Of a DNA stretch of 64,000 nt, positions 1 to 64,000 are shown one piece after another (position 1 is the stretch's first letter; each line of letters starts with the position of its first letter). The stretch comes from Okeania sp. KiyG1 (lineage in GTDB: Bacteria > Cyanobacteriota > Cyanobacteriia > Cyanobacteriales > Microcoleaceae). The DNA is taken from assembly GCF_014132355.1 (NCBI RefSeq), contig NZ_BLZO01000060.1, positions 62,001-126,000 on the forward strand, given 5' to 3'. Made by a program: the position numbers and the translations under genes. Under the pieces are notes generated by a model. That model made no database searches and had not been told where the DNA came from. It was given only the letters and a program-made list of their open reading frames with translations.

Positions 1-39
1 TACAGATGGTGTATAATTTCCTTTTTTGCGTAAGTCCTG
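1..39. repeat. Family A miniature element, right end only
   Basis: Positions 1-10 and 27-39 match the right half of the element at 862-953 (TACAGATGGT, then TTTGCGTAAGTCCTG). The left half lies outside the window. Confidence 0.7.
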
Positions 40-258
40 ATAACTTAGAGCTATTGATATTCTCCTGGCTCAAGCACAGGGGATTCTTAAGCAATCCAAA
101 ACAGGATTCTCAAAGGCACGATCAAACTGCCTCTACTGACTTCTTTAAGGGAAAACCCTAAAGTTGCCACTACTTTTTTGAGGATATTAGCTGCGCCATT
201 ACAATCGGCATTAACTAACAAACCCTTTTGAGTTTGATAGAGTCCTCGTTGTCTTGAT

Positions 259-302
259 GCAGTCGCTCATGGGGAAACCCCCTTTTGCGGCGCTGCATCG
301 CT
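259..302. repeat. Short palindromic insert inside the tnpB relic
   Basis: GATGCAGTCGCTC at one end and the near-reverse CTGCATCGC at the other bracket a GGGGAAACCCCC core. It interrupts the C-terminal part of the tnpB reading frame, so it is an insertion rather than part of the gene. Confidence 0.55.
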
Positions 303-734
303 TAATTCGCTTGCCTGATGGCTTCCTGCTTCCGGGTTTTTCACGCCTTGTTTGGCAAGAAGTCATCATCTAAAAAGCTAGCTTGTGAGGTATACGATTC
401 TTCAGTTTCAATAAACTCTATGCCGTATAATTCGCATAACTGAATAATTCGTTCTTTGAGTTTAGTCGTGGGGATTTGTACAAACTTTTGGTTGTTTTTT
501 GCACCGATATTAATACTATCTTTTTGTCGTTTATTCCAACCAAAAACTATTCGACCAATTCCATATTTAAGGCAATGATTAATCACCAATCTTGCTGCTT
601 TGTTAATAGCATCACGCACTTGTCTATTACGTTTTTCAGTTATGTGCGCTAATTTATTTGACCAAAATCCTTGGGGTTTATTATCTTTAATTGTAGCTAT
701 TTGTTTGTTGTACCAACCCTCCCCTATCCCTCCT

Positions 735-806
735 GGGAGGGGAACTAAAGGGGTGGGTGGGAGGGGAACTAAAGGGGTGGGTGGGAGGGGAACTAAAGGG
801 GTGGGT
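735..806. repeat. 24-bp minisatellite, three units
   Basis: Three near-identical units beginning GGGAGGGGAACTAAAGG start at 735, 759 and 783. The array sits inside the tnpB relic. A 73-residue plus-strand ORF over it is an artefact of the repeat. Confidence 0.85.
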
Positions 807-861
807 GTTTACCATCAATGATCAAACTTGTACCTACATTAGAGACACAACTTAACCAATT

Positions 862-953
862 CAGGACTTACGCAGAGACTCTATATATAGAGAGGGCGAA
901 TGCCATTCGCCCCTACAGATGGTGGTTTGACAGTCAATTTGCGTAAGTCCTGC
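862..953. mobile_element. Family A miniature inverted-repeat element with 4-bp target duplication
   Basis: Begins CAGGACTTACGCA and ends TGCGTAAGTCCTGC, an almost perfect 13-bp terminal inverted repeat. AATT flanks both sides (858-861 and 954-957). Removing the element and one AATT joins the minus-strand tnpB codons into ...GVDN-WLSCVSN..., showing a clean insertion. It carries an inner GGGCGAATGCC-ATTCGCCC palindrome and no ORF, so it needs a transposase in trans. Confidence 0.85.
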
Positions 954-1265
954 AATTATCAACTCCGTGGTCTATCCCTATAACTTTGGCTCGATCTAGC
1001 TGAGGTCGATCGGCTTTTAACTTATAAACCCATTCAACATAAAAACAGAAGTTACGAGGTAAAATTCTAATTTCTCTAATTTCTTTAAACTCAAAATTAC
1101 TTAGGAAATCTAAGAGAAAACTATCAACTTTAAATGCTGCTTTAACCTTTCTTCCCAGAGGTACTTTAACTTGACCATTTTCCAGCTTTAAAGCTTGCGC
1201 ACGGATAAGTTATTACCCCCATTCCTCCCTTTTTGCGATATTTTCGTAGTTGAGGTTTATCAGTT

Positions 1266-1426
1266 ATATCATGTCCGGTAGCATCGGTATTGTATAGCAA
1301 GAGTAGGGAACACCGGAGCTGGGAACAGGGAACAGTCAGGAATACCTAAGAGCAAGAAAAAAACTTAAATTTCTTGTAGATATTCACCTTTGGGTTTACA
1401 CAAACGCGCCCCAGCGGACATGATAT
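1266..1426. mobile_element. Family E miniature element
   Basis: Left end ATATCATGTCCGG and right end GCGGACATGATATT are inverted copies. The same ends recur at 20541-20655, 43721-43877 and 54549-54795, with a variant at 57482-57620. It has no ORF and lies inside the tnpB relic. Confidence 0.6.
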
Positions 1427-1700
1427 TAATTCTCCTTTGAAATACTTCTGAGAAAGTGCTTGATAAGACTTAAATTATTCTGCTACACCTCTAAGAGTTT
1501 GTTGTGCTGCTTGAGAATACAAAAACTGATAATTACTATTGGACTTTCACTTCTTTTCTAAGTTATATTTTCCCGGAATATTACCCAACTTAAAATACCA
1601 TTGCCTAGCCAAATAAATCCCACAATTAATGAGTTTATTTGCTGTATTACATAAGTATTCTAAAAACGGTATAATTCCCGAAATTTTAATTAACTATTGC

Positions 1701-2108
1701 TGACATCCATACATCTTTATCACCTCCTTTAATAGGATAAAATTAAAGAATAGAAAATGACAAATTTTTAAGGCGATTAAAATCCCCCATTCGTTTTTCA
1801 TCCACGCTTTAAAAAGACGTGGTTTTCAAACTATCGTCCATCTTTCGTAAAAAATATATATCTCCGGAAAAGAGCGAGTAGTGACTAGGGACTAGGGGAA
1901 AAAATTGATAATTTCTGTGCGATAATTTATTTTATTTCTTATGACCGCCAGATGTCTAATATAGTTGAAATTCATCCCCAAGCTACTACTAAAGGATTAA
2001 TTTAAAGGTGTTTAATTTCCAGATATCCCAAATCTATGATAATATATAGTTAGCAACACTATACATTACTAACTGACATACAAAGCTCGTAAATTATTAC
2101 TAAAACAA
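1701..2108. other. Intergenic: family F copy and arsR promoter region
   Basis: A small hairpin CCACG...CGTGG lies at about 1801-1832. A probable family F copy spans 1856-1963 (ATCTCCGGAAAAGAG at the left, CCAGATGTCTAATA at the right). An imperfect dyad AGTTAG...CTAACT near 2048-2075 lies about 35-60 bases before arsR and could be its operator. No gene was seen. Confidence 0.45.
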
Positions 2109-2438
2109 ATGCTAGAAACATCACTAAACTTATCCCCTACTTCTATGGCAGCAAGCTTTCAGGCACTTTCTGACCCATTACGAATTAAAATATTAGAACT
2201 GTTGCGTACACAAGAACTATGTGTATGTGATATATGCGATCGCCTTCAAGTTTCTCAGTCCAAACTGTCTTTTCATCTCAAAAATCTTAAAGAAGCTTCT
2301 TTAGTTAAAAGTCGCCAGGATGGTCGTTGGATATATTACAGTCTTAATTTATCTCAATTTGAAAGTTTAGAAAAGTACCTATCAGAATATCAAAAAATTA
2401 GCCCCTTACCAGCTAACCTTTGTGTCGATAATGATTAA
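2109..2438 (+). CDS. arsR: ArsR/SmtB-family metalloregulator
   Basis: This is a 109-residue winged-helix repressor of ArsR/SmtB type. It has the family opening (ALSDPLRIKILELLR), the metal-site helix ELCVCDIC with a CxCxxC cysteine cluster of the arsenite-sensing type, the recognition helix SQSKLSFHLKNLKEA, and the wing GRWIYYSLN. Such proteins leave their operator when As(III)/Sb(III) or another thiophilic metal binds, normally derepressing an efflux or reductase gene. No ars gene follows; repeats occupy the next kilobase, so it is an orphan regulator here. Residue 14 is another possible ATG start. Confidence 0.88.
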   Translation: MLETSLNLSPTSMAASFQALSDPLRIKILELLRTQELCVCDICDRLQVSQSKLSFHLKNLKEASLVKSRQDGRWIYYSLNLSQFESLEKYLSEYQKISPLPANLCVDND

Positions 2439-2444
2439 CTGAAA

Positions 2445-2575
2445 TGATCAGGCATTTCAGTTATCAGTTAGCCTCCTCCGGAGGAGCTACGCTAACAGTA
2501 CCTCTGCAATAAGGAGGCTTGACATAAGGAATATTCTCTTTTTTTATCCTCTTAAAACAGGAGGCTCATATACCA
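2445..2575 (-). repeat. Family D-like fragment, reversed
   Basis: Contains AGTTAGCCTCCTCCGGAGGAG, AAGGAGGCTTGACATAAGGA and a GGAATATTCTCTT block that also occur, on the opposite strand, near 7095-7215. This is part of the dispersed hairpin-repeat family. Confidence 0.55.
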
Positions 2576-2583
2576 CAATTTCT

Positions 2584-2722
2584 GGCGTTGCACAGTGACA
2601 AATGATTTGAGATTTTTGATGAACAGGATTTTGGATTTGAGAATTGGTAGAATGATTAATTAATGGTTTTTAGTCAAAATATAAAGCAATTTTTGCATTA
2701 TCATTCCATAATGTGCAACCCC
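2584..2722. mobile_element. Family B miniature element with 8-bp target duplication
   Basis: Ends GGCGTTGCACA and TGTGCAACCCC are inverted repeats. CAATTTCT lies directly on both sides (2576-2583 and 2723-2730), a perfect 8-bp target duplication. A second copy of near-identical sequence is at 28333-28474. It has no ORF; the parent transposase is not in the window. Confidence 0.85.
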
Positions 2723-2730
2723 CAATTTCT

Positions 2731-3487
2731 CGGTAAAGATATCTAGCAGCCAATCTAAAAATCAGGGTAATACTAATATCATCTCCCCTTAATTAACAAT
2801 CCAAAAAACTCTATCCTCTCCTCATTTTACCTTCTCTGTTTTCCTTGTTTCCCAATATCTATACTAAGTATCATACATTAAAAAAAATTGATGATTTTGC
2901 TCTACTTCCTCCTTTCATAAACAATAATCTTAAGTAAATCAAATTTAGTATTACCGAATAATTCACTCTATAGCACTATAGTTTATAAAATAGGGCGTTG
3001 GTGAAAAGAGGTATGATATCTTGTCCGTATAAGAGCGCGAACAAAAAACTTTCCCCTTCTACTACTATTTCTTCTTCTTTGTTTCCTTTCCTCCTGAGGA
3101 GGTCCTCCCCCTCCTGGGAGGCAAGGCTAATTCTTTGTCCTCAGAGAATATTCATCAGAAATACATTTAATTGTGCAAATATACAAATCTCTCCATCTCC
3201 CCACATTCCCCTCCTGGGAAGGGTTAGGGGTTGGTCCCCCATTTCCCCATCTCCCCATCTCCCCATCTCCCCATTTCCCCATCTCCCCATCTCCCCATCT
3301 CCCCATCTCCCCATCTCCCCATCTCCCCATCTCCCCGTCAATTTTTCTAAGCGTGACAATAAATTGACCCTGCCTCCTGGGAAGGGTGCGCGGGTGGGTT
3401 GACTCTAAATAATTAAGATTAATATCATACATGCACTTCACCAACACCTAAAATAGATATCTAGACTATATTTTATTATTCCAAATA
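2731..3487. repeat. Intergenic with octanucleotide tandem repeat
   Basis: About 12 copies of the octamer CCCCATCT (some CCCCATTT) run from about 3237 to 3336. They are preceded by repeat fragments of the CTCCTGGGAGG type at about 3088-3120 and 3200-3225. Because 8 is not a multiple of 3, every frame gives the same ISPSPHLP-like pattern, which explains the overlapping ORFs on both strands. No gene is supported. Confidence 0.8.
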
Positions 3488-3928
3488 ATGACTAACCAAC
3501 AAATAGAACGAAACATTAGACTGTTGCTCGAAACTCGCGAATGTCCAAATTGTTACTTAGAAGGAGCCAGACTCGGAGGCGTAAATTTAGGTGGAGTTAA
3601 CCTGGTAGAAGCAAAATTACCAGTAGCTAATCTAGCAGGGGCAAAGTTAGGAGGAGCTAATCTGGGAGGAGCTAACCTAGCAGGAGCTTACTTAGGAGGA
3701 GCTTATCTGGGAGGAGCTAACTTAGGAGGAGCTTACTTGGAAGGTGCAAATTTAGAAGGTGCTTATCTAGCAGGAGCTAACTTAGGAGGAGCTTACTTGG
3801 AAGGAGCAAATTTAGCAGGAGCAAATTTAGAAGGTGCAAATTTAGGAGGAGCCAGCCTTGAAGGAGCTAGTATAGAAGGGGCGCTCCTTAGCGGTGCAAT
3901 TATGCCAGATGGCACAAGACATAAGTAA
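3488..3928 (+). CDS. Pentapeptide-repeat protein
   Basis: This 146-residue protein has a short N-terminal segment (MTNQQIERNIRLLLETRECPNC), then about 20 tandem A(N/Y)LxG pentapeptides (ANLGGANLAGAYLGG...) to a final MPDGTRHK. The repeats fold as a right-handed quadrilateral beta helix. The family is common in cyanobacteria and mostly of unknown role. The N-terminal CPNCYLEGARL with a paired CxxC is typical of the short cyanobacterial versions. Codon repetition at DNA level (GGAGCTAACTTA) suggests expansion by slippage or recombination. No signal peptide is seen, so it is probably cytoplasmic. Confidence 0.88.
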   Translation: MTNQQIERNIRLLLETRECPNCYLEGARLGGVNLGGVNLVEAKLPVANLAGAKLGGANLGGANLAGAYLGGAYLGGANLGGAYLEGANLEGAYLAGANLGGAYLEGANLAGANLEGANLGGASLEGASIEGALLSGAIMPDGTRHK

Positions 3929-3945
3929 GTGAAATTAGGTGAAGT

Positions 3946-4190
3946 TTAGTAATTCCCACGCTTTTTTCTGTTTAAGTTGAGCAAGGGTGTGGAGAATACT
4001 TGCTTCATCGTGACATACTCCCACACTAACCACGAAGGTATAGCGTGGGCTTCTCGCTTCATAGTCCTGCCATTGCGTGGGACGCTACGAGCTTTAAGGA
4101 CGGGATGCCCCGCCGCCCTTTTTGCCAATAAAAAAGCTGCTCACCTAGCGCCGCAATCAGATTTTACATTCCCAACGGATTACTAGGATT
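3946..4190. repeat. Remnant end of an IS200/IS605-type element
   Basis: Contains the hairpin CCCACACTAACC...GGTATAGCGTGGG and a GGACGGGATGCCCCGCC block, as expected for subterminal palindromes of TnpB-only elements. No tnpB reading frame is attached. Two short overlapping ORFs here are not genes. Confidence 0.45.
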
Positions 4191-4285
4191 TCTGGGATAT
4201 AACCCCATATCTTATTTTATTTTCATGGTTCATCACTGGCGGTTGTTAACTCAAACCAGCTTGAGTCTATCATAACATAAAATTT

Positions 4286-4361
4286 GTAAATTAATGGGAC
4301 ATCGAGTCCCATTAATTTACCGTCGATTCATCTCACACCAAATTTTCAATTATGGTGTGAG
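4286..4361 (+). promoter_or_regulatory. Two perfect hairpins in the leader of the CHASE2 cyclase
   Basis: A perfect 15-bp inverted repeat (GTAAATTAATGGGAC, 5-nt loop ATCGA, reverse copy) spans 4286-4320. A perfect 9-bp one (CTCACACCA, 12-nt loop, TGGTGTGAG) spans 4332-4361. They end 36 bases before the cyclase ATG. They may be a terminator/antiterminator pair, an operator, or an insertion; no T-run follows the first. Confidence 0.45.
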
Positions 4362-4397
4362 GCTTCTCGACGCTCTAGCTAAATCTAATCAGGATGA

Positions 4398-6344
4398 ATG
4401 GCCATCAAAATTATGCATCCTATACGTTTTGTTAAGTGGATATATAAAAAAGTCCATTCTTACGGAATCCCAACATCAGCAATTTTAGCTTCTGGTGCAG
4501 CAATTCTGAGTTTATTATTTTTCAGGTACTTAGGAGCATTGCAGCGACTAGAGCTAGTTATATTTGATGGAATGGTACGTCTGAGGCCCGAGCGAATCTC
4601 TGACTCTAGATTATTAATAGTGGAACTTACTGAAGAAGATATACAGTATTTGGGACAGTGGCCAATATCCGACAGAAATTTAGCAGATGTTTTAGCTTCT
4701 CTACAAGAGCATGAACCTTCAGTAATAGGTGTAGATATATACCGAAATGTCCCTAAAGATTCCGGTTATACAGAATTAGTAGAACAACTACAGAAACCGA
4801 ATGTTTTTGGGATTACTTTTATTGCCAATCAATCTATGAGTACAATATTGCCACCTCCTAGTATCCCAAAGGAAAGAATTGGCTTTAATAATATTCCTCT
4901 TGACCCAGATGGTGTAGTTCGTCGCTATTCATTTTTTATTAATAATGATGAGGAAACAATGGTGGCATTTGCCTTACATTTAGCCCTCGCTTATCTCCAA
5001 GAATATGAAATATTTCCTCAGATAACTGAAAATAACGAATATCAATTAGGTGACGCATTATTTAAAAAATTACAACCAAACTCTGGAGGATATCAACAAA
5101 TTGATGCTCAGGGATATCCAATTTTAATTAATTATCGTAATTCTCAATCTATAGCTCCAAAAATTACAATCAAAGATGTTTTGTTAGGTAATTTTGACCC
5201 CGAATTAGTTAAAAATAAAGTTGTTTTGATTGGTAATACAGCTTCTAGTAGCAACGACTTTTTTCTTACTCCTTACAGTTTTGCTCAGTTAAATTTCTTA
5301 AATTCAAAGATGTCAGGACTAGAGATTCATGCCCAAGCTACCAGTCAAATTCTTAGTGCAGTTCTTGACGGTCAAAAGCTATTTTGGTACTGGGATGAAT
5401 CAACGGAAATACTATGGATTTTCAGTTGGTCAATAGTCGGTGGTAGTATTGCTTGGTATACCAGACGACCTTTAACTTTACTGTTAATTAATGTTCTAGC
5501 TTTAGGAGTTTTAATAGTTATTAGTTATGGAATTTTTATCAAGATGGGATGGATACCTGTAGCAGCACCAACATTAGGAATAGTTATGACAAGTGGGGTA
5601 GTAATAGTCTACAAAATTCAGGAATCATGGCAACAACAAAATATGGTGATGAAATTATTAGGTCAACAAACTTCTCCAGAGATTGCTCAAGCTCTTTGGC
5701 AGGAACGTTCATATCTGATTAATAGTGGGATTTTACCTCCAAAAACAGTTACAGCAACAATTTTATTTACTGACCTAAAAAACTTTAGCAGTATCTCCGA
5801 AAAAAAAACTTCAGAAGCTTTGATGAATTGGTTGAATGAATATCTGAGTGCCATGACAGATATTGTCATAAATCATCACGGAATAGTCAACAAATTTACT
5901 GGAGATGGAGTTATAGCAGTATTTGGAATACCAGTACCTCGTACCAGTGTTAAAGAGATTGCTATAGATGCACAAAATGCAGTTAATTGTGCTTTAGCAA
6001 TGGGTAAACATCTATCACAATTAAATCAAAAATGGCAACAACAAAATTCTCCAGAATTAAAAATGCGTGTAGGAATTTATACCGGAACTGTTACAGTTGG
6101 TAGTTTAGGTGGAAAAAATCGCTTAGAATATGGAGTAATTGGCGACGGAGTCAATATTGCTTCTCGCTTAGAAAGTTTTGATAAAGACCGTCATCCAGGA
6201 ATTTGTCGAGTTTTGATTGCTCAAGAAACTTTGGAATATTTAGATAAAAGATTTTCAGTAGAACCCTGGGGTAATTTAAATTTAAAAGGAAAAAATACCA
6301 GTAAATGTATACTTAGTTACTGGGAAAAACTATTTTTAAATTAA
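4398..6344 (+). CDS. CHASE2-sensor adenylate/guanylate cyclase
   Basis: This 648-residue membrane signalling protein has an N-terminal transmembrane helix near residues 25-45 (ILASGAAILSLLFF) and a periplasmic CHASE2 domain at about 55-330 (FDGMVRLRPER, IGVDIYRN, VVLIGNTASSSND). Three membrane helices follow at about 335-410, then a class III nucleotide cyclase domain at about 445-640. Visible cyclase motifs are the metal Asp in FTDLKNFSS, FTGDGVIAVFG, and GVIGDGVNIASRLES. It converts ATP (or GTP) to the cyclic nucleotide in response to an extracytoplasmic signal; the ligand is unknown. The ATG at 4398 follows CAGGATGA, a good ribosome site. Confidence 0.9.
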   Translation: MAIKIMHPIRFVKWIYKKVHSYGIPTSAILASGAAILSLLFFRYLGALQRLELVIFDGMVRLRPERISDSRLLIVELTEEDIQYLGQWPISDRNLADVLASLQEHEPSVIGVDIYRNVPKDSGYTELVEQLQKPNVFGITFIANQSMSTILPPPSIPKERIGFNNIPLDPDGVVRRYSFFINNDEETMVAFALHLALAYLQEYEIFPQITENNEYQLGDALFKKLQPNSGGYQQIDAQGYPILINYRNSQSIAPKITIKDVLLGNFDPELVKNKVVLIGNTASSSNDFFLTPYSFAQLNFLNSKMSGLEIHAQATSQILSAVLDGQKLFWYWDESTEILWIFSWSIVGGSIAWYTRRPLTLLLINVLALGVLIVISYGIFIKMGWIPVAAPTLGIVMTSGVVIVYKIQESWQQQNMVMKLLGQQTSPEIAQALWQERSYLINSGILPPKTVTATILFTDLKNFSSISEKKTSEALMNWLNEYLSAMTDIVINHHGIVNKFTGDGVIAVFGIPVPRTSVKEIAIDAQNAVNCALAMGKHLSQLNQKWQQQNSPELKMRVGIYTGTVTVGSLGGKNRLEYGVIGDGVNIASRLESFDKDRHPGICRVLIAQETLEYLDKRFSVEPWGNLNLKGKNTSKCILSYWEKLFLN

Positions 6345-7547
6345 CCATAAACAACAAATAATTTGAAATTTTGACTCCCGATCAATTTGGCTATTTTTCT
6401 ACAAGCACAAAAATATATTCAACTATTTATCAACACTCTAGTGCAGGATTGCATAAGTAAGTATATGGTTAGAAATAAATGTAATGTACTGCATCAGAAC
6501 TAGGAAAATTTGGGAGTAATACCACTTTGAAAAAAGAATGCTACAAAAAGTTATTTCTCGATCGGATAGGCTTAAAAATAGCTGCTCCAGTTCATTTTAG
6601 ATAGTTATCTCTATAGTTTGTTTTTCCCTTTTTTTCAATATTAACCCCTTCAGGACTTACGCAAAGACACTATGTATAGAGTACAGTAACTATTGGACAA
6701 TAGTTACAAGTACTATATAGCGTATCTGCGTAAGTCCTAGCCTTCTTCCTTCTTGCTTCTTTCTTCTAACCGAAAATTTTTAGTCTCAAGCCTCCCCTTT
6801 TAAGCTATCCCTGATAAGGAACTCCTGAAACCTTGATGGGAGGATGGGGAGGTGTGGGGAGCGTGAGGAGTAAGAATATTCAAAAAAACGTCTAATTCAA
6901 TACACTTTTCTGAGGAAAAAGCCTCTCAAATGACTTACACATAACTTCTCACTAATGTCCGCGTTTTATGTTAAGAAAGATGTTTATAAAGCATAGCCTT
7001 TTAAGGGGATAAAAAAGCGGTCGAGAGATGGCGCAATTCGGAGCGGCTCTGATAAGAGCGGGTCTCCTCGCCATATCTAATCTACCAAGAGAAGAGAATA
7101 TTCCTTATGTCAAGCCTCCTTATTACAGAGGTACTGAAGGGCGCAGTTCCTCCGGAGGAGGCTAATTGATAACTGAAGGGCGCAGTTCTTCCGGAGGAGG
7201 CTAACTGATAACTGAAATGACCTAGAGAAGTTATATATAACATCCCTAGCATTTGTAACAAACATTTATCAAAATGGTATAAATTGTCAGAAAAACAATC
7301 TTAACTATGGGATTGTTTTCCTAGGTCACTGTGCAAACGTACCTCGCTTCGGACATTTTAGACTTAATTTCAGCACCTACTTGACTAATTAGTTAAAATC
7401 AGGTTAAAAAGTTACTTCTGCAAGCTTTTTTCCCTTCTGCTTCCTGTCTTATGCCTTCTTGCACTAGCTACTGACACAATTCGTAAATGAATAAACTATA
7501 ATAGTAATAAGTAATTAAAACATTTAGCCAAAAAAGGAACTAAGAAT
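6345..7547. other. Intergenic, 1.2 kb, repeat-rich
   Basis: Holds family A copy 6651-6739, a partial D-type hairpin near 6788-6815, and a D copy at about 6990-7215. In the D copy, GCGGTCGAGAGATGGCG and CTCGCCATATCTAATC are separated by an extra AGCGGCTCTGATAAGAGC hairpin and followed by two GGGCGCAGTTC(C/T)TCCGG blocks. The last 300 bases are AT-rich and presumably hold the DUF928 promoter. No coding sequence was seen. Confidence 0.7.
6651..6739. mobile_element. Family A miniature element, second full copy
   Basis: Ends CAGGACTTACGCAAAG and CTGCGTAAGTCCTAG match the copy at 862-953, but the interior is different: an ATAGTTACAAG/GGACAATAGTTAC palindrome. CCTT lies on both sides (6647-6650 and 6740-6743), again a 4-bp target duplication. 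Confidence 0.75.
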
Positions 7548-8354
7548 ATGTATCTACAAAATTTCCGTTTTTCTATTACTCTCAAAACTATGATTTTCAC
7601 ATTAGTTTTAGGATTATTTACTACTTCTTTTCCCAACAGTACATCAGCAAAATCTACTCATTCTGCTAGTTCAACTAATAGGAAAGCAAATACTACTCTA
7701 GGTATTTCTCAAAATACCTTAGCAAACTCTGTTACTCCTAGAGTACAAGGCGGTTCAACAGGTACTTATGGTGGAGGATCGCGAGGACAAGATAATTGTG
7801 TAGATGAGAATCAAAAACCTCTAACTCCTCTAATTCCCAAGATAAATCAAAGACAAGAATTAACCCTAGTAACCCTAGCCTCACATCCAACAATTTATAT
7901 GTATGTGCCAGAAAACACAGCTATAGCTGGAGAATTTATCTTGAAAGACTCTAGTCAAAAAATAGTTTATGAAAAGCTACTACCAGTATCAAATAGTCAG
8001 GGCATTATACGCATTAAAATTCCCAGCAATCAACCAGAATTAAAAGTAGGTGAAGATTATAGCTGGACATTCTCTTTGAGCTGCGAAGGAAGTGGTTATG
8101 GAACTGTTGTCCAAAGCTCAATTAAAAGAGTTAATCCCAACCCAAATTTGACAAGAGAACTACAGCAAACATCAGAAAGCGATCGCTGGTTAATTTATTC
8201 AAACGCAGGTATATGGCATGAAAAACTGGATGCCTTAGCAGAAAAAATTAGTTTGAATCCGAACGATAACAAACTTAAATCAGAATGGCAAAATCTGCTT
8301 AATTCAGTAGGTTTAAATGATGTAGCTAAAGAGCCATTAAATTCAGCTAATTAG
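7548..8354 (+). CDS. DUF928 exported protein
   Basis: This 268-residue protein has a signal peptide (TMIFTLVLGLFTTSFPNSTSA, cleavage near residue 35). A Ser/Thr/Asn-rich linker follows, then a DUF928 domain at about 80-260: GGGSRGQDNC, LTLVTLASHPTIYMYVPE, EDYSWTFSLSCEGSG, SDRWLIYSNAGIWHEKLDAL. The two Cys in the DNC and LSCEG segments may pair in the periplasm. DUF928 proteins are almost confined to cyanobacteria and often accompany CHAT or CHASE2 proteins; both types occur in this window. Function unknown. The ATG follows AAGGAAC at a good ribosome-site distance. Confidence 0.85.
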   Translation: MYLQNFRFSITLKTMIFTLVLGLFTTSFPNSTSAKSTHSASSTNRKANTTLGISQNTLANSVTPRVQGGSTGTYGGGSRGQDNCVDENQKPLTPLIPKINQRQELTLVTLASHPTIYMYVPENTAIAGEFILKDSSQKIVYEKLLPVSNSQGIIRIKIPSNQPELKVGEDYSWTFSLSCEGSGYGTVVQSSIKRVNPNPNLTRELQQTSESDRWLIYSNAGIWHEKLDALAEKISLNPNDNKLKSEWQNLLNSVGLNDVAKEPLNSAN

Positions 8355-8756
8355 CAAGTTAATTTGAAGACTCGAATTAGTCATATAACCCGAATGCCTA
8401 ACAAATAAGGTATGTATAAGGATAACTATTTTGGAATTACTAGAAAAATATCTGTTAGAAAACTAGGTCTAAAATCTCTAACTTTAACTAAAACCTGTTT
8501 CTAACAGTCATTCAATTTTAAATATTTACCAAACACCTCTATGAATAAAACAGCTAAGTTAATAAGTTAAACATGAGTATCAGAGATGTCTAAAAAAAAC
8601 TCAAAAAATTATCCCCAAACACTCCATAGTCATAATCGATGTTAAATGAAAATTAGATAAAAATCTGATAAGACTACAATTAAAATCAAGGTTTGTACCT
8701 CTATATACAGTATCATATACATTAATACCAACCATTATTGTAAATTCTGTATATAG
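8355..8756. other. Intergenic with a 10-bp inverted repeat at its end
   Basis: Mostly AT-rich with no gene. CTATATACAG (8701-8710) and its exact reverse complement CTGTATATAG (8747-8756) bracket 36 bases and stop right at the ATG of the TVP38-like gene, so they may be an operator or a leader stem. Confidence 0.4.
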
Positions 8757-9482
8757 ATGAATAACCTAGAACAAGAAACAAAAAAAAGCAAAAATTAAAC
8801 AAGCTACTCAAACCACTATTAATCGTTTTTGTAGTTGCAACTCTCCTAGTTATTGCTCATAAATTTAACGCTCAACAACTCTTGATAAATGCCCTAGATT
8901 GGATAAAAACCCTTGGCCCTTGGGGTCCTATAGCTTTTATAATTATTTATATCTTGGCCACAGTTTTATTCCTTCCAGGCTCACTACTAACTCTAGGTGC
9001 AGGTCTGTTATTCGGCCCGATTTTCGGTTCCATCTATGTTTCCATCAGTTCCACTATAGGTGCAACTTGTGCCTTCCTCGTCGGTCGCTATCTGGCGCGA
9101 GGTTGGGTGTCCAAACAGATAGAAGGAAATGAAAACTTTAAGGCCATTGATGAAGCAGTAGCCGACGAAGGATGGAAAATTGTTGGACTAACTCGTTTAT
9201 CTCCTATTTTTTCCTTTTAACCTACTCAACTATGCTTTTGGCTTAACCCAAGTATCTTTACCAGACTATTTTTTCGCTTCTTGGATTGGGATGATGCCAG
9301 GAACAATAATGTATGTATATCTTGGTTCTCTGGCTGGTAGTTTGGCAACTTTGGGCACAGAAGGAGGGACGCGGACCACAGCAGAATGGATTCTTTATGG
9401 AGTAGGTTTAATAGCCACAATTGCTGTAACCGTTTATGTGACAAAAATTGCTAGAAAAGCTTTACACAAGAAAATTTCCTAA
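8757..9482 (+). pseudogene. TVP38/TMEM64 (DedA-like, SNARE-associated) membrane protein, two compensating frameshifts
   Basis: Reading through two one-base shifts gives a full-length protein of about 241 residues. It runs from a charged start (MNNLEQETKKSK), a membrane helix (LLIVFVVATLLVIAH), and the core AFIIIYILATVLFLPGSLLTLGAGLLFGP into GATCAFLVGRYLARGWV and LTRLSP, then PFNLLNYAFGLTQ and two more helices. This is the complete SNARE-associated/TVP38 fold. Shift 1 is in the A-run at about 8781-8787, shift 2 in the T-run near 9209-9215. The two cancel, so total length stays a multiple of three. Either sequencing indels in homopolymers or a recent pseudogene; the otherwise intact protein favours the former. 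Confidence 0.75.
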
Positions 9483-10182
9483 TTTTTTGGTTCCATAGTG
9501 CAAGGAAAAATTTGATGGCCGTTAAGAAAAATCCAATATACGAAAAATTTCTTGTGCCATTGGTCAGCAACTTTTTAATTGACCAAGAAGCTATAGAACT
9601 ATTCCGAAATAGTATTATGTCTGGAGGCGCAAAGCGATCGCCTCACTGAATAATTGATAATTTCAGGTTTGAAGTTTCTCTTTAATTAAGGATAAATTTC
9701 ATTAATATTATTTTTTAGTAAATCCTCTTCTTTTTTAAGAAGAGGTCATTATTAAAAAGATGTATAGCAAACTTTTTAAGATTTGGTATTCTTTATAATT
9801 GTCAACCTAGACCACTAAAATTATAAGTCCTGACCACTTTTGTTATTGTAATTAATTGAATTATAAATCCCTAGAATTTATGACAAAAAAATAGGGTCAA
9901 TAGCCTTCCTTTGGCTGCGTCCCTAGTGTCGCTTACAAGGGAATGAAAAGCGGTCGAGAAATGGCGAGGAAACCTTGCCATATCTAATGGACCAAGAGAA
10001 AGTAAACTTCAGTATTTCGGTCCCTCATGCTTTCCTACAGAATGCGGCCCAAACAGCAGTCGGTACTGATAACGTTTGCGTAGCATGGCCTAGGAAAGTT
10101 CTGACCATAGGAGGCTAACTGATAACTGATAACTGATAACTGTTAACTGTTAACGAAGTTCCTCCGGAGGAGGCTAACTGAA
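9483..10182. repeat. Intergenic with family D copy
   Basis: A CCTCTTC-T6-AAGAAGAGG hairpin lies at 9723-9746 and could end transcription of the upstream gene. From about 9947 a D copy reads GCGGTCGAGAAATGGCG...TTGCCATATCTAATGGACC. GATAACT heptamers and GTTCCTCCGGAGGAGGC follow directly before the HAD gene. No gene was seen. Confidence 0.6.
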
Positions 10183-10889
10183 ATGACTCTCAAAGCTGTT
10201 TTGTTCGATTTTAATGGTGTAATTATTAATGATGAATTTCTCCATGAAAAATTAATAGAGCAAGTGTTAATTGATGAAAATTTACTCCTTAGACCAGGAG
10301 AATACAACCAATTCTGTTTAGGAAGAAGCGACCGTGCTTGTTTAGAAAACATACTTACTGAAAGAAGTAGATATATTAATGAAGGATATTTAGACCAGTT
10401 AATTAAACGTAAAGCTCTAGCTTATCAACAACAATTAGAAAGTCTTGAAGAGTTACCAATTTATTCAGATACGATAGATTTTATTTCTCAGGTCGCTAAA
10501 GCAAATCTGAAAATGGCTGTGGTTAGTGGTGCTCTTCGATCCGAAATAGAATTAGTCTTAAACAAAGCTAATTTAGATGATTTTTTAAGACAATTATTTC
10601 TGGAGATGATGTCGAAGTTAGTAAGCCAAAACCAGATGCTTATTTATTGGCAGTGAATATTCTCAATCAACAATATACAGACATAAATCTACAACCTTCA
10701 GAATGTCTAGTTATAGAAGATACTTTTGCCGGAATTGAAGCAGCTAAATTAGCAGGAATGTCTGTGGTTGGCGTCGCCCATACTTATCCTTTTCATATGC
10801 TCCAGCGTTTGGCCAACTGGTGTGTAGATTATCTATCCGACCTTGAATTAGACAGAATACAAAAAGTTTATCAAGAAATTAATTCTTAG
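10183..10889 (+). pseudogene. HAD-superfamily phosphatase / beta-phosphoglucomutase-like, one frameshift
   Basis: With one base restored near 10600 the product is about 235 residues. Motif I is FDFNGVIIND near residue 8, with Asn where HADs usually have the second Asp. A cap helix region follows, then motif II AVVSGALRSE, motif III SKPKPDAYLLA and motif IV LVIEDTFAGIEAAKLAGM. It should act on a sugar phosphate or other small phosphate ester. The frame breaks inside QL-ISGDDVE at CAATTATTTC, a single missing base. Everything on both sides is intact, so a sequencing error is plausible. An 80-residue downstream ORF is just its C-terminal third. Confidence 0.75.
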
Positions 10890-11248
10890 ATATTTGTATA
10901 TAAGAATACTGTTTTTAGATAAAAAAAAGTATAATGTGTGTCGCTAAAAAATATGTACATTCACTTAACTTTAATCTTCGGTCTGAGCAAATAACCATGA
11001 AACTTTTTGAATCCCATCAAAAATAAGTAAAGAACAACATCGGTTTGTAAAGATATTGGTAACAATTGTAACTTATTGTGTTTAACCACTTCTGATATGA
11101 GTAAATTTCGGTTACTATTAACTAAATATAAAAGAATAGTTAAAAAACATAAGATTGGAAATATATGTGCTGTAAGCTACATTCTGGTGACTAACCAGCC
11201 TTTACCAATCTGCCAAAAGATGATTATCTATACTTATATGGAGATTCT
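10890..11248. other. Intergenic, no feature seen
   Basis: AT-rich, about 360 bases, no repeat family or ORF recognised. It presumably holds the promoter of the small gene at 11249. Confidence 0.5.
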
Positions 11249-11485
11249 ATGACTCCCACAATGTTGCGTCAGCTTTGGTCTTTAATCGAAAACTCCCAAG
11301 CTACAACCCTAATATCTCTAGATGATGCTACCCTAGTTCAATGGTTAATCAAACAGTTGAAAACTAGAAATTCCCTCAATGGCAAGGAAGCAGATTTGAT
11401 TAACGAATATATTCAGTCTCGGTTGTCTTTAATTAGAGATTTAGCTGAAGAACGTTTGGGCAGAGAACCTTCACCATCAGTATAG
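11249..11485 (+). CDS. Small conserved cyanobacterial-type protein, unknown function
   Basis: This 78-residue, predicted all-helical protein (LRQLWSLIENSQATTLISLDDATLVQWLIKQL...) has no membrane segment or cysteine. The length, the clean ATG after ATGGAGATTCT, and a composition like its neighbours support a real gene. I recognise the general look of small hypothetical proteins of cyanobacteria but cannot name a family. It precedes natF by 280 bases on the same strand; no functional link is evident. Confidence 0.65.
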   Translation: MTPTMLRQLWSLIENSQATTLISLDDATLVQWLIKQLKTRNSLNGKEADLINEYIQSRLSLIRDLAEERLGREPSPSV

Positions 11486-11767
11486 TAAAAGTTCTATAGA
11501 AATAGAGTCGTATATAGTCAAATATAAATAGAAACTATTCAAATAAATATAGCTAAGAAAGAATTGGTGTTTGACTTATGCTAATGACAAATCTTAGACT
11601 AGAAAATGTTTTCCAACTTTTGCCTGTTGCCTTCCGGAGCTGTTGCCTGTTCCCTGCTAAATGTGGAAAGTATTTGCTGGAAATATCCTAGAAGCGATCG
11701 CTAAGTTAAACGTTATGGTAGTTTTGAAGAGGTTATTTTTCCCAGATTAAAAAAATCGTAATCAACT

Positions 11768-12805
11768 ATGCAAAAATGGTTATCTCTGCTAGTAGCAACT
11801 GTGTTGGTGGTACTACCATTAACAGCTTGTGAAGAAGAAAGTCAACAAACCACCAGTCGTCTAGATATAGTAAAAGAGCGTGGTACATTAAACTGTGGGG
11901 TAGAAGGAGCCATACCAGGATTTAGCTTTGTAGACCAAAATGGCAACTACTCAGGAATAGATGTGGATATTTGCAAGGCAGTAGCAGCAGCTTTATTTAA
12001 TGATCCAAATGCTGTAGAATATCGTAACTTAGATTCAACTGAGCGTTTCACCGCTCTTAATGGTGGAGAAGTAGATATGCTTTCTCGAAACACTACTTGG
12101 ACCATTAGCCGAGATACCACCGTAGGTCTAGAATTTGCCCCCACAACATTTTATGATGGTCAAGGGATGATGGTCCGTGCTGATAGTGGGATTACATCTT
12201 TAGAGGGTTTGGAAGGCAAATCAATTTGTGTGGAAGCAGGTACAACAACAGAACTGAACCTAACAGACAATCTCCGTCAACGAAACATCGAAGCTGAGAC
12301 TTTAACATTTCAACAAGCAGACCCAGCTTATGCCGCTTATGCAGAAGGACGTTGTGATGGGATGACTTCTGATAAATCTCAGTTATTGGGTCGTCGTAGT
12401 ACTCTACCTAATCCAGATACTCATACCATCCTAGCTGTTACTATGTCCAAGGAACCTTTGGGTCCTGTGACGAAAAATAATGATTCAGCCTGGTTTGACG
12501 TAGTTAAGTGGGTAACTTACGCTTTGATAGAAGCTGAAGAGTTAGGTATTACCCAAGCAAATGTAGATGACCTGAAAGAAAATTCTGAGGACCCTACAAT
12601 CAAACGCTTTTTAGGAGTAGAAGGAGACCTGGGTGAAGGTTTGGGTTTGAGCAATGATTTTGCTTATCGTGTAATTAAGCAAGTAGGTAACTATGGTGAA
12701 ATTTATGGCCGTAACTTAGGAGCACAATCTCAATTTAAGTTACCTCGCGGTCAAAATAACTTATGGACAAATGGTGGGTTACTTTATTCTCCTCCATTCC
12801 GGTGA
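11768..12805 (+). CDS. natF: Polar amino-acid ABC transporter substrate-binding lipoprotein, copy 1
   Basis: This is a 345-residue periplasmic binding protein of the AapJ/BztA/NatF group. It has a lipoprotein signal with lipobox LTAC (Cys21), then RLDIVKERGTLNCGVEGAIPG, GIDVDICKAVAAALF, TERFTALNGGEVDML, FAPTTFYDGQGMMV, and a C-terminal YGEIYGRNLG. In Anabaena the NatFGH-BgtA system takes up acidic and neutral polar amino acids; assignment here rests on that family plus the natG, natH and bgtA genes downstream. It is very close to the second copy at 14339 (about four residues in five by eye), so the gene was duplicated, and a tnpB element separates the copies. Its stop codon touches the element end. 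Confidence 0.88.
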   Translation: MQKWLSLLVATVLVVLPLTACEEESQQTTSRLDIVKERGTLNCGVEGAIPGFSFVDQNGNYSGIDVDICKAVAAALFNDPNAVEYRNLDSTERFTALNGGEVDMLSRNTTWTISRDTTVGLEFAPTTFYDGQGMMVRADSGITSLEGLEGKSICVEAGTTTELNLTDNLRQRNIEAETLTFQQADPAYAAYAEGRCDGMTSDKSQLLGRRSTLPNPDTHTILAVTMSKEPLGPVTKNNDSAWFDVVKWVTYALIEAEELGITQANVDDLKENSEDPTIKRFLGVEGDLGEGLGLSNDFAYRVIKQVGNYGEIYGRNLGAQSQFKLPRGQNNLWTNGGLLYSPPFR

Positions 12806-14250
12806 CATCCTCCCGGCGCTGAATCAATAGATAAAGCGCGGGCTTCCAACATCACTGTTAGATATTGCTGCCCTACGCCACTTGTCTAGGTAAAAAGCCC
12901 CCGACAGCCCGACTTGACAGCCAATTTCTTTCCCCCAGAGTCCCTGGGTACTAAGTGCTTCGTAGCCTCGGTTACAGATTTCCTGAGCTGAGGCTATGTC
13001 GCGATCGACCTCATACTTACATTCTGGGCAGCTATGCCATCTATCAGACAGTTCTTTCCTCACTTCAATTCGGCAGTTTGGGCAGGTTTGAGATGTCCCC
13101 TTGTGGTCTACTTCGGCGACATATACCCCTCGCTTTTTTCCCACATAAGAAAGAATACTCCGAAACTGCCCAAAAGCCGCATCAATCGTGTGTTTGCCAA
13201 GAAATCCTTTTGCCATAACTCGGAAATCAATATCCGAGGGCGAAGATTGTTCCGGCCATGTCACACAATTTGTGAGCTAACTTGAACTGATAGTCTTTGC
13301 GCTTGAAACCGATATGATTGTGCTGCTTTTCTACTTTAATCCTGGCTTTTTCATAGTTAGCAGAACGTTTTTTCTTCTTCGACAATCTGCGTTGTAGCAC
13401 TTAGCCTTCGGCAAGGCTTTCGCCTACAGCCGACGATGCTCTGTTGCAAAGAATTTGCGTCCTGGTTCTGTAAAGCCGTCACTGGTTGCCAGATAACTGT
13501 TCAGTCCGATATCTATTCCCACGAAATGACCATGAGGCTCTGGTTCTGGTATAGAAATATCAGATTGAATGGCAATAACAGCAAACCACCCCATCGCTTT
13601 TTTGAGAATTCTGACTTGTTTGACAACAAACCCGTCAGGGATTGGTCGATGCAAGTTGATTTGGACTCTCCCTAACTTGGGTAACTTGATTTGCCACCCT
13701 GTAATTGGGTTGGTGGAAAACTGAGGGAAAAGTATCGACTTCATTTGTCCATACTTTTTGTACCTAGGAAATCCGTAACCTCTATTCTGGAAAAAGTCCC
13801 AAGCATCGTGCAATCTCCTGATGGTTGTTTGCAGAACCTGAGAGGGCACTGCTGCTAAACGAGGAAACTCTTTTTTAGCTTTGGGGAGTTTGTTTTGCTG
13901 TTGCTGATACCCAGGGAATGGATAATCGGCGCTCATTATGTACTCTGACTCCAAGCTACACCTATCTACTGGACACTTTCTAGAAGCAATCCAGTCTTTC
14001 AGTTCCCTGAGCGCGTAGTTGTAAGCTACTCGACAAGTTTCGAGCCATTCGTTGAGCAACTCGACTTGTTTTTGATCGGGGTAAATGCGATAGGTGTAGT
14101 TTAGATTCAGCATGAAAAGAATCTTACCACAAAAAACAGATTGTAGTAACTGCTAATTTTACCGGGTTTGACCAGATAAAATTAGCTTGGGGGAGTCCAT
14201 GTATCCCGGCGCTAATTATCCGCGAATATAGCGCGGGACTTATAGCTCCC
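12806..14250 (-). mobile_element. TnpB-only IS200/IS605-type element between the two natF copies
   Basis: Hairpin TCCCGGCGCT...AAGCGCGGGC sits at 12811-12845, and the matching TCCCGGCGCT...AGCGCGGGA hairpin at about 14203-14240. These are subterminal palindromes typical of IS1341-type elements, with tnpB between them. No tnpA (Y1 transposase) is present, so it needs one in trans. The right end begins within a few bases of the natF stop codon. Confidence 0.75.
12824..14113 (-). pseudogene. tnpB: tnpB, broken by a palindromic insert and a frameshift
   Basis: The N-terminal part (14113-13424) has MLNLNYTYRIYPDQKQ, FPRYKKYGQMKS, the RuvC-I motif GIDIGLNSYLATSDG, and a stop just after ATEHRR. The stop lies in a short palindromic insert (GTAGGCGAAAGCC-TTGCCGAAGGCT, about 13402-13430). 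The frame resumes as VLQRRLSKKKKRSANYEKAR near 13265-13400, shifts once more near 13255, then continues to the zinc ribbon CPNCRIEV...CPECKYEV and the RuvC-III motif DRDIASAQEI. Nuclease motifs are all present, but the gene cannot be translated as one protein. The two ORFs called at 12824-13264 and 13424-14113 are fragments of it. Confidence 0.8.
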
Positions 14251-14338
14251 CCAAACCCCCTCAAAAGTTAAAGGAGAGGCTTTAAACCTTAATTATTCGG
14301 TAAATGAAAAGTTCTTAGCAGGAGAGTGAAAAGAAATT

Positions 14339-15385
14339 ATGCAAAAATGGGTATATTTGCTATTGACAACTTTACTATTTTCTACATACTTGACATCTTG
14401 TGAAAATTCCCCACCTGAACCAACCCCACCAGGAAAAAGTCGTTTAGATGTTGTAAAAAATCGTGGCAAACTACATTGTGGTGTAGAAGGGAACATGGGA
14501 GGATTTAGCTTTGTAGACCAAAATGGCAACTATTCCGGAATAGATGTGGATATCTGCAAGGCAGTAGCAGCAGCTTTATTTAATGACCCAAATGCTGTAA
14601 AATATCGCAACCTAGATTCAACTGAGCGTTTCACAGCTCTCAATGGTGGAGAAGTAGATATGCTTTCTCGAAACACAACTTGGACTATTCGCCGAGATAC
14701 CATTGTAGGTCTAGAGTTTGCCCCCACAACATTTTATGATGGTCAGAGCATAATGGTCCGTGATGATAGTGGGATTACATCTTTAGAGGATCTCCAAGGC
14801 AAATCAATTTGTGTTGAAGCAGGTACAACAATAGAACTAAACTTAGCAGACAATCTCCGTCAACGAAACATTGAAGCTGAGACATTAACATTTCAACAAG
14901 CAGACCCTGCTTATGCTGCTTATGCAGAAGGACGTTGTGATGGGATGACTTCCGATAAATCTCAATTGCTACATCGTCGTCAAACTTTACCTAATCCCGA
15001 ACAACATATTATTTTAAATACTACCCTTTCAAAAGAACCTTTAAGTCCAGCAACAGTAAATAATGATTCAGCTTGGTTTGATGTAATTAAATGGGTAATT
15101 TATGCTTTGATAGAGGCTGAAGAATTAGGTATTACTCAAGCAAATGTAGAAGAGAAAAAAAATTCTGATGACCCAACAATCAGACGTTTTTTAGGAGTAG
15201 AAGGAAATCTTGGTGAAGGTCTAGGTTTAAGTAATGATTTTGCCTATCGTGTAATTAAACAAGTAGGAAACTATGGTGAAGTTTATGACCGAAACTTAGG
15301 TAAAAATTCTCCATTTAAACTACCTCGCGGTCAAAATAATTTGTGGACTAATGGCGGTCTACTTTATTCACCACCCTTTCGCTGA
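14339..15385 (+). CDS. natF: Polar amino-acid ABC transporter substrate-binding lipoprotein, copy 2
   Basis: This 348-residue paralogue of the gene at 11768 has lipobox LTSC (Cys21), a Pro-rich linker (ENSPPEPTPPGKSR), then the same binding-protein core (KLHCGVEGNMGGFSFVDQ, ERFTALNGGEVDMLSR, SICVEAGTTIELNL). Differences from copy 1 cluster in the linker and in the second lobe around residues 215-235 (QTLPNPEQHIILNTTLS), which could change ligand preference. It lies 190 bases before natG on the same strand and is the copy most likely co-transcribed with it. Start ATG follows GAGAGTGAAAAGAAATT. Confidence 0.88.
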   Translation: MQKWVYLLLTTLLFSTYLTSCENSPPEPTPPGKSRLDVVKNRGKLHCGVEGNMGGFSFVDQNGNYSGIDVDICKAVAAALFNDPNAVKYRNLDSTERFTALNGGEVDMLSRNTTWTIRRDTIVGLEFAPTTFYDGQSIMVRDDSGITSLEDLQGKSICVEAGTTIELNLADNLRQRNIEAETLTFQQADPAYAAYAEGRCDGMTSDKSQLLHRRQTLPNPEQHIILNTTLSKEPLSPATVNNDSAWFDVIKWVIYALIEAEELGITQANVEEKKNSDDPTIRRFLGVEGNLGEGLGLSNDFAYRVIKQVGNYGEVYDRNLGKNSPFKLPRGQNNLWTNGGLLYSPPFR

Positions 15386-15575
15386 AAATTTTAAATTTTA
15401 AACAATAATACCATTTTCAAAAAATATTGCTACATTGGCTATTCAAGGTATTAGGTGTTAGGTGGTAGGTGGTAGGTGGTAGGTGGTAGGTATAAGAAAT
15501 AAACAGTGAAGATTTTTCAATTGGGTTAAGCATGTATATTTTACTGTAATAATCTTTCTTGAATTTGGTATAAAA
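15386..15575. repeat. Heptamer tandem repeat in the natF-natG gap
   Basis: About six copies of AGGTGGT run from roughly 15450 to 15491, a short tandemly repeated repetitive sequence of the 7-bp type. No terminator is obvious, so natF and natG may be co-transcribed. Confidence 0.7.
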
Positions 15576-16742
15576 ATGATTGACCAGGAAAATCAAAAAA
15601 TTCCGCTATGGCGAGATGAAAGATTTTGGCGCATTGCCTTACAAGTTATTGCTATAGTAATTTTTGTTGCGGTTGTAGTTATAATGATTAGCAATCTTAA
15701 CCGTAATTTAGTACAACAAGGTACAAAATTTGGATTTAGTTTTCTAGGAAACGAAGCTGGATTTAGTATTAGTGAAAGTCTCATTCCCTACAAAGCAAAA
15801 GACCCCTATACCCAAGTATTATTAGCAGGTTTTATTAATTCTCTGCGAGTAATGATTTTGGGAATTTTCCTCACAACAATAGTAGGAATATTAGCTGGAA
15901 TTTCTAGTTTTTCTCAAAACTGGTTACTACGAAATTTGAATCGGGTTTATGTAGAAGTGGTGAGAAATACCCCTCTACTATTACAGTTATTTTTCTGGTA
16001 TTTTGCAGTTTTTTTCACTCTCCCTAAACCAGAAGAAAAATTAGAATTACCAGGACCAATATTTATGAGTAAACGAGGAATATCTATTCCTTGGCCGGAA
16101 AATACTCTCAATGTTTGGTTATGGTTAATAGTCTTAATTGTAGGAGCGATCGCTACTATATTTATTTGGCAGTGGCGAAATAAGTTAATGACGGAAAAAG
16201 CTACTTCTGGTAAACCTCAACTTATCGCTGTAATTAGTATTGGAATTATCGAATTATTAATTATTATATTTGCCCTAGGTTGGCAAGCACCTATAGCAAC
16301 AGAAACAGGAGCAACAGAAGGAGGATTAAATTTAACATTAGAACTGTCAGCTTTATTGGCAGGATTAGTATTTTATACAGGTGCATTTATTGCTGAGATT
16401 GTTCGTTCCGGTATTCAAGCAGTGCCAAAAGGACAATGGGAAGCAGCCAGGTCTTTAGGATTAAAATCAAGTTTAGTAATGAGATTGGTAATTTTTCCCC
16501 AGGCATTAAGGGTAATGATTCCACCATTAAATAGCCAATATATGAACTTAGCAAAAAACTCTAGTTTAGCAATAGCTATTGGTTATCCAGATTTATATTC
16601 CGTTGCTAATACTACTTATAATCAAACAGGTCGTCCAGTAGAAGTATTTATCCTCATTATGGCAGTTTATCTTTTGATAAATTTGATAATTTCATTGTCT
16701 ATGAATTTCTTAAATAAAAGTGTTCAACTCAAAGAAAGATAA
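15576..16742 (+). CDS. natG: Polar amino-acid ABC transporter permease (NatG/AapQ type)
   Basis: This is a 388-residue integral membrane protein with a first helix at about 15-40, an early TM pair around FINSLRVMILGIFLTTIVG and EVVRNTPLLLQLFFWYFAVFF, and further helices at about 190-250. The ABC-permease EAA loop reads AQWEAARSLGLKSS-like here (GQWEAARSLGLKSSLVMRLV), near residues 290-310. The VRNTP motif and long size match the AapQ/BztB/NatG half of polar amino-acid importers. It should pair with natH and be driven by BgtA. HIP1 site GCGATCGC is at about 16146. Confidence 0.88.
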   Translation: MIDQENQKIPLWRDERFWRIALQVIAIVIFVAVVVIMISNLNRNLVQQGTKFGFSFLGNEAGFSISESLIPYKAKDPYTQVLLAGFINSLRVMILGIFLTTIVGILAGISSFSQNWLLRNLNRVYVEVVRNTPLLLQLFFWYFAVFFTLPKPEEKLELPGPIFMSKRGISIPWPENTLNVWLWLIVLIVGAIATIFIWQWRNKLMTEKATSGKPQLIAVISIGIIELLIIIFALGWQAPIATETGATEGGLNLTLELSALLAGLVFYTGAFIAEIVRSGIQAVPKGQWEAARSLGLKSSLVMRLVIFPQALRVMIPPLNSQYMNLAKNSSLAIAIGYPDLYSVANTTYNQTGRPVEVFILIMAVYLLINLIISLSMNFLNKSVQLKER

Positions 16743-16763
16743 CAAAACAATGAATAATGAATA

Positions 16764-17134
16764 ATTAGGGTTTGCGTATGGAAAGTCTTTTGCTAGAGGT
16801 AGAAATCAGGAGTCAGAAATCAGGAAAAATAGGAATTATAAAGGAGGTAGTCGGAAAAGTTTTCCCTTAATTTTTCTGCCATAATCGTCCCGAAACAATA
16901 GCTTTATGCAGCTTTTTCCACCGAAAAACTCATACTTTTTTAGACAAAAAAATGCTACAACCAATATCAGTCAATGCTTTGATATTACCGAAATATTTTA
17001 GTTTAAAGCCTCCCCTTTTAAGGGGATAATAAATAAAAATTTTCCTTTTAGTCAATCCTCTTCTTTTCAAGTAGAGGTAATTCTAAATTCTAAATTCTTA
17101 ATTCTAAATTCTTGAAATCAGCAAGCCCTAATTA
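16764..17134 (+). mobile_element. Family C element with a family D repeat inserted in it
   Basis: Left end AATTAGGGTTTGCG, right end ATCAGCAAGCCCTAATTA. The usual C interior (AAAGTCTTTTGCTAG, heptamer-like AGTCAGAAATCAGG, CAATATCAGTCAATGC) is interrupted before its last 18 bases. The interruption is a D-type block (TTTAAAGCCTCCCC...CCTCTTCTTTTCAAG) with TAAATTC heptamers at about 16985-17116. The order shows D moved into C. Confidence 0.7.
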
Positions 17135-17667
17135 ATAATTACCAAATAATTAAGAATTATTAATTAAATAATTTTGGTTTAAAGCCTCCCCTTTCAAGGG
17201 GAAAAAAGCAGTCGATCTTCGGAACTTCTCGTAGGGTGGGATGGATGGGTTTCCTAACCATATCCAATCGACCAAGAGAAGAAATAATATTTCCTTATTT
17301 TCAATTCCGTAACGGTTTTAACCAGAGGTAATTATCAATTATCCATTATCTATTATCAATTCAATGAACTCTCCTTACGTCACAAAAATAATGGCAATGC
17401 ACCACTACCGAAAAATCCTCCCATCTCCCTAACTATTCCACCCCCCCTTGAGGGTTTTGGACTGAAAACCAGGCAGTTTTTTAAACCCTAAAAAGGTTTT
17501 AGCTAATATCAGTCAATGCTTTGAGATTCGATAGTTCAGCAATTAACAATTAACAATTAACAATTAATAATTACCTCTTCTTAAAACGGATAGGATTGAC
17601 TAAAATGATTTTTTTATTTTATCCCCTATCCAAGGGGAGGCTTCAAGGCGTGAATTGTTGAATTAAT

Positions 17668-17904
17668 AATTAGGGTTTGCTGAATAAATCTAAAAGCATT
17701 GACAGATAAAGGTTTTAACATTTTTTAGTTGAAAATAGTCCAAGCTTAATGGTCGTAATGGTTCAAAAAATTAGCATTTTAGGCTCATAGTTGCGGAGAA
17801 TAATCAAGGGATTATTCTTCCTCCTACCTCTTCTATAATTCCCATTTATTCTGTCTCCTGTCTCCTACCCTTACCCATAAGACTTTTTCAGCAGACCCTA
17901 ATTA
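17668..17904 (-). mobile_element. Family C element, reverse orientation
   Basis: AATTAGGGTTTGCTGAATAA at the left and AGACTTTTTCAGCAGACCCT at the right are inverted repeats. The interior carries a TGTCTCC heptamer region (17850-17875) matching the GACAGGA arrays of forward copies. Confidence 0.75.
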
Positions 17905-17972
17905 TTAACTATCAACTCTTAATTATTCATTATTCATTATTCATTATTCATTATTCGGTAAACCCTACTTAT

Positions 17973-19184
17973 ATGAAAACAATTAATACTTATAAATCAT
18001 CAGAACCTCCATTTCAGGAAAATAATCCTATACAATGGCTCAGACAAAATTTTTTTAGTACCTGGTATAACACCTTATTAACCATCATCTTACTCAGCAT
18101 TATTACCAAGGGAATAACAGGTTTTATCTCTTGGGCAATAACTCAAGCAGAATGGGAAGTCATCAAAGTTAACTTGCCATTATTAATGGTAGGTAGATAT
18201 CCTAAAGACCAATATTGGCGCATCTGGTTAATAGTTGGCATAATTTCTAGCTTATCTGGTTTTTCTTGGGGAATTATTGCCAGAAACTCAGCCACATTAT
18301 TTTCCCAACCAGTATTAATTTTTCTAGCTGTTATACCTGCCATTTTATTATTAATTCCAGTAACAACCCCATTCAAACTATTGCTGGTAGGAACAGTTAT
18401 TTTAGTTATTAGTACTGCTTGGGCAGGAAAAAATTTAGGCAAAAAAATTCCAAATCTAGGTAAATCTATATCTTTTATTTGGTTTATAGCTTTTATCTTA
18501 ACTATCTGGTTAATCGGAGGAGGATTAGGTTTAAAATCTGTACCTACAAACGACTGGGGAGGTTTAATGTTAACTATACTAATGGCTATAGTTAGCATTT
18601 TTCTATCTTTTCCTCTAGGAATATTATTAGCTCTAGGCAGACAAAGTAAATTACCAGTAATCAAAATATTTTCTATTGGTTATATTGAAATTATCCGAGG
18701 ATTACCTTTAATCTCAATCTTATTTATGGGGCAAATTATGATTCCCCTATTTCTACCAGATGGAATGCGACCAGACAGAATTTTACGAGCAATATTAGGA
18801 TTAACTTTATTTAGTTCAGCTTACCTAGCAGAAAATATTAGAGGAGGTTTACAGTCCATACCAAGAGGTCAAACAGAAGCAGCAAAAGCATTAGGTTTTA
18901 ATACTCCATTAGCATTAGGATTAATTGTTTTACCCCAAGCATTAAAAGTTGCTATTCCCTCAATTGTCGGTCAGTTTATTAGTCTATTTCAGGATACAAC
19001 TTTATTATCAATTGTCGGATTATCAGAATTATTACGCATGAGTCGCTCAATCTTAGCTCAACCACAATTTTTAGGAGATTATGCAGAAGTTTATTTATTT
19101 AACGGCATACTTTTTTGGATTATTTGTTATGCCATGTCAATTGGTAGTCGGCAGTTAGAAAAAACATTAAATACCGATCATTAA
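17973..19184 (+). CDS. natH: Polar amino-acid ABC transporter permease (NatH/AapM type)
   Basis: This 403-residue membrane protein has several hydrophobic helices in the first 190 residues, then the HisMQ-type permease core LMLTILMAIVSIFLSFPLGILLALG. The EAA loop is TEAAKALGFNTPLALGLIVLP, about residues 305-325, and the YIEIIRGLPLISILF motif lies at about 238-252. It is the AapM/BztC/NatH partner of natG and should form a heterodimeric channel in the plasma membrane with it. It stands 1.2 kb from natG because of inserted repeats, so it may have its own promoter. A minus-strand ORF inside it is a shadow. Confidence 0.88.
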   Translation: MKTINTYKSSEPPFQENNPIQWLRQNFFSTWYNTLLTIILLSIITKGITGFISWAITQAEWEVIKVNLPLLMVGRYPKDQYWRIWLIVGIISSLSGFSWGIIARNSATLFSQPVLIFLAVIPAILLLIPVTTPFKLLLVGTVILVISTAWAGKNLGKKIPNLGKSISFIWFIAFILTIWLIGGGLGLKSVPTNDWGGLMLTILMAIVSIFLSFPLGILLALGRQSKLPVIKIFSIGYIEIIRGLPLISILFMGQIMIPLFLPDGMRPDRILRAILGLTLFSSAYLAENIRGGLQSIPRGQTEAAKALGFNTPLALGLIVLPQALKVAIPSIVGQFISLFQDTTLLSIVGLSELLRMSRSILAQPQFLGDYAEVYLFNGILFWIICYAMSIGSRQLEKTLNTDH

Positions 19185-19455
19185 CAGTAGTCAAAATTTA
19201 TGGTTCGAGTGCGTAATTAGTCGCTCTCCTTTTCCTACTGAAAAGCTACGCCAAAAACTGGGTAATTTCAGTTATCAGTTATCAGTTATCAGTTATCAGT
19301 ACCTCCTTTCAACAATTAATAATTAATAATTAATAATTACCTCTTCTTTTCAAGGAGAGGATTGACTAATCATGAAAATTTTTATTTATTATCCCCGGCG
19401 ATCAAGGGGAGGCTTTAAACCCACATTCCGCACCACAAAATGTAGCAACCGAAGA

Positions 19456-19504
<49 letters not shown>

Positions 19505-20056
19505 TAGAAGAAAATTATAGCTGCCGTGATTGAGTCATCAAATATAGCAATTATTTATGCGTAAATTTTTTACTAGGAAGATTGATGAACGAAAAAAGTA
19601 TTGAGATGATTTGCTTATGATAAATACCTACCAAGCTACAGATTCATATACTACTTTTAATGATACGCTCTTGAAGTTCCGAATGTGGGTTTAAACCACA
19701 ATTTTTCGGTAATAGGGAAGCTACGAAAATACGGAATTATCTTTTTTTATCCCCTTAATACCAAATTGATAAATGTTTACTACAAATAGCTAGGATATTT
19801 CTTAGGAGTCAACCCACCCCTAACCCCTCCCAACCCACCCTAACCCCTCCCAGGAGGAGGGGAAGTCAGGAGGAACGAGTCCTATGGGAATGGCTTCAAT
19901 ACCATTTTTCAGGTCAGAAGTCATCTTTTTTGTCAAAGGGAATATTCTGAAAAGTCTTTTTATTCCTCTTACTATTCGTGAAATTATTTTTTCACGCTTC
20001 GTATAACAGGGAACACTTGAGACCTTATTTTTTGGTCAAAAGTTAAGAGGAAAAAC

Positions 20057-20395
20057 TAATTAGGGTTTGCTGAAAAAGTCTTTTTGCTAGGGTAGGAGAC
20101 AGGAGACAGGAAGAAGGGGCAATGAGCGAGGAGGTAGGAGTAAGAATTGTCTCTCAATTTTTCTGCCATAATCATCCCAAAATACTAAGTAGTCGTGTAA
20201 AAATAACTTGAACAGTTTTTTAATGGAAACTATATTTCACAATTTATCCCAGATAAAATTTGTACAACTTATTCTTACATGGCTCCTAAGCTTTATGCAG
20301 CTCTTTCCACCGAAAAGCTGGTACTTTTTTCAACTCTAAAACGCTAAAACCAATATCAGTCAATACTTTTAGATTTGATCGGTAAGCCCTAATTA
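20057..20395 (+). mobile_element. Family C element carrying a nested 96-bp element
   Basis: Ends AATTAGGGTTTGCTGAAAAA and GGTAAGCCCTAATTA. The interior has the GACAGGA heptamer block. It is interrupted by the family G element at 20190-20285. Confidence 0.75.
20190..20285. mobile_element. Family G miniature element nested in family C
   Basis: Left TAGTCGTGTAAAAATAACTT and right AAGTTG-type inverted end (ACTTATTCTTACATGGCTC) form an imperfect terminal inverted repeat of about 20 bp. CTAAG flanks both sides (20185-20189, 20286-20290), a 5-bp target duplication. Removing it restores the C-family interior ATACTAAG-CTTTATGCAG. Confidence 0.75.
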
Positions 20396-20540
20396 TAATC
20401 TTTTTTATTTCTTTGCAACAAAAAGTATATTAGACATCTGGTAAAAATCAAAAATAAAATCAATTATTCTCCATAAATGATCAATTATCTATCCCTATTC
20501 CCTGTTCCCTGGTCTATTAGTTAAGAACCTTGGTATAAGT

Positions 20541-20655
20541 AATATTATGTCCGCTGAATTAGTGATGAAAAACTTTCTTCTTATCTTTCTTCTTTTTTCC
20601 TCCTGACTCATGACTCCTCCGTTGTTATTTATAAGTATTCAACCGGACATGATAT
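20541..20655. mobile_element. Family E miniature element
   Basis: AATATTATGTCCGCTGAATT at the left and AGTATTCAACCGGACATGAT at the right are inverted. It shares AGTGATGAAAAACTTTC with the copy at 54549. Confidence 0.7.
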
Positions 20656-20793
20656 GAGTAGGTGGGGGTTAAAATTTATCGTTAGATAAATAGAGCAGGT
20701 AGAGGACACAAGGAAAGAAACTTCTGAGCGACTTTAGTTTTTCTTGTTAAATACCTTATTTTTTAGTGCCTACTTACTTAGATAGAGAATTTA

Positions 20794-21024
20794 AATAGGG
20801 TTTGCTGAAAAAATCTTTTGCTAAAGGTAGTAGTCAGGAGTCAGGATAAATGGGAATTAATTAGGAGGTAGTCGGGTATATTTGTCCCTTGATTTTTCTG
20901 CCTTTATCTGCCCAAAATACTAAATTTTTGAGCTTTTTAGACCGAAAAGCTAGCACTTTTTTCAACCTAAAAAGGTACTTGTCTTTATCTGTCAATGTTT
21001 TGAGAGTTAATCGGCAAGTACTAA
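20794..21024 (+). mobile_element. Family C element
   Basis: Starts AATAGGGTTTGCTGAAAAA and ends TAATCGGCAAGTACTAA. The right end has drifted. The interior holds CTGTCAATGTTTTGAGAG and TTTTTCTGCCTTTATCTGCC, as in the other copies. Confidence 0.7.
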
Positions 21025-21399
21025 ATAGTTAAATATACATCTCCAGAAAAGAGAGTGTAGGGAGTAGGGACCTTGCATACAACCTCCGTAGGTCCTAGGG
21101 AGAAAAAATTAATGTATCTAGTACGATAATTAATTTGATTTTTTATTATTTGGAGACGTCTAATATAAAATTAAAGATATTTAAAGATATAGCAGTCGAA
21201 GTAAAGGTTAGGACAGGTCAAAAGCTTAAAACTCAGACAACGTAATACTTTTCCTTCTTCCTTCTTCCTTCTTCCTTCTTTCTTCTGCTATATTACAGCA
21301 ATAGACGGATAGATTAGGACTTATGCTGATAATTGATCTTTAAACAGGGAAATATTTTTCCTACTATTCCCTATTCCCTATTCCCTGCTATAGCTGAAA

Positions 21400-22176
21400 A
21401 TGACAGAAACAAAAACCAAACAAACTGAAGCACAAATAAATTCTGATTTAGCAATAGTTGCTAGAGATGTTCAAAAGTGGTACAGCAATAATTTTCATGT
21501 CCTCCGTGGAGTAAGTCTCACAGTAAAACGTGGAGAAGTTGTAGTAATTATGGGGCCAAGTGGCTCAGGTAAATCCACCTTTATCCGTACTTTTAATGCT
21601 TTAGAAGAATATCAAAAAGGTAGCATTATTATTGATGGCATCAGTTTATCCCATGACTTGAAAAATATTGAGGCTATTAGGCGAGATGTGGGAATGGTAT
21701 TTCAGCAGTTTAATTTATTTCCCCATCTCACAGTTTTGCAAAATGTGACTTTAGCGCCAATATGGGTGCGTCGATGGCCAAAAGTCAAAGCAGAAGAAGT
21801 GGCAATGCAACTTTTGGAAAGAGTCGGTATTTTGGAACAGGCAAAAAAATTTCCCGGTCAACTTTCTGGCGGTCAGCAGCAAAGGGTGGCGATCGCCCGT
21901 GCTTTAGCTATGCAGCCAAGAATTATGTTATTTGACGAACCGACTTCTGCATTAGACCCAGAAATGGTGCGAGAAGTTTTGGATGTTATGCGAAATTTGG
22001 CAGATTCGGGAATGACGATGGTGGTTGTGACTCACGAAGTAGGGTTTGCTAGGGAGGTGGCAGACCGGATCGTGTTAATGGCTGATGGGTTATTGATAGA
22101 GGAGGCGACCCCAGAAGAATTTTTTCAAAACCCCAAGGAAGAGCGCACGCGCCAATTTTTGTCACAGATTTTGTAG
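21400..22176 (+). CDS. bgtA: Amino-acid ABC transporter ATPase
   Basis: This 258-residue ATPase has Walker [10 protein letters not shown] near residues 52-60, a Q-loop [12 protein letters not shown], signature [15 protein letters not shown] near 153-167, Walker [15 protein letters not shown] near 175-188, and H-loop VVVTHEVG. It is a GlnQ/BgtA-type subunit energising polar amino-acid uptake. In Anabaena BgtA is shared by the NatFGH and basic amino-acid systems, which would explain its distance here (2.2 kb of repeats from natH). It lies on the same strand as natF, natG and natH and no other permease is near. Confidence 0.9.
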
Positions 22177-22440
22177 GTTTCAAAAAGCTGGAGTTTCGAC
22201 TTAGTTAACAATTTGCGCAATTTAGCGACATAATACGCTAGTTCTCACACGCAAGTAGTAACGAGGATGAAATTTGTATCTTCTGCAACTAATCGCTGCT
22301 TAAACATTTCTGGCAGTCTATCTATATAGATATAGACCTCAGAAGAAATCCCGCTCCCTACTAGGAACGGCGCAGTAAAGGTTTGAGGACTTTTTTAGTT
22401 ATGTTAATTGACAAAGACTTAAATGTAAGTATATGACTAT
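22177..22440. other. Intergenic, no feature seen
   Basis: About 260 bases after bgtA without an ORF or recognised repeat. Confidence 0.4.
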
Positions 22441-22605
22441 AGGGATGCGGTTGGGCAAGACCCGTCAATGCCTGTGGATTAGTAACCGCCGACGGTAGGG
22501 ACGTTGCATAAGGGCGTCCGTACAGCAGGAAGTAAACAGCCTCCTAGGTCGGAGCTACGCTATCAATTTGTCACGTTATGTGATGCTTTGTATCAGTTTT
22601 ATGAA
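22441..22605 (+). repeat. Solitary right end of a tnpB element (possible stand-alone guide-RNA locus)
   Basis: Matches, in opposite orientation, the region after tnpB at 37985-38105. Shared blocks are CAATGCCTGTGGATTAGTAA against GAATGCCTGTGGATGAGTAA, CCGCCGACGG, AGGAAGTAAACA, and CTTTGTATCAGTTTTATG. No tnpB precedes it. In TnpB elements this region encodes the guide (omega) RNA, so a solo copy could be a relic or a still-transcribed guide. Confidence 0.55.
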
Positions 22606-22686
22606 GCAGTTGAGAAAATATGCCTTTGAGTTCTCTCGCCTTCAGAAGTGCAGAAGAAATGGAATTGATTTGATTTAATCATTAAT

Positions 22687-23053
22687 TTCATTTTCTGAAG
22701 CTCAAAAAAAATTAGGGGTTGTATGTCACAAAAAATCGTGATAATCTGAGAATAGAATTATATATTGGGGTGTGTTCGCCCATACACATGACTTTTTATT
22801 CAACCAAGAAATCAGAGCAAAAACCAAATATAGTGAATTGCACTGTAAAACTCAGATAAGGGAATCTTCTTCCTTCGCTATTCATTTTCTGAAGCTCAAA
22901 AAAATTAGGGGTTGTATCTCATAAAAAATCGTGATAATCTGAGAATAGAATTATATATTGGGTGTTGTTCGCCCCTGTACATGACTTTTTATTCAACCAA
23001 GAAATCAGAGCAAAAACCAAATATCAATGAATTGCACTGTAAAACTCAGATAA
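22687..23053. repeat. 173-bp direct repeat, two copies before trmJ
   Basis: Copies at 22687-22859 and 22881-23053 have equal length and about 90 percent identity. Both run from TTCATTTTCTGAAGCTCA to CACTGTAAAACTCAGATAA, separated by 21 bases. Each contains TCGTGATAATCTGAGAATAG and CAACCAAGAAATCAGAGC. The second copy ends 31 bases before the trmJ ATG. No ORF of note. Confidence 0.85.
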
Positions 23054-23084
23054 CGCCAGAGTTTCCCTCTTCCCTCTTCCCTTA

Positions 23085-23843
23085 ATGCTGAAACAACAAT
23101 CAAAACAAATAAGAATCGTATTAGTAGAGCCTGCCGGACCACTGAACGTTGGTTCTGTAGCCCGGATTATGAAAAACATGGGCTTCCATCACCTAGTCCT
23201 AGTTAATCCTCAATGCGACCCCCATGGACTAGAAGCCCGCAAAATGGCAGTTCATGCCCCAGAAATCTTAGAAACAGCCACCATAGTTAAAACATTACCT
23301 GAAGCACTACAAGGATGTCAAAGAGCGATCGCCACAACATCCCTAGACCGTTCATTACCCACCCAGCTAGAAAACCCCCGACATACCCTACCTTGGCTAT
23401 TAGGATATCCAGCAGCCTTAATATTTGGCAGAGAAGACCGAGGCTTAACCAATGTAGAATTAAACTATGCCCAAAGATTTGTCCGTATTCCATCAGATGA
23501 TATCTATCCTTCACTAAATCTAGCTCAAGCAGTAGCTATCTGTTGTTATGAACTATATCAGTTGCAAACTATGGCACTGAGTAACCAACAAAGTCAGGAT
23601 AGTCCACCCACCCCTACCCCTAACTTAGAAGCTCCAATAGATTTAATAGAGGCATATTATCAGGATCTAGAAACCCTGCTACTAAAAATAGGTTATCTTT
23701 ATCCCCATACAGCATCTAGCAGGATGGAAAAAATTCGTCGTCTATTCAACCGCGCCCATCCCTCTACTGAAGAAGTAGCAATGTTACGCGGAATGATTAG
23801 GCAAACGAATTGGGCACTTTCTCAGCATTGCGAAAATGATAAT

Positions 23844-23846
<3 letters not shown>
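23085..23846 (+). CDS. trmJ: TrmJ/SpoU-family RNA 2'-O-methyltransferase
   Basis: This 253-residue SPOUT enzyme has VEPAGPLNVGSVARIMKNMG (motif 1), LIFGREDRGLTNVELNYAQ (motif 2) and PSLNLAQAVAICCYELYQ (motif 3, with the SAM-binding knot). A C-terminal helical extension (KIRRLFNRAHPSTEEVAMLRG) is typical of TrmJ, which methylates position 32 of certain tRNAs. A minus-strand ORF inside is a shadow. It is preceded by tandem 173-bp repeats and followed immediately by a family C element, so the natural terminator may be displaced. Confidence 0.88.
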
Positions 23847-24114
<268 letters not shown>

Positions 24115-24708
24115 TCTATTTTTCCCTCAATTTCAAAGATTACTTTTACCAAAAAATGAGGTCCAAAGCCTCCCCTTTTAAGGGGATGAAAAAGCGGTTG
24201 AGGGATGGCGAGGTCCCCTCGCCATATCCAATCAACCAAGACAGCGGTCGTTTGCGGAGCAGTCCGTAGGATGGGATGGATGGGTTTCCTAACCATATCC
24301 AATCGACCAAGAGAATATTCAGTTCAGTATTTTCGTAGCCTCCGACTAAAGCCGGAGGTACTGATAACTGAAGGGCGCAGTTCCTCCGGAGGAGGCTAAC
24401 TGATAACTGATAACTGAAATGACCTTTTCCAAAATTAATAGCTGATAGCTAATAGCTGACGGCTGAATGCTTAAATATTAATAATGTCACAACCCGTGAT
24501 AAATCAAATAATTATCTGTATTTTCTCTTGGTATTAAGTTTTTCGCTTGATATATTATTTATGTGACTTTTGACTTTTGTGAAATGGAATAAACTAATAT
24601 ACCTCTTTCAAAACTGAAAGTCCAATAAATTTTCATGCAGAAATAGTCAATTTTTGTTGATTTTGATTTACTTCTGTTTGATAAACAAAATTATAGTTAT
24701 AAATTAAG
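24115..24708. repeat. Family D copy and promoter region
   Basis: The D copy spans about 24160-24420. It has a stem GCGGTTGAGGGATGGCGAGG / CCTCGCCATATCCAATCAAC, then a second partial copy with ATGGGTTTCCTAACCATATC, then GGGCGCAGTTCCTCCGGAGG and GATAACT heptamers. From 24480 to 24708 the sequence is AT-rich with no repeat; it presumably holds the promoter of the next gene. Confidence 0.65.
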
Positions 24709-26121
24709 GTGTTTGGAGTGGTTCAAAGATTTCCTAGTCCATCAATTCTTTCAGTAGTATCATCCCCTACTAGGCCAGATTCTCAATCGAAGCAATCTAG
24801 TAGTAGACAAAAAAGTCATCCCGTGCAACCGCAGCTACCCCTCAAAAGAAAGCGTAACGTAGCTAAATTTCCTCTACCACCTTCTGAGGAACCTTATCTT
24901 AGGTCTGTCCCCCCAAGAAAGAAAGTTGTTCCCCCTAGAACCTTAAAAACAGAAATTCCTAAATTTCAATCTCACAGAGCTAAACGTAGCCGAAGAGACG
25001 AACTGGCTAGATTAAGGTCCATAGCAGAACAACAACCCAAAACATCTACTCGACCCCAAAAACGGCCAGAAAAAGCCGAATCTTTTCTTTCTCAGCCACC
25101 ACTGCCAAAAAAATCCCCACTCACAAGTCGTAAACGCTCTGTATCTTCTTCAGTAGTGTTGTACGCAACTCGGATGTTAATTTTGGGTATGGGAGTAGCG
25201 GTAATTAGTGGGACATTGCTATCAATGTTGAAACCTGGAAGTAGTTCTAGTCTCCTTTCTCAAGCAGCAGATGTAGAATCAAATCAAGAATGGAAGTCTC
25301 CCTCCATTGTACCTTTAGCAGTACAACAAACTAGAGAAATTACAGCTTTGAAAACAGAACTAGATACAGTCATTGCAGAATACCCAAGTCTCACTCCAGG
25401 AATATTTCTGATTGATGTTGATACTGGTGCTTATATAGATATTAATGGAAATGTTGCTATTGCAGCGGCTAGTACAATTAAGGTGCCAGTATTAGTGGCT
25501 TTCTTTCAAGCTGTGGATCAAGGTCGCATCAAACTAGATGATATGTTGACAATGGAGGAATCTCATGTAGCTGAGGGTTCGGGAGATATGCAGTTTCGCA
25601 GACCTGGTACTAAATATACGGCTTTGCAAACAGCGACAAAAATGATCGTGATTAGCGATAATACCGCAACCAATATGTTAATTGAAGCACTTGGTGGAGC
25701 TGAAGTTTTGAATCAGTTGTTTCAGAGTTGGGGTTTGAAGAATACTATTATTAATGACTCCTTACCAGACCTCTCTGGGACTAATACAACATCTCCCAAG
25801 GATTTGATTAATTTAATTTCACAGGTAAATCAAGGTGGGTTGGTATCTCTAAAGTCTCGCGATCGCCTGTTTAGAATTATGGAGAGGACTAAAAATGATT
25901 CATTGTTACCTCGGGGTATAGGTAGAGGTACTATTATTGCTCACAAAACAGGCAACCTGAAGTCCGTATTAGCAGATGTGGGTATGATTGACTTACTCAA
26001 TGGCAAGCGCTATCTATTAGCTGTACTGGTGAAGCGCCCAGATGAGGAGCAAACTGCCATAAACTTGATTCGCGATGTATCCAAGAAAACTTATCAATAT
26101 CTTGAATCTTCAGAGCAATAG
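24709..26121 (+). CDS. Membrane-anchored class A beta-lactamase-fold serine hydrolase
   Basis: This 470-residue protein has a cytoplasmic N-terminus of about 145 residues, very rich in Pro, Ser, Lys and Arg (RKRSVSSSVV and similar). A single membrane helix at about 150-172 (TRMLILGMGVAVISGTLLSML) leads to an extracytoplasmic beta-lactamase2 domain. Catalytic motifs are STIK near 254-257, SDN near 315-317, and KTG near 413-415. The family includes class A beta-lactamases and related esterase or peptidase proteins; cyanobacterial members of this architecture are mostly uncharacterised. The start is GTG after AATTAAGGT; a second GTG nine bases on is possible. No clear E166-type residue could be assigned by eye. 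Confidence 0.85.
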   Translation: MFGVVQRFPSPSILSVVSSPTRPDSQSKQSSSRQKSHPVQPQLPLKRKRNVAKFPLPPSEEPYLRSVPPRKKVVPPRTLKTEIPKFQSHRAKRSRRDELARLRSIAEQQPKTSTRPQKRPEKAESFLSQPPLPKKSPLTSRKRSVSSSVVLYATRMLILGMGVAVISGTLLSMLKPGSSSSLLSQAADVESNQEWKSPSIVPLAVQQTREITALKTELDTVIAEYPSLTPGIFLIDVDTGAYIDINGNVAIAAASTIKVPVLVAFFQAVDQGRIKLDDMLTMEESHVAEGSGDMQFRRPGTKYTALQTATKMIVISDNTATNMLIEALGGAEVLNQLFQSWGLKNTIINDSLPDLSGTNTTSPKDLINLISQVNQGGLVSLKSRDRLFRIMERTKNDSLLPRGIGRGTIIAHKTGNLKSVLADVGMIDLLNGKRYLLAVLVKRPDEEQTAINLIRDVSKKTYQYLESSEQ

Positions 26122-26404
26122 TTGTTTGTTATCTGGAATTGTAAGCAAAAATAAGTCCTCTATGAATTGCTACATTTAGCAAATTAATATTATGGAATTA
26201 TTTGGTAAATTTAGTATAAAAATCAAGTATAACACTATGAATACAGGTTAGGATATTTTAGTATTCTCTCTCTTTGTGTATGTTCCTTTTCAACTCAAGT
26301 ACCTTGTTGTAAGAATTGGGATAGTACTATATACCTTAGTCAAGGCTAACTTGACATTGATTAACTATTTTTAAGAGTAGCCTAAAATTATTGACCAGAA
26401 AATT
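26122..26404. other. Intergenic, no feature seen
   Basis: AT-rich, no ORF or known repeat before the tnpB element begins. Confidence 0.4.
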
Positions 26405-27735
26405 GGGTTTCAAGCCTCGCCCTTCTAGGGCGACTTTTTAGTTGATTTTGTGCAACAAATTATGTTATCATGTTGTGAGTCAAGAGGCCATTTTATGAAA
26501 GCGAGATTTAGATACCGTATATATCCAACACAAGGACAAAAACACCGATTAGCAAAGCTATTTGGTTGTGTCCGTGTTGTTTGGAATGATAGTCTAGCTT
26601 GCTGCCTGTGAAAAGTATAAATTAGGAGAGAAGAAACCCACTAACGAAAAGCTACAAAAACAGTTTATTACCCAAGCAAAAAAGACTGAAGATAGAGAGT
26701 GGTTATCGGAAGTTTCTAATATACCACTACAGCAATCTTTGAATGATTTAAACCAAGCGTATCAAAATTTCTTTACTTCCACCAAAGGCAAGAGGAAAGG
26801 TAAACCTGTAAAACCTCCTAAATTCAAAAGTAGGAAATCAAGACAGACTGCAAGGTTTAGAAAGGGTGGCTTTAAAGTTGGTCAACACAAAGTCTATTTA
26901 GCTAAGATTGGAAAGCTGAAAATTATTTGGTCAAGAGAGTTGCCTAGTGAGCCTAGCTCCGTAACAGTAATAAAAGATTCAGCTAATAGATATTTTCTGA
27001 GTTTTGTGGTAGAAATTTCACCAGAAGTATTGCCTAAAAATGATAACTCTGTAGGTATAGATTTAGGAATTAAAACTTTTGCTACCTTGAGCAACGGTGA
27101 AAAAGTGGATGCTCCTAAACCATTAAAAAAACGGATTAAGAAATATCGTAAGTTAAGCAAGTCATTATCTAACAAAACCAAGGGTTCTAAACGATATGAA
27201 AAATCCAGATTGAGAGTTGCTAAGTTTCATGGCAAGTTAAAAGATACAAGGACAGATTTTCTACATAAATTGTCTACTGAAATTATTAACGAAAACCAAG
27301 TAATAGTTTTAGAAGATTTGAATGTTTCTGGAATGGTTAGAAACCGCAAATTATCAAGAGCAATTTCTGATTTAGGTTGGCGACAATTCCGAACACTATT
27401 ACAAGGAAAAGCAGAAAAATACAGTCGTGATTTTAGAGTAATTAGTCGTTGGGAGCCAACATCCCAAGTTTGCTCAAATTGTGGCTTTAAAGGTGGGAAG
27501 CTAGACCTTCACGTGCGAGAATGGGAGTGTCTCAACTGTGGTGCAAAACATGATAGAGACGAGAATGCAGCGATAAATATATTAGTCGCGGGCGGGCAGT
27601 CCGAGACATTAAACGGACGTGGAGGCAAGCGTAAGACTACCGCCAAGGCAGCAGCAGCCAATGAAACGTCAACCCACCGAGGAGCTTAGGCTCGGTAGGA
27701 ATCCCCGTGCCTTCAGGGCGGGGAGGATGTCAACA
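26405..27735 (+). mobile_element. TnpB-only IS200/IS605-type element
   Basis: The left end has the hairpin GCCTCGCCCTTCTAGGGCGAC followed by TTTTTAGTTGATTTTG. The right end after tnpB has AATCCCCGTGCCTTCAGGGC and GGGGAGGATGTCAAC. The same ends recur around the copy at 45630-46945. No tnpA. Confidence 0.8.
26495..27689 (+). pseudogene. tnpB: tnpB (RNA-guided nuclease of IS605 family), one early frameshift
   Basis: MKARFRYRIYPTQGQKHRLA starts at the ATG at 26495. One extra base in GCTGCCTGTGAA near 26605 breaks the frame after WNDSLACC. From there an unbroken frame runs to 27689. It includes the RuvC-I motif GIDLGIKTFATLSNG, VLEDLNVSGM (RuvC-II), the zinc ribbon CSNCGFKGG...CLNCGAKHD, and DRDENAAINIL (RuvC-III), so all catalytic residues remain. 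With the base removed the product would be 397 residues, the normal TnpB size. The 316-residue ORF from 26739 lacks the N-terminal wedge domain. Confidence 0.85.
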
Positions 27736-27864
27736 AGCAAAATTAAAATGCTAAACTACAAATATAATAAGGCCAGAGTTTAAGTAGATCGCAAAAAATA
27801 GGTCCTAGATAGTATTGATAAGGCAAAAGATTAATTGAAAAAACTCAAGGAGTGTTATGGAAAA

Positions 27865-28143
27865 ATGGAAAACATAATGGAATATCGGAAGTTAGATCCA
27901 GGTTTAGTAAATGTCCTGAATAAAATGCCTACATCACATAAACAGCCAGTTGAAGTGTTTGTTCGCACAACGGAAGTACCAAATCAAAAAGAAGCCAGTT
28001 TCTTAAAAGAACTAGGGGTAAGAGGGTTAAATCATCAGCGGTGTACCTTTACAGCTAGGCTTTCAGCAGAAGCAGTTACAGAATTATCTCATCAGCCTTG
28101 GATACATAACCTCAAGTTAGCAAGAAAGATGCGTTTGGCTTGA
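27865..28143 (+). CDS. Conserved hypothetical protein, about 92 residues
   Basis: I place the start at the ATG at 27865 (MENIMEYRKLDPGLVNVLN), 12 bases after AAGGAG, rather than the TTG at 27835. The sequence DPGLVNVLNKMP...VEVFVRTTEVPNQKEASFLKELGVRG...TARLSAEAVTELSHQPWIHNLKLARKM resembles the propeptide-inhibitor-like I9 fold often found before subtilases. This is by eye and weak. No signal peptide or membrane helix. It stands alone between a tnpB element and a family B element. Confidence 0.65.
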   Translation: MENIMEYRKLDPGLVNVLNKMPTSHKQPVEVFVRTTEVPNQKEASFLKELGVRGLNHQRCTFTARLSAEAVTELSHQPWIHNLKLARKMRLA

Positions 28144-28332
28144 GTTGGTATCAATATTCAATTTAAAACTACCTTTTTCTATTTAATACTTTGGCGATCG
28201 CTGATTTTCTAGAACAAAAGATAGGGCGATCGCTGTTTTTCTGCTATAACTGCTAAATTAATATAGAATATAGAATCCAGTTATACAGTATATGTTTATA
28301 ATTCTATCCACACTTCAATATTTAATCTCCCA

Positions 28333-28474
28333 GGCGTTGCACAGTGACAAATGATTTGAGATTTTTGATGAACAGGATTTTAGATTTGAGAATTGCTAGA
28401 ATGATTAATATTAGGTTTTTTTAGTCAAAATCTAAACCAATTTTTTGTAGTATCATTCCATAATGTGCAACCCC
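28333..28474. mobile_element. Family B miniature element, second copy
   Basis: Same ends (GGCGTTGCACAGTGACAAAT and ATAATGTGCAACCCC) and interior as 2584-2722, differing by scattered substitutions and a few indels. The flanks show no clear 8-bp duplication, so this copy is probably older. Confidence 0.8.
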
Positions 28475-28524
28475 ATTTCTCTATCTATCCCAACTATAAT
28501 AATAAGTATTCAACCGGATTTGAT

Positions 28525-28666
28525 ATTAGACATCTCCAGAAAAGAGGCAACAGCTCATCTGACAACAGGGAACCAACCCCTCGCCCCTCCCCTCCAAAGA
28601 GGGGAATAATTGATAATTTATGGATAATAATTGATTTTATTTTTGATTTTTACCAGATGTCTATTA
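28525..28666. mobile_element. Family F miniature element
   Basis: ATTAGACATCTCCAG and its inverted partner CCAGATGTCTATTA bound the element, which has an AATTGATTTTATTTTTGATT tail shared with 40880-40912 and, reversed, with about 20437-20460. No ORF. Confidence 0.65.
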
Positions 28667-29018
28667 CCTCCTGACTCCTTATACCAAGCGTGAAAAAAGA
28701 ATGTTACGAATAATAAGCACCATAAAAAGACTTTCAGATAAAGTCTGTTTCACGAAAAAAGTAATTGGCAATATCAAAAATGGTATTAAATCTATCCCCG
28801 CGTGCATTCGCGCATTCGCGCATTCGCGCATTAGAATAAATACCCTAACTATTTGTAGCAAACATTTATCAATTTGGTATTACTCCTTACTCCTGTACGG
28901 GAGATTCGCGTAATTAGGAGCATGACAAACGGAAATCGCCCCTACTGACTCCTGAATGATATGATAATTAATTATCCGGATACTATATAAAAAGGTATGC
29001 GCTCAAAATCAAAGAAAA

Positions 29019-31520
29019 ATGACTCACACTGCTGATAGATTCTACCTGAAGATTCAACAAGTTGAAAAAGTCTGCCTATTTGAACTTGCCTGGGGTAGAG
29101 GGCAACAATTAAGTGTCACTCTTCCTTATCCTGAAGAGCTTACCATATTTTATCAAGATTGGCAAACAAAATATCTGAGTTTTTATCATAGAGCCTTACG
29201 AGGAAGGGTAGTAAGTACAGGAACAATAATCAGACAAGTTGATTGGGAACAAAAATTGGTGCAAGCAGAAGCAAAACTTCTGTGTGAATTTCATCGTTGG
29301 CTACGACACGAAAAACTATATGAAATTAGAGCAATTATTGCTCAAGCAGCCAAACAAAAAACAGAGAATTTATTACCATCACAGCACAACACTCATGTAC
29401 CTACTATTGACATATTTCTAACTTGTAACTCCCAAGACTTATGTCGTTTACCCTGGGAAGTATGGGAAATTACAGAATTTGCTGCATCCAGTAAAATTAG
29501 AATAGTCCGCCAACCTATCAATATCCACTATACACCAGTCAATTATCAATCTAAACCCTGTCGAGGTAAAGCTAGGGTATTAGCAATACTTGGGGATGAT
29601 ACAGGTTTAAATTTCCAGGTAGATAGAGAAGCAGTAAAATCACTATCCCCAATAGCAGAAGTAGAGTTTGTGGGTTGGCAACCTCACGAAAGTCAAGCAG
29701 AGCTAAAAGACAAAATTGTCAAAGCCATAAAAGATGAACGTGGGTGGGATATCTTATTTTTCGCCGGACACAGTAATGAAAATCTGAATACAGGTGGGGA
29801 ACTAGCGATCGCTCCAGGCACATCTATATCGATGATCGAAATTGCTCAATCTTTAACTATAGCCAAACAGAGAGGTTTACAATTTGCCATCTTCAACTCC
29901 TGTAGTGGTTTAAGCATCGCTAACACTCTGATAGACTTAGGTTTAAGTCAAGTTGCCGTCATGCGAGAACCTATTCATAACCAAGTCGCCCAAGAATTCT
30001 TAGTGAGATTTCTACAAAGTCTAGCCGAATACAAAGATGTTCACGAATCATTATTATCAGCGTGTCAATTTTTAAAGCTAGAGAAAAATCTCACTTATCC
30101 TAGTACATATTTAATACCATCTTTGTTTTGCCACCCGGATGCTCCACTATTTCGTCTGCAACCATCTAGAATTAAAGACAAATGCAAACGGTGGTTACCT
30201 AGCAAACAAGAAGCGATGGCGCTCGGTGCATTAATTTTATGCAGTTGGCAATTATCAACTCAAAGTTTTTTAATTGAAAAGCGAGTATTAGTGCAAGCTA
30301 TGTATCGGCAATTTACCAACCAACTCGATCGCCAAAATTCGTCTCCCGTGCTATTAGTTGAAATCGACGAAGAGTCCATCAAAAAAGCCAAAATATCCGA
30401 TCCGAGACCTATGGATCGTAGCTACATAGCCAAAATCATCGATAGACTTACATCTATAAATGCCAAAATTATTGGTGTTGACTATCTATTCGATCGCCAT
30501 CAACCAAAAAACGACAAAAAATTATCTCGGACTCTGCGCTCATCCATAAAAAAACAAAATACTTGGTTTGTTTTAGCAACATCTCGTAATCAAGCTGGTG
30601 GTTGGTTTGAACCCTTACCAGAGTTAGCATCCCCAAATTGGCAACTACAGGGAGATACTTTTGTTATCGGTTATGACAGTTACGTTACCCATTTTACATT
30701 GTTACCAAGGCAATATTCTAGCAAGAGACCATTGCCTTTTTCTTATTGGCTAGCAGTTGCTCACTGGTTAAACTTTGAACAATCTGGAGAGTTGGTTCAA
30801 CCCCAGATTAATTCCTCAGATAACTGGGTATCTCAAGTCAAAAATCATATTAATCAGACCACAGGTGAATATAAATTTTTAGATTTATTTTCCCATTCAT
30901 CTCGCTTACAACCTTTAACTAAATTTTCCTATAAATTAGGGCAAATGTGGATGCATCCAATTCTAGATTTTTCTGTTCCCCCAGAAGCAGTTTTTCAACG
31001 TTTACCTGCTTGGCAACTTTTGGAAAGTAATGACTCCCCATTATTACCACTAACTACATTGGATAAACGTCCATCAATAGTGATTATTGCTGCTGGATAT
31101 AAGGATGCAGGATTAGTTGCTCCAGGTGGAGACAGTTTTCCTTTACCTGCTGCCGTTGGTTACTGGCGTTCTCAACATCCTGCAAACCCAAGTAAGGTAT
31201 TCACCGGGGGTGAAATTCATGCTTATATGGTTCATCATTTGCTCAATCAAAGATTAGTTATACCTATTCCTAATTTATGGTTAATTTTATTAGCTGCTTT
31301 GTTAGGAAAAGGAACAGTATTGGTGTTAGGAAATAGTACGAAAACTCAAAAACAGGAAATTATTCTGTTATTGTTTTTATTGACTATAATTTATGCATTA
31401 GCGAGTCTACAAATTTATATTTCAGCAGCAATTTTATTACCTTGGTTGTTGCCTAGTCTAACATTTTGGATTTATATCTTTTTATATTTGATTAACCGTA
31501 AGTCAAGTTATTTGAATTGA
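29019..31520 (+). CDS. CHAT-CHASE2 membrane protein (caspase-like protease domain plus extracytoplasmic sensor)
   Basis: This 833-residue protein has an N-terminal region (residues 1-130) and then a CHAT domain at about 130-385. The expected His is in FFAGHSNEN (about 248-256) and the Cys in IFNSCSGLS (about 292-299), the caspase-like dyad. A membrane helix near 400-415 (ALGALILCSWQL) is followed by a CHASE2 domain at about 425-740 (LLVEIDEESIKKAK, IGVDYLFDRH, VVIIAAGYKDAG-type) and three C-terminal helices at about 755-830. Such proteins are inferred to release or restrain a cytoplasmic protease in response to an outside signal. Substrates are unknown. It converges with the STAND gene (96 bases between stops). 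Confidence 0.88.
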   Translation: MTHTADRFYLKIQQVEKVCLFELAWGRGQQLSVTLPYPEELTIFYQDWQTKYLSFYHRALRGRVVSTGTIIRQVDWEQKLVQAEAKLLCEFHRWLRHEKLYEIRAIIAQAAKQKTENLLPSQHNTHVPTIDIFLTCNSQDLCRLPWEVWEITEFAASSKIRIVRQPINIHYTPVNYQSKPCRGKARVLAILGDDTGLNFQVDREAVKSLSPIAEVEFVGWQPHESQAELKDKIVKAIKDERGWDILFFAGHSNENLNTGGELAIAPGTSISMIEIAQSLTIAKQRGLQFAIFNSCSGLSIANTLIDLGLSQVAVMREPIHNQVAQEFLVRFLQSLAEYKDVHESLLSACQFLKLEKNLTYPSTYLIPSLFCHPDAPLFRLQPSRIKDKCKRWLPSKQEAMALGALILCSWQLSTQSFLIEKRVLVQAMYRQFTNQLDRQNSSPVLLVEIDEESIKKAKISDPRPMDRSYIAKIIDRLTSINAKIIGVDYLFDRHQPKNDKKLSRTLRSSIKKQNTWFVLATSRNQAGGWFEPLPELASPNWQLQGDTFVIGYDSYVTHFTLLPRQYSSKRPLPFSYWLAVAHWLNFEQSGELVQPQINSSDNWVSQVKNHINQTTGEYKFLDLFSHSSRLQPLTKFSYKLGQMWMHPILDFSVPPEAVFQRLPAWQLLESNDSPLLPLTTLDKRPSIVIIAAGYKDAGLVAPGGDSFPLPAAVGYWRSQHPANPSKVFTGGEIHAYMVHHLLNQRLVIPIPNLWLILLAALLGKGTVLVLGNSTKTQKQEIILLLFLLTIIYALASLQIYISAAILLPWLLPSLTFWIYIFLYLINRKSSYLN

Positions 31521-31616
31521 GGTTTTATATTATTTTGAAAAAATGGTAACTGCCTAGCTAGTAGTAATTGAGGCTAGAAAAATAGTCTATATTTGCTCTT
31601 CAGTAGCAATCAACAT

Positions 31617-34600
31617 TTATCTTTCAAATTGCTCTATAGCCTCGTAAAATCCATAGTTTTCATGTAAAATCATATCATCAAAAATATCAAGGCATAGTGA
31701 TTTTAAATCTTTGTCTGTAGTGTAGCTGTACATACGAATTAGTAATTTACTTACAATCTTCATACCATAACTATAAGTATCTGAAATTTTTATGAACTTT
31801 TCAAATACTGATAAAGTAATTAATTCTGGAAGTTTAGCTGTTGTTTTTTCCATAGCATGAATTAAATCACCAACTTTATCTTTAAATGCTTTACTATCAA
31901 CAAAAGCTTCAACTAGATGAATGTAATCACCTAATTCTTCTCCTTCAAATTTAAAGAAGCAAGTTGCTGCTTGAGCGCGGACTTTTTCATCAGAGTCATT
32001 GAAAAGTTGAATTAGACTCTTTTCACAAAATTCACGAAAATATGCCGACCGAAAATATGCAACAAATATTTCTGCTGCTGAAAGTCGATGGTTTTCTGTC
32101 CCTGAAAGACAACGTTTTGCTAAGTCATTTGCTTCTTCATTTACTAATGATAATAAACAAGCTTTTCTAGCTCCTACTCTAACTACCTCTAGTAATTCAG
32201 AAGTAATCATTTGTTCTAACAATGGTTTTAATTCCTGAAAGTGTGTTTGTAGAGCGTAGTACAAAAAATCTTCAACTGTTCTTGTTTCTAAAAGTTCTTT
32301 GTCGTCCGTTTTACAAAGTTCTAAAAATAGCCTAACAGCTATATCTCTGTCATAATTCAACATTGCTGTTAATACAGTGGCAGCACATGACCTGACAGCA
32401 GTAGAAGGGTCTTTAACTATTTGTTCTAAAGCAGTTGAAAAGTGTAAAGCGCGACTCTTATCTGCAAAAATTAACTTAGCTATAGAATATACAGCACGAC
32501 CTCTGTTAGAATTAATCCCCACCCCTAAAATATCTTCTCGGTTATCAAAATTGCTACTGTTAGTCTGAGTTTTCCATAACTTTCGAGTTTTCCATAACTC
32601 TGTTGATGGGTCTGGGTCATTCAAAGCATAATAAATCAGAATATCAAAATCTGAAACTGTCCAAGGCAACCCCGGTAGTTTCTCAAATAACCAACTAATT
32701 GATTTACCACAGGGGTGTTGTGGTAATTGATGACAATGCTGACAAACACTCCGGACTACTTCTATATGAACACTTTCTTCTGTCTCAGCAATTCCTTGTA
32801 AAACAGCATTAAAGTATGAATAGTTGGTATCGTTGGGAAATTGTTTGATTAGAGAAGCAAAACGTAATGGCTCTTGCTTAACCTGTTTTTCCAAAACTCT
32901 TGATAGCTCACCTGCTCCTCCTTTGCCATTTTTAAATTCTGAAATATCATCATTATTATAGGTAGCGATCGCTTCGAGCCACTCTTGGTTAGTCATTTTT
33001 TCTGCTTCCTCTTCAGGAATTGGAGAACCTATTGTATAAACTACTGGACTTTCCGGCGGCTCAATTTTTCCAGGTGTTTCTATCCAACCTATAGATATAA
33101 ATTTGCATTCTAGCTCCTGTAATTTTCGGGTAATTGTTTCACTGTGTCGAGAAAGAGCGATACCACTAAGCAATACATATTGACCATATCCTCTAGAATG
33201 CAATAAAAATTTACGTCTATAATAGAGAAATTCGCGTTGCTGAATTAAGGTATAAAAGTAAAAATTGAACAATCTCGAATATTTGTTATTCAATAGTTTA
33301 GCAATTACCAACAAATACAAATCATACCCAGAATCAGCAACGCCAAATTTGTAATCTTTTTCCCATACAGGATGCTTATTTAGAAGAGTTGTTTCTAATT
33401 TCTTCAAACATTCCTCCGAACAATAAGGAGTAGTTGCCTCCAGCAATTCCCTACTTGCCCAAAAACTTTCTCCAAAATTACTTCTAAGAGTTAAATAACC
33501 TGTCTTGAACCTTGTGGGTAGTTCGCACAGATAATTAATAGCTTCATCAGCAAATCTTTTCCCATTTGCCGTATAAGCACGAATTAACAAGTATTGAATT
33601 GTTTCAAATTTTGAATAATATAACTGCTCTTTGACAATAGGAACAAAACTTTCAGGCTGATTAGCTGCTAAACTCACGAGTGCAATTTCTATAGCGTTAA
33701 GTAGCATTACATCACTAGCACTATAGCTACTACCATAAATACGATGTTGCCAAACTGCATCTTTCCATGGCACATCGTTTTCCTTGTCTGCTGTTAATTC
33801 CATCACCTGAATCATAAAAGGAAGAACATTTTCAACAAAAGCTTCAGGAGAATTTTTGGCACTATCCATGAAAATTCGTTGAGCAAATTGGCTATTGGGA
33901 ATCGTGCCATTTCTGGAGTCAAAGGGATCGGGCTGATTATTGGCAAGACTAATAATCAAGCGTCGATTCAGATAATGACCAATGACCTCACAACTCCAGT
34001 CTGGATGCTTTTTTGGCAAAGAATAAATTAGATTCCAGAAATCACTCTTTAAAGTAATAGGATCTTTCACCTCATCAAGAATACCTTCATCAATTAGCCG
34101 TAGAAATAGTTCAAAAAATCCTCGCCCTGCACCAATATCAGCTCTATGCACTAAGATAATCAGACGTTTTTGCCAAGCATCCGATACACCTATATATGGC
34201 TCCACTATTTCTGCGACTCGATCTGGAAGTTGTCTTTGGATTCTTGATAACAGAATATTTAGGCGATCTATCAACTCCTCATCACCACTATTCAACCAGT
34301 CATGGATAACATTGAGACTATCAAGCAATTTAAACCAACTTACAGAATAAAAAATCTGCCAAACTTTATTTTTGAGGGGATATGAGTCATCTAGCAGAGG
34401 AGCAATAATTTCCCATTCCTCTTGTTGAGGATCTTCTAGGTTGATAAGTAGAGCTAATGCTAATTCCTTTATATGAAACCGAATATCTGAACTGGTCAGT
34501 AATTCTTTCAGGTCATTAAGATAAAGCTCAAAGTCACTATCTCTTTCATGCAAAAGAATTTGCCTAACTTGAGCGCGTCGGAATAGATGTTGTTCGTCAC

Positions 34601-36362
34601 TTCTGAGAAATGACAGTAAATTAGTTCCACTCGCAGAAAAATTATCAGCAAATGCGTAGTCAAAAAAACTTTCGTGAAAAAAGGAGATACGTTTATTATC
34701 TCTAATCAGAATATGTTCGGATATCATAAAGTTAACAGTGTCTTCAAAACCACGAACAGTTGTTTTAGGTGCAGATAAAGTTTGCTTTTCACTCATATAT
34801 TCAGAAAGAGCATCAATTACCTGCTTCCATTCTTTTTGAATTGAATCTCCAAGACGCTCTCTCAAATTATTCCTTTTACTCTGACAAAATTCATCGAATA
34901 AATCTTTCGCAGTTTTAAAACTAAGAACGTTGATAGTCTTATCCTCTATTATTTCTGCTAACAAACTTAAATGTAGAGGAATTGATAATAAATCTAGCTG
35001 TTTTTGATTCAATCTTGCTACACCCAAACCTAATTTGCTACATATCTCCTTGACCTTTGTATGAGTCAACTTGTTTACAGAGACAGTTTCTACAATTCCC
35101 TCCTTATCTGTTAAGCGTCTGATTCGGGAATCATTATCTACATCAAATTTTCGGCAAGCCAGAAGTAAGCGCATCTTCGGAAATTTTTGGGCCTGTTTAA
35201 TAATTAGATCGATACAGTCAAAGAAACTAGAATTACGTCCTGAAGCCTGACTAACGGCATCAACTTGATCTATTATCAGTACACAATCACGATCCTGAGC
35301 AACTCCTGCTAATACAATACTAGGAGACTCAGGCAAACCTAACTGTTGGCCAAGAGAATCAGGAAATTGTGTAGGTTGTAGGCGATCTATACGGAAAGCA
35401 AGTATTGGCAAAGGTCTGTTTTTTAGTCCTTCCACAACTTGAGCTATAACACCACTTTTACCAACTCCTGCTTCTCCTGTTAATAACACACCTCGCTTTT
35501 TCCTATCTTGAGAGGTTAACTTATCGACAACAATACTCACCTCATCTCTGGGAATAATTTCTCCAGCAATATTCTCATCTTCAAATCTATCAAGGTATAT
35601 CTCATTAACCTTTTTAACAACTTCTAAAACATGAGGATCTTTATGCCATTCTCGCCTCCGATATTTTCGTTCTACTGTTAAATAGTGCCAGATATCGTAT
35701 GAAGTTAACTCTTGATGGATTTTTTCCAAAGCTAATTCTGCTAGTTCACACCTGATTGTTTTTGGATCGCCTTCTACTAAAGAAGCTATACGGTTCTCAA
35801 TAGTATCAACAAGAAAATTTTCAGCAACTGTTTCAACATAAACCCTCTTGAGTGCTTCGTAAGCTTCTTTTTCAGAGGAATTCCACTTTTTGCAGAGTGT
35901 TTGAAATTTACTATACCAGTCTTGATTATTTTTATTTTTACCAGATGATTCTTTCTTAAAATGTTCCTCTTTCTTCAAACATTTTTCCTCAAATTCTTCA
36001 AATGAAATTGAGCTTCTTGCCCGGTAAGCTAGTTCCTCTAGTTCATCTGCGGCTTGAGTAGAAGTAAAAACACAATCAATATCTAGATTTTCTAGGGCTT
36101 TCCAAAAATCTGATAATACATGAGTTTCTTTGTCTTCCAAAGCACTGAGAGTCCATCGTCCACGGCCTGTTATTTGTCGCTTTACTTGATAACATTTCAT
36201 TCGACTTCCTTGACGCACAAAAAATTCAAAAGCATCCTCACCAGGTTTTTCTAGTCGGATAGATTCAGCTTTCTCAGTCATAACATCAAGCATACAGTAG
36301 ACCATCCAAAAAACTTCGTAACGGTTTCCTAATTTGTCAGCAGCACCACCAGGTAAGGGCAT
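31617..36362 (-). CDS. Giant STAND-type NTPase with N-terminal nuclease-like domain (Avs-like)
   Basis: This is a 1581-residue protein. Residues 1-100 resemble the PD-(D/E)xK endonuclease domain of Cap4/DUF4297 type: GGAADKLGNRYE, then EDAFEFFV and YQVKRQ (candidate acidic residues and QxK near 38-61). An NTPase follows with Walker A LLTGEAGVGKS near 293-303, Walker B VLIIDQVDAVS near 358-368, and sensor-like LLLACRKFDVDND. The last 1000 residues are helical repeats (RSCAATVL, KVRAQAATCFF) like HEAT repeats. This order matches antiphage Avs/STAND proteins, where the C-terminal part senses a phage protein and the nuclease then acts. Single gene, no partner on its strand. The nuclease call is by eye. 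Confidence 0.8.
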   Translation of the reverse strand: MPLPGGAADKLGNRYEVFWMVYCMLDVMTEKAESIRLEKPGEDAFEFFVRQGSRMKCYQVKRQITGRGRWTLSALEDKETHVLSDFWKALENLDIDCVFTSTQAADELEELAYRARSSISFEEFEEKCLKKEEHFKKESSGKNKNNQDWYSKFQTLCKKWNSSEKEAYEALKRVYVETVAENFLVDTIENRIASLVEGDPKTIRCELAELALEKIHQELTSYDIWHYLTVERKYRRREWHKDPHVLEVVKKVNEIYLDRFEDENIAGEIIPRDEVSIVVDKLTSQDRKKRGVLLTGEAGVGKSGVIAQVVEGLKNRPLPILAFRIDRLQPTQFPDSLGQQLGLPESPSIVLAGVAQDRDCVLIIDQVDAVSQASGRNSSFFDCIDLIIKQAQKFPKMRLLLACRKFDVDNDSRIRRLTDKEGIVETVSVNKLTHTKVKEICSKLGLGVARLNQKQLDLLSIPLHLSLLAEIIEDKTINVLSFKTAKDLFDEFCQSKRNNLRERLGDSIQKEWKQVIDALSEYMSEKQTLSAPKTTVRGFEDTVNFMISEHILIRDNKRISFFHESFFDYAFADNFSASGTNLLSFLRSDEQHLFRRAQVRQILLHERDSDFELYLNDLKELLTSSDIRFHIKELALALLINLEDPQQEEWEIIAPLLDDSYPLKNKVWQIFYSVSWFKLLDSLNVIHDWLNSGDEELIDRLNILLSRIQRQLPDRVAEIVEPYIGVSDAWQKRLIILVHRADIGAGRGFFELFLRLIDEGILDEVKDPITLKSDFWNLIYSLPKKHPDWSCEVIGHYLNRRLIISLANNQPDPFDSRNGTIPNSQFAQRIFMDSAKNSPEAFVENVLPFMIQVMELTADKENDVPWKDAVWQHRIYGSSYSASDVMLLNAIEIALVSLAANQPESFVPIVKEQLYYSKFETIQYLLIRAYTANGKRFADEAINYLCELPTRFKTGYLTLRSNFGESFWASRELLEATTPYCSEECLKKLETTLLNKHPVWEKDYKFGVADSGYDLYLLVIAKLLNNKYSRLFNFYFYTLIQQREFLYYRRKFLLHSRGYGQYVLLSGIALSRHSETITRKLQELECKFISIGWIETPGKIEPPESPVVYTIGSPIPEEEAEKMTNQEWLEAIATYNNDDISEFKNGKGGAGELSRVLEKQVKQEPLRFASLIKQFPNDTNYSYFNAVLQGIAETEESVHIEVVRSVCQHCHQLPQHPCGKSISWLFEKLPGLPWTVSDFDILIYYALNDPDPSTELWKTRKLWKTQTNSSNFDNREDILGVGINSNRGRAVYSIAKLIFADKSRALHFSTALEQIVKDPSTAVRSCAATVLTAMLNYDRDIAVRLFLELCKTDDKELLETRTVEDFLYYALQTHFQELKPLLEQMITSELLEVVRVGARKACLLSLVNEEANDLAKRCLSGTENHRLSAAEIFVAYFRSAYFREFCEKSLIQLFNDSDEKVRAQAATCFFKFEGEELGDYIHLVEAFVDSKAFKDKVGDLIHAMEKTTAKLPELITLSVFEKFIKISDTYSYGMKIVSKLLIRMYSYTTDKDLKSLCLDIFDDMILHENYGFYEAIEQFER

Positions 36363-36461
36363 AAAAATTTTACTCCTTTACTCACAAATATAGAAATAGT
36401 ATAGTATAGAAATAATTGAGGCCAACATTTAAACCTAGAAGTTTACTTTCCTCTCTAGCCA

Positions 36462-36485
36462 AGCCAAGAAATAAGTTTCTTGGCT
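36462..36485. promoter_or_regulatory. Perfect hairpin upstream of the STAND gene
   Basis: AGCCAAGAAA, loop TAAG, TTTCTTGGCT: a perfect 10-bp stem about 100 bases before the minus-strand ATG at 36362. No T-run follows on either strand, so it is more likely an operator or leader stem than a terminator. Confidence 0.4.
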
Positions 36486-36595
36486 CATAGCAATAGCATA
36501 AGTCATCTAAAGATTGCTAAAAATAACTGATTTATTATGACTAATTAATGATACTCGATATAAGTATTCAACCGGATTTGATATAAGAGGCTGAA

Positions 36596-37231
36596 ATGTT
36601 GAATTTCGTAGAAGGTTTACAACAGTTAGAAAAATTGATAAATGAAGATAAATTCGGCTCCATTGATGCCGATAAAATTTTTGTTATTGGCGGTATTAGT
36701 TGGCAGATTTATGAACAGTTATTGGAGAATTTACAAGATAATTCTTGTTGGCGCATTACTTTTTTAGAGGGGTGTTTAGAAATTATGTCGCCGAGTCGTC
36801 GCCATGAAATTATTAAAAGTAATATTGGTCGATTATTAGAAGTCTATTTTGAGGAAAGTCGCATCCGTTTTTATGGCTTAGGTTCCACTACTTTTCGGTC
36901 TCAAGCAACAGTTAGGGGTATTGAGCCGGATGAATGTTACTGTCTTTTTAGTAATAAAAATATTCCCGATTTAGCTATTGAGGTTGTAATTACCAGTGGT
37001 GGTATTAATGCTTTAGAAGTTTATCAAGGTTTAGGAGTTTCTGAAGTGTGGTTTTGGCAGAATGGAAGTTTTTCTATCTATTACTTAAATCAGGGAAAAT
37101 ATGAGCAGGCAGTTAGGAGTAATTTATTACCTTTGTTAGATATAGAATTGTTAGCAAGTTATGTTGAATCTGATGAACCTTTTGATGCTGTTTTAGAGTT
37201 TAGGCAACAAATTCGTGAGAGTTTTTCAGTT

Positions 37232-37234
<3 letters not shown>
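36596..37234 (+). CDS. Uma2-family (DUF820) putative PD-(D/E)xK nuclease
   Basis: This 212-residue protein has RITFLEGCLEIMSPSRRHE (first conserved block), SNIGRLLEVYFEESRIRFYGLGSTTFR, IEPDECYCLF, IPDLAIEVVITSGG (metal-binding Asp and Glu) and YQGLGVSEVWFWQNG. This is the full Uma2 pattern. The family is hugely expanded in cyanobacteria, has a restriction-endonuclease fold and no settled role. The last Lys of the motif is replaced or displaced: the usual position reads ALEVYQGLGVSEVW. A family E half end lies just upstream (36557-36580), and a family C element starts on its stop codon. Confidence 0.85.
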
Positions 37235-37488
<254 letters not shown>

Positions 37489-37490
37489 AC

Positions 37491-37984
37491 TTAAACATTA
37501 GTTTGCCGTAGTAGAAACTCTTGATAAGCTTGATTAATAATTTGCATTTTTGAAATAGCTTCCTTATTCCTATTCACATCTGGATGATATTGTCTAGCCA
37601 AACGATGATAAGCCAATTTCACAGTTTCCCCATCCGCATTTGGTGTTACACCCAATATTTCCCACCACTCCCCAGATAAAAATTCGACACCATCCCACAT
37701 TATCTGATGCCAAATTTTAATATTCTTGCCATCTCCCCCACTCACCAAACACCCATCACCGGAAAAAGCTACTGGATAACAACCAGCCAAAGTTTGCAAA
37801 AGTTCTCCACTAGGCAAACCCCAAATTTTCACTGTGCCATCCTGACTACCACTAGCAAGCATTTTTCCATTACCACTAATAGCAATAGAAAAAATCGGTG
37901 CTGAATGACCGACCAAACTACAAACTAAGGAGTCTGTTTCGAGATTCCAAAGTTTGACCGTAAAATCTGTACTGCTCCATAAAA
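37491..37984 (-). pseudogene. 3' part of a WD40-DnaJ gene, cut by a tnpB element
   Basis: Minus-strand reading from about 37984 gives WSSTDFTVKLWNLETDSLVC, then VGHSAPIFSIAISGNGKMLASGSQDGTVKIW (WD40 repeat). A degenerate repeat and a C-terminal J domain follow (EWWEILGVTPNADGETVKLAYHRLARQYHPDVNRNKEA), with the HPD motif intact. The upstream side runs straight into the right end of the element at 37985-40118. The last 60 residues would be a functional J domain, but no start remains except internal ATGs. The likely 5' end lies at 40120-40237 on the other side of the element. Confidence 0.75.
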
Positions 37985-38097
37985 CTGATACAAAGCGTTA
38001 CATAACGTAACCACCCGATGTTTACTTCCTGCTTTCCTGCGGAATGCTGCGCAAACAAGTGAGGCCGTCGGCGGTTACTCATCCACAGGCATTCATG

Positions 38098-40054
38098 CAC
38101 AGGCATTCACGGTCGAGCCGACCGCATTTCTTAAATTTATACTTGCATTTAAATCTCAATAAGATTGACAAGCCACAGTCGGGGCAGTCATAAGTTCTCA
38201 GATGCAAGGGCATGTCTTGAACATGACCACAATTAGAACAAGTCTTTGATGATGGAAAGAATCTATCTACTACTACTAATTCACTTCCGTACCATTGGCA
38301 CTTGTATTTAAGCTGTCTGCGAAATTCAGAAAATCCTTGGTCGGCTATTGATTTAGCTAGCTTTGGCCCGGCTAACATTCCTCTGACGTTTAAATCTTCT
38401 ATGACAATACTGCCGTGGTTGTTATAGTCGATGTGGCGTATTACCGCCCGCACCTCTACTTCAAAACCCTGCGTGCGACTTTCACCGCACAAGGCTCCTA
38501 GCAGTCTATGGCAACGTATCATGTGAGATACAAAATCCTTTGATTAAGACTAAACTTGGTCAGAGTCCAGTGATTCCTAATCTTCCACTATTGTTTTCAA
38601 GGAGTGTCTAATCCTACCGCCTTGGAGCTTCTGCTTCCGGGTCGCTTTGCATTCGACTAACGAGCAAGGCAATTACAGGTTAAAAGCTTCTGCCCTGTAC
38701 GCATAGTTTCAGCGAGCTTCACTCTAGGTGTCTAAGCATCATCACCTATCCAACTACCGTTTCTCGACTGCCGGGGGCAATTCTGTTCCCCATCCTACCC
38801 GTCAAGTGAGAATTCCGAGCTTCCCTCCTACTAACTAAATAACCTATTTTAGTCAGACTCACTTGCCGTTTTTCCTCGTTCCGAGTTACAGATTATTTTG
38901 ACGGTTTAGGGCTGTCCAATTCGCCTACACGATTCCCAGGGATGCGTCTAATGCCAAAATATTACGCGGGATTTCCTCGTGTGCGGTCAAGAGATAAGAG
39001 GTGGTTCTTGCCGTACTTTGAGGCGCTTTTTCAGGACATTCCGCCCCGGTACCCATGCCGTCTCCCCATTACCCCCAGTGTGCCTACCACTATACGCTCT
39101 GGTTGGGGCCTGTTGCCAGCTTCACTCTGCTAGTGGAAAGGTCTAGCTCGGTGTGGCCAGGTCGGGAGTCTGCCTTCCCTTGGCAGGTGGGACTTTCACC
39201 CACATCCGTGACTCAGTTATTCATTGAGCTTAATTGCTCTTTGAACCCTGTTCATACCCCTCTAGTTTCTAGAGGCTCCTAACAGGAACGAGTCGCACTT
39301 TGGCTAAGTATGTTGTCAGTTTATGAAGTGCGTCTTGACGAATGTTTGCTACTTTTCTTAGCAACCTAGCTATCTTAAGTTGTGCTTTTCTCCAATTAGC
39401 AGAGCCCACCTGTTTATGACGATTTAGGTATTGCAGCCTAGACAACTTGGCTTCAAATTTCTGATAGGCTCTGACACTTTCAAATACTTTTCCATCACTT
39501 AGTGTAGCTAAGGTTTTCATACCTAAGTCTACACCTACTACATCAGTTTTTTTGGGTGTAGTGTGAGAATGAAATTCATAGCTACAGCTCAAATACCAAT
39601 CACCTGCTTGTCTGCTAATAGTTATTTTTTGAGTTGTAGCTTCAATTGGTTCAGAAGTTTTTACAATACCAATAAAAGGTAATTTGTGACTCCATCCGTT
39701 TAGTTCTATTGGTTTTCCACAATTATCTATTGTGAATGAATCAGACCTACCTTTCTTTTTAAATCTTGGATATTTACCCAATCCTTGAAAAAACCTTTTA
39801 AATGCTTCACCCAAGTTAATAAAAGCATATTGATAAACTTTAGACGATAAGTTTTTCATCCAGGGGTAGAGGGGTTTTGTGTGATTGGTAAAAACCTCTC
39901 TAAGCTTACGGTAATTTGGCTTATAACCATCTCTGTAAGCAGCATTCCACAGACTTAAACCCCAGTTATAACACCAGCGTGAATAGCCTGCGTGTTGAGC
40001 CATCAGAGTTTTCTGTTTATTATTAAGTTTCAGCTTTGTTCTAATGGATTTCAT
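38098..40054 (-). pseudogene. tnpB: tnpB split by a group II intron, second exon frameshifted
   Basis: Exon 1 (40054-39299) is exactly 252 codons: MKSIRTKLKLNNKQKTLMAQ, YPRFKKKGRSDSF, DVVGVDLGMKTLATLSDG (RuvC-I), ending LTTYLAK. Exon 2 from 38423 continues NNHGSIVIEDLNVRGML (RuvC-II), FRRQLKYK, and the zinc ribbon CSNCGHVQ...CPDCG. Joining them restores a normal TnpB with no lost or added codon. Near 38150 a shift spoils the DRDxNA motif; in the next frame INLRNAVGSTVNACA is readable to a stop at about 38098. So splicing is neat, but the catalytic third Asp is lost or mis-sequenced. Short ORFs inside the intron are not genes. Confidence 0.85.
38424..39298 (-). ncRNA. Group II intron, ORF-less, in sense orientation inside tnpB
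   Basis: 875 nt. The 5' end GTGCGACTCG fits the GUGYG consensus. Domain I hallmark-like segments follow (GGATGTGGGTGAAAGTCCCA). Near the 3' end is a textbook domain V, GAGCCTTGTGCGGTGAAAG then TCGCACGCAGGGTTT at about 38497-38462. A short domain VI follows with an unpaired A about 8 bases before the end, and the 3' terminus is ...CGACTAT (AY). Exon codons on each side join in frame (LAK-NNH). There is no reverse transcriptase, so it depends on a maturase in trans. Confidence 0.88.
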
Positions 40055-40119
40055 TCCTGAGTGAGTGCAGCCTGTCTAAAAGTATACTTATTAGCGTATT
40101 ATATCGTTATTCTCTGATT

Positions 40120-40237
40120 AAGTCAATGCTCCAAAACTACCTATTAATCCAATATTGCCGACTGTAGTAGAAAAGGTTGCGCCAGTTGTTGCACCTATGG
40201 ATATATATGGAAGGCTTTCAGATACGTTTTTGCTCAT
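40120..40237 (-). pseudogene. Probable 5' fragment of the broken WD40-DnaJ gene
   Basis: From an ATG at 40237 on the minus strand: MSKNVSESLPYISIGATTGATFST then TVGNIGLIGSFGALT and a stop where the mobile element begins. The GATTGAT...VGSFG glycine-rich opening resembles, from memory, N-termini of cyanobacterial WD40 or J-domain proteins. The WD40 repeats that should follow are absent, so sequence was deleted as well as interrupted. Confidence 0.45.
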
Positions 40238-40383
40238 TGCTAGAAACCCACTAATGTTTGGGTCAAGAAAAATGTGTGTTTGATTTCAACATAAACTTTT
40301 TTTGATTAGTTCTGCATCAGTGGATTTACCAATTTTTTTAAGATCGAGTTTCGTATGTTATAATTTCTATCTTGTTCTTTGCT

Positions 40384-40821
40384 TCAAGGCAAATACTTTT
40401 GCACAACACTCCAACCTGTCAAAGATACTGTTGCGAAACTAAACAACAGAATAATATTAGTCGTGATATGGAGCGATCGCGCCCAAGGTTGTTTAGGATT
40501 AATTTGAGTCGCACTCCACGCGGAAACTAACACCAATGTCACAACAGTTAAACCTGCGGGTAAATGAGCGGAATGACCCAAGTCACCATAATAACCAATA
40601 GTCCCCACCAAACCAATTGCCAGTAACAAAATTACTAAAAATACCATTATACCACCAATAATATAATGAAAAGGTCGTAACCATTGAGGACGTTTTTGTT
40701 TGTTATGGCGAGCAAAAAACATCCAACCGCCAGTTACTGCTAATAATGAATAGGCAAATAGGGAAAGACCCATAGACCAAGCTGCTATTTTCCATAGCCA
40801 GATAAAAGAAGGTAAATTCAT
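40384..40821 (-). CDS. DUF4079 membrane protein
   Basis: This 145-residue protein has four hydrophobic helices at about 8-30, 48-72, 84-103 and 118-138. Conserved features of DUF4079 are LRPFHYIIGG, the YGDLGHSAHLPAGL loop with two His, and ARSLHITTNIILLF. The spaced His residues recall cytochrome b561-like heme ligands, but the family has no assigned role. Mostly cyanobacterial and algal. Stop overlaps nothing; the upstream 500 bases are repeats. Confidence 0.82.
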   Translation of the reverse strand: MNLPSFIWLWKIAAWSMGLSLFAYSLLAVTGGWMFFARHNKQKRPQWLRPFHYIIGGIMVFLVILLLAIGLVGTIGYYGDLGHSAHLPAGLTVVTLVLVSAWSATQINPKQPWARSLHITTNIILLFSFATVSLTGWSVVQKYLP

Positions 40822-41360
40822 GTATATTGATTGTAATGTTAGTCCAGAAAAGAGGGAACAGGGAGGAGCAATTGATAATTTATAGATAATAATTGATTTT
40901 ATTTTTGATTTTTACCGAATAATTAATAATTCAATAATTCAATAATTCAGGTTTAAAGCCTCCCTTTTCAAGGGGAAAAAAGCGGTCGAGAGATGGCGAG
41001 GTCCCCTCGCCATATCTAATCGACCAAGAGAATAAATTTTTTCCTTTTATTCAATCCTCTTCCTTTTAGAGAGGTAATTATCAATTATCAATTATCAATT
41101 ATCCATTATTGAACAGATGTCTAATAAATTAGACTATTTCTCAAAAACTTTTCTACGCTTTATTGAGCAGGGGACCCACCCCTAGCCCCTCCCCTCCCAG
41201 GAGGTGAAGTAGGGGAGTAGGGAGTGGGGGAGAAGTAAAAAGTAAGAATAATTAACACTAACATAGCTAAAATTAGCAAAAAAAATATTTAGATAATTTC
41301 ATTTAATGTTGTTCTATTTTTGGACATCTAACTATTGTCCAACAGTTAAGGGAAAAAATT
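40822..41360. repeat. Intergenic with F-like fragment and family D copy
   Basis: An F-type piece (CCAGAAAAGAGGGAACAGGG ... GATTTTATTTTTGATTTTTA) lies at 40847-40915 and AATAATTC heptamer-like repeats near 40920-40948. A D copy at about 40950-41095 has an intact middle stem (GGTCGAGAGATGGCGAGG / CCTCGCCATATCTAATCGAC). AATTATC heptamers lie at 41075-41105, and a GACCCACCCCTAGCCCCTCC block at about 41170. Confidence 0.65.
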
Positions 41361-41834
41361 ATGGGTACTAGAGAAGCGTCTTTTTTATTAGGTATGTCTC
41401 GTCAACGTTTATTAGTTTTATTAGCTCAAGGAAGAGTTAAAGGAGCACAGAAAAAAGGCAGATTCTGGGAAATACCAGTATCAGAAAGTGGAATGCCTGT
41501 AATAATCCCGGCTCGGCGGGGTCCGAAAGGTATGTGGCGCAAGAGAGAAACTACTACACCAAAAATGATTCATGTCAATCAAAACAAAATTCAAAGTAAT
41601 AAAACTAAGCCTCCAACAGAATTGGAAGCTGTAGTGTCAGTTAAGCACGGCGGTCATAACTATTATGGTTATGAGTTATATATTTCAGGTCCTTGCCAAA
41701 TAGTCTATCGACCTTACAAACCAGCAAGTTGTGGCGCTCATCTGTGGATTAATACTTTTGATTGTGTGCAATTTATAGATACTAAATCGAATCCAGCCAC
41801 TGCAAGGCAATCCAGCAAACAAATTTTCATCTAG
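41361..41834 (+). CDS. Helix-turn-helix (MerR/excisionase-like) DNA-binding protein
   Basis: This 157-residue protein starts with a MerR/excisionase-type helix-turn-helix: GTREASFLLGMSRQRLLVLLAQGRVKGAQKKGRFWEIPVSE. A basic linker (ARRGPKGMWRKRE) follows, then a C-terminal domain (VVSVKHGGHNYYGYELYISG...GAHLWINTFDCVQFID) that I do not recognise. It could be a regulator or the DNA-binding part of a mobile-element or toxin-antitoxin module, but no partner gene is next to it. ATG follows AGGGAAAAAATT. Neighbouring DNA is repeats, so context says little. Confidence 0.7.
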   Translation: MGTREASFLLGMSRQRLLVLLAQGRVKGAQKKGRFWEIPVSESGMPVIIPARRGPKGMWRKRETTTPKMIHVNQNKIQSNKTKPPTELEAVVSVKHGGHNYYGYELYISGPCQIVYRPYKPASCGAHLWINTFDCVQFIDTKSNPATARQSSKQIFI

Positions 41835-42114
41835 TCTGGTTTCAAAGGCAGTCTGATCATCACCAAAAAATATTTATTCGCTCAGAGTAGCTCAACTGAC
41901 AATAACTTCAGCAGGCTTTGTGCTGTTTGTTTGTGGGAAATTGTCACAGTATTAAGGTAGAAAATTTTGAACTCTCCACACTTCTCACACTCCCTTACTC
42001 CCCTACTCCCCTACTCCCCTACTCCCCTACTCCCCTACTCCTCTCCTGAATCCTGACTCCTAAAGTATTAAAATTAATATCATACACTAATTCAGCAACA
42101 CCAAAAATTTTATC
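41835..42114. repeat. Intergenic with octamer tandem repeat
   Basis: CTACTCCC repeats six to seven times at about 41995-42040, followed by CTGAATCCTGACTCCT. No gene. Confidence 0.7.
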
Positions 42115-43074
42115 ATGCCTACCTATACTGGAATTTCTAGTGAAGCTTTTCGCCATCCCTTAGACCGGGAAGCAGAAAATGCTTTACGCAGTGTGCCTGG
42201 GTTTGACTTAATTGCCAGCAAATTTGTAGAATTTGTTTATGAACGCCCACAATATGTTTATTTAATGGGAAATAGTATTCAAGTTGGGCCTCGTCAATAT
42301 GCTAGTATCTATCAGATATTTCGGGGATGCGTTAGAGATTTAGATATACTCCCCGAACCTACTTTATTTGTATCTCAAAATCCTCAAGTAAATAGCTATT
42401 CTCTAGGCAAAGAACAACCTTTAATTGTCCTAAATACTGGTCTTTTAGACTTATTAAATGAGGCAGAATTAAAGACTGTACTAGCTCACGAATTAGGACA
42501 TATTAAGTGTGGCCACCCAACTTTAAACCAGATGGCAATTTGGGCAATGGGTATAGCTTCTATGATTGGGGAAGTAACATTTGGTTTAGGTAATGTAGTT
42601 AGTAGTGGATTGATTTATGCTTTCTATGAGTGGCGACGCAAAGCTGAGTTATCAGCAGACCGGGCAGCTCTATTAGTGATGGATGACCTAAATTTAGTCA
42701 TGCAAACTATGATGAAGTTGGCTGGGGTAAGTAGTAAGTATGCCAATGAGTGTAGTTTACAAGAGTTTATTCGTCAGTCCGATCATTATCAAGACCTAGA
42801 CCAAGATGGCCTAAATCAAATGTATAAATTCTTACTTTATAATGGTGGTCAGGGTGTAATGTTGAGTCATCCTTTCCCTGTGGAAAGGCTACAGTATTTA
42901 CAAAATTGGGCAAATTCTTCGGAATATCGTCAAATTCGTGCTGGTAACTACAAAAGAGCTGGTGCTGAGGGTGCTGTTGAGGTTGAAGTAGAGTCCCCAA
43001 AAAATGAATCTGAACAGTTGCGCCGTCAAATTAAGGAACTGCAAGAGGAAATTAATCGAATTAAGGGGAATTAA
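42115..43074 (+). CDS. M48-family zinc metallopeptidase
   Basis: This 319-residue protein has HELGH at about 124-128 in TVLAHELGHIKCGHPT, and the third zinc ligand and flanking Asp in RRKAELSADRAALLV at about 175-189. A membrane-leaning helix at about 140-170 (MAIWAMGIASMIGEVTFGLGNVVSSGLIYAFY) sits between. The C-terminal acidic coiled coil (SEQLRRQIKELQEEINRIK) is predicted. No N-terminal membrane helices of HtpX type, so this is closer to the soluble or peripheral YggG/LoiP group. Likely protein quality control at the membrane. A minus-strand ORF inside is a shadow. Confidence 0.88.
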   Translation: MPTYTGISSEAFRHPLDREAENALRSVPGFDLIASKFVEFVYERPQYVYLMGNSIQVGPRQYASIYQIFRGCVRDLDILPEPTLFVSQNPQVNSYSLGKEQPLIVLNTGLLDLLNEAELKTVLAHELGHIKCGHPTLNQMAIWAMGIASMIGEVTFGLGNVVSSGLIYAFYEWRRKAELSADRAALLVMDDLNLVMQTMMKLAGVSSKYANECSLQEFIRQSDHYQDLDQDGLNQMYKFLLYNGGQGVMLSHPFPVERLQYLQNWANSSEYRQIRAGNYKRAGAEGAVEVEVESPKNESEQLRRQIKELQEEINRIKGN

Positions 43075-43233
43075 AAATATACTCTACTCCTTAAATTTAT
43101 CCGGAAATTAGCTTGTACCTAGATGTAGTTAATAGTATGAAATATGTACAAATATTTTTTCCATTTGTGAGAAATATTAGTCTACTATTTTCTGTATCTA
43201 AAAACTATACAAAATAATCAGGTATTTATAATT

Positions 43234-43656
43234 ATGTTACAAGATAAAAGTAAGAACGGTTATAGCAAAGCACCTCTATTTTGGGGTCTGAGTAAAGCAG
43301 GAGCGATCGCTCTGACAGTAACAGCGACAGTCATGGGATTTACTAATCCTCCTAGAAGTGAGTATGTTAATTATGCTTCTAATAAACTGGCAACTGAGAT
43401 TAGAGAATCTGTTTGTAAAGAGTCAAAAGTTCCAGACTTTTTGAGTGATTTTACAGGAGATTTAGTTCAAAGTTGTGAAAAGTTGATTAAGAGTCAAAGA
43501 AGCACTATTAAGGAATTAATGGATAATGCCACTCAACGTCAGAATTTAATATTATTTAGTCTTTATACAACTGAGTTTCAAGGTAATAGATATCAGACTA
43601 TTGGAGCAGTGGGAAATTTTCTGACATTTCCACCACAGAAAATCGAGCAAAATTAA
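43234..43656 (+). CDS. DUF4359 protein
   Basis: This 140-residue protein has one N-terminal membrane helix (AGAIALTVTATVMGFTNP, about 25-42). An extracytoplasmic helical domain follows with ESVCKESKVPDFLSDF and LVQSCEKLIKSQ; the two Cys could pair. Ends LYTTEFQGNRYQTIGAVGNFLTF. The FTNP start and TIG(A/V)xGNF ending match the cyanobacterial DUF4359 pattern; function unknown. HIP1 site inside (about 43304). Confidence 0.75.
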   Translation: MLQDKSKNGYSKAPLFWGLSKAGAIALTVTATVMGFTNPPRSEYVNYASNKLATEIRESVCKESKVPDFLSDFTGDLVQSCEKLIKSQRSTIKELMDNATQRQNLILFSLYTTEFQGNRYQTIGAVGNFLTFPPQKIEQN

Positions 43657-43720
43657 TTACAATTCATGCTAATTCAGTAATCTTTGTAGAGGCGTTTTAT
43701 TTAACGTCTCTATATTCTTT

Positions 43721-43877
43721 ATATCATGTTCGGTTGAATACTTATAAATAACTTAGCGAGTCCTCAGGAGTCAGGAGTCAGGAGGGAAGAAAGGAGAAAA
43801 ATCAAGATAATTTCAGTATTTATTCGGTATTGTCAGTTCTGAAATTTTATTTATAACTGATTATCCGAACATGATAT
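43721..43877. mobile_element. Family E miniature element
   Basis: ATATCATGTTCGGTTGAATA at the left, inverted partner ending ATCCGAACATGATAT at the right. Contains AGGAGTC heptamers. Its right end overlaps the tail of the acyltransferase fragment. Confidence 0.7.
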
Positions 43878-44130
43878 TAGATGTATCAATAGTTTTATAA
43901 CCTAACTTTTCAAAAAAAGGAATCAAGTATATTTCAGCATCTACAAAATCAAATTTAATTCCATCTAGCAACTGTTGTTTATATAATGTTTCCATTATTC
44001 TCAAACCTATACTTTTTCCTCTAAAACTACTCCGGTTAAATAACCTCATTCTTCTACATAGATTTTTGATAGCGCAATTTGAAAATTTATTCTCTTTATC
44101 CAGGAGTCCTAGCTAATCTTATTTCTAACA
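43861..44130 (-). pseudogene. Acyltransferase-like fragment, copy 3 of a tandem array
   Basis: Minus-strand pieces match the intact gene at 44801-45370: a 5' part (KLRY-like near 44085-44120), then after an internal deletion FRGKSIGLRIMETLYKQQLLDGIKFDFVDAE...FFEKLGYKTID. It ends in family E sequence, so the C-terminus is lost. Confidence 0.7.
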
Positions 44131-44162
44131 TAATTAGAGATATTCTTTCTTAGATTCTAACA

Positions 44163-44744
44163 AATTTATATACAAAGATTTAAAAGGTGATTTAACTTTC
44201 TCTAAATGTTCAATATTTAGTATGTCTAATAACATTACCGTGCTACTTTCATAAATTGAATAATCAATTTTACCAATAGTTTGATAACCTAGTTTTTCAA
44301 AAAAGGAACCAAGTATATTTCAGCATCTATAAAATAAAATTTGATTCCATCTAACAACAATTGTTTATAGTATGCTTGCATTATTCTCAAACCTATTAGG
44401 GTTCCTCTCAGATAACTTTTAAGCATAAATCTCCCACCAATTGATGTAGATAAGGGATGTGCATCTCCTACTGTTTCACTAATTTTATAAAGCTTTGGAT
44501 AATAGTCTGAATATAAATTTTTAGCATAATTGCATCGAGCAGTACCAACTAATTCATGATTATTAAAAGCTACAAATAAATTAGCAGATCAGTCTAATGG
44601 ATCTTCTACTTTTTTTTGCTTGTGGTTGGGTTCATAGTTTGGACAATTTTCCAACCATCCTAGTTCTTCTACATAGATTTGATAGCGCAATTTGAAAATT
44701 TCTTCTCTTTCTTCAGGAGTCCGGGCTAATCTGATTTCTAACAT
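44163..44744 (-). pseudogene. Acyltransferase-like gene, copy 2, inactivated
   Basis: Near full-length relative of the gene at 44801, starting at the ATG at 44744 (MLEIRLARTPEEREEIFKLR). It has a TGA replacing a Leu codon in DPLDLSANLF (near 44595) and a one-base deletion in the A-run at about 44299-44305. Not translatable as one protein. Confidence 0.75.
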
Positions 44745-44800
44745 AATTAGAGATATTCTTTCTGAGATTCTAACAAGTTTCTATACAAAGATTGAAAAGG

Positions 44801-45370
44801 TTATTTAACTTTCTCTAAATGTTTTAAATTAAGCAGGTTTAACACCATCAGCACACTACTTTCATACATTTGATAATCAATTTTACTAATAGTTTGATAA
44901 CCTAGTTTTTCAAAAAAAGGAACCAAGTATGCTTCAGCATCTACAAAATCAAATTTGATTCCATCTAGTAACTGCTGTTTGTATAATGCTTCCATTATTT
45001 TCAACCCTATACCTTTTCCTCTAAAATTACTTTGAACCATAAATCTCCCAGTAATTGATGTATATAAGGTATTTATATCTCCTACTTTTTCCATTTGATA
45101 GAGTTTTATATAGTAGTCTAAATCTAAATTTTCCAAATCTAAGTCTTTAGTATAATTGCATCTAATAGTACCAACCAATTGATGGCGATCGAGAGCCATA
45201 AATAGATTAGCAGATAAGTCCAATGGGTCTTCTAATTTCTTTTGTTCGTGGTTTGGTTCATAGTTTGGACAATTTTCCAACCATCCTAGTTCTTCTACAT
45301 AGATTTGATAGCGCAATTTGAAAATTTCTTCTCTTTCTTCAGGAGTCCGAGCTAATCTGATTTCTAACAT
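44801..45370 (-). CDS. GNAT/autoinducer-synthase-fold acyltransferase
   Basis: This 189-residue protein has EEREEIFKLRYQIYVEELGWLE, the opening typical of FeeM-like N-acyl amino acid synthases and autoinducer synthases. VGTIRCNYT, ITGRFMVQSNFRGKGIGLKIMEALY (acetyl/acyl donor loop RGKGIG at about 112-118) and a GNAT-like end (FFEKLGYQTI) follow. It should move an acyl group from CoA or ACP to an amine; the substrate cannot be told. Intact copy of a three-gene array whose other two members are broken. Confidence 0.78.
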   Translation of the reverse strand: MLEIRLARTPEEREEIFKLRYQIYVEELGWLENCPNYEPNHEQKKLEDPLDLSANLFMALDRHQLVGTIRCNYTKDLDLENLDLDYYIKLYQMEKVGDINTLYTSITGRFMVQSNFRGKGIGLKIMEALYKQQLLDGIKFDFVDAEAYLVPFFEKLGYQTISKIDYQMYESSVLMVLNLLNLKHLEKVK

Positions 45371-45424
45371 AGTATTTATAATGTCAACCTAACAAAATTC
45401 AAAAAATTACCGAAAAATTGGGTT

Positions 45425-45642
45425 TAAAGCCTCGCCCTTGTAGGGCGACTTTTTATTTTTATGTTAAGTCAATTGAATATATGCTATAGTGCTATTAGTT
45501 GCCGGGGGGCACTCGGAAACTCTAAACGGACGTGGAGGGAAGCGTTAGACTACCGCCAAGGAAGCAGCACCCTGTGTTAGCGACAGCTATGCGAAGCAAA
45601 GCGTCAACCCGCCGAGGAGTTATGGCTCAGTAGGAATCCCCT
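45425..45642 (+). mobile_element. Internally deleted IS605-type mini-element
   Basis: Has the left-end hairpin (GCCTCGCCCTTGTAGGGCGAC) and, 40 bases later, only the last coding bases and right-end region of tnpB (CGGAAACTCTAAACGGACGT ... GTCAACCCGCCGAGGAG). About 1.1 kb of tnpB is missing. It meets the full copy tail to tail, making a 17-bp perfect inverted repeat (GCGTCAACCCGCCGAGG, 45602-45618 and 45638-45654). Confidence 0.75.
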
Positions 45643-46866
45643 CGGCGGGTTGACGCCTCACAGGCTGCTGCTACTTTTGCGGTAGTCTTACACTTGCCTC
45701 CACGTCCGTTTTTTGTCTCGGACTGCCCGCCCGCGACTAATATATTTATCGCTGCATTCTCGTCTCTATCATGTTTTGCACCACAGTTTAGACACTCCCA
45801 TTCTCGCACCTTCAGGTCTAGCTTCCCACCTTTAAAGCCACAATTTGAGCAAATTTGAGAAGTAGGCTTCCAACGATTAATTACTCTAAAATCACGACCA
45901 TATTTTTCTGCTTTCCCTTCTAAGAATGTCCGGAATTGTCTCCAACCTAAATCAGAAATTGCTCTGGATAATTTACGGTTTTTTACCATACCAGAAACAT
46001 TCAAGTCCTCTAAAACAATTGTTTGGTTTTCACGAATTATTTCAGTGGATAATTTATGTAGAAAGTCTGTTCTTGTATCTTTCAGTTTGCCATAGAATTT
46101 AGCTAATCTAATCCGTGCTTTTTCATACCTTTTAGAGCCTTTAGTTTTATGAGATAATGACAAACTTTACCTTTCTTAATTTCTTAATTCGTTTCTTAAG
46201 TGGTTTAGGAGCATCAACCTTTGTACCGTCACTAAATGTAGCAAAGGTTTTGATACCTAAATCTATACCTACTGAATTATCAGTTTTAGGTAAGATTTCT
46301 GGTTGTATTTCTACTACAAAACTTAAGAAGTATCTATGTAGGGGCGAACGGCCGTTCGCCCCTACGTCTTTGATTACTGTTACTGATGATGGAGCAGCAG
46401 GTAAATCTCTTGACCATACAATTTTCAGCTTTCCAATCTTGGCTAAATAGATTTTATGTTGACCAACTTTAAACCCTCCCTTTGTAAACCGAGCAGTTTG
46501 CTTTGACTTTCTGCTTTTAAATTTAGGAGGTTTAATAGGTCTGCCTTTTCTCTCACCTTTAGTCGATCTGAAAAAATTTGTAGGGGCAAACGGCCGTTTG
46601 CCCCTACGGTTTAAATCATTCAAAGATTGCTGCAATGGTATAGCAGAAACTTCTGATAACCATTCTCTGTCTTCAGTATTTTTCGATTGAGTTATAAACT
46701 GTTTTTGTAGTTCTGAATTAGTGGGTTTCTTTTCTCCTGATTTATACTTTTGTTGGCAGCAAGCTAGACTATCATTCCACACAACTCTAACACAACCAAA
46801 TAGCTTGGCTAATCGGTGTTTTTGTCCCGGTGTTGGATATATGCGATACTTAAATCTAGCTTTCAT
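45627..46866 (-). pseudogene. tnpB: tnpB with one frameshift and two in-frame palindrome insertions
   Basis: MKARFKYRIYPTPGQKHRLA through RuvC-I GIDLGIKTFATFSDG, a frame break near 46150 after KKLRKVK, then KTKGSKRYEKARIRLAKF, VLEDLNVSGM, the zinc ribbon and DRDENAAINIL. Compared with the paralogue at 26495 it has two extra stretches: VGANGRSPLH in place of SAN, and RRGKRPFAPTN in place of QAYQN. Each is encoded by a 28-bp palindrome (46338-46365 and 46580-46607). Net gain is 7 and 6 codons, so reading frame survives both. Confidence 0.85.
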
Positions 46867-46945
46867 AATTCCTATTTAAACTAACAGTATGATAACATAT
46901 TTATAGAAATAAAATCAACTAAAAAGTCGCCCTAGAAGGGCGAGG
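45630..46945 (-). mobile_element. TnpB-only IS200/IS605-type element, second copy of the 26405 type
   Basis: The left-end hairpin (GTCGCCCTAGAAGGGCGAGG) is at 46926-46945 and the right end near 45630. The same ends and tnpB as 26405-27735. No tnpA. Confidence 0.8.
46338..46607. repeat. Two 28-bp palindromes inside tnpB
   Basis: GTAGGGGCGAACGG-CCGTTCGCCCCTAC at 46338-46365 and GTAGGGGCAAACGG-CCGTTTGCCCCTAC at 46580-46607. The G to A change in the left arm is matched by C to T in the right arm, so the palindrome is kept. Related forms occur at about 895-916 and 57540-57566. Confidence 0.9.
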
Positions 46946-47382
46946 CGCATACCCCAAATTTTCGGTAAATTTTTAGTAGCCATTTTATTTTGTAGCTATA
47001 GCGGTACTTGAATCGGGAATAGGGAATAGAGAACAAGGAATAGCAAACTGTAAAAGGGTTTTAGGATTGAAAAATGTCCGCTCCCAATTCTTGTGGTGCC
47101 ATATTTAATAAGATTTATTGACTTTTCCCCGCGATAAATTCACGGGGATTCTAAAAGGATACTGCGCAATAGGTTAAAACTGCTCCCTCAGACTATAATA
47201 GTCTTAATTAAAAGAAAAGATAGGATTGATTAAAATACATCGAGTTGCATTTCATCTATCGCTTCAAAGACGATGACTTTCATGCTCCCGTGTTAATTTG
47301 GTAAGAAAATACTGTTAATAACTTTAACAGTATCTGCAAAAACCTTCGAGGTCTTTTTCTTTAGGAAACTTGTAGTATTTTT
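46946..47382. other. Intergenic, one small hairpin
   Basis: CCCCG-CGATAAATTCA-CGGGG at about 47127-47147 looks like an IS200/605-type end hairpin. Otherwise AT-rich, with no ORF. Confidence 0.4.
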
Positions 47383-47859
47383 TTACTCAACTTTTAACCT
47401 ATTTTCGATGTACTGGGAGAGTTTATATTGTTTCAACACATCTAGGGGTAAATGAGCAGCTCCTTGAATATATTCCAGACAATTTTCGCTTTGACAAAAA
47501 CAATCAAAACCTCGATCCATAGACCATTCTGTTGATGGATAAAAGAATGTAAACTCTTCTCCCATTTCGATATTTCGTAGAGCAATTACTACCATTTTTT
47601 GAGTATCGAAAAAAACATTAGGACTGCAACTATGATTGATATATTGCAAAAATTCTGGGTCGAGCATAATATGCTGATGGTCGCTAATTTGGACAGTTAA
47701 ATAGTTGGGGCGATCGAGAATTTCTTTACCACCAAAAGTACTTATAACTTGTCCAGGCTTAAATTCAACGGTGGCATATAAAGATTTGTAACCAGTAGTC
47801 TGACTCTCCCTAATTTCAGCAATTGACCCAATTTTTGTGATTTTTTCACTTACTAGCAT
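47383..47859 (-). CDS. SET-domain protein lysine methyltransferase-like
   Basis: This 158-residue SET domain has the opening YKSLYATVEFKPGQVISTFGG, the core NHSCSPNVFF at 75-84, GEEFTFFYPSTEW with the catalytic-type Tyr at 107, and a post-SET cysteine set CFCQSENC (120-127). SET enzymes transfer methyl from SAM to lysine. Bacterial members are sparse and usually credited to transfer from eukaryotes, but this short form recurs in cyanobacteria. It stands alone between repeats; the substrate is unknown. Confidence 0.85.
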   Translation of the reverse strand: MLVSEKITKIGSIAEIRESQTTGYKSLYATVEFKPGQVISTFGGKEILDRPNYLTVQISDHQHIMLDPEFLQYINHSCSPNVFFDTQKMVVIALRNIEMGEEFTFFYPSTEWSMDRGFDCFCQSENCLEYIQGAAHLPLDVLKQYKLSQYIENRLKVE

Positions 47860-48621
47860 AAATTTCTATTCTGGTTTGAGAACTAAATCTTTGACATTAT
47901 ACCACTTTTTTCCCATAGCAAAAAATTGTTTGTAGTCATATCAATAGTCTCCTTAAAAATTAAGTGCTTGCTGTTCCGTCTAATAACTCTACAAACTTTT
48001 ATGAAAAGGTTTATTAATCTTATTCAGATGTCTATTAAGATCCAGATAAAAAAGCGAATTGCTGATACCTGACTACTAACTAATTACTTTAAAAATTACC
48101 GAAAATTTCAGGTATAAAGCCTCTCCATTGTAAGCATTCAGCTATTAGCTGTCAGCTATCAGCAACAAGGCTATGTCCTTACAGCGGTTTTCATTTCAGT
48201 AGACCACAGTAGGGGCGATTCGCGTTTGCGGAGCATTCGGTAGGAAATCGCCCCTACAGGGTTTTGGTTATGAAGATGTGGTTCATCAATCTGAAAAGCG
48301 CTGTAAAGGACAGTGTTTAAATTAACAACTGACTTTAAGAGCAAGGGAGGCAACTTTTGTAGTAAGACAGTTAATAAAGCTTTTATCCTAAACTAAAAGC
48401 AATAGCTGATAGCTGAAGTCCGCAGTTCCGACCATAGGAGGCTGGCTGACGGCTGTTTGTGCAGCATTCCGGAGGAAATGCTTATTCTCCATTCATGGAT
48501 AAAAAAGCGGTCGAGGGATGGCGAGGTCTCCTCGCCATATCCAATCGACCAAGAGAAGAAAAAAAATCCTTTTAACTAATCCTCTTAATTTATAAGAAGA
48601 GGTAATTCTAAATTCTAAATT
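47860..48621. repeat. Intergenic with family D copy
   Basis: Palindrome-type sequences (AGTAGGGGCGATTCGCG and AAATCGCCCCTACAG) at about 48208-48260, AGCTGATAGCTGA heptamer-like repeats, and a D copy at about 48497-48605 (GCGGTCGAGGGATGGCGAGG / CCTCGCCATATCCAATCGAC, then CCTCTTAATTTATAAGAAGAGG). TAAATTC heptamers (48610-48640) run into the 3' end of hisS. Confidence 0.65.
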
Positions 48622-50025
48622 CTAAATTCTAAATTCTTGAATCAATCTTTGTTTTAATACACCTGCTAAACCTGCTATTGGCACTTTCATTTGTTCGCCA
48701 GTTCGTAGATCTTTTAAACTACACATATTAGCTGCTGCTTCCTCAGAACCAATAATTATACAAAAAGGAATTTTTTGCTTATCTGCTTGTTGTAATTGTT
48801 TTCCAACTCCACGACTATCAAAACTGGTTATTACATTCATCCCACTTCGGCGCAACTGTTGAGAAACATCCAAATAAGTTGCCATTAAATCTTCTTGCAT
48901 ATTCACAACCATAACTGTTGCTGGAGTAGGAGCAAAAGATTCTAAAATACCCGCCTTTAACAAACGACTCATTAATCTAGTTAAACCAATAGAAATACCA
49001 ACTCCCGGCATTTTTTCCCCAATAAACATTCCCACTAATTCTTCATATCTACCCCCAGAACAAATACTTCCTAAAGCTTCATGTCCGATTAAAGTAGTTT
49101 CATAAACTGTGCCTGTATAATAATCTAATCCCCTAGCTATTGATAGATCGATACAGAAACGTTGGTCTGAAACACCCAAATTTCGCACCCCAGAAATTAC
49201 TGTTTCTAATTCAGAAATTCCCTGAGTTAAAACCTCAGAATTATCCAAAGTTTCTGCCATACTTTTCAGCTTATCCAAAACATCATCAACCGTACCTTTG
49301 ATTTTAGTAAAATCCCAAACTTTTTCCACTTGAGATTCAGACAAACTAATTTCAGACAAAGCTTTTTTAACCTTAGCTTCTCCCACTTTTTCCGCAGTAT
49401 CAACAATTCTAATACAAGAAACAATATTCTCTGCTGCTACTCCCACAGATGCAAAAAAACCAGTTAAAACTTTGCGGTTATTAATTCTGATGAGAAAATC
49501 TCCAATATTAATCGCTTCAAATATTTCAGCAATAATCGCCGGAATTTGCGCATCATATAATAGACTTAATTTACCTCGCCCCACAACATCAATATCACAT
49601 TGTCTAAACTGGCGAAAACGACCATCTTTTGCCCGTTCTCCTCGGAAAACAACATCCATTTGATAACGAGCAAAAGGGAAATTTAAATCATTCAAATGCC
49701 GAGCAATATAAGCAGCTAAAGGAACAGTTTGGTCGAACTTTAACGCCCTTTCTTCTGAGCCACTATCTCCAGCCTTTTCCTTTTCCGCTTGACGATTTGG
49801 AGGTAGAATTGGAAATAAACCATAAACAATATTATCTCCTTGATTTCCTTTTGCTTGTAAAACTTCTAAACGTTCAACTGCTGGAGTTTCAATAGGTGTA
49901 AATCCGTAGCGTTCAAACACCTGACGAATTGTATCCATTAAATAAGATTCTAATCGTTTTTCACCAGGGAGAAATTCTGGAAAACCACTAGGACAACTAT
50001 AATTAATTTTATCTATTTTTGCCAT
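48622..50025 (-). CDS. hisS: Histidyl-tRNA synthetase
   Basis: This 467-residue class II synthetase has motif 1 around ERYGFTPIETPAVE, motif 2 FRGERAKDGRFRQFRQCDID, the histidine-A motif RGLDYYTGTVYE near 298-309, SGGRYEELVGMF, and motif 3 PGVGISIGLTRL. A C-terminal anticodon-binding domain follows (VMVVNMQEDLMATYLDVSQQLRRSG to residue 467). Essential for charging tRNA-His. A HisZ-type paralogue is ruled out by the complete HisA motif. The 3' end lies in a TAAATTC heptamer array. Plus-strand ORFs inside are shadows. Confidence 0.95.
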   Translation of the reverse strand: MAKIDKINYSCPSGFPEFLPGEKRLESYLMDTIRQVFERYGFTPIETPAVERLEVLQAKGNQGDNIVYGLFPILPPNRQAEKEKAGDSGSEERALKFDQTVPLAAYIARHLNDLNFPFARYQMDVVFRGERAKDGRFRQFRQCDIDVVGRGKLSLLYDAQIPAIIAEIFEAINIGDFLIRINNRKVLTGFFASVGVAAENIVSCIRIVDTAEKVGEAKVKKALSEISLSESQVEKVWDFTKIKGTVDDVLDKLKSMAETLDNSEVLTQGISELETVISGVRNLGVSDQRFCIDLSIARGLDYYTGTVYETTLIGHEALGSICSGGRYEELVGMFIGEKMPGVGISIGLTRLMSRLLKAGILESFAPTPATVMVVNMQEDLMATYLDVSQQLRRSGMNVITSFDSRGVGKQLQQADKQKIPFCIIIGSEEAAANMCSLKDLRTGEQMKVPIAGLAGVLKQRLIQEFRI

Positions 50026-50667
50026 TTTTTACCTCATATTCAGAGTAGGGGAGTTATCAGTTATCAGTTATCAGTTATCAGTCAATACGGTTTAGTTAAG
50101 GATTTTTTTGGCAGTTTTGTAGTTTGCAAAGCCTATCTAATAGTTCCATATCATAGGAATTTTCGTCTTAACTGACCGTATTGAGTTATCAGTTATCAGT
50201 ACCTCTGCAATAAGGAGGCAAGAAAATACGGAATTCTCTTTTTAAAAGGGGAGGCTTTAGACCACAATTTATCGGTAAAAATATAAATAATTAACAAGCT
50301 ACTGGCTAATAATTATTAAAAGGGTTATTTGGAAGCTGATAGCTGATAGCTGACCGCTGTTTGCGCAGCATTCCGGAGGAAATTCTTACCGAAAAATTCA
50401 GGTATAAAGCCTCTCCATTCATGGAGAAAAAAGCTGTCGTTTCGCTACGCGACATGAAAAGCGCAGCTTCCCGAAGGGTGAGATGGTGGACTGCGGAGCG
50501 GCTCTGATAAGAGCAGGTCTCCTCGCCATATCCATGAGAGCAAGATGAAGAAAAAAATCCTTTTAACCAATTCTCATTAATTTATAAAAGAGGTAATTCT
50601 AAATTCTAAATTCTAAATTCTAAATTCTAAATTCTAAATTCTAAATTCTAAATTCTAAATTCTTGAA
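50026..50667. repeat. Intergenic with heptamers and family D copy
   Basis: TTATCAG heptamers at 50053-50080 and 50185-50200; a reverse D piece (AATAAGGAGGCAAG ... GGGGAGGCTTTAGACCAC) near 50205-50270. A forward D copy at about 50395-50600 has the longer middle arm GTCGTTTCGCTACGCGAC. TAAATTC heptamers, about ten units, lie at 50600-50660 just after the downstream gene's stop. Confidence 0.65.
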
Positions 50668-51588
50668 TTACTTTTTCTTTCCACCAAAAATCCCCCCAAA
50701 TAAACCACCGCTTTTATCAGGTTTAGTTTCTTTTTGATCTTTTGATTTACCTGGTTTCTTTTTGCCAGTTGCAGCTTGTTCTAATAATTTTTTTACCTCC
50801 AATGCTTTGGGTTCTTGAGGATTTAATGAAAGAGCTCTTTTAACTTCAAAATTTGCCATTTTGCCTTGCTTTTGCTGGAAGTAACAAAAACCTAATAAAG
50901 CATGACAAAGACTATCATTTTGGTCAAACTTCAAAGCTCCTTTTAACTCTGAAATTGCCTTAACATAATTTTTATTAGATATTAATGTTTTAGCCCTACT
51001 ACAAGCTTGCTCTACCAAAGGATTTTTAGTTGTGGGTTTTATAGTTGTGGGTTTGACAGAATCACTAGGAGGTTTCGGAGTAGGTGGAGGTGGGGGTTTA
51101 ACAACTCCAGAACCAGTTTTGCGCAGCAAATAAGCTAAATTCAATTCACTAATTTCTCCGATTATATCTAAAGTTTTTTCAAGAGATTCATATTCGCGAT
51201 CGCTTAATTCCTTGAGAGCTTCCTTATATACGTTTTGGTAATCTCCTGCCTTAGCAATTTTTTTTGCTGCATCAGTATTAAACTTAATTTGACTGCGCTT
51301 TTGAGAAACAGTATTACTAAGATTTTTGAGAACGACAAACAGTTCAGCGCGATCGCCTTCCTTAGAAAATTTATTATAAGCAGGACTCACCAACTTAGAT
51401 AACAACTGATTAGCAAATTCTTTATCAGTTTCACTTTCAAAGGATGAAGTATCGGGGTGCAAACGACGCGCCACTCGCATATACCGTTTACGAATCTCAC
51501 CAAATTCTGCATCTAGAGAAACCCCTAAAATTGCATGATGGTCTGTGAAATCAAATTGGAATAATCCTTGTTCAAATTTAAAAGACAT
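50668..51588 (-). CDS. J-domain protein with TPR-like repeats
   Basis: This 306-residue protein has a J domain at about 15-75 (HHAILGVSLDAEFGEIRKRYMRVARRLHPDTSSF, HPD intact). A middle helical region and a Pro/Thr-rich linker (PPPPTPKPPSDSVKPTT) follow, then two TPR-like units (AKTLISNKNYVKAISELKGALKFDQNDSLCHALLGFCYF) and a basic tail ending GGLFGGIFGGKKK. It should recruit an Hsp70 (DnaK) to clients; the client is unknown. The architecture is common in cyanobacteria. Confidence 0.88.
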   Translation of the reverse strand: MSFKFEQGLFQFDFTDHHAILGVSLDAEFGEIRKRYMRVARRLHPDTSSFESETDKEFANQLLSKLVSPAYNKFSKEGDRAELFVVLKNLSNTVSQKRSQIKFNTDAAKKIAKAGDYQNVYKEALKELSDREYESLEKTLDIIGEISELNLAYLLRKTGSGVVKPPPPPTPKPPSDSVKPTTIKPTTKNPLVEQACSRAKTLISNKNYVKAISELKGALKFDQNDSLCHALLGFCYFQQKQGKMANFEVKRALSLNPQEPKALEVKKLLEQAATGKKKPGKSKDQKETKPDKSGGLFGGIFGGKKK

Positions 51589-51850
51589 AATAACAACTTT
51601 TCCTTAACAAAATTGCATTGAATCTAAACTTAATCTTTATTTACCGAAAAATTCAGGTATAAAGTCTCTCCATTCATGGAGAAAAAAGTGGTCGTTTCGC
51701 TACGCGACATGAAAAGCGTAGCTTCCCGTAGGGTGGGATGGGGAAGAAACCTGCACCATATCTAATCGACTAATAGAAGAAAAAAAATCCTTTGATCCAA
51801 TCCTCTTAATTTATAATGAAGAGGTAATTCTAAATTCTAAATTCTAAATT
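51589..51850. repeat. Intergenic family D copy
   Basis: At about 51640-51830: AAAGTCTCTCCATTCATGGAG hairpin, a TCGTTTCGCTACGCGACATG arm, TAGGGTGGGATGGGG...ACCATATCTAATCGAC, CCTCTTAATTTATAATGAAGAGG, then TAAATTC heptamers. Confidence 0.65.
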
Positions 51851-52678
51851 CTAAATTCTAACCGTAGACCAATGAGACAAAGGCGGAGTTTCAATCAACG
51901 CTTTGCTCATTAAATCGTGAATTTTGCCATTAGTAGCTAAAATCTTACCCGAACTCATATCAAAAGGACTACCATTATAAGCCGTAACTTTACCCCCCGC
52001 TTCTTCCAACACCACTACACCTGCAGCGATATCCCAAGGCGATAAACCTCTTTCCCAATAACCATCTGCACGACCACAAGCAATAGAAGACAAATCCAGA
52101 GAAGCACAACCAGAACGTCGTACCCCTTGAGCTAGATAACATATTTGACAAAATTCTTTGTAATTATTGTCAGTAGTCTCCCGTCGGTCGTAAGCAAAAC
52201 CCGTTATCGTCAAACTTCTTTCTAAAGTAGTAGTCTGAGAAACACTAATTGGTTTGCGGTTACGAGTTGCCCCCAAACCTTTAGCAGCACGAAACAGTTC
52301 ATCCAAAATCGGATTAAATACCGCCCCCACCTGTGGTACCCCATCAATTAATAATCCTACCGAGGATGCTGAAAAAGGATATTGGTGGGCAAAATTAGTA
52401 GTACCATCCAAAGGGTCTATTGCCCATAGATATCTACTTGTTGTATCTCCCAACTCTCCCGACTCTTCCGCTAGAATGCCATGGTCTGGTAGATGTCGCT
52501 GTAAAACCTTGACGATCGCCTTTTCAGCAGCTTTGTCAGCTTCAGTCACCAAATTTCCAGGACTGCCCTTTTCTTGAATATCTTGAAGATTACCCCAATA
52601 AGACATCAACTCTGCACCACCAGCAAGAGCAGCTTCAGTGGCAATATCTAAGAAAACTTGTAATTGTTCTGCACTCAT
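51851..52678 (-). CDS. Inositol monophosphatase-family phosphatase
   Basis: This 275-residue protein has metal-site motifs ILAEESGE near 70-77, WAIDPLDGTTNFAHQYPF near 88-105, and SPWDIAAGVVVLEEAGG near 212-228. The family hydrolyses inositol-1-phosphate, histidinol phosphate or related phosphates. In cyanobacteria, homologues of this length serve as inositol monophosphatase or as histidinol phosphatase. The sequence alone does not decide. Standard SuhB length. The plus-strand ORF inside is a shadow. Confidence 0.9.
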   Translation of the reverse strand: MSAEQLQVFLDIATEAALAGGAELMSYWGNLQDIQEKGSPGNLVTEADKAAEKAIVKVLQRHLPDHGILAEESGELGDTTSRYLWAIDPLDGTTNFAHQYPFSASSVGLLIDGVPQVGAVFNPILDELFRAAKGLGATRNRKPISVSQTTTLERSLTITGFAYDRRETTDNNYKEFCQICYLAQGVRRSGCASLDLSSIACGRADGYWERGLSPWDIAAGVVVLEEAGGKVTAYNGSPFDMSSGKILATNGKIHDLMSKALIETPPLSHWSTVRI

Positions 52679-53159
52679 AAAAATAATTAACTTACATAAT
52701 TAATAGGAATTGGAGGGTTGTTCAAAATCTCCATGACAATAATAACTTCTGACTTCTGTACGGGTGATTTCCTAACGGAATGCTTTCCTTGCGGAATGCT
52801 GCGCAAACGCAAACGCGTTTACGTTTGCGTAGCATCCCGTAGGGAAGTATTCCGTAGGAAATCACCCTACTGACTTCTGACTTCCTTAGAGGATATCTGA
52901 AAAGCTTTTGATACTGAATTTTGCCCCCTAGCCCCCAACTTTGGGGGAACAAGAGTCAATTTGCTTGCTCTAGTCCCCCAACTTTGGGGGATGCGCGGGG
53001 GCTTGGATGTAGCAAATGGGACTTCTCAGATAACCTCTTACCGAATAATTAAATAATTAAGGTTTAAAGCCTTTCCTTTAAAGGAGAAACAAGAAAAAAT
53101 TTTCTTTAAGCGTTAATCCTATCCGCTTTCAAGGAGAGGTAATTATTAATTATTAATTA
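52679..53159. repeat. Intergenic with palindromic and D-type repeats
   Basis: A compact run of palindromes of the GCGTAGCATCCCGTAGGG / CCTTGCGGAATGCTGCGC kind at about 52775-52860, a CCCCCAACTTTGGGGG pair at 52931-52947 and 52977-52992, and a D-like end (TTTAAAGCCTTTCCTTTAAA; AATTATTAATTATT repeats) at 53060-53160. No gene. Confidence 0.65.
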
Positions 53160-53693
53160 TTAATTGTTTAACCTATTTTTAAGATTTTCACGACGAAATT
53201 GTGCGGGAGTTTGACGCATTGGACGTTCTGGATTCCAGATACCTCGTCCCATCAGTCTAGCTTTTTCTTGGGCATTAGCAAGACGTTCTGTATACTTATT
53301 GTTAGGAAAATATGGTTCTGCCAAGGCCAAACCTTCTTCTGCCATATATTCATTAATTAGTTTTCCATTCAGCCAAATATAAGCTAGTTGGCGATCGAAT
53401 TTATCTTTTTTCTGGACATCAAACTCTAGTAAAACTTCTTGCCCCAAGGTTAACTTTTCTAGTTGGGTTCTAGCTTCTTGTCCCCAAGGTTTTTGTCTGA
53501 TATCTGGTGCCTGAATACCAATCAAGCGAATGGGTTCTAGTATAGGTACAGCAGCAGAACGGTCAGTTATCTCAATGGTTTGTCCACTCACTACCCTTTC
53601 TACCCTAATTATTTTGCCCGAACGGGGATTTGAATTTTGACAGCCAGTGAAAAATATCCAGACTATAAGTAGATAAATGATTTTAGTCTTCAT
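53160..53693 (-). CDS. Thermonuclease-like (SNase) lipoprotein
   Basis: This 177-residue protein has a lipoprotein signal with lipobox FTGC (Cys18), then an SNase/TNase domain: VVSGQTIEI, RLIGIQAPDIRQKPWGQEARTQLEKL, FDVQKKDKFDRQLAYIWLNGKLINEYMAEEGLA, and a C-terminal ARLMGRGIWNPERP. The catalytic Arg/Asp pattern is mostly kept, but the usual second Arg region is GIQAPD rather than GIDTPE. Likely a membrane-anchored extracytoplasmic nuclease. Its ATG (53693) lies inside the ferredoxin gene, an 11-base overlap, so the two are co-translated. Confidence 0.87.
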   Translation of the reverse strand: MKTKIIYLLIVWIFFTGCQNSNPRSGKIIRVERVVSGQTIEITDRSAAVPILEPIRLIGIQAPDIRQKPWGQEARTQLEKLTLGQEVLLEFDVQKKDKFDRQLAYIWLNGKLINEYMAEEGLALAEPYFPNNKYTERLANAQEKARLMGRGIWNPERPMRQTPAQFRRENLKNRLNN

Positions 53694-54051
53694 CCAATGG
53701 CAATCCCGCTTTTACCTTTCCTTTGCCAAAATAGCGGCCAAATTGGAGTTCGTATACTTCATCTTCATCTTGTGTCTCTACAAGTAGGTCAGAACGAGCA
53801 TAGCTGACACACAGAAGAGCATAACCCTGTTTTTGAAGTTCTAATGATAGTCCCATTGCTTCTGGTTGATAGAGTTGGCCAGATATAACTCTCACTGCAC
53901 AAGTAGTACAAGCACCATTACGACAGGAAAATGGTAAATCTACTCCTTGGTTTTCGGCACTGTGGAGGATGTAGCGGTCTTCAGGAACCCGGACTGTATG
54001 ATATGTATCTTTTTGGCGATCGTGTATGCGAATTTGGTGATTACGGGCCAT
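53683..54051 (-). CDS. [2Fe-2S] plant-type ferredoxin
   Basis: This 122-residue protein has the cluster motif CRNGACTTC at about 43-51 and the fourth Cys in LLCVSYARSD at about 79-88. It has about 20 more residues than photosynthetic PetF at the C-terminus (YFGKGKVKAGLPLDED), as in the longer cyanobacterial ferredoxins of uncertain role. It moves electrons in the cytoplasm. Pairing with a nuclease lipoprotein gene by overlap is odd and may be only positional. HIP1-like site near 54018. Confidence 0.9.
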   Translation of the reverse strand: MARNHQIRIHDRQKDTYHTVRVPEDRYILHSAENQGVDLPFSCRNGACTTCAVRVISGQLYQPEAMGLSLELQKQGYALLCVSYARSDLLVETQDEDEVYELQFGRYFGKGKVKAGLPLDED

Positions 54052-54264
54052 AATAATTTGAGAATATAATTTATAGTTATTGCTGGCGATTTAGAAATTA
54101 AGTTTTAATTAATAAACTAAAACATGATTTAATACTTATCTTATGTTATCTAGGCCCAATATCCAAGATAAAATTTTTTGCCAGAAAGACTTGCAAAATT
54201 TAGAATTATTCTGCTACAATTGTGGAATTGTGAGCAAACATAAAATTTAATAGTTTTGCTTTTT

Positions 54265-54351
54265 GGAGAGGTGGCCGAGTGGTTTAAGGCGCAGCACTGG
54301 AAATGCTGTTATGGGGTGACTTATACGGGGGTTCGAATCCCCCCCTCTCCG
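54265..54351 (+). tRNA. tRNA-Ser (anticodon GGA)
   Basis: 87 nt. Acceptor GGAGAGG pairs with CCTCTCC at 54344-54350, with discriminator G. The anticodon arm CAGCACTGGAAATGCTG gives GGA. A long variable arm (TTATGGGGTGACTTATAC region) is as expected for a class II tRNA. T arm GGGGGTTCGAATCCCCC. No CCA encoded. A plus-strand ORF across it is spurious. Confidence 0.95.
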
Positions 54352-54874
54352 TTCTATAAAATGGGTTTCTGTGATTTAGCCAAAGTTAGGCTCTGGTTTA
54401 ATGGTGTAACAAAGTATTTACCAAGGATGAATTTCATGCCTTATTTCAGCAATGCCCTTTTTTAAAATTGGTATAACATACTTTGGGGCTTTGCGCGATC
54501 GCTTAACAATCAGATTACTACTGTTAAAGCTGATTAATGTATCAGATTATATCATGTCCGTTTAATTAGTGATAAAAAACTTTCCTTTCCTCATTCTTTA
54601 TTATTCTTTTTGTAATTGACCCAATACACTTGATCGCGATTGTTGGTCTTGGCAGCTATTATAATTGCCTACCCCATCATATTGAGTGGATACGATCATT
54701 TTTTGTGTCTTTTTTCAAAAATTTTCTTCCCTGTTGCCTGTTGCCTGTTGCCTGTTGCCTACTTCTATTTATAAGTATTCAACCGGACATGATATTACTA
54801 CTGTTCAAGCTGATTAATGTAATGGTGAAAAGAGAAGAAAACCAGTAACTTTTAATTCTACCGTGGCAATATCC
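54352..54874. repeat. Intergenic with family E copy
   Basis: Family E element at 54549-54795: ATATCATGTCCG at the left, CCGGACATGATAT at the right, with CTGTTGC heptamers near 54731-54758. The 200 bases after the tRNA hold a GCGCGATCGC site and no gene. Confidence 0.7.
54549..54795. mobile_element. Family E miniature element
   Basis: Longest copy of the family. Its left AGTGATAAAAAACTTTC matches the copy at 20541, and its right AGTATTCAACCGGACATGAT matches 20641. Confidence 0.7.
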
Positions 54875-55425
54875 TTATTGTTGAGATTTTTGCATCCAAC
54901 TTACAATTTCTTGAACTAATTCTTCAGTTTTTTTCGTACCATCAACAGTTAAGTCAGCTATTGTAGGTAGCAAATTTTGTACCTGTACCTCAGTAGAATG
55001 AGCTTCAATATCTTGATAATTTTGATAATGAATTATATTTCTTTCATTTAAACGAGCATTACGAATTTTTCATCAATACATATAAAAACTAAGCGAAATT
55101 CTAAAGGACTAATAATTCTCCGGAGAGTTTTCAGAACTTCGACATGACGAATACCATCTATTACTAATGGCTGTAATGGTTTCCAATTTACTTGTGCTAA
55201 TACTGATTGACAAAACTTTTCTATTCCTTGATCGATCAGAGAAGCACCCAAATTTTGTAATACTTCTCTTGATTCTTCAAGGTTTCGACTTCTAGCAACA
55301 GTACAAACATAATCACCAAAACTGATATACTGCCAACCTAAATGTTGAGAAATTTCTTTGGAAAGAGTTGACTTTCCGCTAGCAATTTTACCAGCAAAAC
55401 CAAGGACTATTGGTTTCATTTCCAT
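54875..55425 (-). pseudogene. P-loop nucleotide (deoxynucleotide) kinase-like, one frameshift
   Basis: PIVLGFAGKIASGKSTLSKEI (Walker A) and YISFGDYV, then PLVIDGIRHVEVLKTLRRI (DGIRH lid/base region typical of phage and bacterial nucleoside monophosphate kinase-like AAA_18 proteins) and LVFICIDEK. The frame breaks at the T-run 55066-55070. With one more base it continues IRNARLNERNIIHYQNYQDI ... VSWMQKSQQ to a stop at 54875, giving 183 residues. Last gene of the putative operon; overlaps the ASCH gene by 10 bases. It would phosphorylate a nucleotide made or freed by its neighbours (inference). Confidence 0.75.
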
Positions 55426-55964
55426 AAATCAAGCTCCAATTGACCTATATTTTCATGTAATACAACCCAACCCCGGCGATCGCGTTTAACAAACTTTACC
55501 GGAGAAATAGGCTTAACATTTTGAATTCGCATTAAAGTAGCATAGGAAGCTTTTTCTCTATCTTCCCAAAACTTGTTATCTTGAGCGCAGATAGCGGCTG
55601 TAAATTTTTCTTTGATTGTTTGCCAAGATTCAGGGTCCAGTTCATAGAACCAAACGTAAGCAACCTGACAAATGCCAACAATTGCTCCACTCGAACGCTT
55701 GAGCAGTACAATGTCACCTTTTTGGACGCGCTGATAAGGAGCAAAGCGTCGAGTAGCAAATCTTGATTCCACAGTTTTCTGACCATCCAGTATAAACTGG
55801 AGATATGGCTCAACTAAGACAGCTAAATGAAGAGCAAATGGCTCTAAACAAGGTTTATTTAACTGTTCCAGATAATTTTCCCAAAAAGCATCGCCCTTTA
55901 AGGCTAACCGTAGGTCATCAACCAATAAGTTAAGGGAATTATTTATTTTTCCTTTATCCTTCAA
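55416..55964 (-). CDS. ASCH-domain protein
   Basis: This 182-residue protein has a short helical start, then an ASCH domain at about 45-170: FALHLAVLVEPYLQFILDGQKTVESRF, with the conserved G-K-E, QRVQKGDIVLLKRSSGAIVGICQVAYVWFYEL, and a C-terminal CAQDNKFWEDREKASYATLM. ASCH (PUA-like) domains bind RNA or modified nucleotides, and one member hydrolyses N4-acetylcytidine. The KxVESR and GD(x)2L patterns are intact. It overlaps both neighbours and is therefore translationally coupled. Confidence 0.85.
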   Translation of the reverse strand: MKDKGKINNSLNLLVDDLRLALKGDAFWENYLEQLNKPCLEPFALHLAVLVEPYLQFILDGQKTVESRFATRRFAPYQRVQKGDIVLLKRSSGAIVGICQVAYVWFYELDPESWQTIKEKFTAAICAQDNKFWEDREKASYATLMRIQNVKPISPVKFVKRDRRGWVVLHENIGQLELDLWK

Positions 55965-56202
55965 AGATTAAATTCTCCTTTTGTTCCACTTCTATCAGTT
56001 CAATAATCTGATGAGTGGTGTCAGAAACTTGCTTAGTTTCCCAATTATTTAAGGAACGCTTTAAAGCAGATTCAACAGCTTGATGAGTAGATTGATTTTT
56101 TCTCAAAGCCTGCAAAATTAACTTCCCTTCGGGAAGTCCCGCGCTCTCGCTCAGGGGAGCGTCGTATGGGAAAAGCCAGGGCCTAGATTCGGATACCTTC
56201 AT
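55954..56202 (-). CDS. Small operon protein, unknown function, N-terminus altered by a palindromic insert
   Basis: 82 residues. The well-formed part is LILQALRKNQSTHQAVESALKRSLNNWETKQVSDTTHQIIELIEVEQKENLIFEG, predicted helical. The N-terminal PYDAPLSESAGLPEG comes from a hairpin-rich insert (CTTCCCTTCGGGAAG and GAGC-type arms, about 56117-56170), so the original start was probably different. No family recognised. It overlaps the ASCH gene by 11 bases. Confidence 0.55.
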   Translation of the reverse strand: MKVSESRPWLFPYDAPLSESAGLPEGKLILQALRKNQSTHQAVESALKRSLNNWETKQVSDTTHQIIELIEVEQKENLIFEG

Positions 56203-56286
56203 AAGCTAAACGTTCATATGCCCTTGACAAGCTAGGAGCATTTTGTTATTATCAATATCAAAACAGGGGGAGGACATCACCTCTGT

Positions 56287-57462
56287 CTAAACAGCGGTCA
56301 GGGTTTCCCAGACTGAAGAATCCCTATTTTTCCCGTAAGGGCAACGTCGGGAGTATGTCAATAATAATATACCGCAACCTTGGCAAGCAAAAATGCGATT
56401 TCCTGAAGTCCAAACGTCTGCTAATGGACGATGCCGATCTCGGCGACTTACCGATTGAAGTACATCACCAGGTAGAATGGATTTTAAAGATGGCTCTAAA
56501 AATTTAGTAACATTTTGCTGCTTAACGCGAATTCTTACTCCATCCAGCAATTCTTCAATCCATTTTGCTTGCTGATGGGAAACTGTAGGGCGAGGTACGA
56601 AGGTTTGATGAGTCCGCTGAAATATAGCTAAATTACTTCGTCGCCATTCTTTTGAAACTTGTGAAATTCCTTCAGCTTTTAGGGAATTTAATTCAAAAAT
56701 TGGGGTTTGATAAGATAAGGCAAGTTCGTCTAAGCGATACAAAGTTAGACCAATTTGTTTAGCCCAGTTTAGAGTTTCCTTCCATTCTCGCTCCATTCCT
56801 GGTCTAGTTCCCAGAGGAGGCAGACTAATCAAGATATATCCACCAACCTGACATATTTGACACGCTGCCCATAGAAATGAATTGATATATTCTGGATACC
56901 AGGGTGGATCGAGGACAACTGCTTCGGCAGAAATTTGAGGAAGCGAATCTCTCATTACATCACATTGCACTACTTGTTCCTTGGAAGTTATTTGAGCCAG
57001 ACTAGAAATTATGGCTTGGCTAGCTTCAAGCAAAATTAACTCTCTAGGATAAGAAATTTCTATGCCCATTCGCAGTAAGCTAGGTGTTCCGATTAATGCT
57101 ACTTTACTATCATCAGAAGTCAGTTTTTGACATTGATTTAACAAATCTGTAGTAGCTACATCACTAAATCGCCAATCATAGTCTAGAGGATGGGGAACAG
57201 GCAAAGAAATTTGGTGCGCCAAGCTAATTGTTTTTCCCACTTTTTGGTTATCTGTTTTCAGGATGTTGTCCATGACTTGTCTAGAAATTTTCTGATCAGA
57301 AACAAGTCTTTGTATAGAGTTAAGCACTGTTGATGGATACACACTAGGCAAAGAAGTTATCAATTGCTCAAAGGTAGTAATATTTGTAGCAAGGGTTTTT
57401 AATATCCAATAATCAACAGATTTTTCAAATTCTCGTATTTCAATATCTGTAATTGAGTTCAT
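56287..57462 (-). CDS. DPPW-motif SAM-dependent methyltransferase with N-terminal winged-helix-like region
   Basis: 391 residues. Residues 10-70 look like a winged helix (WILKTLATNITTFEQLITSLPSVYPSTVL). Residues 118-260 form a Rossmann-type methyltransferase: KVALIGTPSLLRMGIEI, LILLEAS (acidic strand end), and catalytic motif VVLDPPWYPEYINSF at 183-196, then GGYILISLPPLGTRPG. The C-terminus holds HRPLADVWTSGNRIFACQGCGILL and SRRCPYGK, a possible zinc pair. DPPW is the motif IV of N6-adenine or N4-cytosine enzymes including MT-A70. DNA, RNA or a nucleotide could be the substrate. Confidence 0.78.
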   Translation of the reverse strand: MNSITDIEIREFEKSVDYWILKTLATNITTFEQLITSLPSVYPSTVLNSIQRLVSDQKISRQVMDNILKTDNQKVGKTISLAHQISLPVPHPLDYDWRFSDVATTDLLNQCQKLTSDDSKVALIGTPSLLRMGIEISYPRELILLEASQAIISSLAQITSKEQVVQCDVMRDSLPQISAEAVVLDPPWYPEYINSFLWAACQICQVGGYILISLPPLGTRPGMEREWKETLNWAKQIGLTLYRLDELALSYQTPIFELNSLKAEGISQVSKEWRRSNLAIFQRTHQTFVPRPTVSHQQAKWIEELLDGVRIRVKQQNVTKFLEPSLKSILPGDVLQSVSRRDRHRPLADVWTSGNRIFACQGCGILLLTYSRRCPYGKNRDSSVWETLTAV

Positions 57463-57481
57463 TTTATAGAATGAATAAATA

Positions 57482-57620
57482 ATATCAAATTCAGTAGCAT
57501 CGGTGTTATTCAGTATTTAAAGATAAAGAGTCTATATTGTAGGGGCGAATGGCATTCGCCCCTAACCATTGTATAGCGACGACAGAATTATATTACTCCG
57601 AAGCCAGCGGATTTGATATA
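57482..57620. mobile_element. Family E variant inside the accessory operon
   Basis: ATATCAAATTCAGTAGCATC at the left and CCAGCGGATTTGATATA at the right, related to 1266-1426. It carries the palindrome GTAGGGGCGAATGG-CATTCGCCCCTA at 57540-57566. It sits between the radical SAM and methyltransferase genes and ends 30 bases after the former's stop. Confidence 0.65.
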
Positions 57621-57649
57621 ACTATTGGTTAGTAAAATCCTTTCAACTT

Positions 57650-58648
57650 TTAAGTACCCAATGAAACATCAGCAATATTCATAGCTCTTTCTTCAGAGGA
57701 AAATCGAGATTCTAACTCTTGTTGCCAAGCTTCAATAGCAATTTGTTGATTTTGCCAGGCATCAGCTATTGCCATATTGATTCTTTGTTTGACTGGAGTA
57801 AATTCCTGAATCTTGAGTGGAACTGTCCGCAGTGGTAAGTTTTCATCAAGCATTTGCAGGCGATCGACAAAACGATTTACATCTTCTCTTATTTGCTGTT
57901 TTGAGGGTGTGGTAAAAGTAGCATAGGCATATAAATCAATGCCCAGTGTTAAAAATCTGTTCATCAGGTTAAATTGTTGTTCAAATAGTTCTGGTTCAGC
58001 ACGAGTATTAAATGCAAATGACTCAGTATTAAAACCTTTAAAACAGCAAACTCGACCATAGTTTTCATAAGTAGCAACAAGTTCAATATCTGCGTCTGAA
58101 AGAAATCGCCAAAAATAATCATTACTAAGATTATCATCAGACCAAATATAAATTTGTTTTTCTAGTCCGCGACTTCTAAGTTCAGCCATCATCCAAGGTA
58201 CCCATTCAGGAATAATATCTGGCTGGCCACCAGTTAGATCGATTATCGGAGGTGGGTTTGTTTGGCTAAGATAGCGATCGATAAGCATACTAGGACTTAA
58301 CCATTCTGAATGATGGGGGTTTGCACTGAGCAACTCAAAAGGAACATAACAATACCAACAACGCCAGTTACAAACAGCATTTTGAAAAACTTGCGATCGC
58401 ATCATATCTGTTGATGGTAAACCTAATGCTTTGCAAGCTGGATCGATGGGTAAGGGATTTGGAATCCAAGAATCTCCTAAATTTCGCCGAAAGTGTCTAA
58501 TTCGTCCAACTCCGCCACAATTAGGTGGTTCGCTTAAATCTTTCTCTTGTTGAGTATTATGGAAATTGGTTATTAATAACTTCTTTTCACCTAGATTGAC
58601 TGATGCAGTTCGATAGTGAGTTGATAAAGTGTCTGTATTAATAGGCAT
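57650..58648 (-). CDS. Radical SAM protein
   Basis: This 332-residue protein has the [4Fe-4S] motif CNWRCWYC (Cys93, Cys97, Cys100), followed by IIDLTGGQPDIIPEWVPWMM (GGE-like SAM-binding motif at about 135-150) and QIYIWSDDNLSNDYFWRFL, ELVATYEN in the barrel. A pre-barrel segment of 85 residues (GGVGRIRHFRRNLGDSWIP) is unusual. The reductive cleavage of SAM drives a radical reaction; the substrate is not predictable, though the partners (methyltransferase, kinase, ASCH) suggest a nucleotide or RNA. Start and the upstream stop share TAATG, so it is coupled to the DUF4186 gene. Confidence 0.85.
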   Translation of the reverse strand: MPINTDTLSTHYRTASVNLGEKKLLITNFHNTQQEKDLSEPPNCGGVGRIRHFRRNLGDSWIPNPLPIDPACKALGLPSTDMMRSQVFQNAVCNWRCWYCYVPFELLSANPHHSEWLSPSMLIDRYLSQTNPPPIIDLTGGQPDIIPEWVPWMMAELRSRGLEKQIYIWSDDNLSNDYFWRFLSDADIELVATYENYGRVCCFKGFNTESFAFNTRAEPELFEQQFNLMNRFLTLGIDLYAYATFTTPSKQQIREDVNRFVDRLQMLDENLPLRTVPLKIQEFTPVKQRINMAIADAWQNQQIAIEAWQQELESRFSSEERAMNIADVSLGT

Positions 58649-59292
58649 TACAACTTTTGTTCCTCTTTAGTTTTAGATGAACTTCTAGGATTTTTATTTG
58701 GAATTCGTGGAACTTTTTCTCCATTTTCTGTCAGTTTTGGCAATCTTTCTTCAATGTAAAGCATGACCAAATTTGTTAAATATTCAATTTCTGTTACAGT
58801 CAAATCCCGACCTTGAGGAATTTGATGCCAATACTCAATACATTTCCGACAACAACAAGCTGTAGCGTGTTGAGCATAATATATAGAGTTTCCTGAGTTT
58901 TCTTTTGGTGTTTGTCTACCTTCATTATAATTCTGTGCAGAACCCACAGATTTACTAATTCGCTGAACAACAGCTTCACGGAGTTTAATTTTTCCTTTTC
59001 TACGAGCATGATTAATAGCTTTCTGGTCAATTTCAAGGTGCCAATAATGATGGCGTATTTTTTCGTACTTGAGAGCTTGAAAAGTATTTTGAACATCACT
59101 CAAATCACGTTTGTGAACTCTTTCCCAATCAACCAGGTCAGCACCACACTCGCGACATGAACCAAATGGCTGATTAACATTTTTCTTTCTTTTATCTTGC
59201 AAAAAGCAATGCAAATTGTTTTGACAATCTGTGCTAGTACACTTAATTTCTAGGGGTTTTAATTCCTCTTCTGCATTCCATTCGTCTGTCAT
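58648..59292 (-). CDS. Zinc-binding protein with C-terminal DUF4186 domain
   Basis: 214 residues. The N-terminus has two Cys pairs (CTSTDC at 18-23, SCRECGADL at 45-53) likely forming a zinc ribbon, then RVHKRDLSDVQNTFQALK and RHHYWHLEID. The C-terminus has GRQTPKENSGNSIYYAQHAT, then ACCCRKCIEYWHQIPQGRDL and TVTEIEYLTNLVMLYIEERL. The HATA(x)2CCRxC plus WHxIPxGR string is what I know of DUF4186, here extended at the N-terminus. Function unknown; the paired Cys/His look like a second metal site. It ends on the radical SAM start codon. Confidence 0.8.
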   Translation of the reverse strand: MTDEWNAEEELKPLEIKCTSTDCQNNLHCFLQDKRKKNVNQPFGSCRECGADLVDWERVHKRDLSDVQNTFQALKYEKIRHHYWHLEIDQKAINHARRKGKIKLREAVVQRISKSVGSAQNYNEGRQTPKENSGNSIYYAQHATACCCRKCIEYWHQIPQGRDLTVTEIEYLTNLVMLYIEERLPKLTENGEKVPRIPNKNPRSSSKTKEEQKL

Positions 59293-59333
59293 AGTTTTTT
59301 CAATCTCCTATTTACATAATTTTTTTGCTGTTT

Positions 59334-60809
59334 TTAAACATCAGATAGAGCCTGCATTAATAGATTTATATCTATTTGATTGAGTTTTCCAAAGTTAATT
59401 TTTTCAAGCAGAATATCTCGCGCAATTTCCCAAGGATCGGAAGAGTCTGTATCTTCTTTTTGTAAATTCATAGCGGTTCCCCACCAATTTTCTCCCTGCA
59501 AAGAAAGGCGAAATGCCATGTAATTTGCTAATGAAGATAATGAAACTTTTTCTATTGTTGCAACTTGAGGAACAACTTTTTTTAATCGCTCAATACTTCC
59601 CTGAGCATTCTTAACGCATAAATCGGCTAACTCTTTAGCACGACCATCAAGAATAATATGCCCGGCAAATCTACTAGCTGTTATTTCTTCTTTAGAATTC
59701 CTTCTCTCTTCTGCTGTTTCACTCTCCTCAATAATTGTCCGCTCATCTAATTTTGGCTCTTGAGCTGTATGCCAAAGTTCATGGAGCAAATCGAAAAGCC
59801 AACGAGAAGTATAGTGATTTTGCTGTTTCAGGACAATAATATTACGACCCTGAATGCGCCAAAAAGCACCATGAAATGAACCAGAATCTTTTAATGGTAA
59901 AACTGGTATTCCCAAACTCCAAATGTACTGGAGAGTATGTTTAAAATCTAAGCTGCCATAAGTAGAAATAATTGTTTCTCTAACCTGATTAGGATTAGTA
60001 GGAACTGGCTTTTTTGGTAAATCTGATGTAGCATCAAATACTAAAAGTGCTAAATAATGAGCATAGACAGTATAGGCATTAAAACGTTTTTCATTAGCTC
60101 CTTTAGGCAATTTAAAACGTGCTGCCCCTATTGCTGCTGTTTCTAGTTGAAGTGAATCAGAACTGAATATTTCAGCAGGTCTTAATCTAAATATTCTCTC
60201 CAAAATTGCTGCAATTTTTAAAGCTAAAACACTTGTTTCTTGCTCAGATAAATTATCTGATTCTATCTTTTCAACTACATCTTGAGAGATAAGTCTTTTA
60301 GTAATCAAGTTGCGTTCAATTCCTACTTGCTTTAAACGACTAAACAGGGCTTTTAGCGAGACTTCAGAACTAGGTAAGAAAACATCTTCTGTTACCTGAA
60401 TACCGAGTATTTGGATTATCTCTCGTATTCTTGTTAAGCTAGCAGAAGCATATTCTGTTGCTTCATATCTTTGGATTTGTTGTTCTTTAAGATCGAGTCT
60501 TTCAGCTAATTCTTTCTGAGTTAAACCAGAGGCAATACGAGCTTTGATTAGAGCAGTAGGCAATTCATCTAATGAATGTAATTCAAGAATTTCTTGTTGA
60601 CCAGATTTTAAGGCTTCATATTCTAATAACTCTTCACGAAGGTCGTTAAGCTGACTTTCTAAAGCTTCTTTTTGAGCTTTTAAAAGAAGTGGATGAATTT
60701 CTTGACTACTACCCAAATTTTGCGTTAGTTGTACCAATGCTTCTTCAAACTTTTTAGCTTGAGATTGAGTAACACGATATTGTTTTTCATTTTTAATCAT
60801 GGTTGCCAC
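59334..60809 (-). CDS. XRE helix-turn-helix protein with ImmA/IrrE-type metallopeptidase domain
   Basis: 491 residues. Coiled-coil-like start (1-75), XRE helix-turn-helix at about 88-137 (LIKARIASGLTQKELAERLD, LKEQQIQRYEATEYASASL), a second helical section with a further HTH-like segment (SLKALFSRLKQVGIERNLIT), and a zinc peptidase-like domain with HELWH at about 340-344 in FDLLHELWHTAQ. ImmA/IrrE proteins cleave or sense partner repressors under stress. Here both parts are fused, so it may be a self-controlling repressor of the operon. It overlaps the upstream gene by 13 bases. Confidence 0.85.
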   Translation of the reverse strand: MATMIKNEKQYRVTQSQAKKFEEALVQLTQNLGSSQEIHPLLLKAQKEALESQLNDLREELLEYEALKSGQQEILELHSLDELPTALIKARIASGLTQKELAERLDLKEQQIQRYEATEYASASLTRIREIIQILGIQVTEDVFLPSSEVSLKALFSRLKQVGIERNLITKRLISQDVVEKIESDNLSEQETSVLALKIAAILERIFRLRPAEIFSSDSLQLETAAIGAARFKLPKGANEKRFNAYTVYAHYLALLVFDATSDLPKKPVPTNPNQVRETIISTYGSLDFKHTLQYIWSLGIPVLPLKDSGSFHGAFWRIQGRNIIVLKQQNHYTSRWLFDLLHELWHTAQEPKLDERTIIEESETAEERRNSKEEITASRFAGHIILDGRAKELADLCVKNAQGSIERLKKVVPQVATIEKVSLSSLANYMAFRLSLQGENWWGTAMNLQKEDTDSSDPWEIARDILLEKINFGKLNQIDINLLMQALSDV

Positions 60810-61243
60810 CTACTCAAATCTATTGCAATAATGCCTTTCGGATTACCATTTTTATCAATCTGAAAAAATTCTAGAAAAGTATTTACCCCGTCTGCTATCC
60901 AAGATGCTGGAAATAATTCCCCCAGGTACTTAATTTTCTGTGCTGCTCGTCTGTCATCAAATTTATACAAAACTGGGTCAGATTCATATAAGAAATCAAA
61001 ATCTACTCCAGTAGTATCCCAACAAGCATCGAAATCTCCTGGAACTTCTTTTGTTGTAACAAAGCTGCCATCAATATAAATAGTTTGACATCCAGCTTTT
61101 GATAGAACATCAATAGCAGACTTGAGTCCTTTAATTAGTTTCTGGCGATGTGGCGTAATTCCAAATCGCTCAACAAATTCAGGCCAAGTAGCCCAATGTA
61201 CCCCTGGAGGCAAATTTCCGTCTTTATTGAATAATTTTATCAT
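60797..61243 (-). CDS. DUF6932-type nucleotidyltransferase-like protein
   Basis: 148 residues. TIYIDGSFVTTKEVPGDFDACWD (residues 55-77) carries the GSF and paired Asp (D70, D72) of the polymerase-beta nucleotidyltransferase fold, as in MNT and AbiEii-type toxins. N-terminal LPPGVHWATWPEFVERFGITPHRQKLIKGL fits the DUF6932 start. It is the first gene of the operon, starts at ATG 61243 directly against the first operator palindrome, and overlaps the HTH-peptidase gene, the usual layout of a toxin-antitoxin pair. No ribosome site is visible, so translation may be leaderless or start at another codon. Confidence 0.78.
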   Translation of the reverse strand: MIKLFNKDGNLPPGVHWATWPEFVERFGITPHRQKLIKGLKSAIDVLSKAGCQTIYIDGSFVTTKEVPGDFDACWDTTGVDFDFLYESDPVLYKFDDRRAAQKIKYLGELFPASWIADGVNTFLEFFQIDKNGNPKGIIAIDLSRWQP

Positions 61244-61244
61244 A

Positions 61245-61294
61245 ACACAACTTTTTTGTTGTGTAGTAATAATAACACAACTTTTTTGTTGTAT
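61245..61294 (-). promoter_or_regulatory. Paired palindromic operator upstream of the accessory operon
   Basis: ACACAAC-TTTTTT-GTTGTGT at 61245-61264 and ACACAAC-TTTTTT-GTTGTAT at 61275-61294. The two are exactly 30 bases apart, near three DNA turns, so a regulator would bind the same face twice. The first adjoins the ATG at 61243. Most likely ligand is the XRE-type protein encoded second in the operon (inference). Confidence 0.75.
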
Positions 61295-61518
61295 TGCAAA
61301 TAAAAATTATCTAGAGAAGGAGAATTAGTGGCCAGTCGTCTCATGTAATATAACCATTTAATAGTAGGTGGCACTAATTTGTGTTTTTTTTATCCTCATT
61401 TCCTCTAATCAAACAGTCTAAATTCGGCGTTGGTAATTGGTGGGATGATTTTCTACTAGGGGTAATACCCGTCACTTGCTCTGGTTAAATATTTAGAGGT
61501 GTCAGAAACAGATTACTT
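61295..61518. other. Intergenic, no other feature seen
   Basis: About 220 bases between the operator and the DUF1349 stop. No repeat of the named families; presumably the operon promoter and a terminator of the upstream pair. Confidence 0.4.
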
Positions 61519-62064
61519 TTAAAGTTTCATCTCTTGATTTACCAACGCCCTAAATTCTTCAAACACAACAGAAAAACCATCCCCATCAGGAGAAGCACAC
61601 ATTAAACCAACTTGCAACTCATTTGCCGTAGTCAAATAACCCAGTCTCAACAAACTATACCTCTCTCCATCCAGAGAATATTCAACTTCCACTGTTTCTC
61701 CACTCCGCTTTAACCGCAACCAAATACTTTCCGGGTTTTCCGGCAACGATACCACTGACCAGTCAGAATATTCTCTAGTCACCACAGCACTTGCCTGTTG
61801 CACGCCATCTACAAATTCAATGCCACATTTTACCCAAGTTTTCTCATCCAAACGCACCATCAAACCTGCTTGGTCGTATAATGCTTGATATTCACCAGTA
61901 ATTTTGACTTGGGCGGTAAAGTCACCTGTAATATTCTGATAATAAAAATGACCGTTATCGCGAATAAAACCATAGTGAGTCACTCGCCAAAAATCTGTCT
62001 TTGCACCAGTGGTGACTTGAATTACTCCATCTTGGTCGCTCCAGACAGGGGTTGGTTGTACCAT
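61519..62064 (-). CDS. DUF1349 (concanavalin-like jelly-roll) protein
   Basis: This 181-residue protein of beta-rich type has FWRVTHYGFIRDNGHFYYQNI, GDFTAQVKITGEYQALYDQAGLMVRLDEKTWVKCGIEF, and SIWLRLKRSGETVEVEYSLDG, the usual DUF1349 sequence that resembles glucan-binding lectin folds. No signal peptide. It overlaps the end of the GH92 gene by 43 bases. Function unknown; a carbohydrate link is suggested by the neighbour. Confidence 0.87.
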   Translation of the reverse strand: MVQPTPVWSDQDGVIQVTTGAKTDFWRVTHYGFIRDNGHFYYQNITGDFTAQVKITGEYQALYDQAGLMVRLDEKTWVKCGIEFVDGVQQASAVVTREYSDWSVVSLPENPESIWLRLKRSGETVEVEYSLDGERYSLLRLGYLTTANELQVGLMCASPDGDGFSVVFEEFRALVNQEMKL

Positions 62065-64000
62065 TGCATATTTGTTGGGGTCGGTGAATTTATTGATGTT
62101 GGTGAGGAAATGCTCAACACACCACCATTAATAATATCTTGATATGAAATTTGCCAACCTGACACTGGTTGACCATTGAGTAAATATGGTTCGGGATGAT
62201 TACCTTTTTGGATAACAAAATCTTTGCCATTATCCAAATGTATCGTCCCTTGAGAAAAATGTAGATATCCCAAATCAAACATTGGCGTACCCGGAGTCAC
62301 CTGATATAAACCCAAAGCACTGAGAATATACCAAGCTGACATTTGTCCGCAGTCTTCATTACCTATGATGCCATCTGGTGTAGCTTTGTACATTGTAGTG
62401 AGTATTTGTTTGACATAAGCACGAGTCAGATCGTTGCGATCGACAAAATTGAAAAGATAGCAGATGTGATGACTGGGTTCATTGCCGTGAGCATATTGTC
62501 CAATTAACCCTGTAATATCGGGAAGCTCATTTCCTTTGCTACTATCCAGGGAAAATAATTTTTCCAGTTGTGCTAAAAATGCTGACTTCCCACCCATAAG
62601 TTCAATTAAATCTGGAATATTGTGAGGCACAAACCAGGTATATTGCCAGGAGTTACCCTCAATAAATGGAGACTCCCATGCTGCGGCAAACGGATCGAAA
62701 TTATCCCAACTACCATCCCTACGTTTGGGGCGCATTAATTTTTGACTGGGGTCGAATACTTGACGGTATGCTTGAGAACGTTTTTCATAACTTTCTGCCA
62801 GACTAATATTTCCGAAAATTCTGGCAACTTGAGCGATCGCCCAATCATTATAGGCAAATTCTAGAGTCCGCGACACTGACCAGTTAACATCAACATCTGA
62901 GGGAACAAAACCATAATTACGATAGGCATTTAATTCTGGTTCTTGTCTATTCATGGTGTCGATCGCTGCTCCTAACGCCCACCAATTATCATAGTTCCGC
63001 AAACCTTTGGTAAAAGCATCGACAATAACACTAATAGCATGACGACCAACCATTGTTTTGACATCTTTTTCTCCTAGTTTCCACTTTGGTAGGGAACCCA
63101 CTTGGTCGTAATGTATCAACATAGATTTGATATATTCATTGGTTTCTGAAGGTTCCAGCAAGGTCATCAATGGGTGGAGGGCGCGAAATGTATCCCATAA
63201 TGAAAATAGGGTGTAGTTGGTAAAACCTCCTGCGGTATGGATGCGTCCATCTGCTCCCCGAAACTTTTTGTCTACATCCATATAAATATGTGGAGCTTTG
63301 TAAGTATGGTAAAGAGCAGTGTAGAAAATGATTTTATCTGTTTCGTTTTCGGTTTGAATGTCTATTTTTGCCAGTTTCTCGCGCCAGAGTTCTTTGCCGG
63401 AGTCTACTGTTTGATAAAATTGCCAGGATGGGATTTCTTTTTCGAGATTTTTTTGCGCGCCACTAATATCTACTGCGGAAATACCGACTCTAATTTTTAG
63501 GTAGGAAATTTGCCCAAAGTCTAGATATGACTGAATATTTTTACTATCTGCATTTTTGAGTTGATTCAGATTTTTTCCATCGGTGGAGATATAGATTTTT
63601 TGGAAGGGTTGCTCAAATTTGATATAGAAATAAATTCTTTGTTCGGGCGACCAACTTTGACTGATGCGACTGCCGACAATGGTGTAGGAGTCTAATGCTT
63701 TGAGACTAGCAGAGAGAGTTTTTTCGTCTCGGCGATGAACTAAGTCTATGAGCAGGTTAACTTTAGCATTTTCGGGAAAAGTGTAGTAGTGGAAACCACT
63801 CCGTTGTTTAGCTGTGAGTTCGACTTGTATTCCTGAGTTTAATTTGACTTTGTAGTAAGCAGGAGAAGCTGTTTCCGAATTTTTATCAAAGCGTTCTCGA
63901 TAACCTGAGTCTGGGTTTTCCAGAGTTCCCGGTTCGAGTGTCATAGTACCAATTTTTGGCAAAATTAGAATATCCCCATAGTCTGCAATACCTGTACCGC
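62022..64000 (-). CDS. GH92-type glycosidase (alpha-mannosidase-like), 5' end beyond the window
   Basis: Open frame continues to the window edge (upstream codons read GTGIADYGDILILPK), so the true start is outside. Visible: ERFDKNSETASPAYYKVKL, then the GH92 catalytic domain GGFTNYTLFSLWDTFRALHPLMTLL, DVDVNWSVSRTLEFAYNDWAIAQVAR, FIEGNSWQYTWFVPHNIPDL, GNEPSHHICYLFNF, and GNEDCGQMSAWYILSALGLYQVTPG, which holds the Glu/Asp pairs that bind calcium and catalyse. GH92 enzymes remove alpha-1,2/1,3-mannose. The terminal 25 residues overlap the DUF1349 gene. Confidence 0.9.
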   Translation of the reverse strand, partial: GTGIADYGDILILPKIGTMTLEPGTLENPDSGYRERFDKNSETASPAYYKVKLNSGIQVELTAKQRSGFHYYTFPENAKVNLLIDLVHRRDEKTLSASLKALDSYTIVGSRISQSWSPEQRIYFYIKFEQPFQKIYISTDGKNLNQLKNADSKNIQSYLDFGQISYLKIRVGISAVDISGAQKNLEKEIPSWQFYQTVDSGKELWREKLAKIDIQTENETDKIIFYTALYHTYKAPHIYMDVDKKFRGADGRIHTAGGFTNYTLFSLWDTFRALHPLMTLLEPSETNEYIKSMLIHYDQVGSLPKWKLGEKDVKTMVGRHAISVIVDAFTKGLRNYDNWWALGAAIDTMNRQEPELNAYRNYGFVPSDVDVNWSVSRTLEFAYNDWAIAQVARIFGNISLAESYEKRSQAYRQVFDPSQKLMRPKRRDGSWDNFDPFAAAWESPFIEGNSWQYTWFVPHNIPDLIELMGGKSAFLAQLEKLFSLDSSKGNELPDITGLIGQYAHGNEPSHHICYLFNFVDRNDLTRAYVKQILTTMYKATPDGIIGNEDCGQMSAWYILSALGLYQVTPGTPMFDLGYLHFSQGTIHLDNGKDFVIQKGNHPEPYLLNGQPVSGWQISYQDIINGGVLSISSPTSINSPTPTNMQWYNQPLSGATKME

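Follow-up and report, generated by a model that had tools for sequence, protein, structure and literature searches.

Oxetanocin is made by the OxsA/OxsB pair, a radical SAM enzyme and an HD hydrolase acting on a nucleotide, OxsB being cobalamin-dependent. Viperin is likewise a radical SAM protein, and in some prokaryotic cases it is linked to a nucleotide kinase. Enzymes of the Viperin/SAND type yield 3'-deoxy-3',4'-didehydro nucleotides. The combination of an XRE domain with an M78-type peptidase is known from RmrA/RmrT of PADLOC, which we take to be RosmerTA, and from spr1629-type repressors. PADLOC also contains a viperin-kinase model. Viperin/SAND proteins make nucleotide analogues for which antiviral activity has been reported (PMC9642334). 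The phage Z (2-aminoadenine) pathway, PurZ-DatZ-MazZ, changes the base of free deoxynucleotides and includes DatZ and MazG-like hydrolases (PMC8342488). (PIN)-GNAT-EVE operons, as set out in PMC7641849, bring an ASCH protein, an AAA_17-type protein and XRE fusions together in one operon.

In the window, the whole 64,000-nucleotide stretch of Okeania sp. KiyG1 DNA analysed here, the ORFs between 61243 and 54875 on the minus strand represent an ancestral operon of seven genes, lettered in order A (DUF6932), B (XRE-M78 peptidase), C (DUF4186), D (radical SAM), E (DPPW methyltransferase), G (ASCH) and H (NMP-kinase-like). The features are:

54420..61550, cassette, delimited by the furthest points on either side of DNA similarity to congeners
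61276..61293, operator copy 1, of the CACAAC-N6-GTTGTG type, with 1 mismatch
61246..61263, operator copy 2, an exact palindrome that begins 20 nt before the gene A start
60797..61243, minus strand, gene A, DUF6932 (PF22014, 133.8 bits, cut-off 27)
59334..60800, minus strand, gene B, XRE-type HTH and M78/ImmA-like peptidase (HTH_3, 34 bits; Peptidase_M78, 25 bits, cut-off 22)
58648..59292, minus strand, gene C, DUF4186 with a Cys-rich (zinc-ribbon-like) N-terminal part (PF13811, 99 bits, cut-off 25)
57650..58648, minus strand, gene D, radical SAM protein with CxxxCxxC (motifs and alignments)
56287..57462, minus strand, N-terminal part of the interrupted gene E, DPPW methyltransferase (alignment with intact relatives)
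56114..56363 (about), MITE-like repeat of about 250 bp inside gene E
55954..56202, minus strand, C-terminal remainder of gene E (recognised by alignment to undamaged methyltransferases)
55416..55964, minus strand, gene G, ASCH protein (PF04266, 23.6 bits, cut-off 21.2)
54875..55425, minus strand, gene H, NMP-kinase-like P-loop protein, its frame broken near 55060

A radical SAM protein and, for some prokaryotic viperins, a nucleotide kinase are what this operon has in common with viperin. Gene D scored 16.3 bits against the viperin model NF038283, the cut-off of which is 180, and the operon differs from viperin in having seven genes, including a methyltransferase, ASCH, DUF4186 and its own repressor. 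Unlike OxsB, the 332-aa gene D product has no cobalamin-domain match in Pfam. The operon employs a radical SAM protein instead of the PurZ of the phage Z pathway, and PurA/PurZ (PF00709) had no match among the eight window ORFs scanned. Pfam matched ASCH, AAA_17 and HTH_3 (XRE) in the window operon, as in the (PIN)-GNAT-EVE operons; no match to GNAT, EVE or PIN was obtained from those eight ORFs. Gene B has the architecture of RmrA and of the spr1629-type repressors. Its best RmrA model gave 33.7 bits, the best stretch lying over the HTH, and the spr1629 model, which has its cut-off at 335, gave 32.1 bits; RmrT matched none of the eight ORFs. In the literature searched we found no description of the operon, although an earlier one is possible (e.g. 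Iyer et al. 2013), no described function for the proteins specific to it, and no papers on DUF6932 or DUF7002. For ASCH with radical SAM and related subjects, the literature searched yielded PMC7641849 and PMC10853773.

Gene set and state of the window copy

The first-pass annotation described eight minus-strand genes at this place. Its observation holds in substance and is partly confirmed. The ORF list bears out the strand and placement of the named ORFs between 61243 and 54875, and the motifs CNWRCWYC, DPPW, HELWH, P-loop and ASCH can all be found in the translations. Overlaps of 13, 1, 11 and 10 bases do occur in the mechanical ORF calls, but two of them hinge on the choice of start codon; an alternative ATG at 60800 reduces the A/B overlap from 13 to 4 bp, the length annotated in a relative. 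Seven genes, not eight, are ancestral, ORF 55954-56202 being the remainder of the methyltransferase. An ORF-calling artefact as the origin of the gene set is ruled out by the conserved gene order and the operator.

A functioning operon in the window is not supported. With its methyltransferase gene split by a repeat and its kinase frame interrupted, the copy has probably lost its function. Most of the insert in gene E is matched at 11 other places in the genome (212-257 bp, 76-87% identity), with 47 genomic matches in all, its own copy included. In gene H the first ~120 residues lie in one ORF and the rest in another frame from about 55060, by a true break or an assembly error. Unbroken copies of the operon exist in cyanobacteria and rhizobia, for example in Nostoc sp. 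NIES-3756 and Rhizobium sp. WYJ-E13.

The families carry motifs, counted here over full-length proteins, with partial ones left out. All 60 gene A members have GS...DxD, a motif of nucleotidyltransferase type, and a profile search found no convincing PDB relative of this family. HExxH is present in 72 of 74 gene B members. Gene C has invariant Cys and His columns in an alignment of 35 sequences, and its PDB profile search gave no convincing relative (two matches, E 0.65-0.68). For gene D, CxxxCxxC, GGxP and CxKG are found in 84/84 members, CxxxCxxC being a motif common to the whole radical SAM superfamily; the window protein scored 21.5 bits with Pfam Radical_SAM (PF04055), under the cut-off of 29.5, and PDB profiles offered weak relatives only.

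Conservation and the paired operator

A genome scan returned 88 gene D relatives, 80 of which were kept. The relatives are spread over 15 phylum-level groups and include one archaeal bin. Gene presence was counted in the 65 of 86 loci with enough flank, the window and five plasmid loci included; 21 short-flank loci were omitted. A is present in 49 of them, B and C in 61 each, E in 59, G in 63 and H in 64. The exact order A-B-C-D-E-G-H is kept in 33/65 loci, so that conservation as a group, on which the first reading depended, is what was found. Gene D distances correlate with those of every other operon gene (r 0.59-0.86; 0/1000 permutations), and at r 0.29-0.53 when pairs are restricted to those between phyla. 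Fusions among the relatives join B to H, G to H, E to G and C to G.

A resemblance to toxin-antitoxin regulation had been noted, and it applies to the first two genes but not to the remainder. It is improbable that the whole is a toxin-antitoxin or plasmid-addiction operon, with A and B as the addiction module and D-E-G-H as passenger. The DUF6932-XRE pair does occur alone on plasmids, with none of the remaining operon genes, and 10 loci have a DUF4160-like gene where others have DUF6932, both as an addiction module might. However, B and C accompany D in 61/65 loci and one B-H fusion exists, and four loci carry D-E-G-H with no A-B-C nearby, their genomes having no such DUF4186.

The double operator with 30-bp spacing, proposed at first pass, is real. 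Two palindromes of this type are found where 0.05 are expected, and two together appeared in 0/100 shuffles; the 20-nt extended form of copy 2 is found mismatch-free nowhere else in the 11-Mb assembly. CACAAC-N6-GTTGTG lies about 20 nt upstream of DUF6932 in most of the 60 loci for which the start of gene A and no less than 60 nt of preceding sequence were available. It is exact in 42/60 and has at most one mismatch in 56/60, against a background of 2 matches per 982,040 positions, and the loci bearing it span 11 phylum-level groups. Locus L027 was scored as a miss although an exact copy is present, the search zone having been misplaced there. The 13 listed loci that lack gene A gave no operator match. 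An operator kept across phyla supports the shared regulation of the operon genes. An operon so rare, with its gene D in 15 phylum-level groups and an operator of its own preserved across phyla, is unusual.

What the data show is the conservation, order and fusion of the genes, the operator, the mobility and the decay of the window copy; we infer the repression, its trigger, the substrate, the chemistry and the antiviral role. The operon is probably autorepressed by the gene B product, which would act from the paired palindromes, and the peptidase domain of B would probably lift the repression upon a trigger such as infection.

Links to nucleotide metabolism

Proteins of the DCD-like, HD and MazG-like types act on free deoxynucleotides. 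A DCD-like (dCTP-deaminase-like) gene is present in 7 of the 86 loci, five times between C and D, and an HD-dGTPase-type gene adjoins H in five cyanobacterial loci. Single loci have a MazG-like gene (L070), a deoxynucleoside kinase gene (L017) or a NUDIX gene (L030). Only a minority of the 86 loci have accessory deoxynucleotide genes, among them HD, MazG-like and DCD-like types sought for comparison with the phage Z pathway, and the window copy has none.

A likeness to the Z pathway is found in gene H. Its first piece in the window matches AAA_17 at 35.3 bits, and Walker A is present in 75 of 80 full-length family members. The family profile scores 46 bits with the AdkA-like 3lw7, aligns with small NMP kinases over nearly its whole length, and is also close to ordinary adenylate kinases. 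In 385 genomes of the class of a Bradyrhizobium (G422), where the best nine candidates per genome were scored, this profile found two kinases of the operon type, one isolated relative (82 bits) and four PurA-type fusions (62-70 bits); nothing else exceeded 45 bits. In such fusions, eight more of which are on plasmids, the gene H relative is joined to PurZ-like synthetase domains in a separate module. Ser occupies the PurA Asp13 position in 12/12 of them (four genomic, eight plasmid), which is a mark of PurZ according to PMC12884076. An E-type methyltransferase adjoins the fusion in 3/8 plasmid modules; because only these three have it, the association may be chance, and we rejected it as proof of a tie to the PurZ module. 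One E-type gene with a phosphoesterase partner stands without PurZ in the stretch examined, and ASCH had no match in the PurZ-like modules scanned.

Since DCD-like, deoxynucleoside-kinase, MazG-like and HD-dGTPase-type genes accompany some copies and kinases of this family are fused to PurZ-like domains, we read the product as a modified (deoxy)nucleotide. We give a probability of roughly 0.4 to our main reading, namely that the window holds a damaged version of a seven-gene operon that is mobile, regulates itself and makes a modified nucleotide likely to disturb phage replication. The product is probably a deoxynucleotide and the operon probably antiviral. D, G and H, with or without E, would form the enzyme module: D may alter a (deoxy)nucleotide, purine or otherwise, the optional E would decorate what D makes, H would raise the modified monophosphate towards the triphosphate, and G would bind or hydrolyse the modified base. 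The end product would most likely disturb the replication of an invading phage. In another reading, which we think somewhat unlikely, the operon would be the cell's own version of the phage Z pathway, switched by infection. D would make a novel non-canonical deoxynucleotide, a dedicated kinase would supply it to polymerases, for which it would be a poison or a marker, and hydrolases would clear the competing natural dNTP. An antiviral or DNA-incorporated nucleotide would, if confirmed, add the operon to viperin and the Z pathway among the sources of new nucleotide analogues, and DUF4186 and DUF6932 would gain a role.

The enzymes might instead modify polymeric DNA, tRNA or rRNA, D and E altering a base in place, ASCH reading or placing the mark, and the kinase being an ATPase or end kinase. 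DPPW is found in 62 of 65 full-length gene E members, and the window protein has no Pfam family above its cut-off. In PDB profile searches this family is weakly like 2ift (HI0767; E 0.0012), rRNA small-subunit methyltransferases (E 0.018) and METTL5 (E 0.8), and 9/34 members match the N6-adenine methyltransferase family PF10237 (E up to 0.01), all of which would suit a polymeric substrate. ASCH/PUA-type domains have been described as nucleic-acid-binding, with modified bases as the predicted ligands of some (PMC7641849). In gene G itself a GxKxxExR-type motif is kept in 70 of 74 full-length members, with weak PDB relatives only. An HNH-type gene is near five operon copies, in one case confirmed by Pfam, but the conserved core (65 loci) has no nuclease. 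The near full-length alignment of gene H with small NMP kinases and the accessory genes of presumed free-deoxynucleotide activity also argue against a polymer, and we think this explanation somewhat unlikely. For tRNA or DNA as the modified target no support emerged, and the claim of a modified nucleotide stands by association, through accessory genes in a minority of loci and the kinase-PurZ-like fusions; the earlier interpretation is partly supported.

Gene A and oxetanocin bear on another explanation, in which the operon makes a nucleoside-like toxin, antibiotic or signal nucleotide for competition or an unknown effector, not acting directly against phage replication. The presumed nucleotidyltransferase motif of DUF6932 would fit, as would the precedent of a radical SAM and HD pair in oxetanocin synthesis. 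However, the recurrent neighbours (clusters in at least 3 loci) include no exporter or immunity gene, and a compact set spread over many phyla is unlike a biosynthetic cluster. We consider it unlikely.

Mobility and surroundings

The operon is mobile. Of 72,556 plasmid records, D matches seven, and G and H match exactly those seven as well; one copy sits within an 18,401-bp insertion of Tolypothrix PCC 7712 (insertion, PMC9679502). Gene D is absent from all five congeners, three of which have other cassettes at the corresponding site. A phage origin is unsupported, no gene D relative being found in 50,697 phage records or in IMG/VR.

This distribution also bears on whether the genes are a repair or salvage set clearing damaged nucleotides under stress. 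NUDIX, MazG-like and HD genes do stand beside some copies, as such a set might require, but gene D is patchy and rare (1/6 genomes of the genus; 1/386 of the phylum, the window's own genome), and both the mobile context and the dedicated operator speak against housekeeping of this kind, which we judge very improbable.

PADLOC models were compared between flanks and controls. The comparison covered 130 of 154 flank and 130 of 156 control proteins, with no clear excess of defence genes among the first 25 families listed. The families matched numbered 53 in the flanks (AbiE, type II R-M and others) and 117 in the controls (a Gabija pair, HerA and others, with many models matching a single protein). 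Within the cassette, one congener (L124) shows extra repeat-like matches of about 50 bp at 54642-54696.

Gene content and conservation of the operon

The operon occupies one strand of the window and is preceded by a palindromic operator.

Features of the operon, in gene order
61276-61293 and 61246-61263: the two operator copies, before gene A
Within 61243-54875, minus strand, first: gene A, DUF6932
Within 61243-54875, minus strand, second: gene B, XRE-HTH and M78 peptidase
Within 61243-54875, minus strand, third: gene C, DUF4186
Within 61243-54875, minus strand, fourth: gene D, radical SAM
Within 61243-54875, minus strand, fifth: gene E, DPPW methyltransferase
Within 61243-54875, minus strand, sixth: gene G, ASCH
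Within 61243-54875, minus strand, last: gene H, P-loop NMP-kinase-like

The first-pass annotation had counted an eighth gene, which proves to be the tail of E: in the aligned relatives E is one continuous, uninterrupted frame, while the window copy carries an insert at approximately 56114-56363. Most of the length of this insert is matched at 11 other places in the same genome (212-257 bp, 76-87% identity), and there are 47 matches altogether, its own copy included. The frame of H is broken near 55060, which could be an assembly error. Because E is cut and the H frame broken, we take the window copy of the operon to be inactive. Positions 38421-38499 of the window match a group II intron model of Rfam at 51.3 bits.

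The proposal that these genes form a group was borne out, since plasmid and genome relatives share both genes and order. D matches seven of 72,556 plasmid records, and G and H match the identical seven. The five inspected, from cyanobacteria, Rhizobium and Roseovarius, agree with the operon of the window in gene set and order; the methyltransferase of the Roseovarius locus lacks annotation and was recovered by profile. A genome collection of 84,980 species contains 88 D relatives, of which 80 were retained. Together with the five plasmids and the window these gave 86 loci, annotated with profiles built from the retained relatives, and presence was counted in the 65 loci with sufficient flanking DNA (A 49, B 61, C 61, D 65, E 59, G 63, H 64). 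The exact order A-B-C-D-E-G-H is found in 33 of the 65, among them loci from cyanobacteria, Planctomycetota, Chloroflexota, Bacillota, Pseudomonadota, Acidobacteriota, Verrucomicrobiota and Bacteroidota. Several further loci depart from this order solely in having a gene split or doubled. All 20 genomes searched whole possess a single D; no relatives of D were found in 50,697 phage records or in IMG/VR.

Operator and sub-modules

In the window, two CACAAC-N6-GTTGTG palindromes, spaced by 30 bp, directly precede A; the expected number of matches is 0.05. Among 60 loci with an A start, the operator is exact in 42, within one mismatch in 56 and within two in 58, compared with two matches in 982,040 positions elsewhere in the same loci. 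It occurs in 11 of 12 phylum groups, most commonly beginning 20-25 nt upstream of the A start; the twelfth group consists of one locus (L027), which has an exact copy outside the zone searched. Within the window's 11-Mb assembly an extended palindrome occurs with no mismatches only at this operon and with one mismatch at six more sites, one being the second operator copy; a reversed control pattern gave two matches. The operator is absent from the 13 loci listed among those without gene A. Nearly all full-length B proteins contain HExxH (72 of 74). The simplest reading is that B represses its own operon, relief being predicted to occur via the peptidase part.

Pairs of DUF6932 and XRE(-M78) genes also occur without the enzyme genes (L088-L092), as seen ahead of a Beta_protein gene or next to genes for Tn7-like transposition; two of the five have a variant palindrome, TACAAC-N6-GTTGTA, with two mismatches. 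At ten loci (L018, L031, L036, L038, L039, L040, L041, L056, L060 and L076) a small DUF4160-like gene replaces DUF6932 before the XRE gene; of two scanned, that of L038 exceeds the Pfam cut-off and that of L018 falls below it (17.7 vs 23 bits).

The operon is divisible. In L028 and L031, D-E-G-H is opposed to C-B-(A) on the other strand, and in L030, L057, L070 and L083 D-E-G-H has no A-B-C nearby; none of the latter four genomes contains an operon-type DUF4186 (positive controls 2/2). Where E is missing from the locus it is also missing genome-wide in nine of nine genomes searched whole, using a profile that recovers the window genome's E at 441 bits. Fusions join B to H (L048), G to H (L023, L026), E to G (L053, L070) and C to G (L017). 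We infer that A-B-C serves sensing and control, and that D-(E)-G-H comprises the enzymes.

Mobility and spread

Among 386 genomes sampled from the phylum, D was found only in the window's own, and it is missing in all five congeners searched whole. Congener DNA similarity to the window ends at 54420 and resumes from 61550 at most, except for repeat-like matches of about 50 bp in one congener. Three congeners (L120-L122) have different genes between tRNA-Ser and a glycosidase gene: the one scanned, in L121, encodes a TIR-STAND protein (nSTAND1 317 bits, TIR_2 48 bits), and the remainder appear trypsin-like or AAA-like by eye. Two further congeners have the flanks on separate contigs. The interval from tRNA-Ser to the glycosidase gene (window 54264-62000 and L120-L122), with its differing cassettes, is likely an insertion hotspot. 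The operon of Tolypothrix PCC 7712 is part of an 18,401-bp insertion that also contains transposase and recombinase genes and is missing in PCC 7601 (PMC9679502).

The operon moves as a unit. The pairwise distances of D are correlated with those of every other operon gene, with r = 0.84 for A, 0.79 for B, 0.59 for C, 0.86 for E, 0.77 for G and 0.66 for H, and none of 1000 permutations reached any of these values; between phyla Pearson r is 0.29-0.53, lowest for H and C. A tree of 84 D proteins with 15 phylum labels (one row lacking a label) requires 25 label changes, where the minimum possible is 14 and the shuffle mean 57.4; D therefore groups by phylum, with some inter-phylum transfer. One locus (L015) is from an archaeal bin and could be misbinned. 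Relatives of the window genome, at both the operon locus and the radical SAM gene, are cyanobacterial.

Nucleotide-related genes and a proposed function

Four lines of evidence point to nucleotides. First, the closest PDB relatives of H are small NMP kinases. Second, several copies include additional genes of deoxynucleotide type. A DCD-like gene, Pfam-confirmed in every case, is present in seven loci (L017, L021, L039, L042, L043, L049 and L075), in five of them between C and D. Also present are a deoxynucleoside kinase gene (L017), a MazG-like gene that separates D from E in L070 and a NUDIX gene after H (L030), and an HD-dGTPase-type gene, assigned by annotation, Pfam or clustering, adjoins H in L002, L007, L010, L011 and L012.

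Known systems differ. D lies outside the curated viperin model (16.3 bits vs a cut-off of 180). Among the window ORFs scanned, both PurZ of the phage Z pathway and the GNAT-EVE protein of (PIN)-GNAT-EVE operons are missing; the latter operons are known to combine ASCH, AAA_17 and XRE (PMC7641849). No description of this gene set was found in the literature searched, most subscription papers lying outside it.

The anatomy of the operon is established; its chemistry is a proposal. On a trigger, repression by B would be lifted and the operon induced; D is predicted to alter a nucleotide, E to attach a methyl group, H to phosphorylate and G to bind or clear the product, which would damage phage replication. 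An antiviral role is proposed because of the mobility, rarity and switch-like control of the operon. A PADLOC comparison of the flanking genes with controls did not separate the two: 53 families were matched among 130 proteins from flanks and 117 among 130 from control regions, many of these being same-family models that fall on one protein. The main rival to an altered free nucleotide is that nucleic acid itself is modified in situ and the ASCH protein is the reader.

For the third line, the kinase profile was run against 385 genomes from the class of the Bradyrhizobium genome carrying L066, the best nine candidates being scored per genome. Two operon-type kinases scored 186 and 181 bits, one the search centre and the other in a full operon (L168). 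One lone relative followed at 82 bits and then, at 62-70 bits, four kinases that carry an adenylosuccinate-synthetase domain as a fusion; all others were at or below 45 bits. A Ser occupies the PurA Asp13 position in all 12 fusions (four genomic, eight plasmid), verified by alignment for one. This Ser is a mark of PurZ (PMC12884076), and a conserved Ser23 near the base is in keeping with it (PMC8342488).

These fusions of an NMP-kinase domain to a PurZ-like synthetase belong to a separate module of plasmids and genomes (L094, L095, L126-L131, L169-L172), partnered by DUF7002 and, in most cases, by an HD gene of YfbR-like type; a DUF7002 gene and an HD gene adjoin the fusion in eight of eight plasmids. 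The three HD proteins scanned scored 22.0, 25.6 and 22.5 bits against YfbR-like PF12917, all just below the cut-off of 25.9; this family represents DatZ in PMC12884076. The module is possibly a bacterial relative of the phage Z pathway. As the fourth line, relatives of E adjoin it in three of eight plasmids, which may be chance. An E-type DPPW methyltransferase is paired with a PUA-like/metallophosphoesterase protein at L093:5992-8345, with no PurZ-like gene in the part of L093 that was read, and at L094:5929-8384. The module is adjoined by a protein with both M78 and Macro domains in L169, and by a Macro-domain protein in L172.
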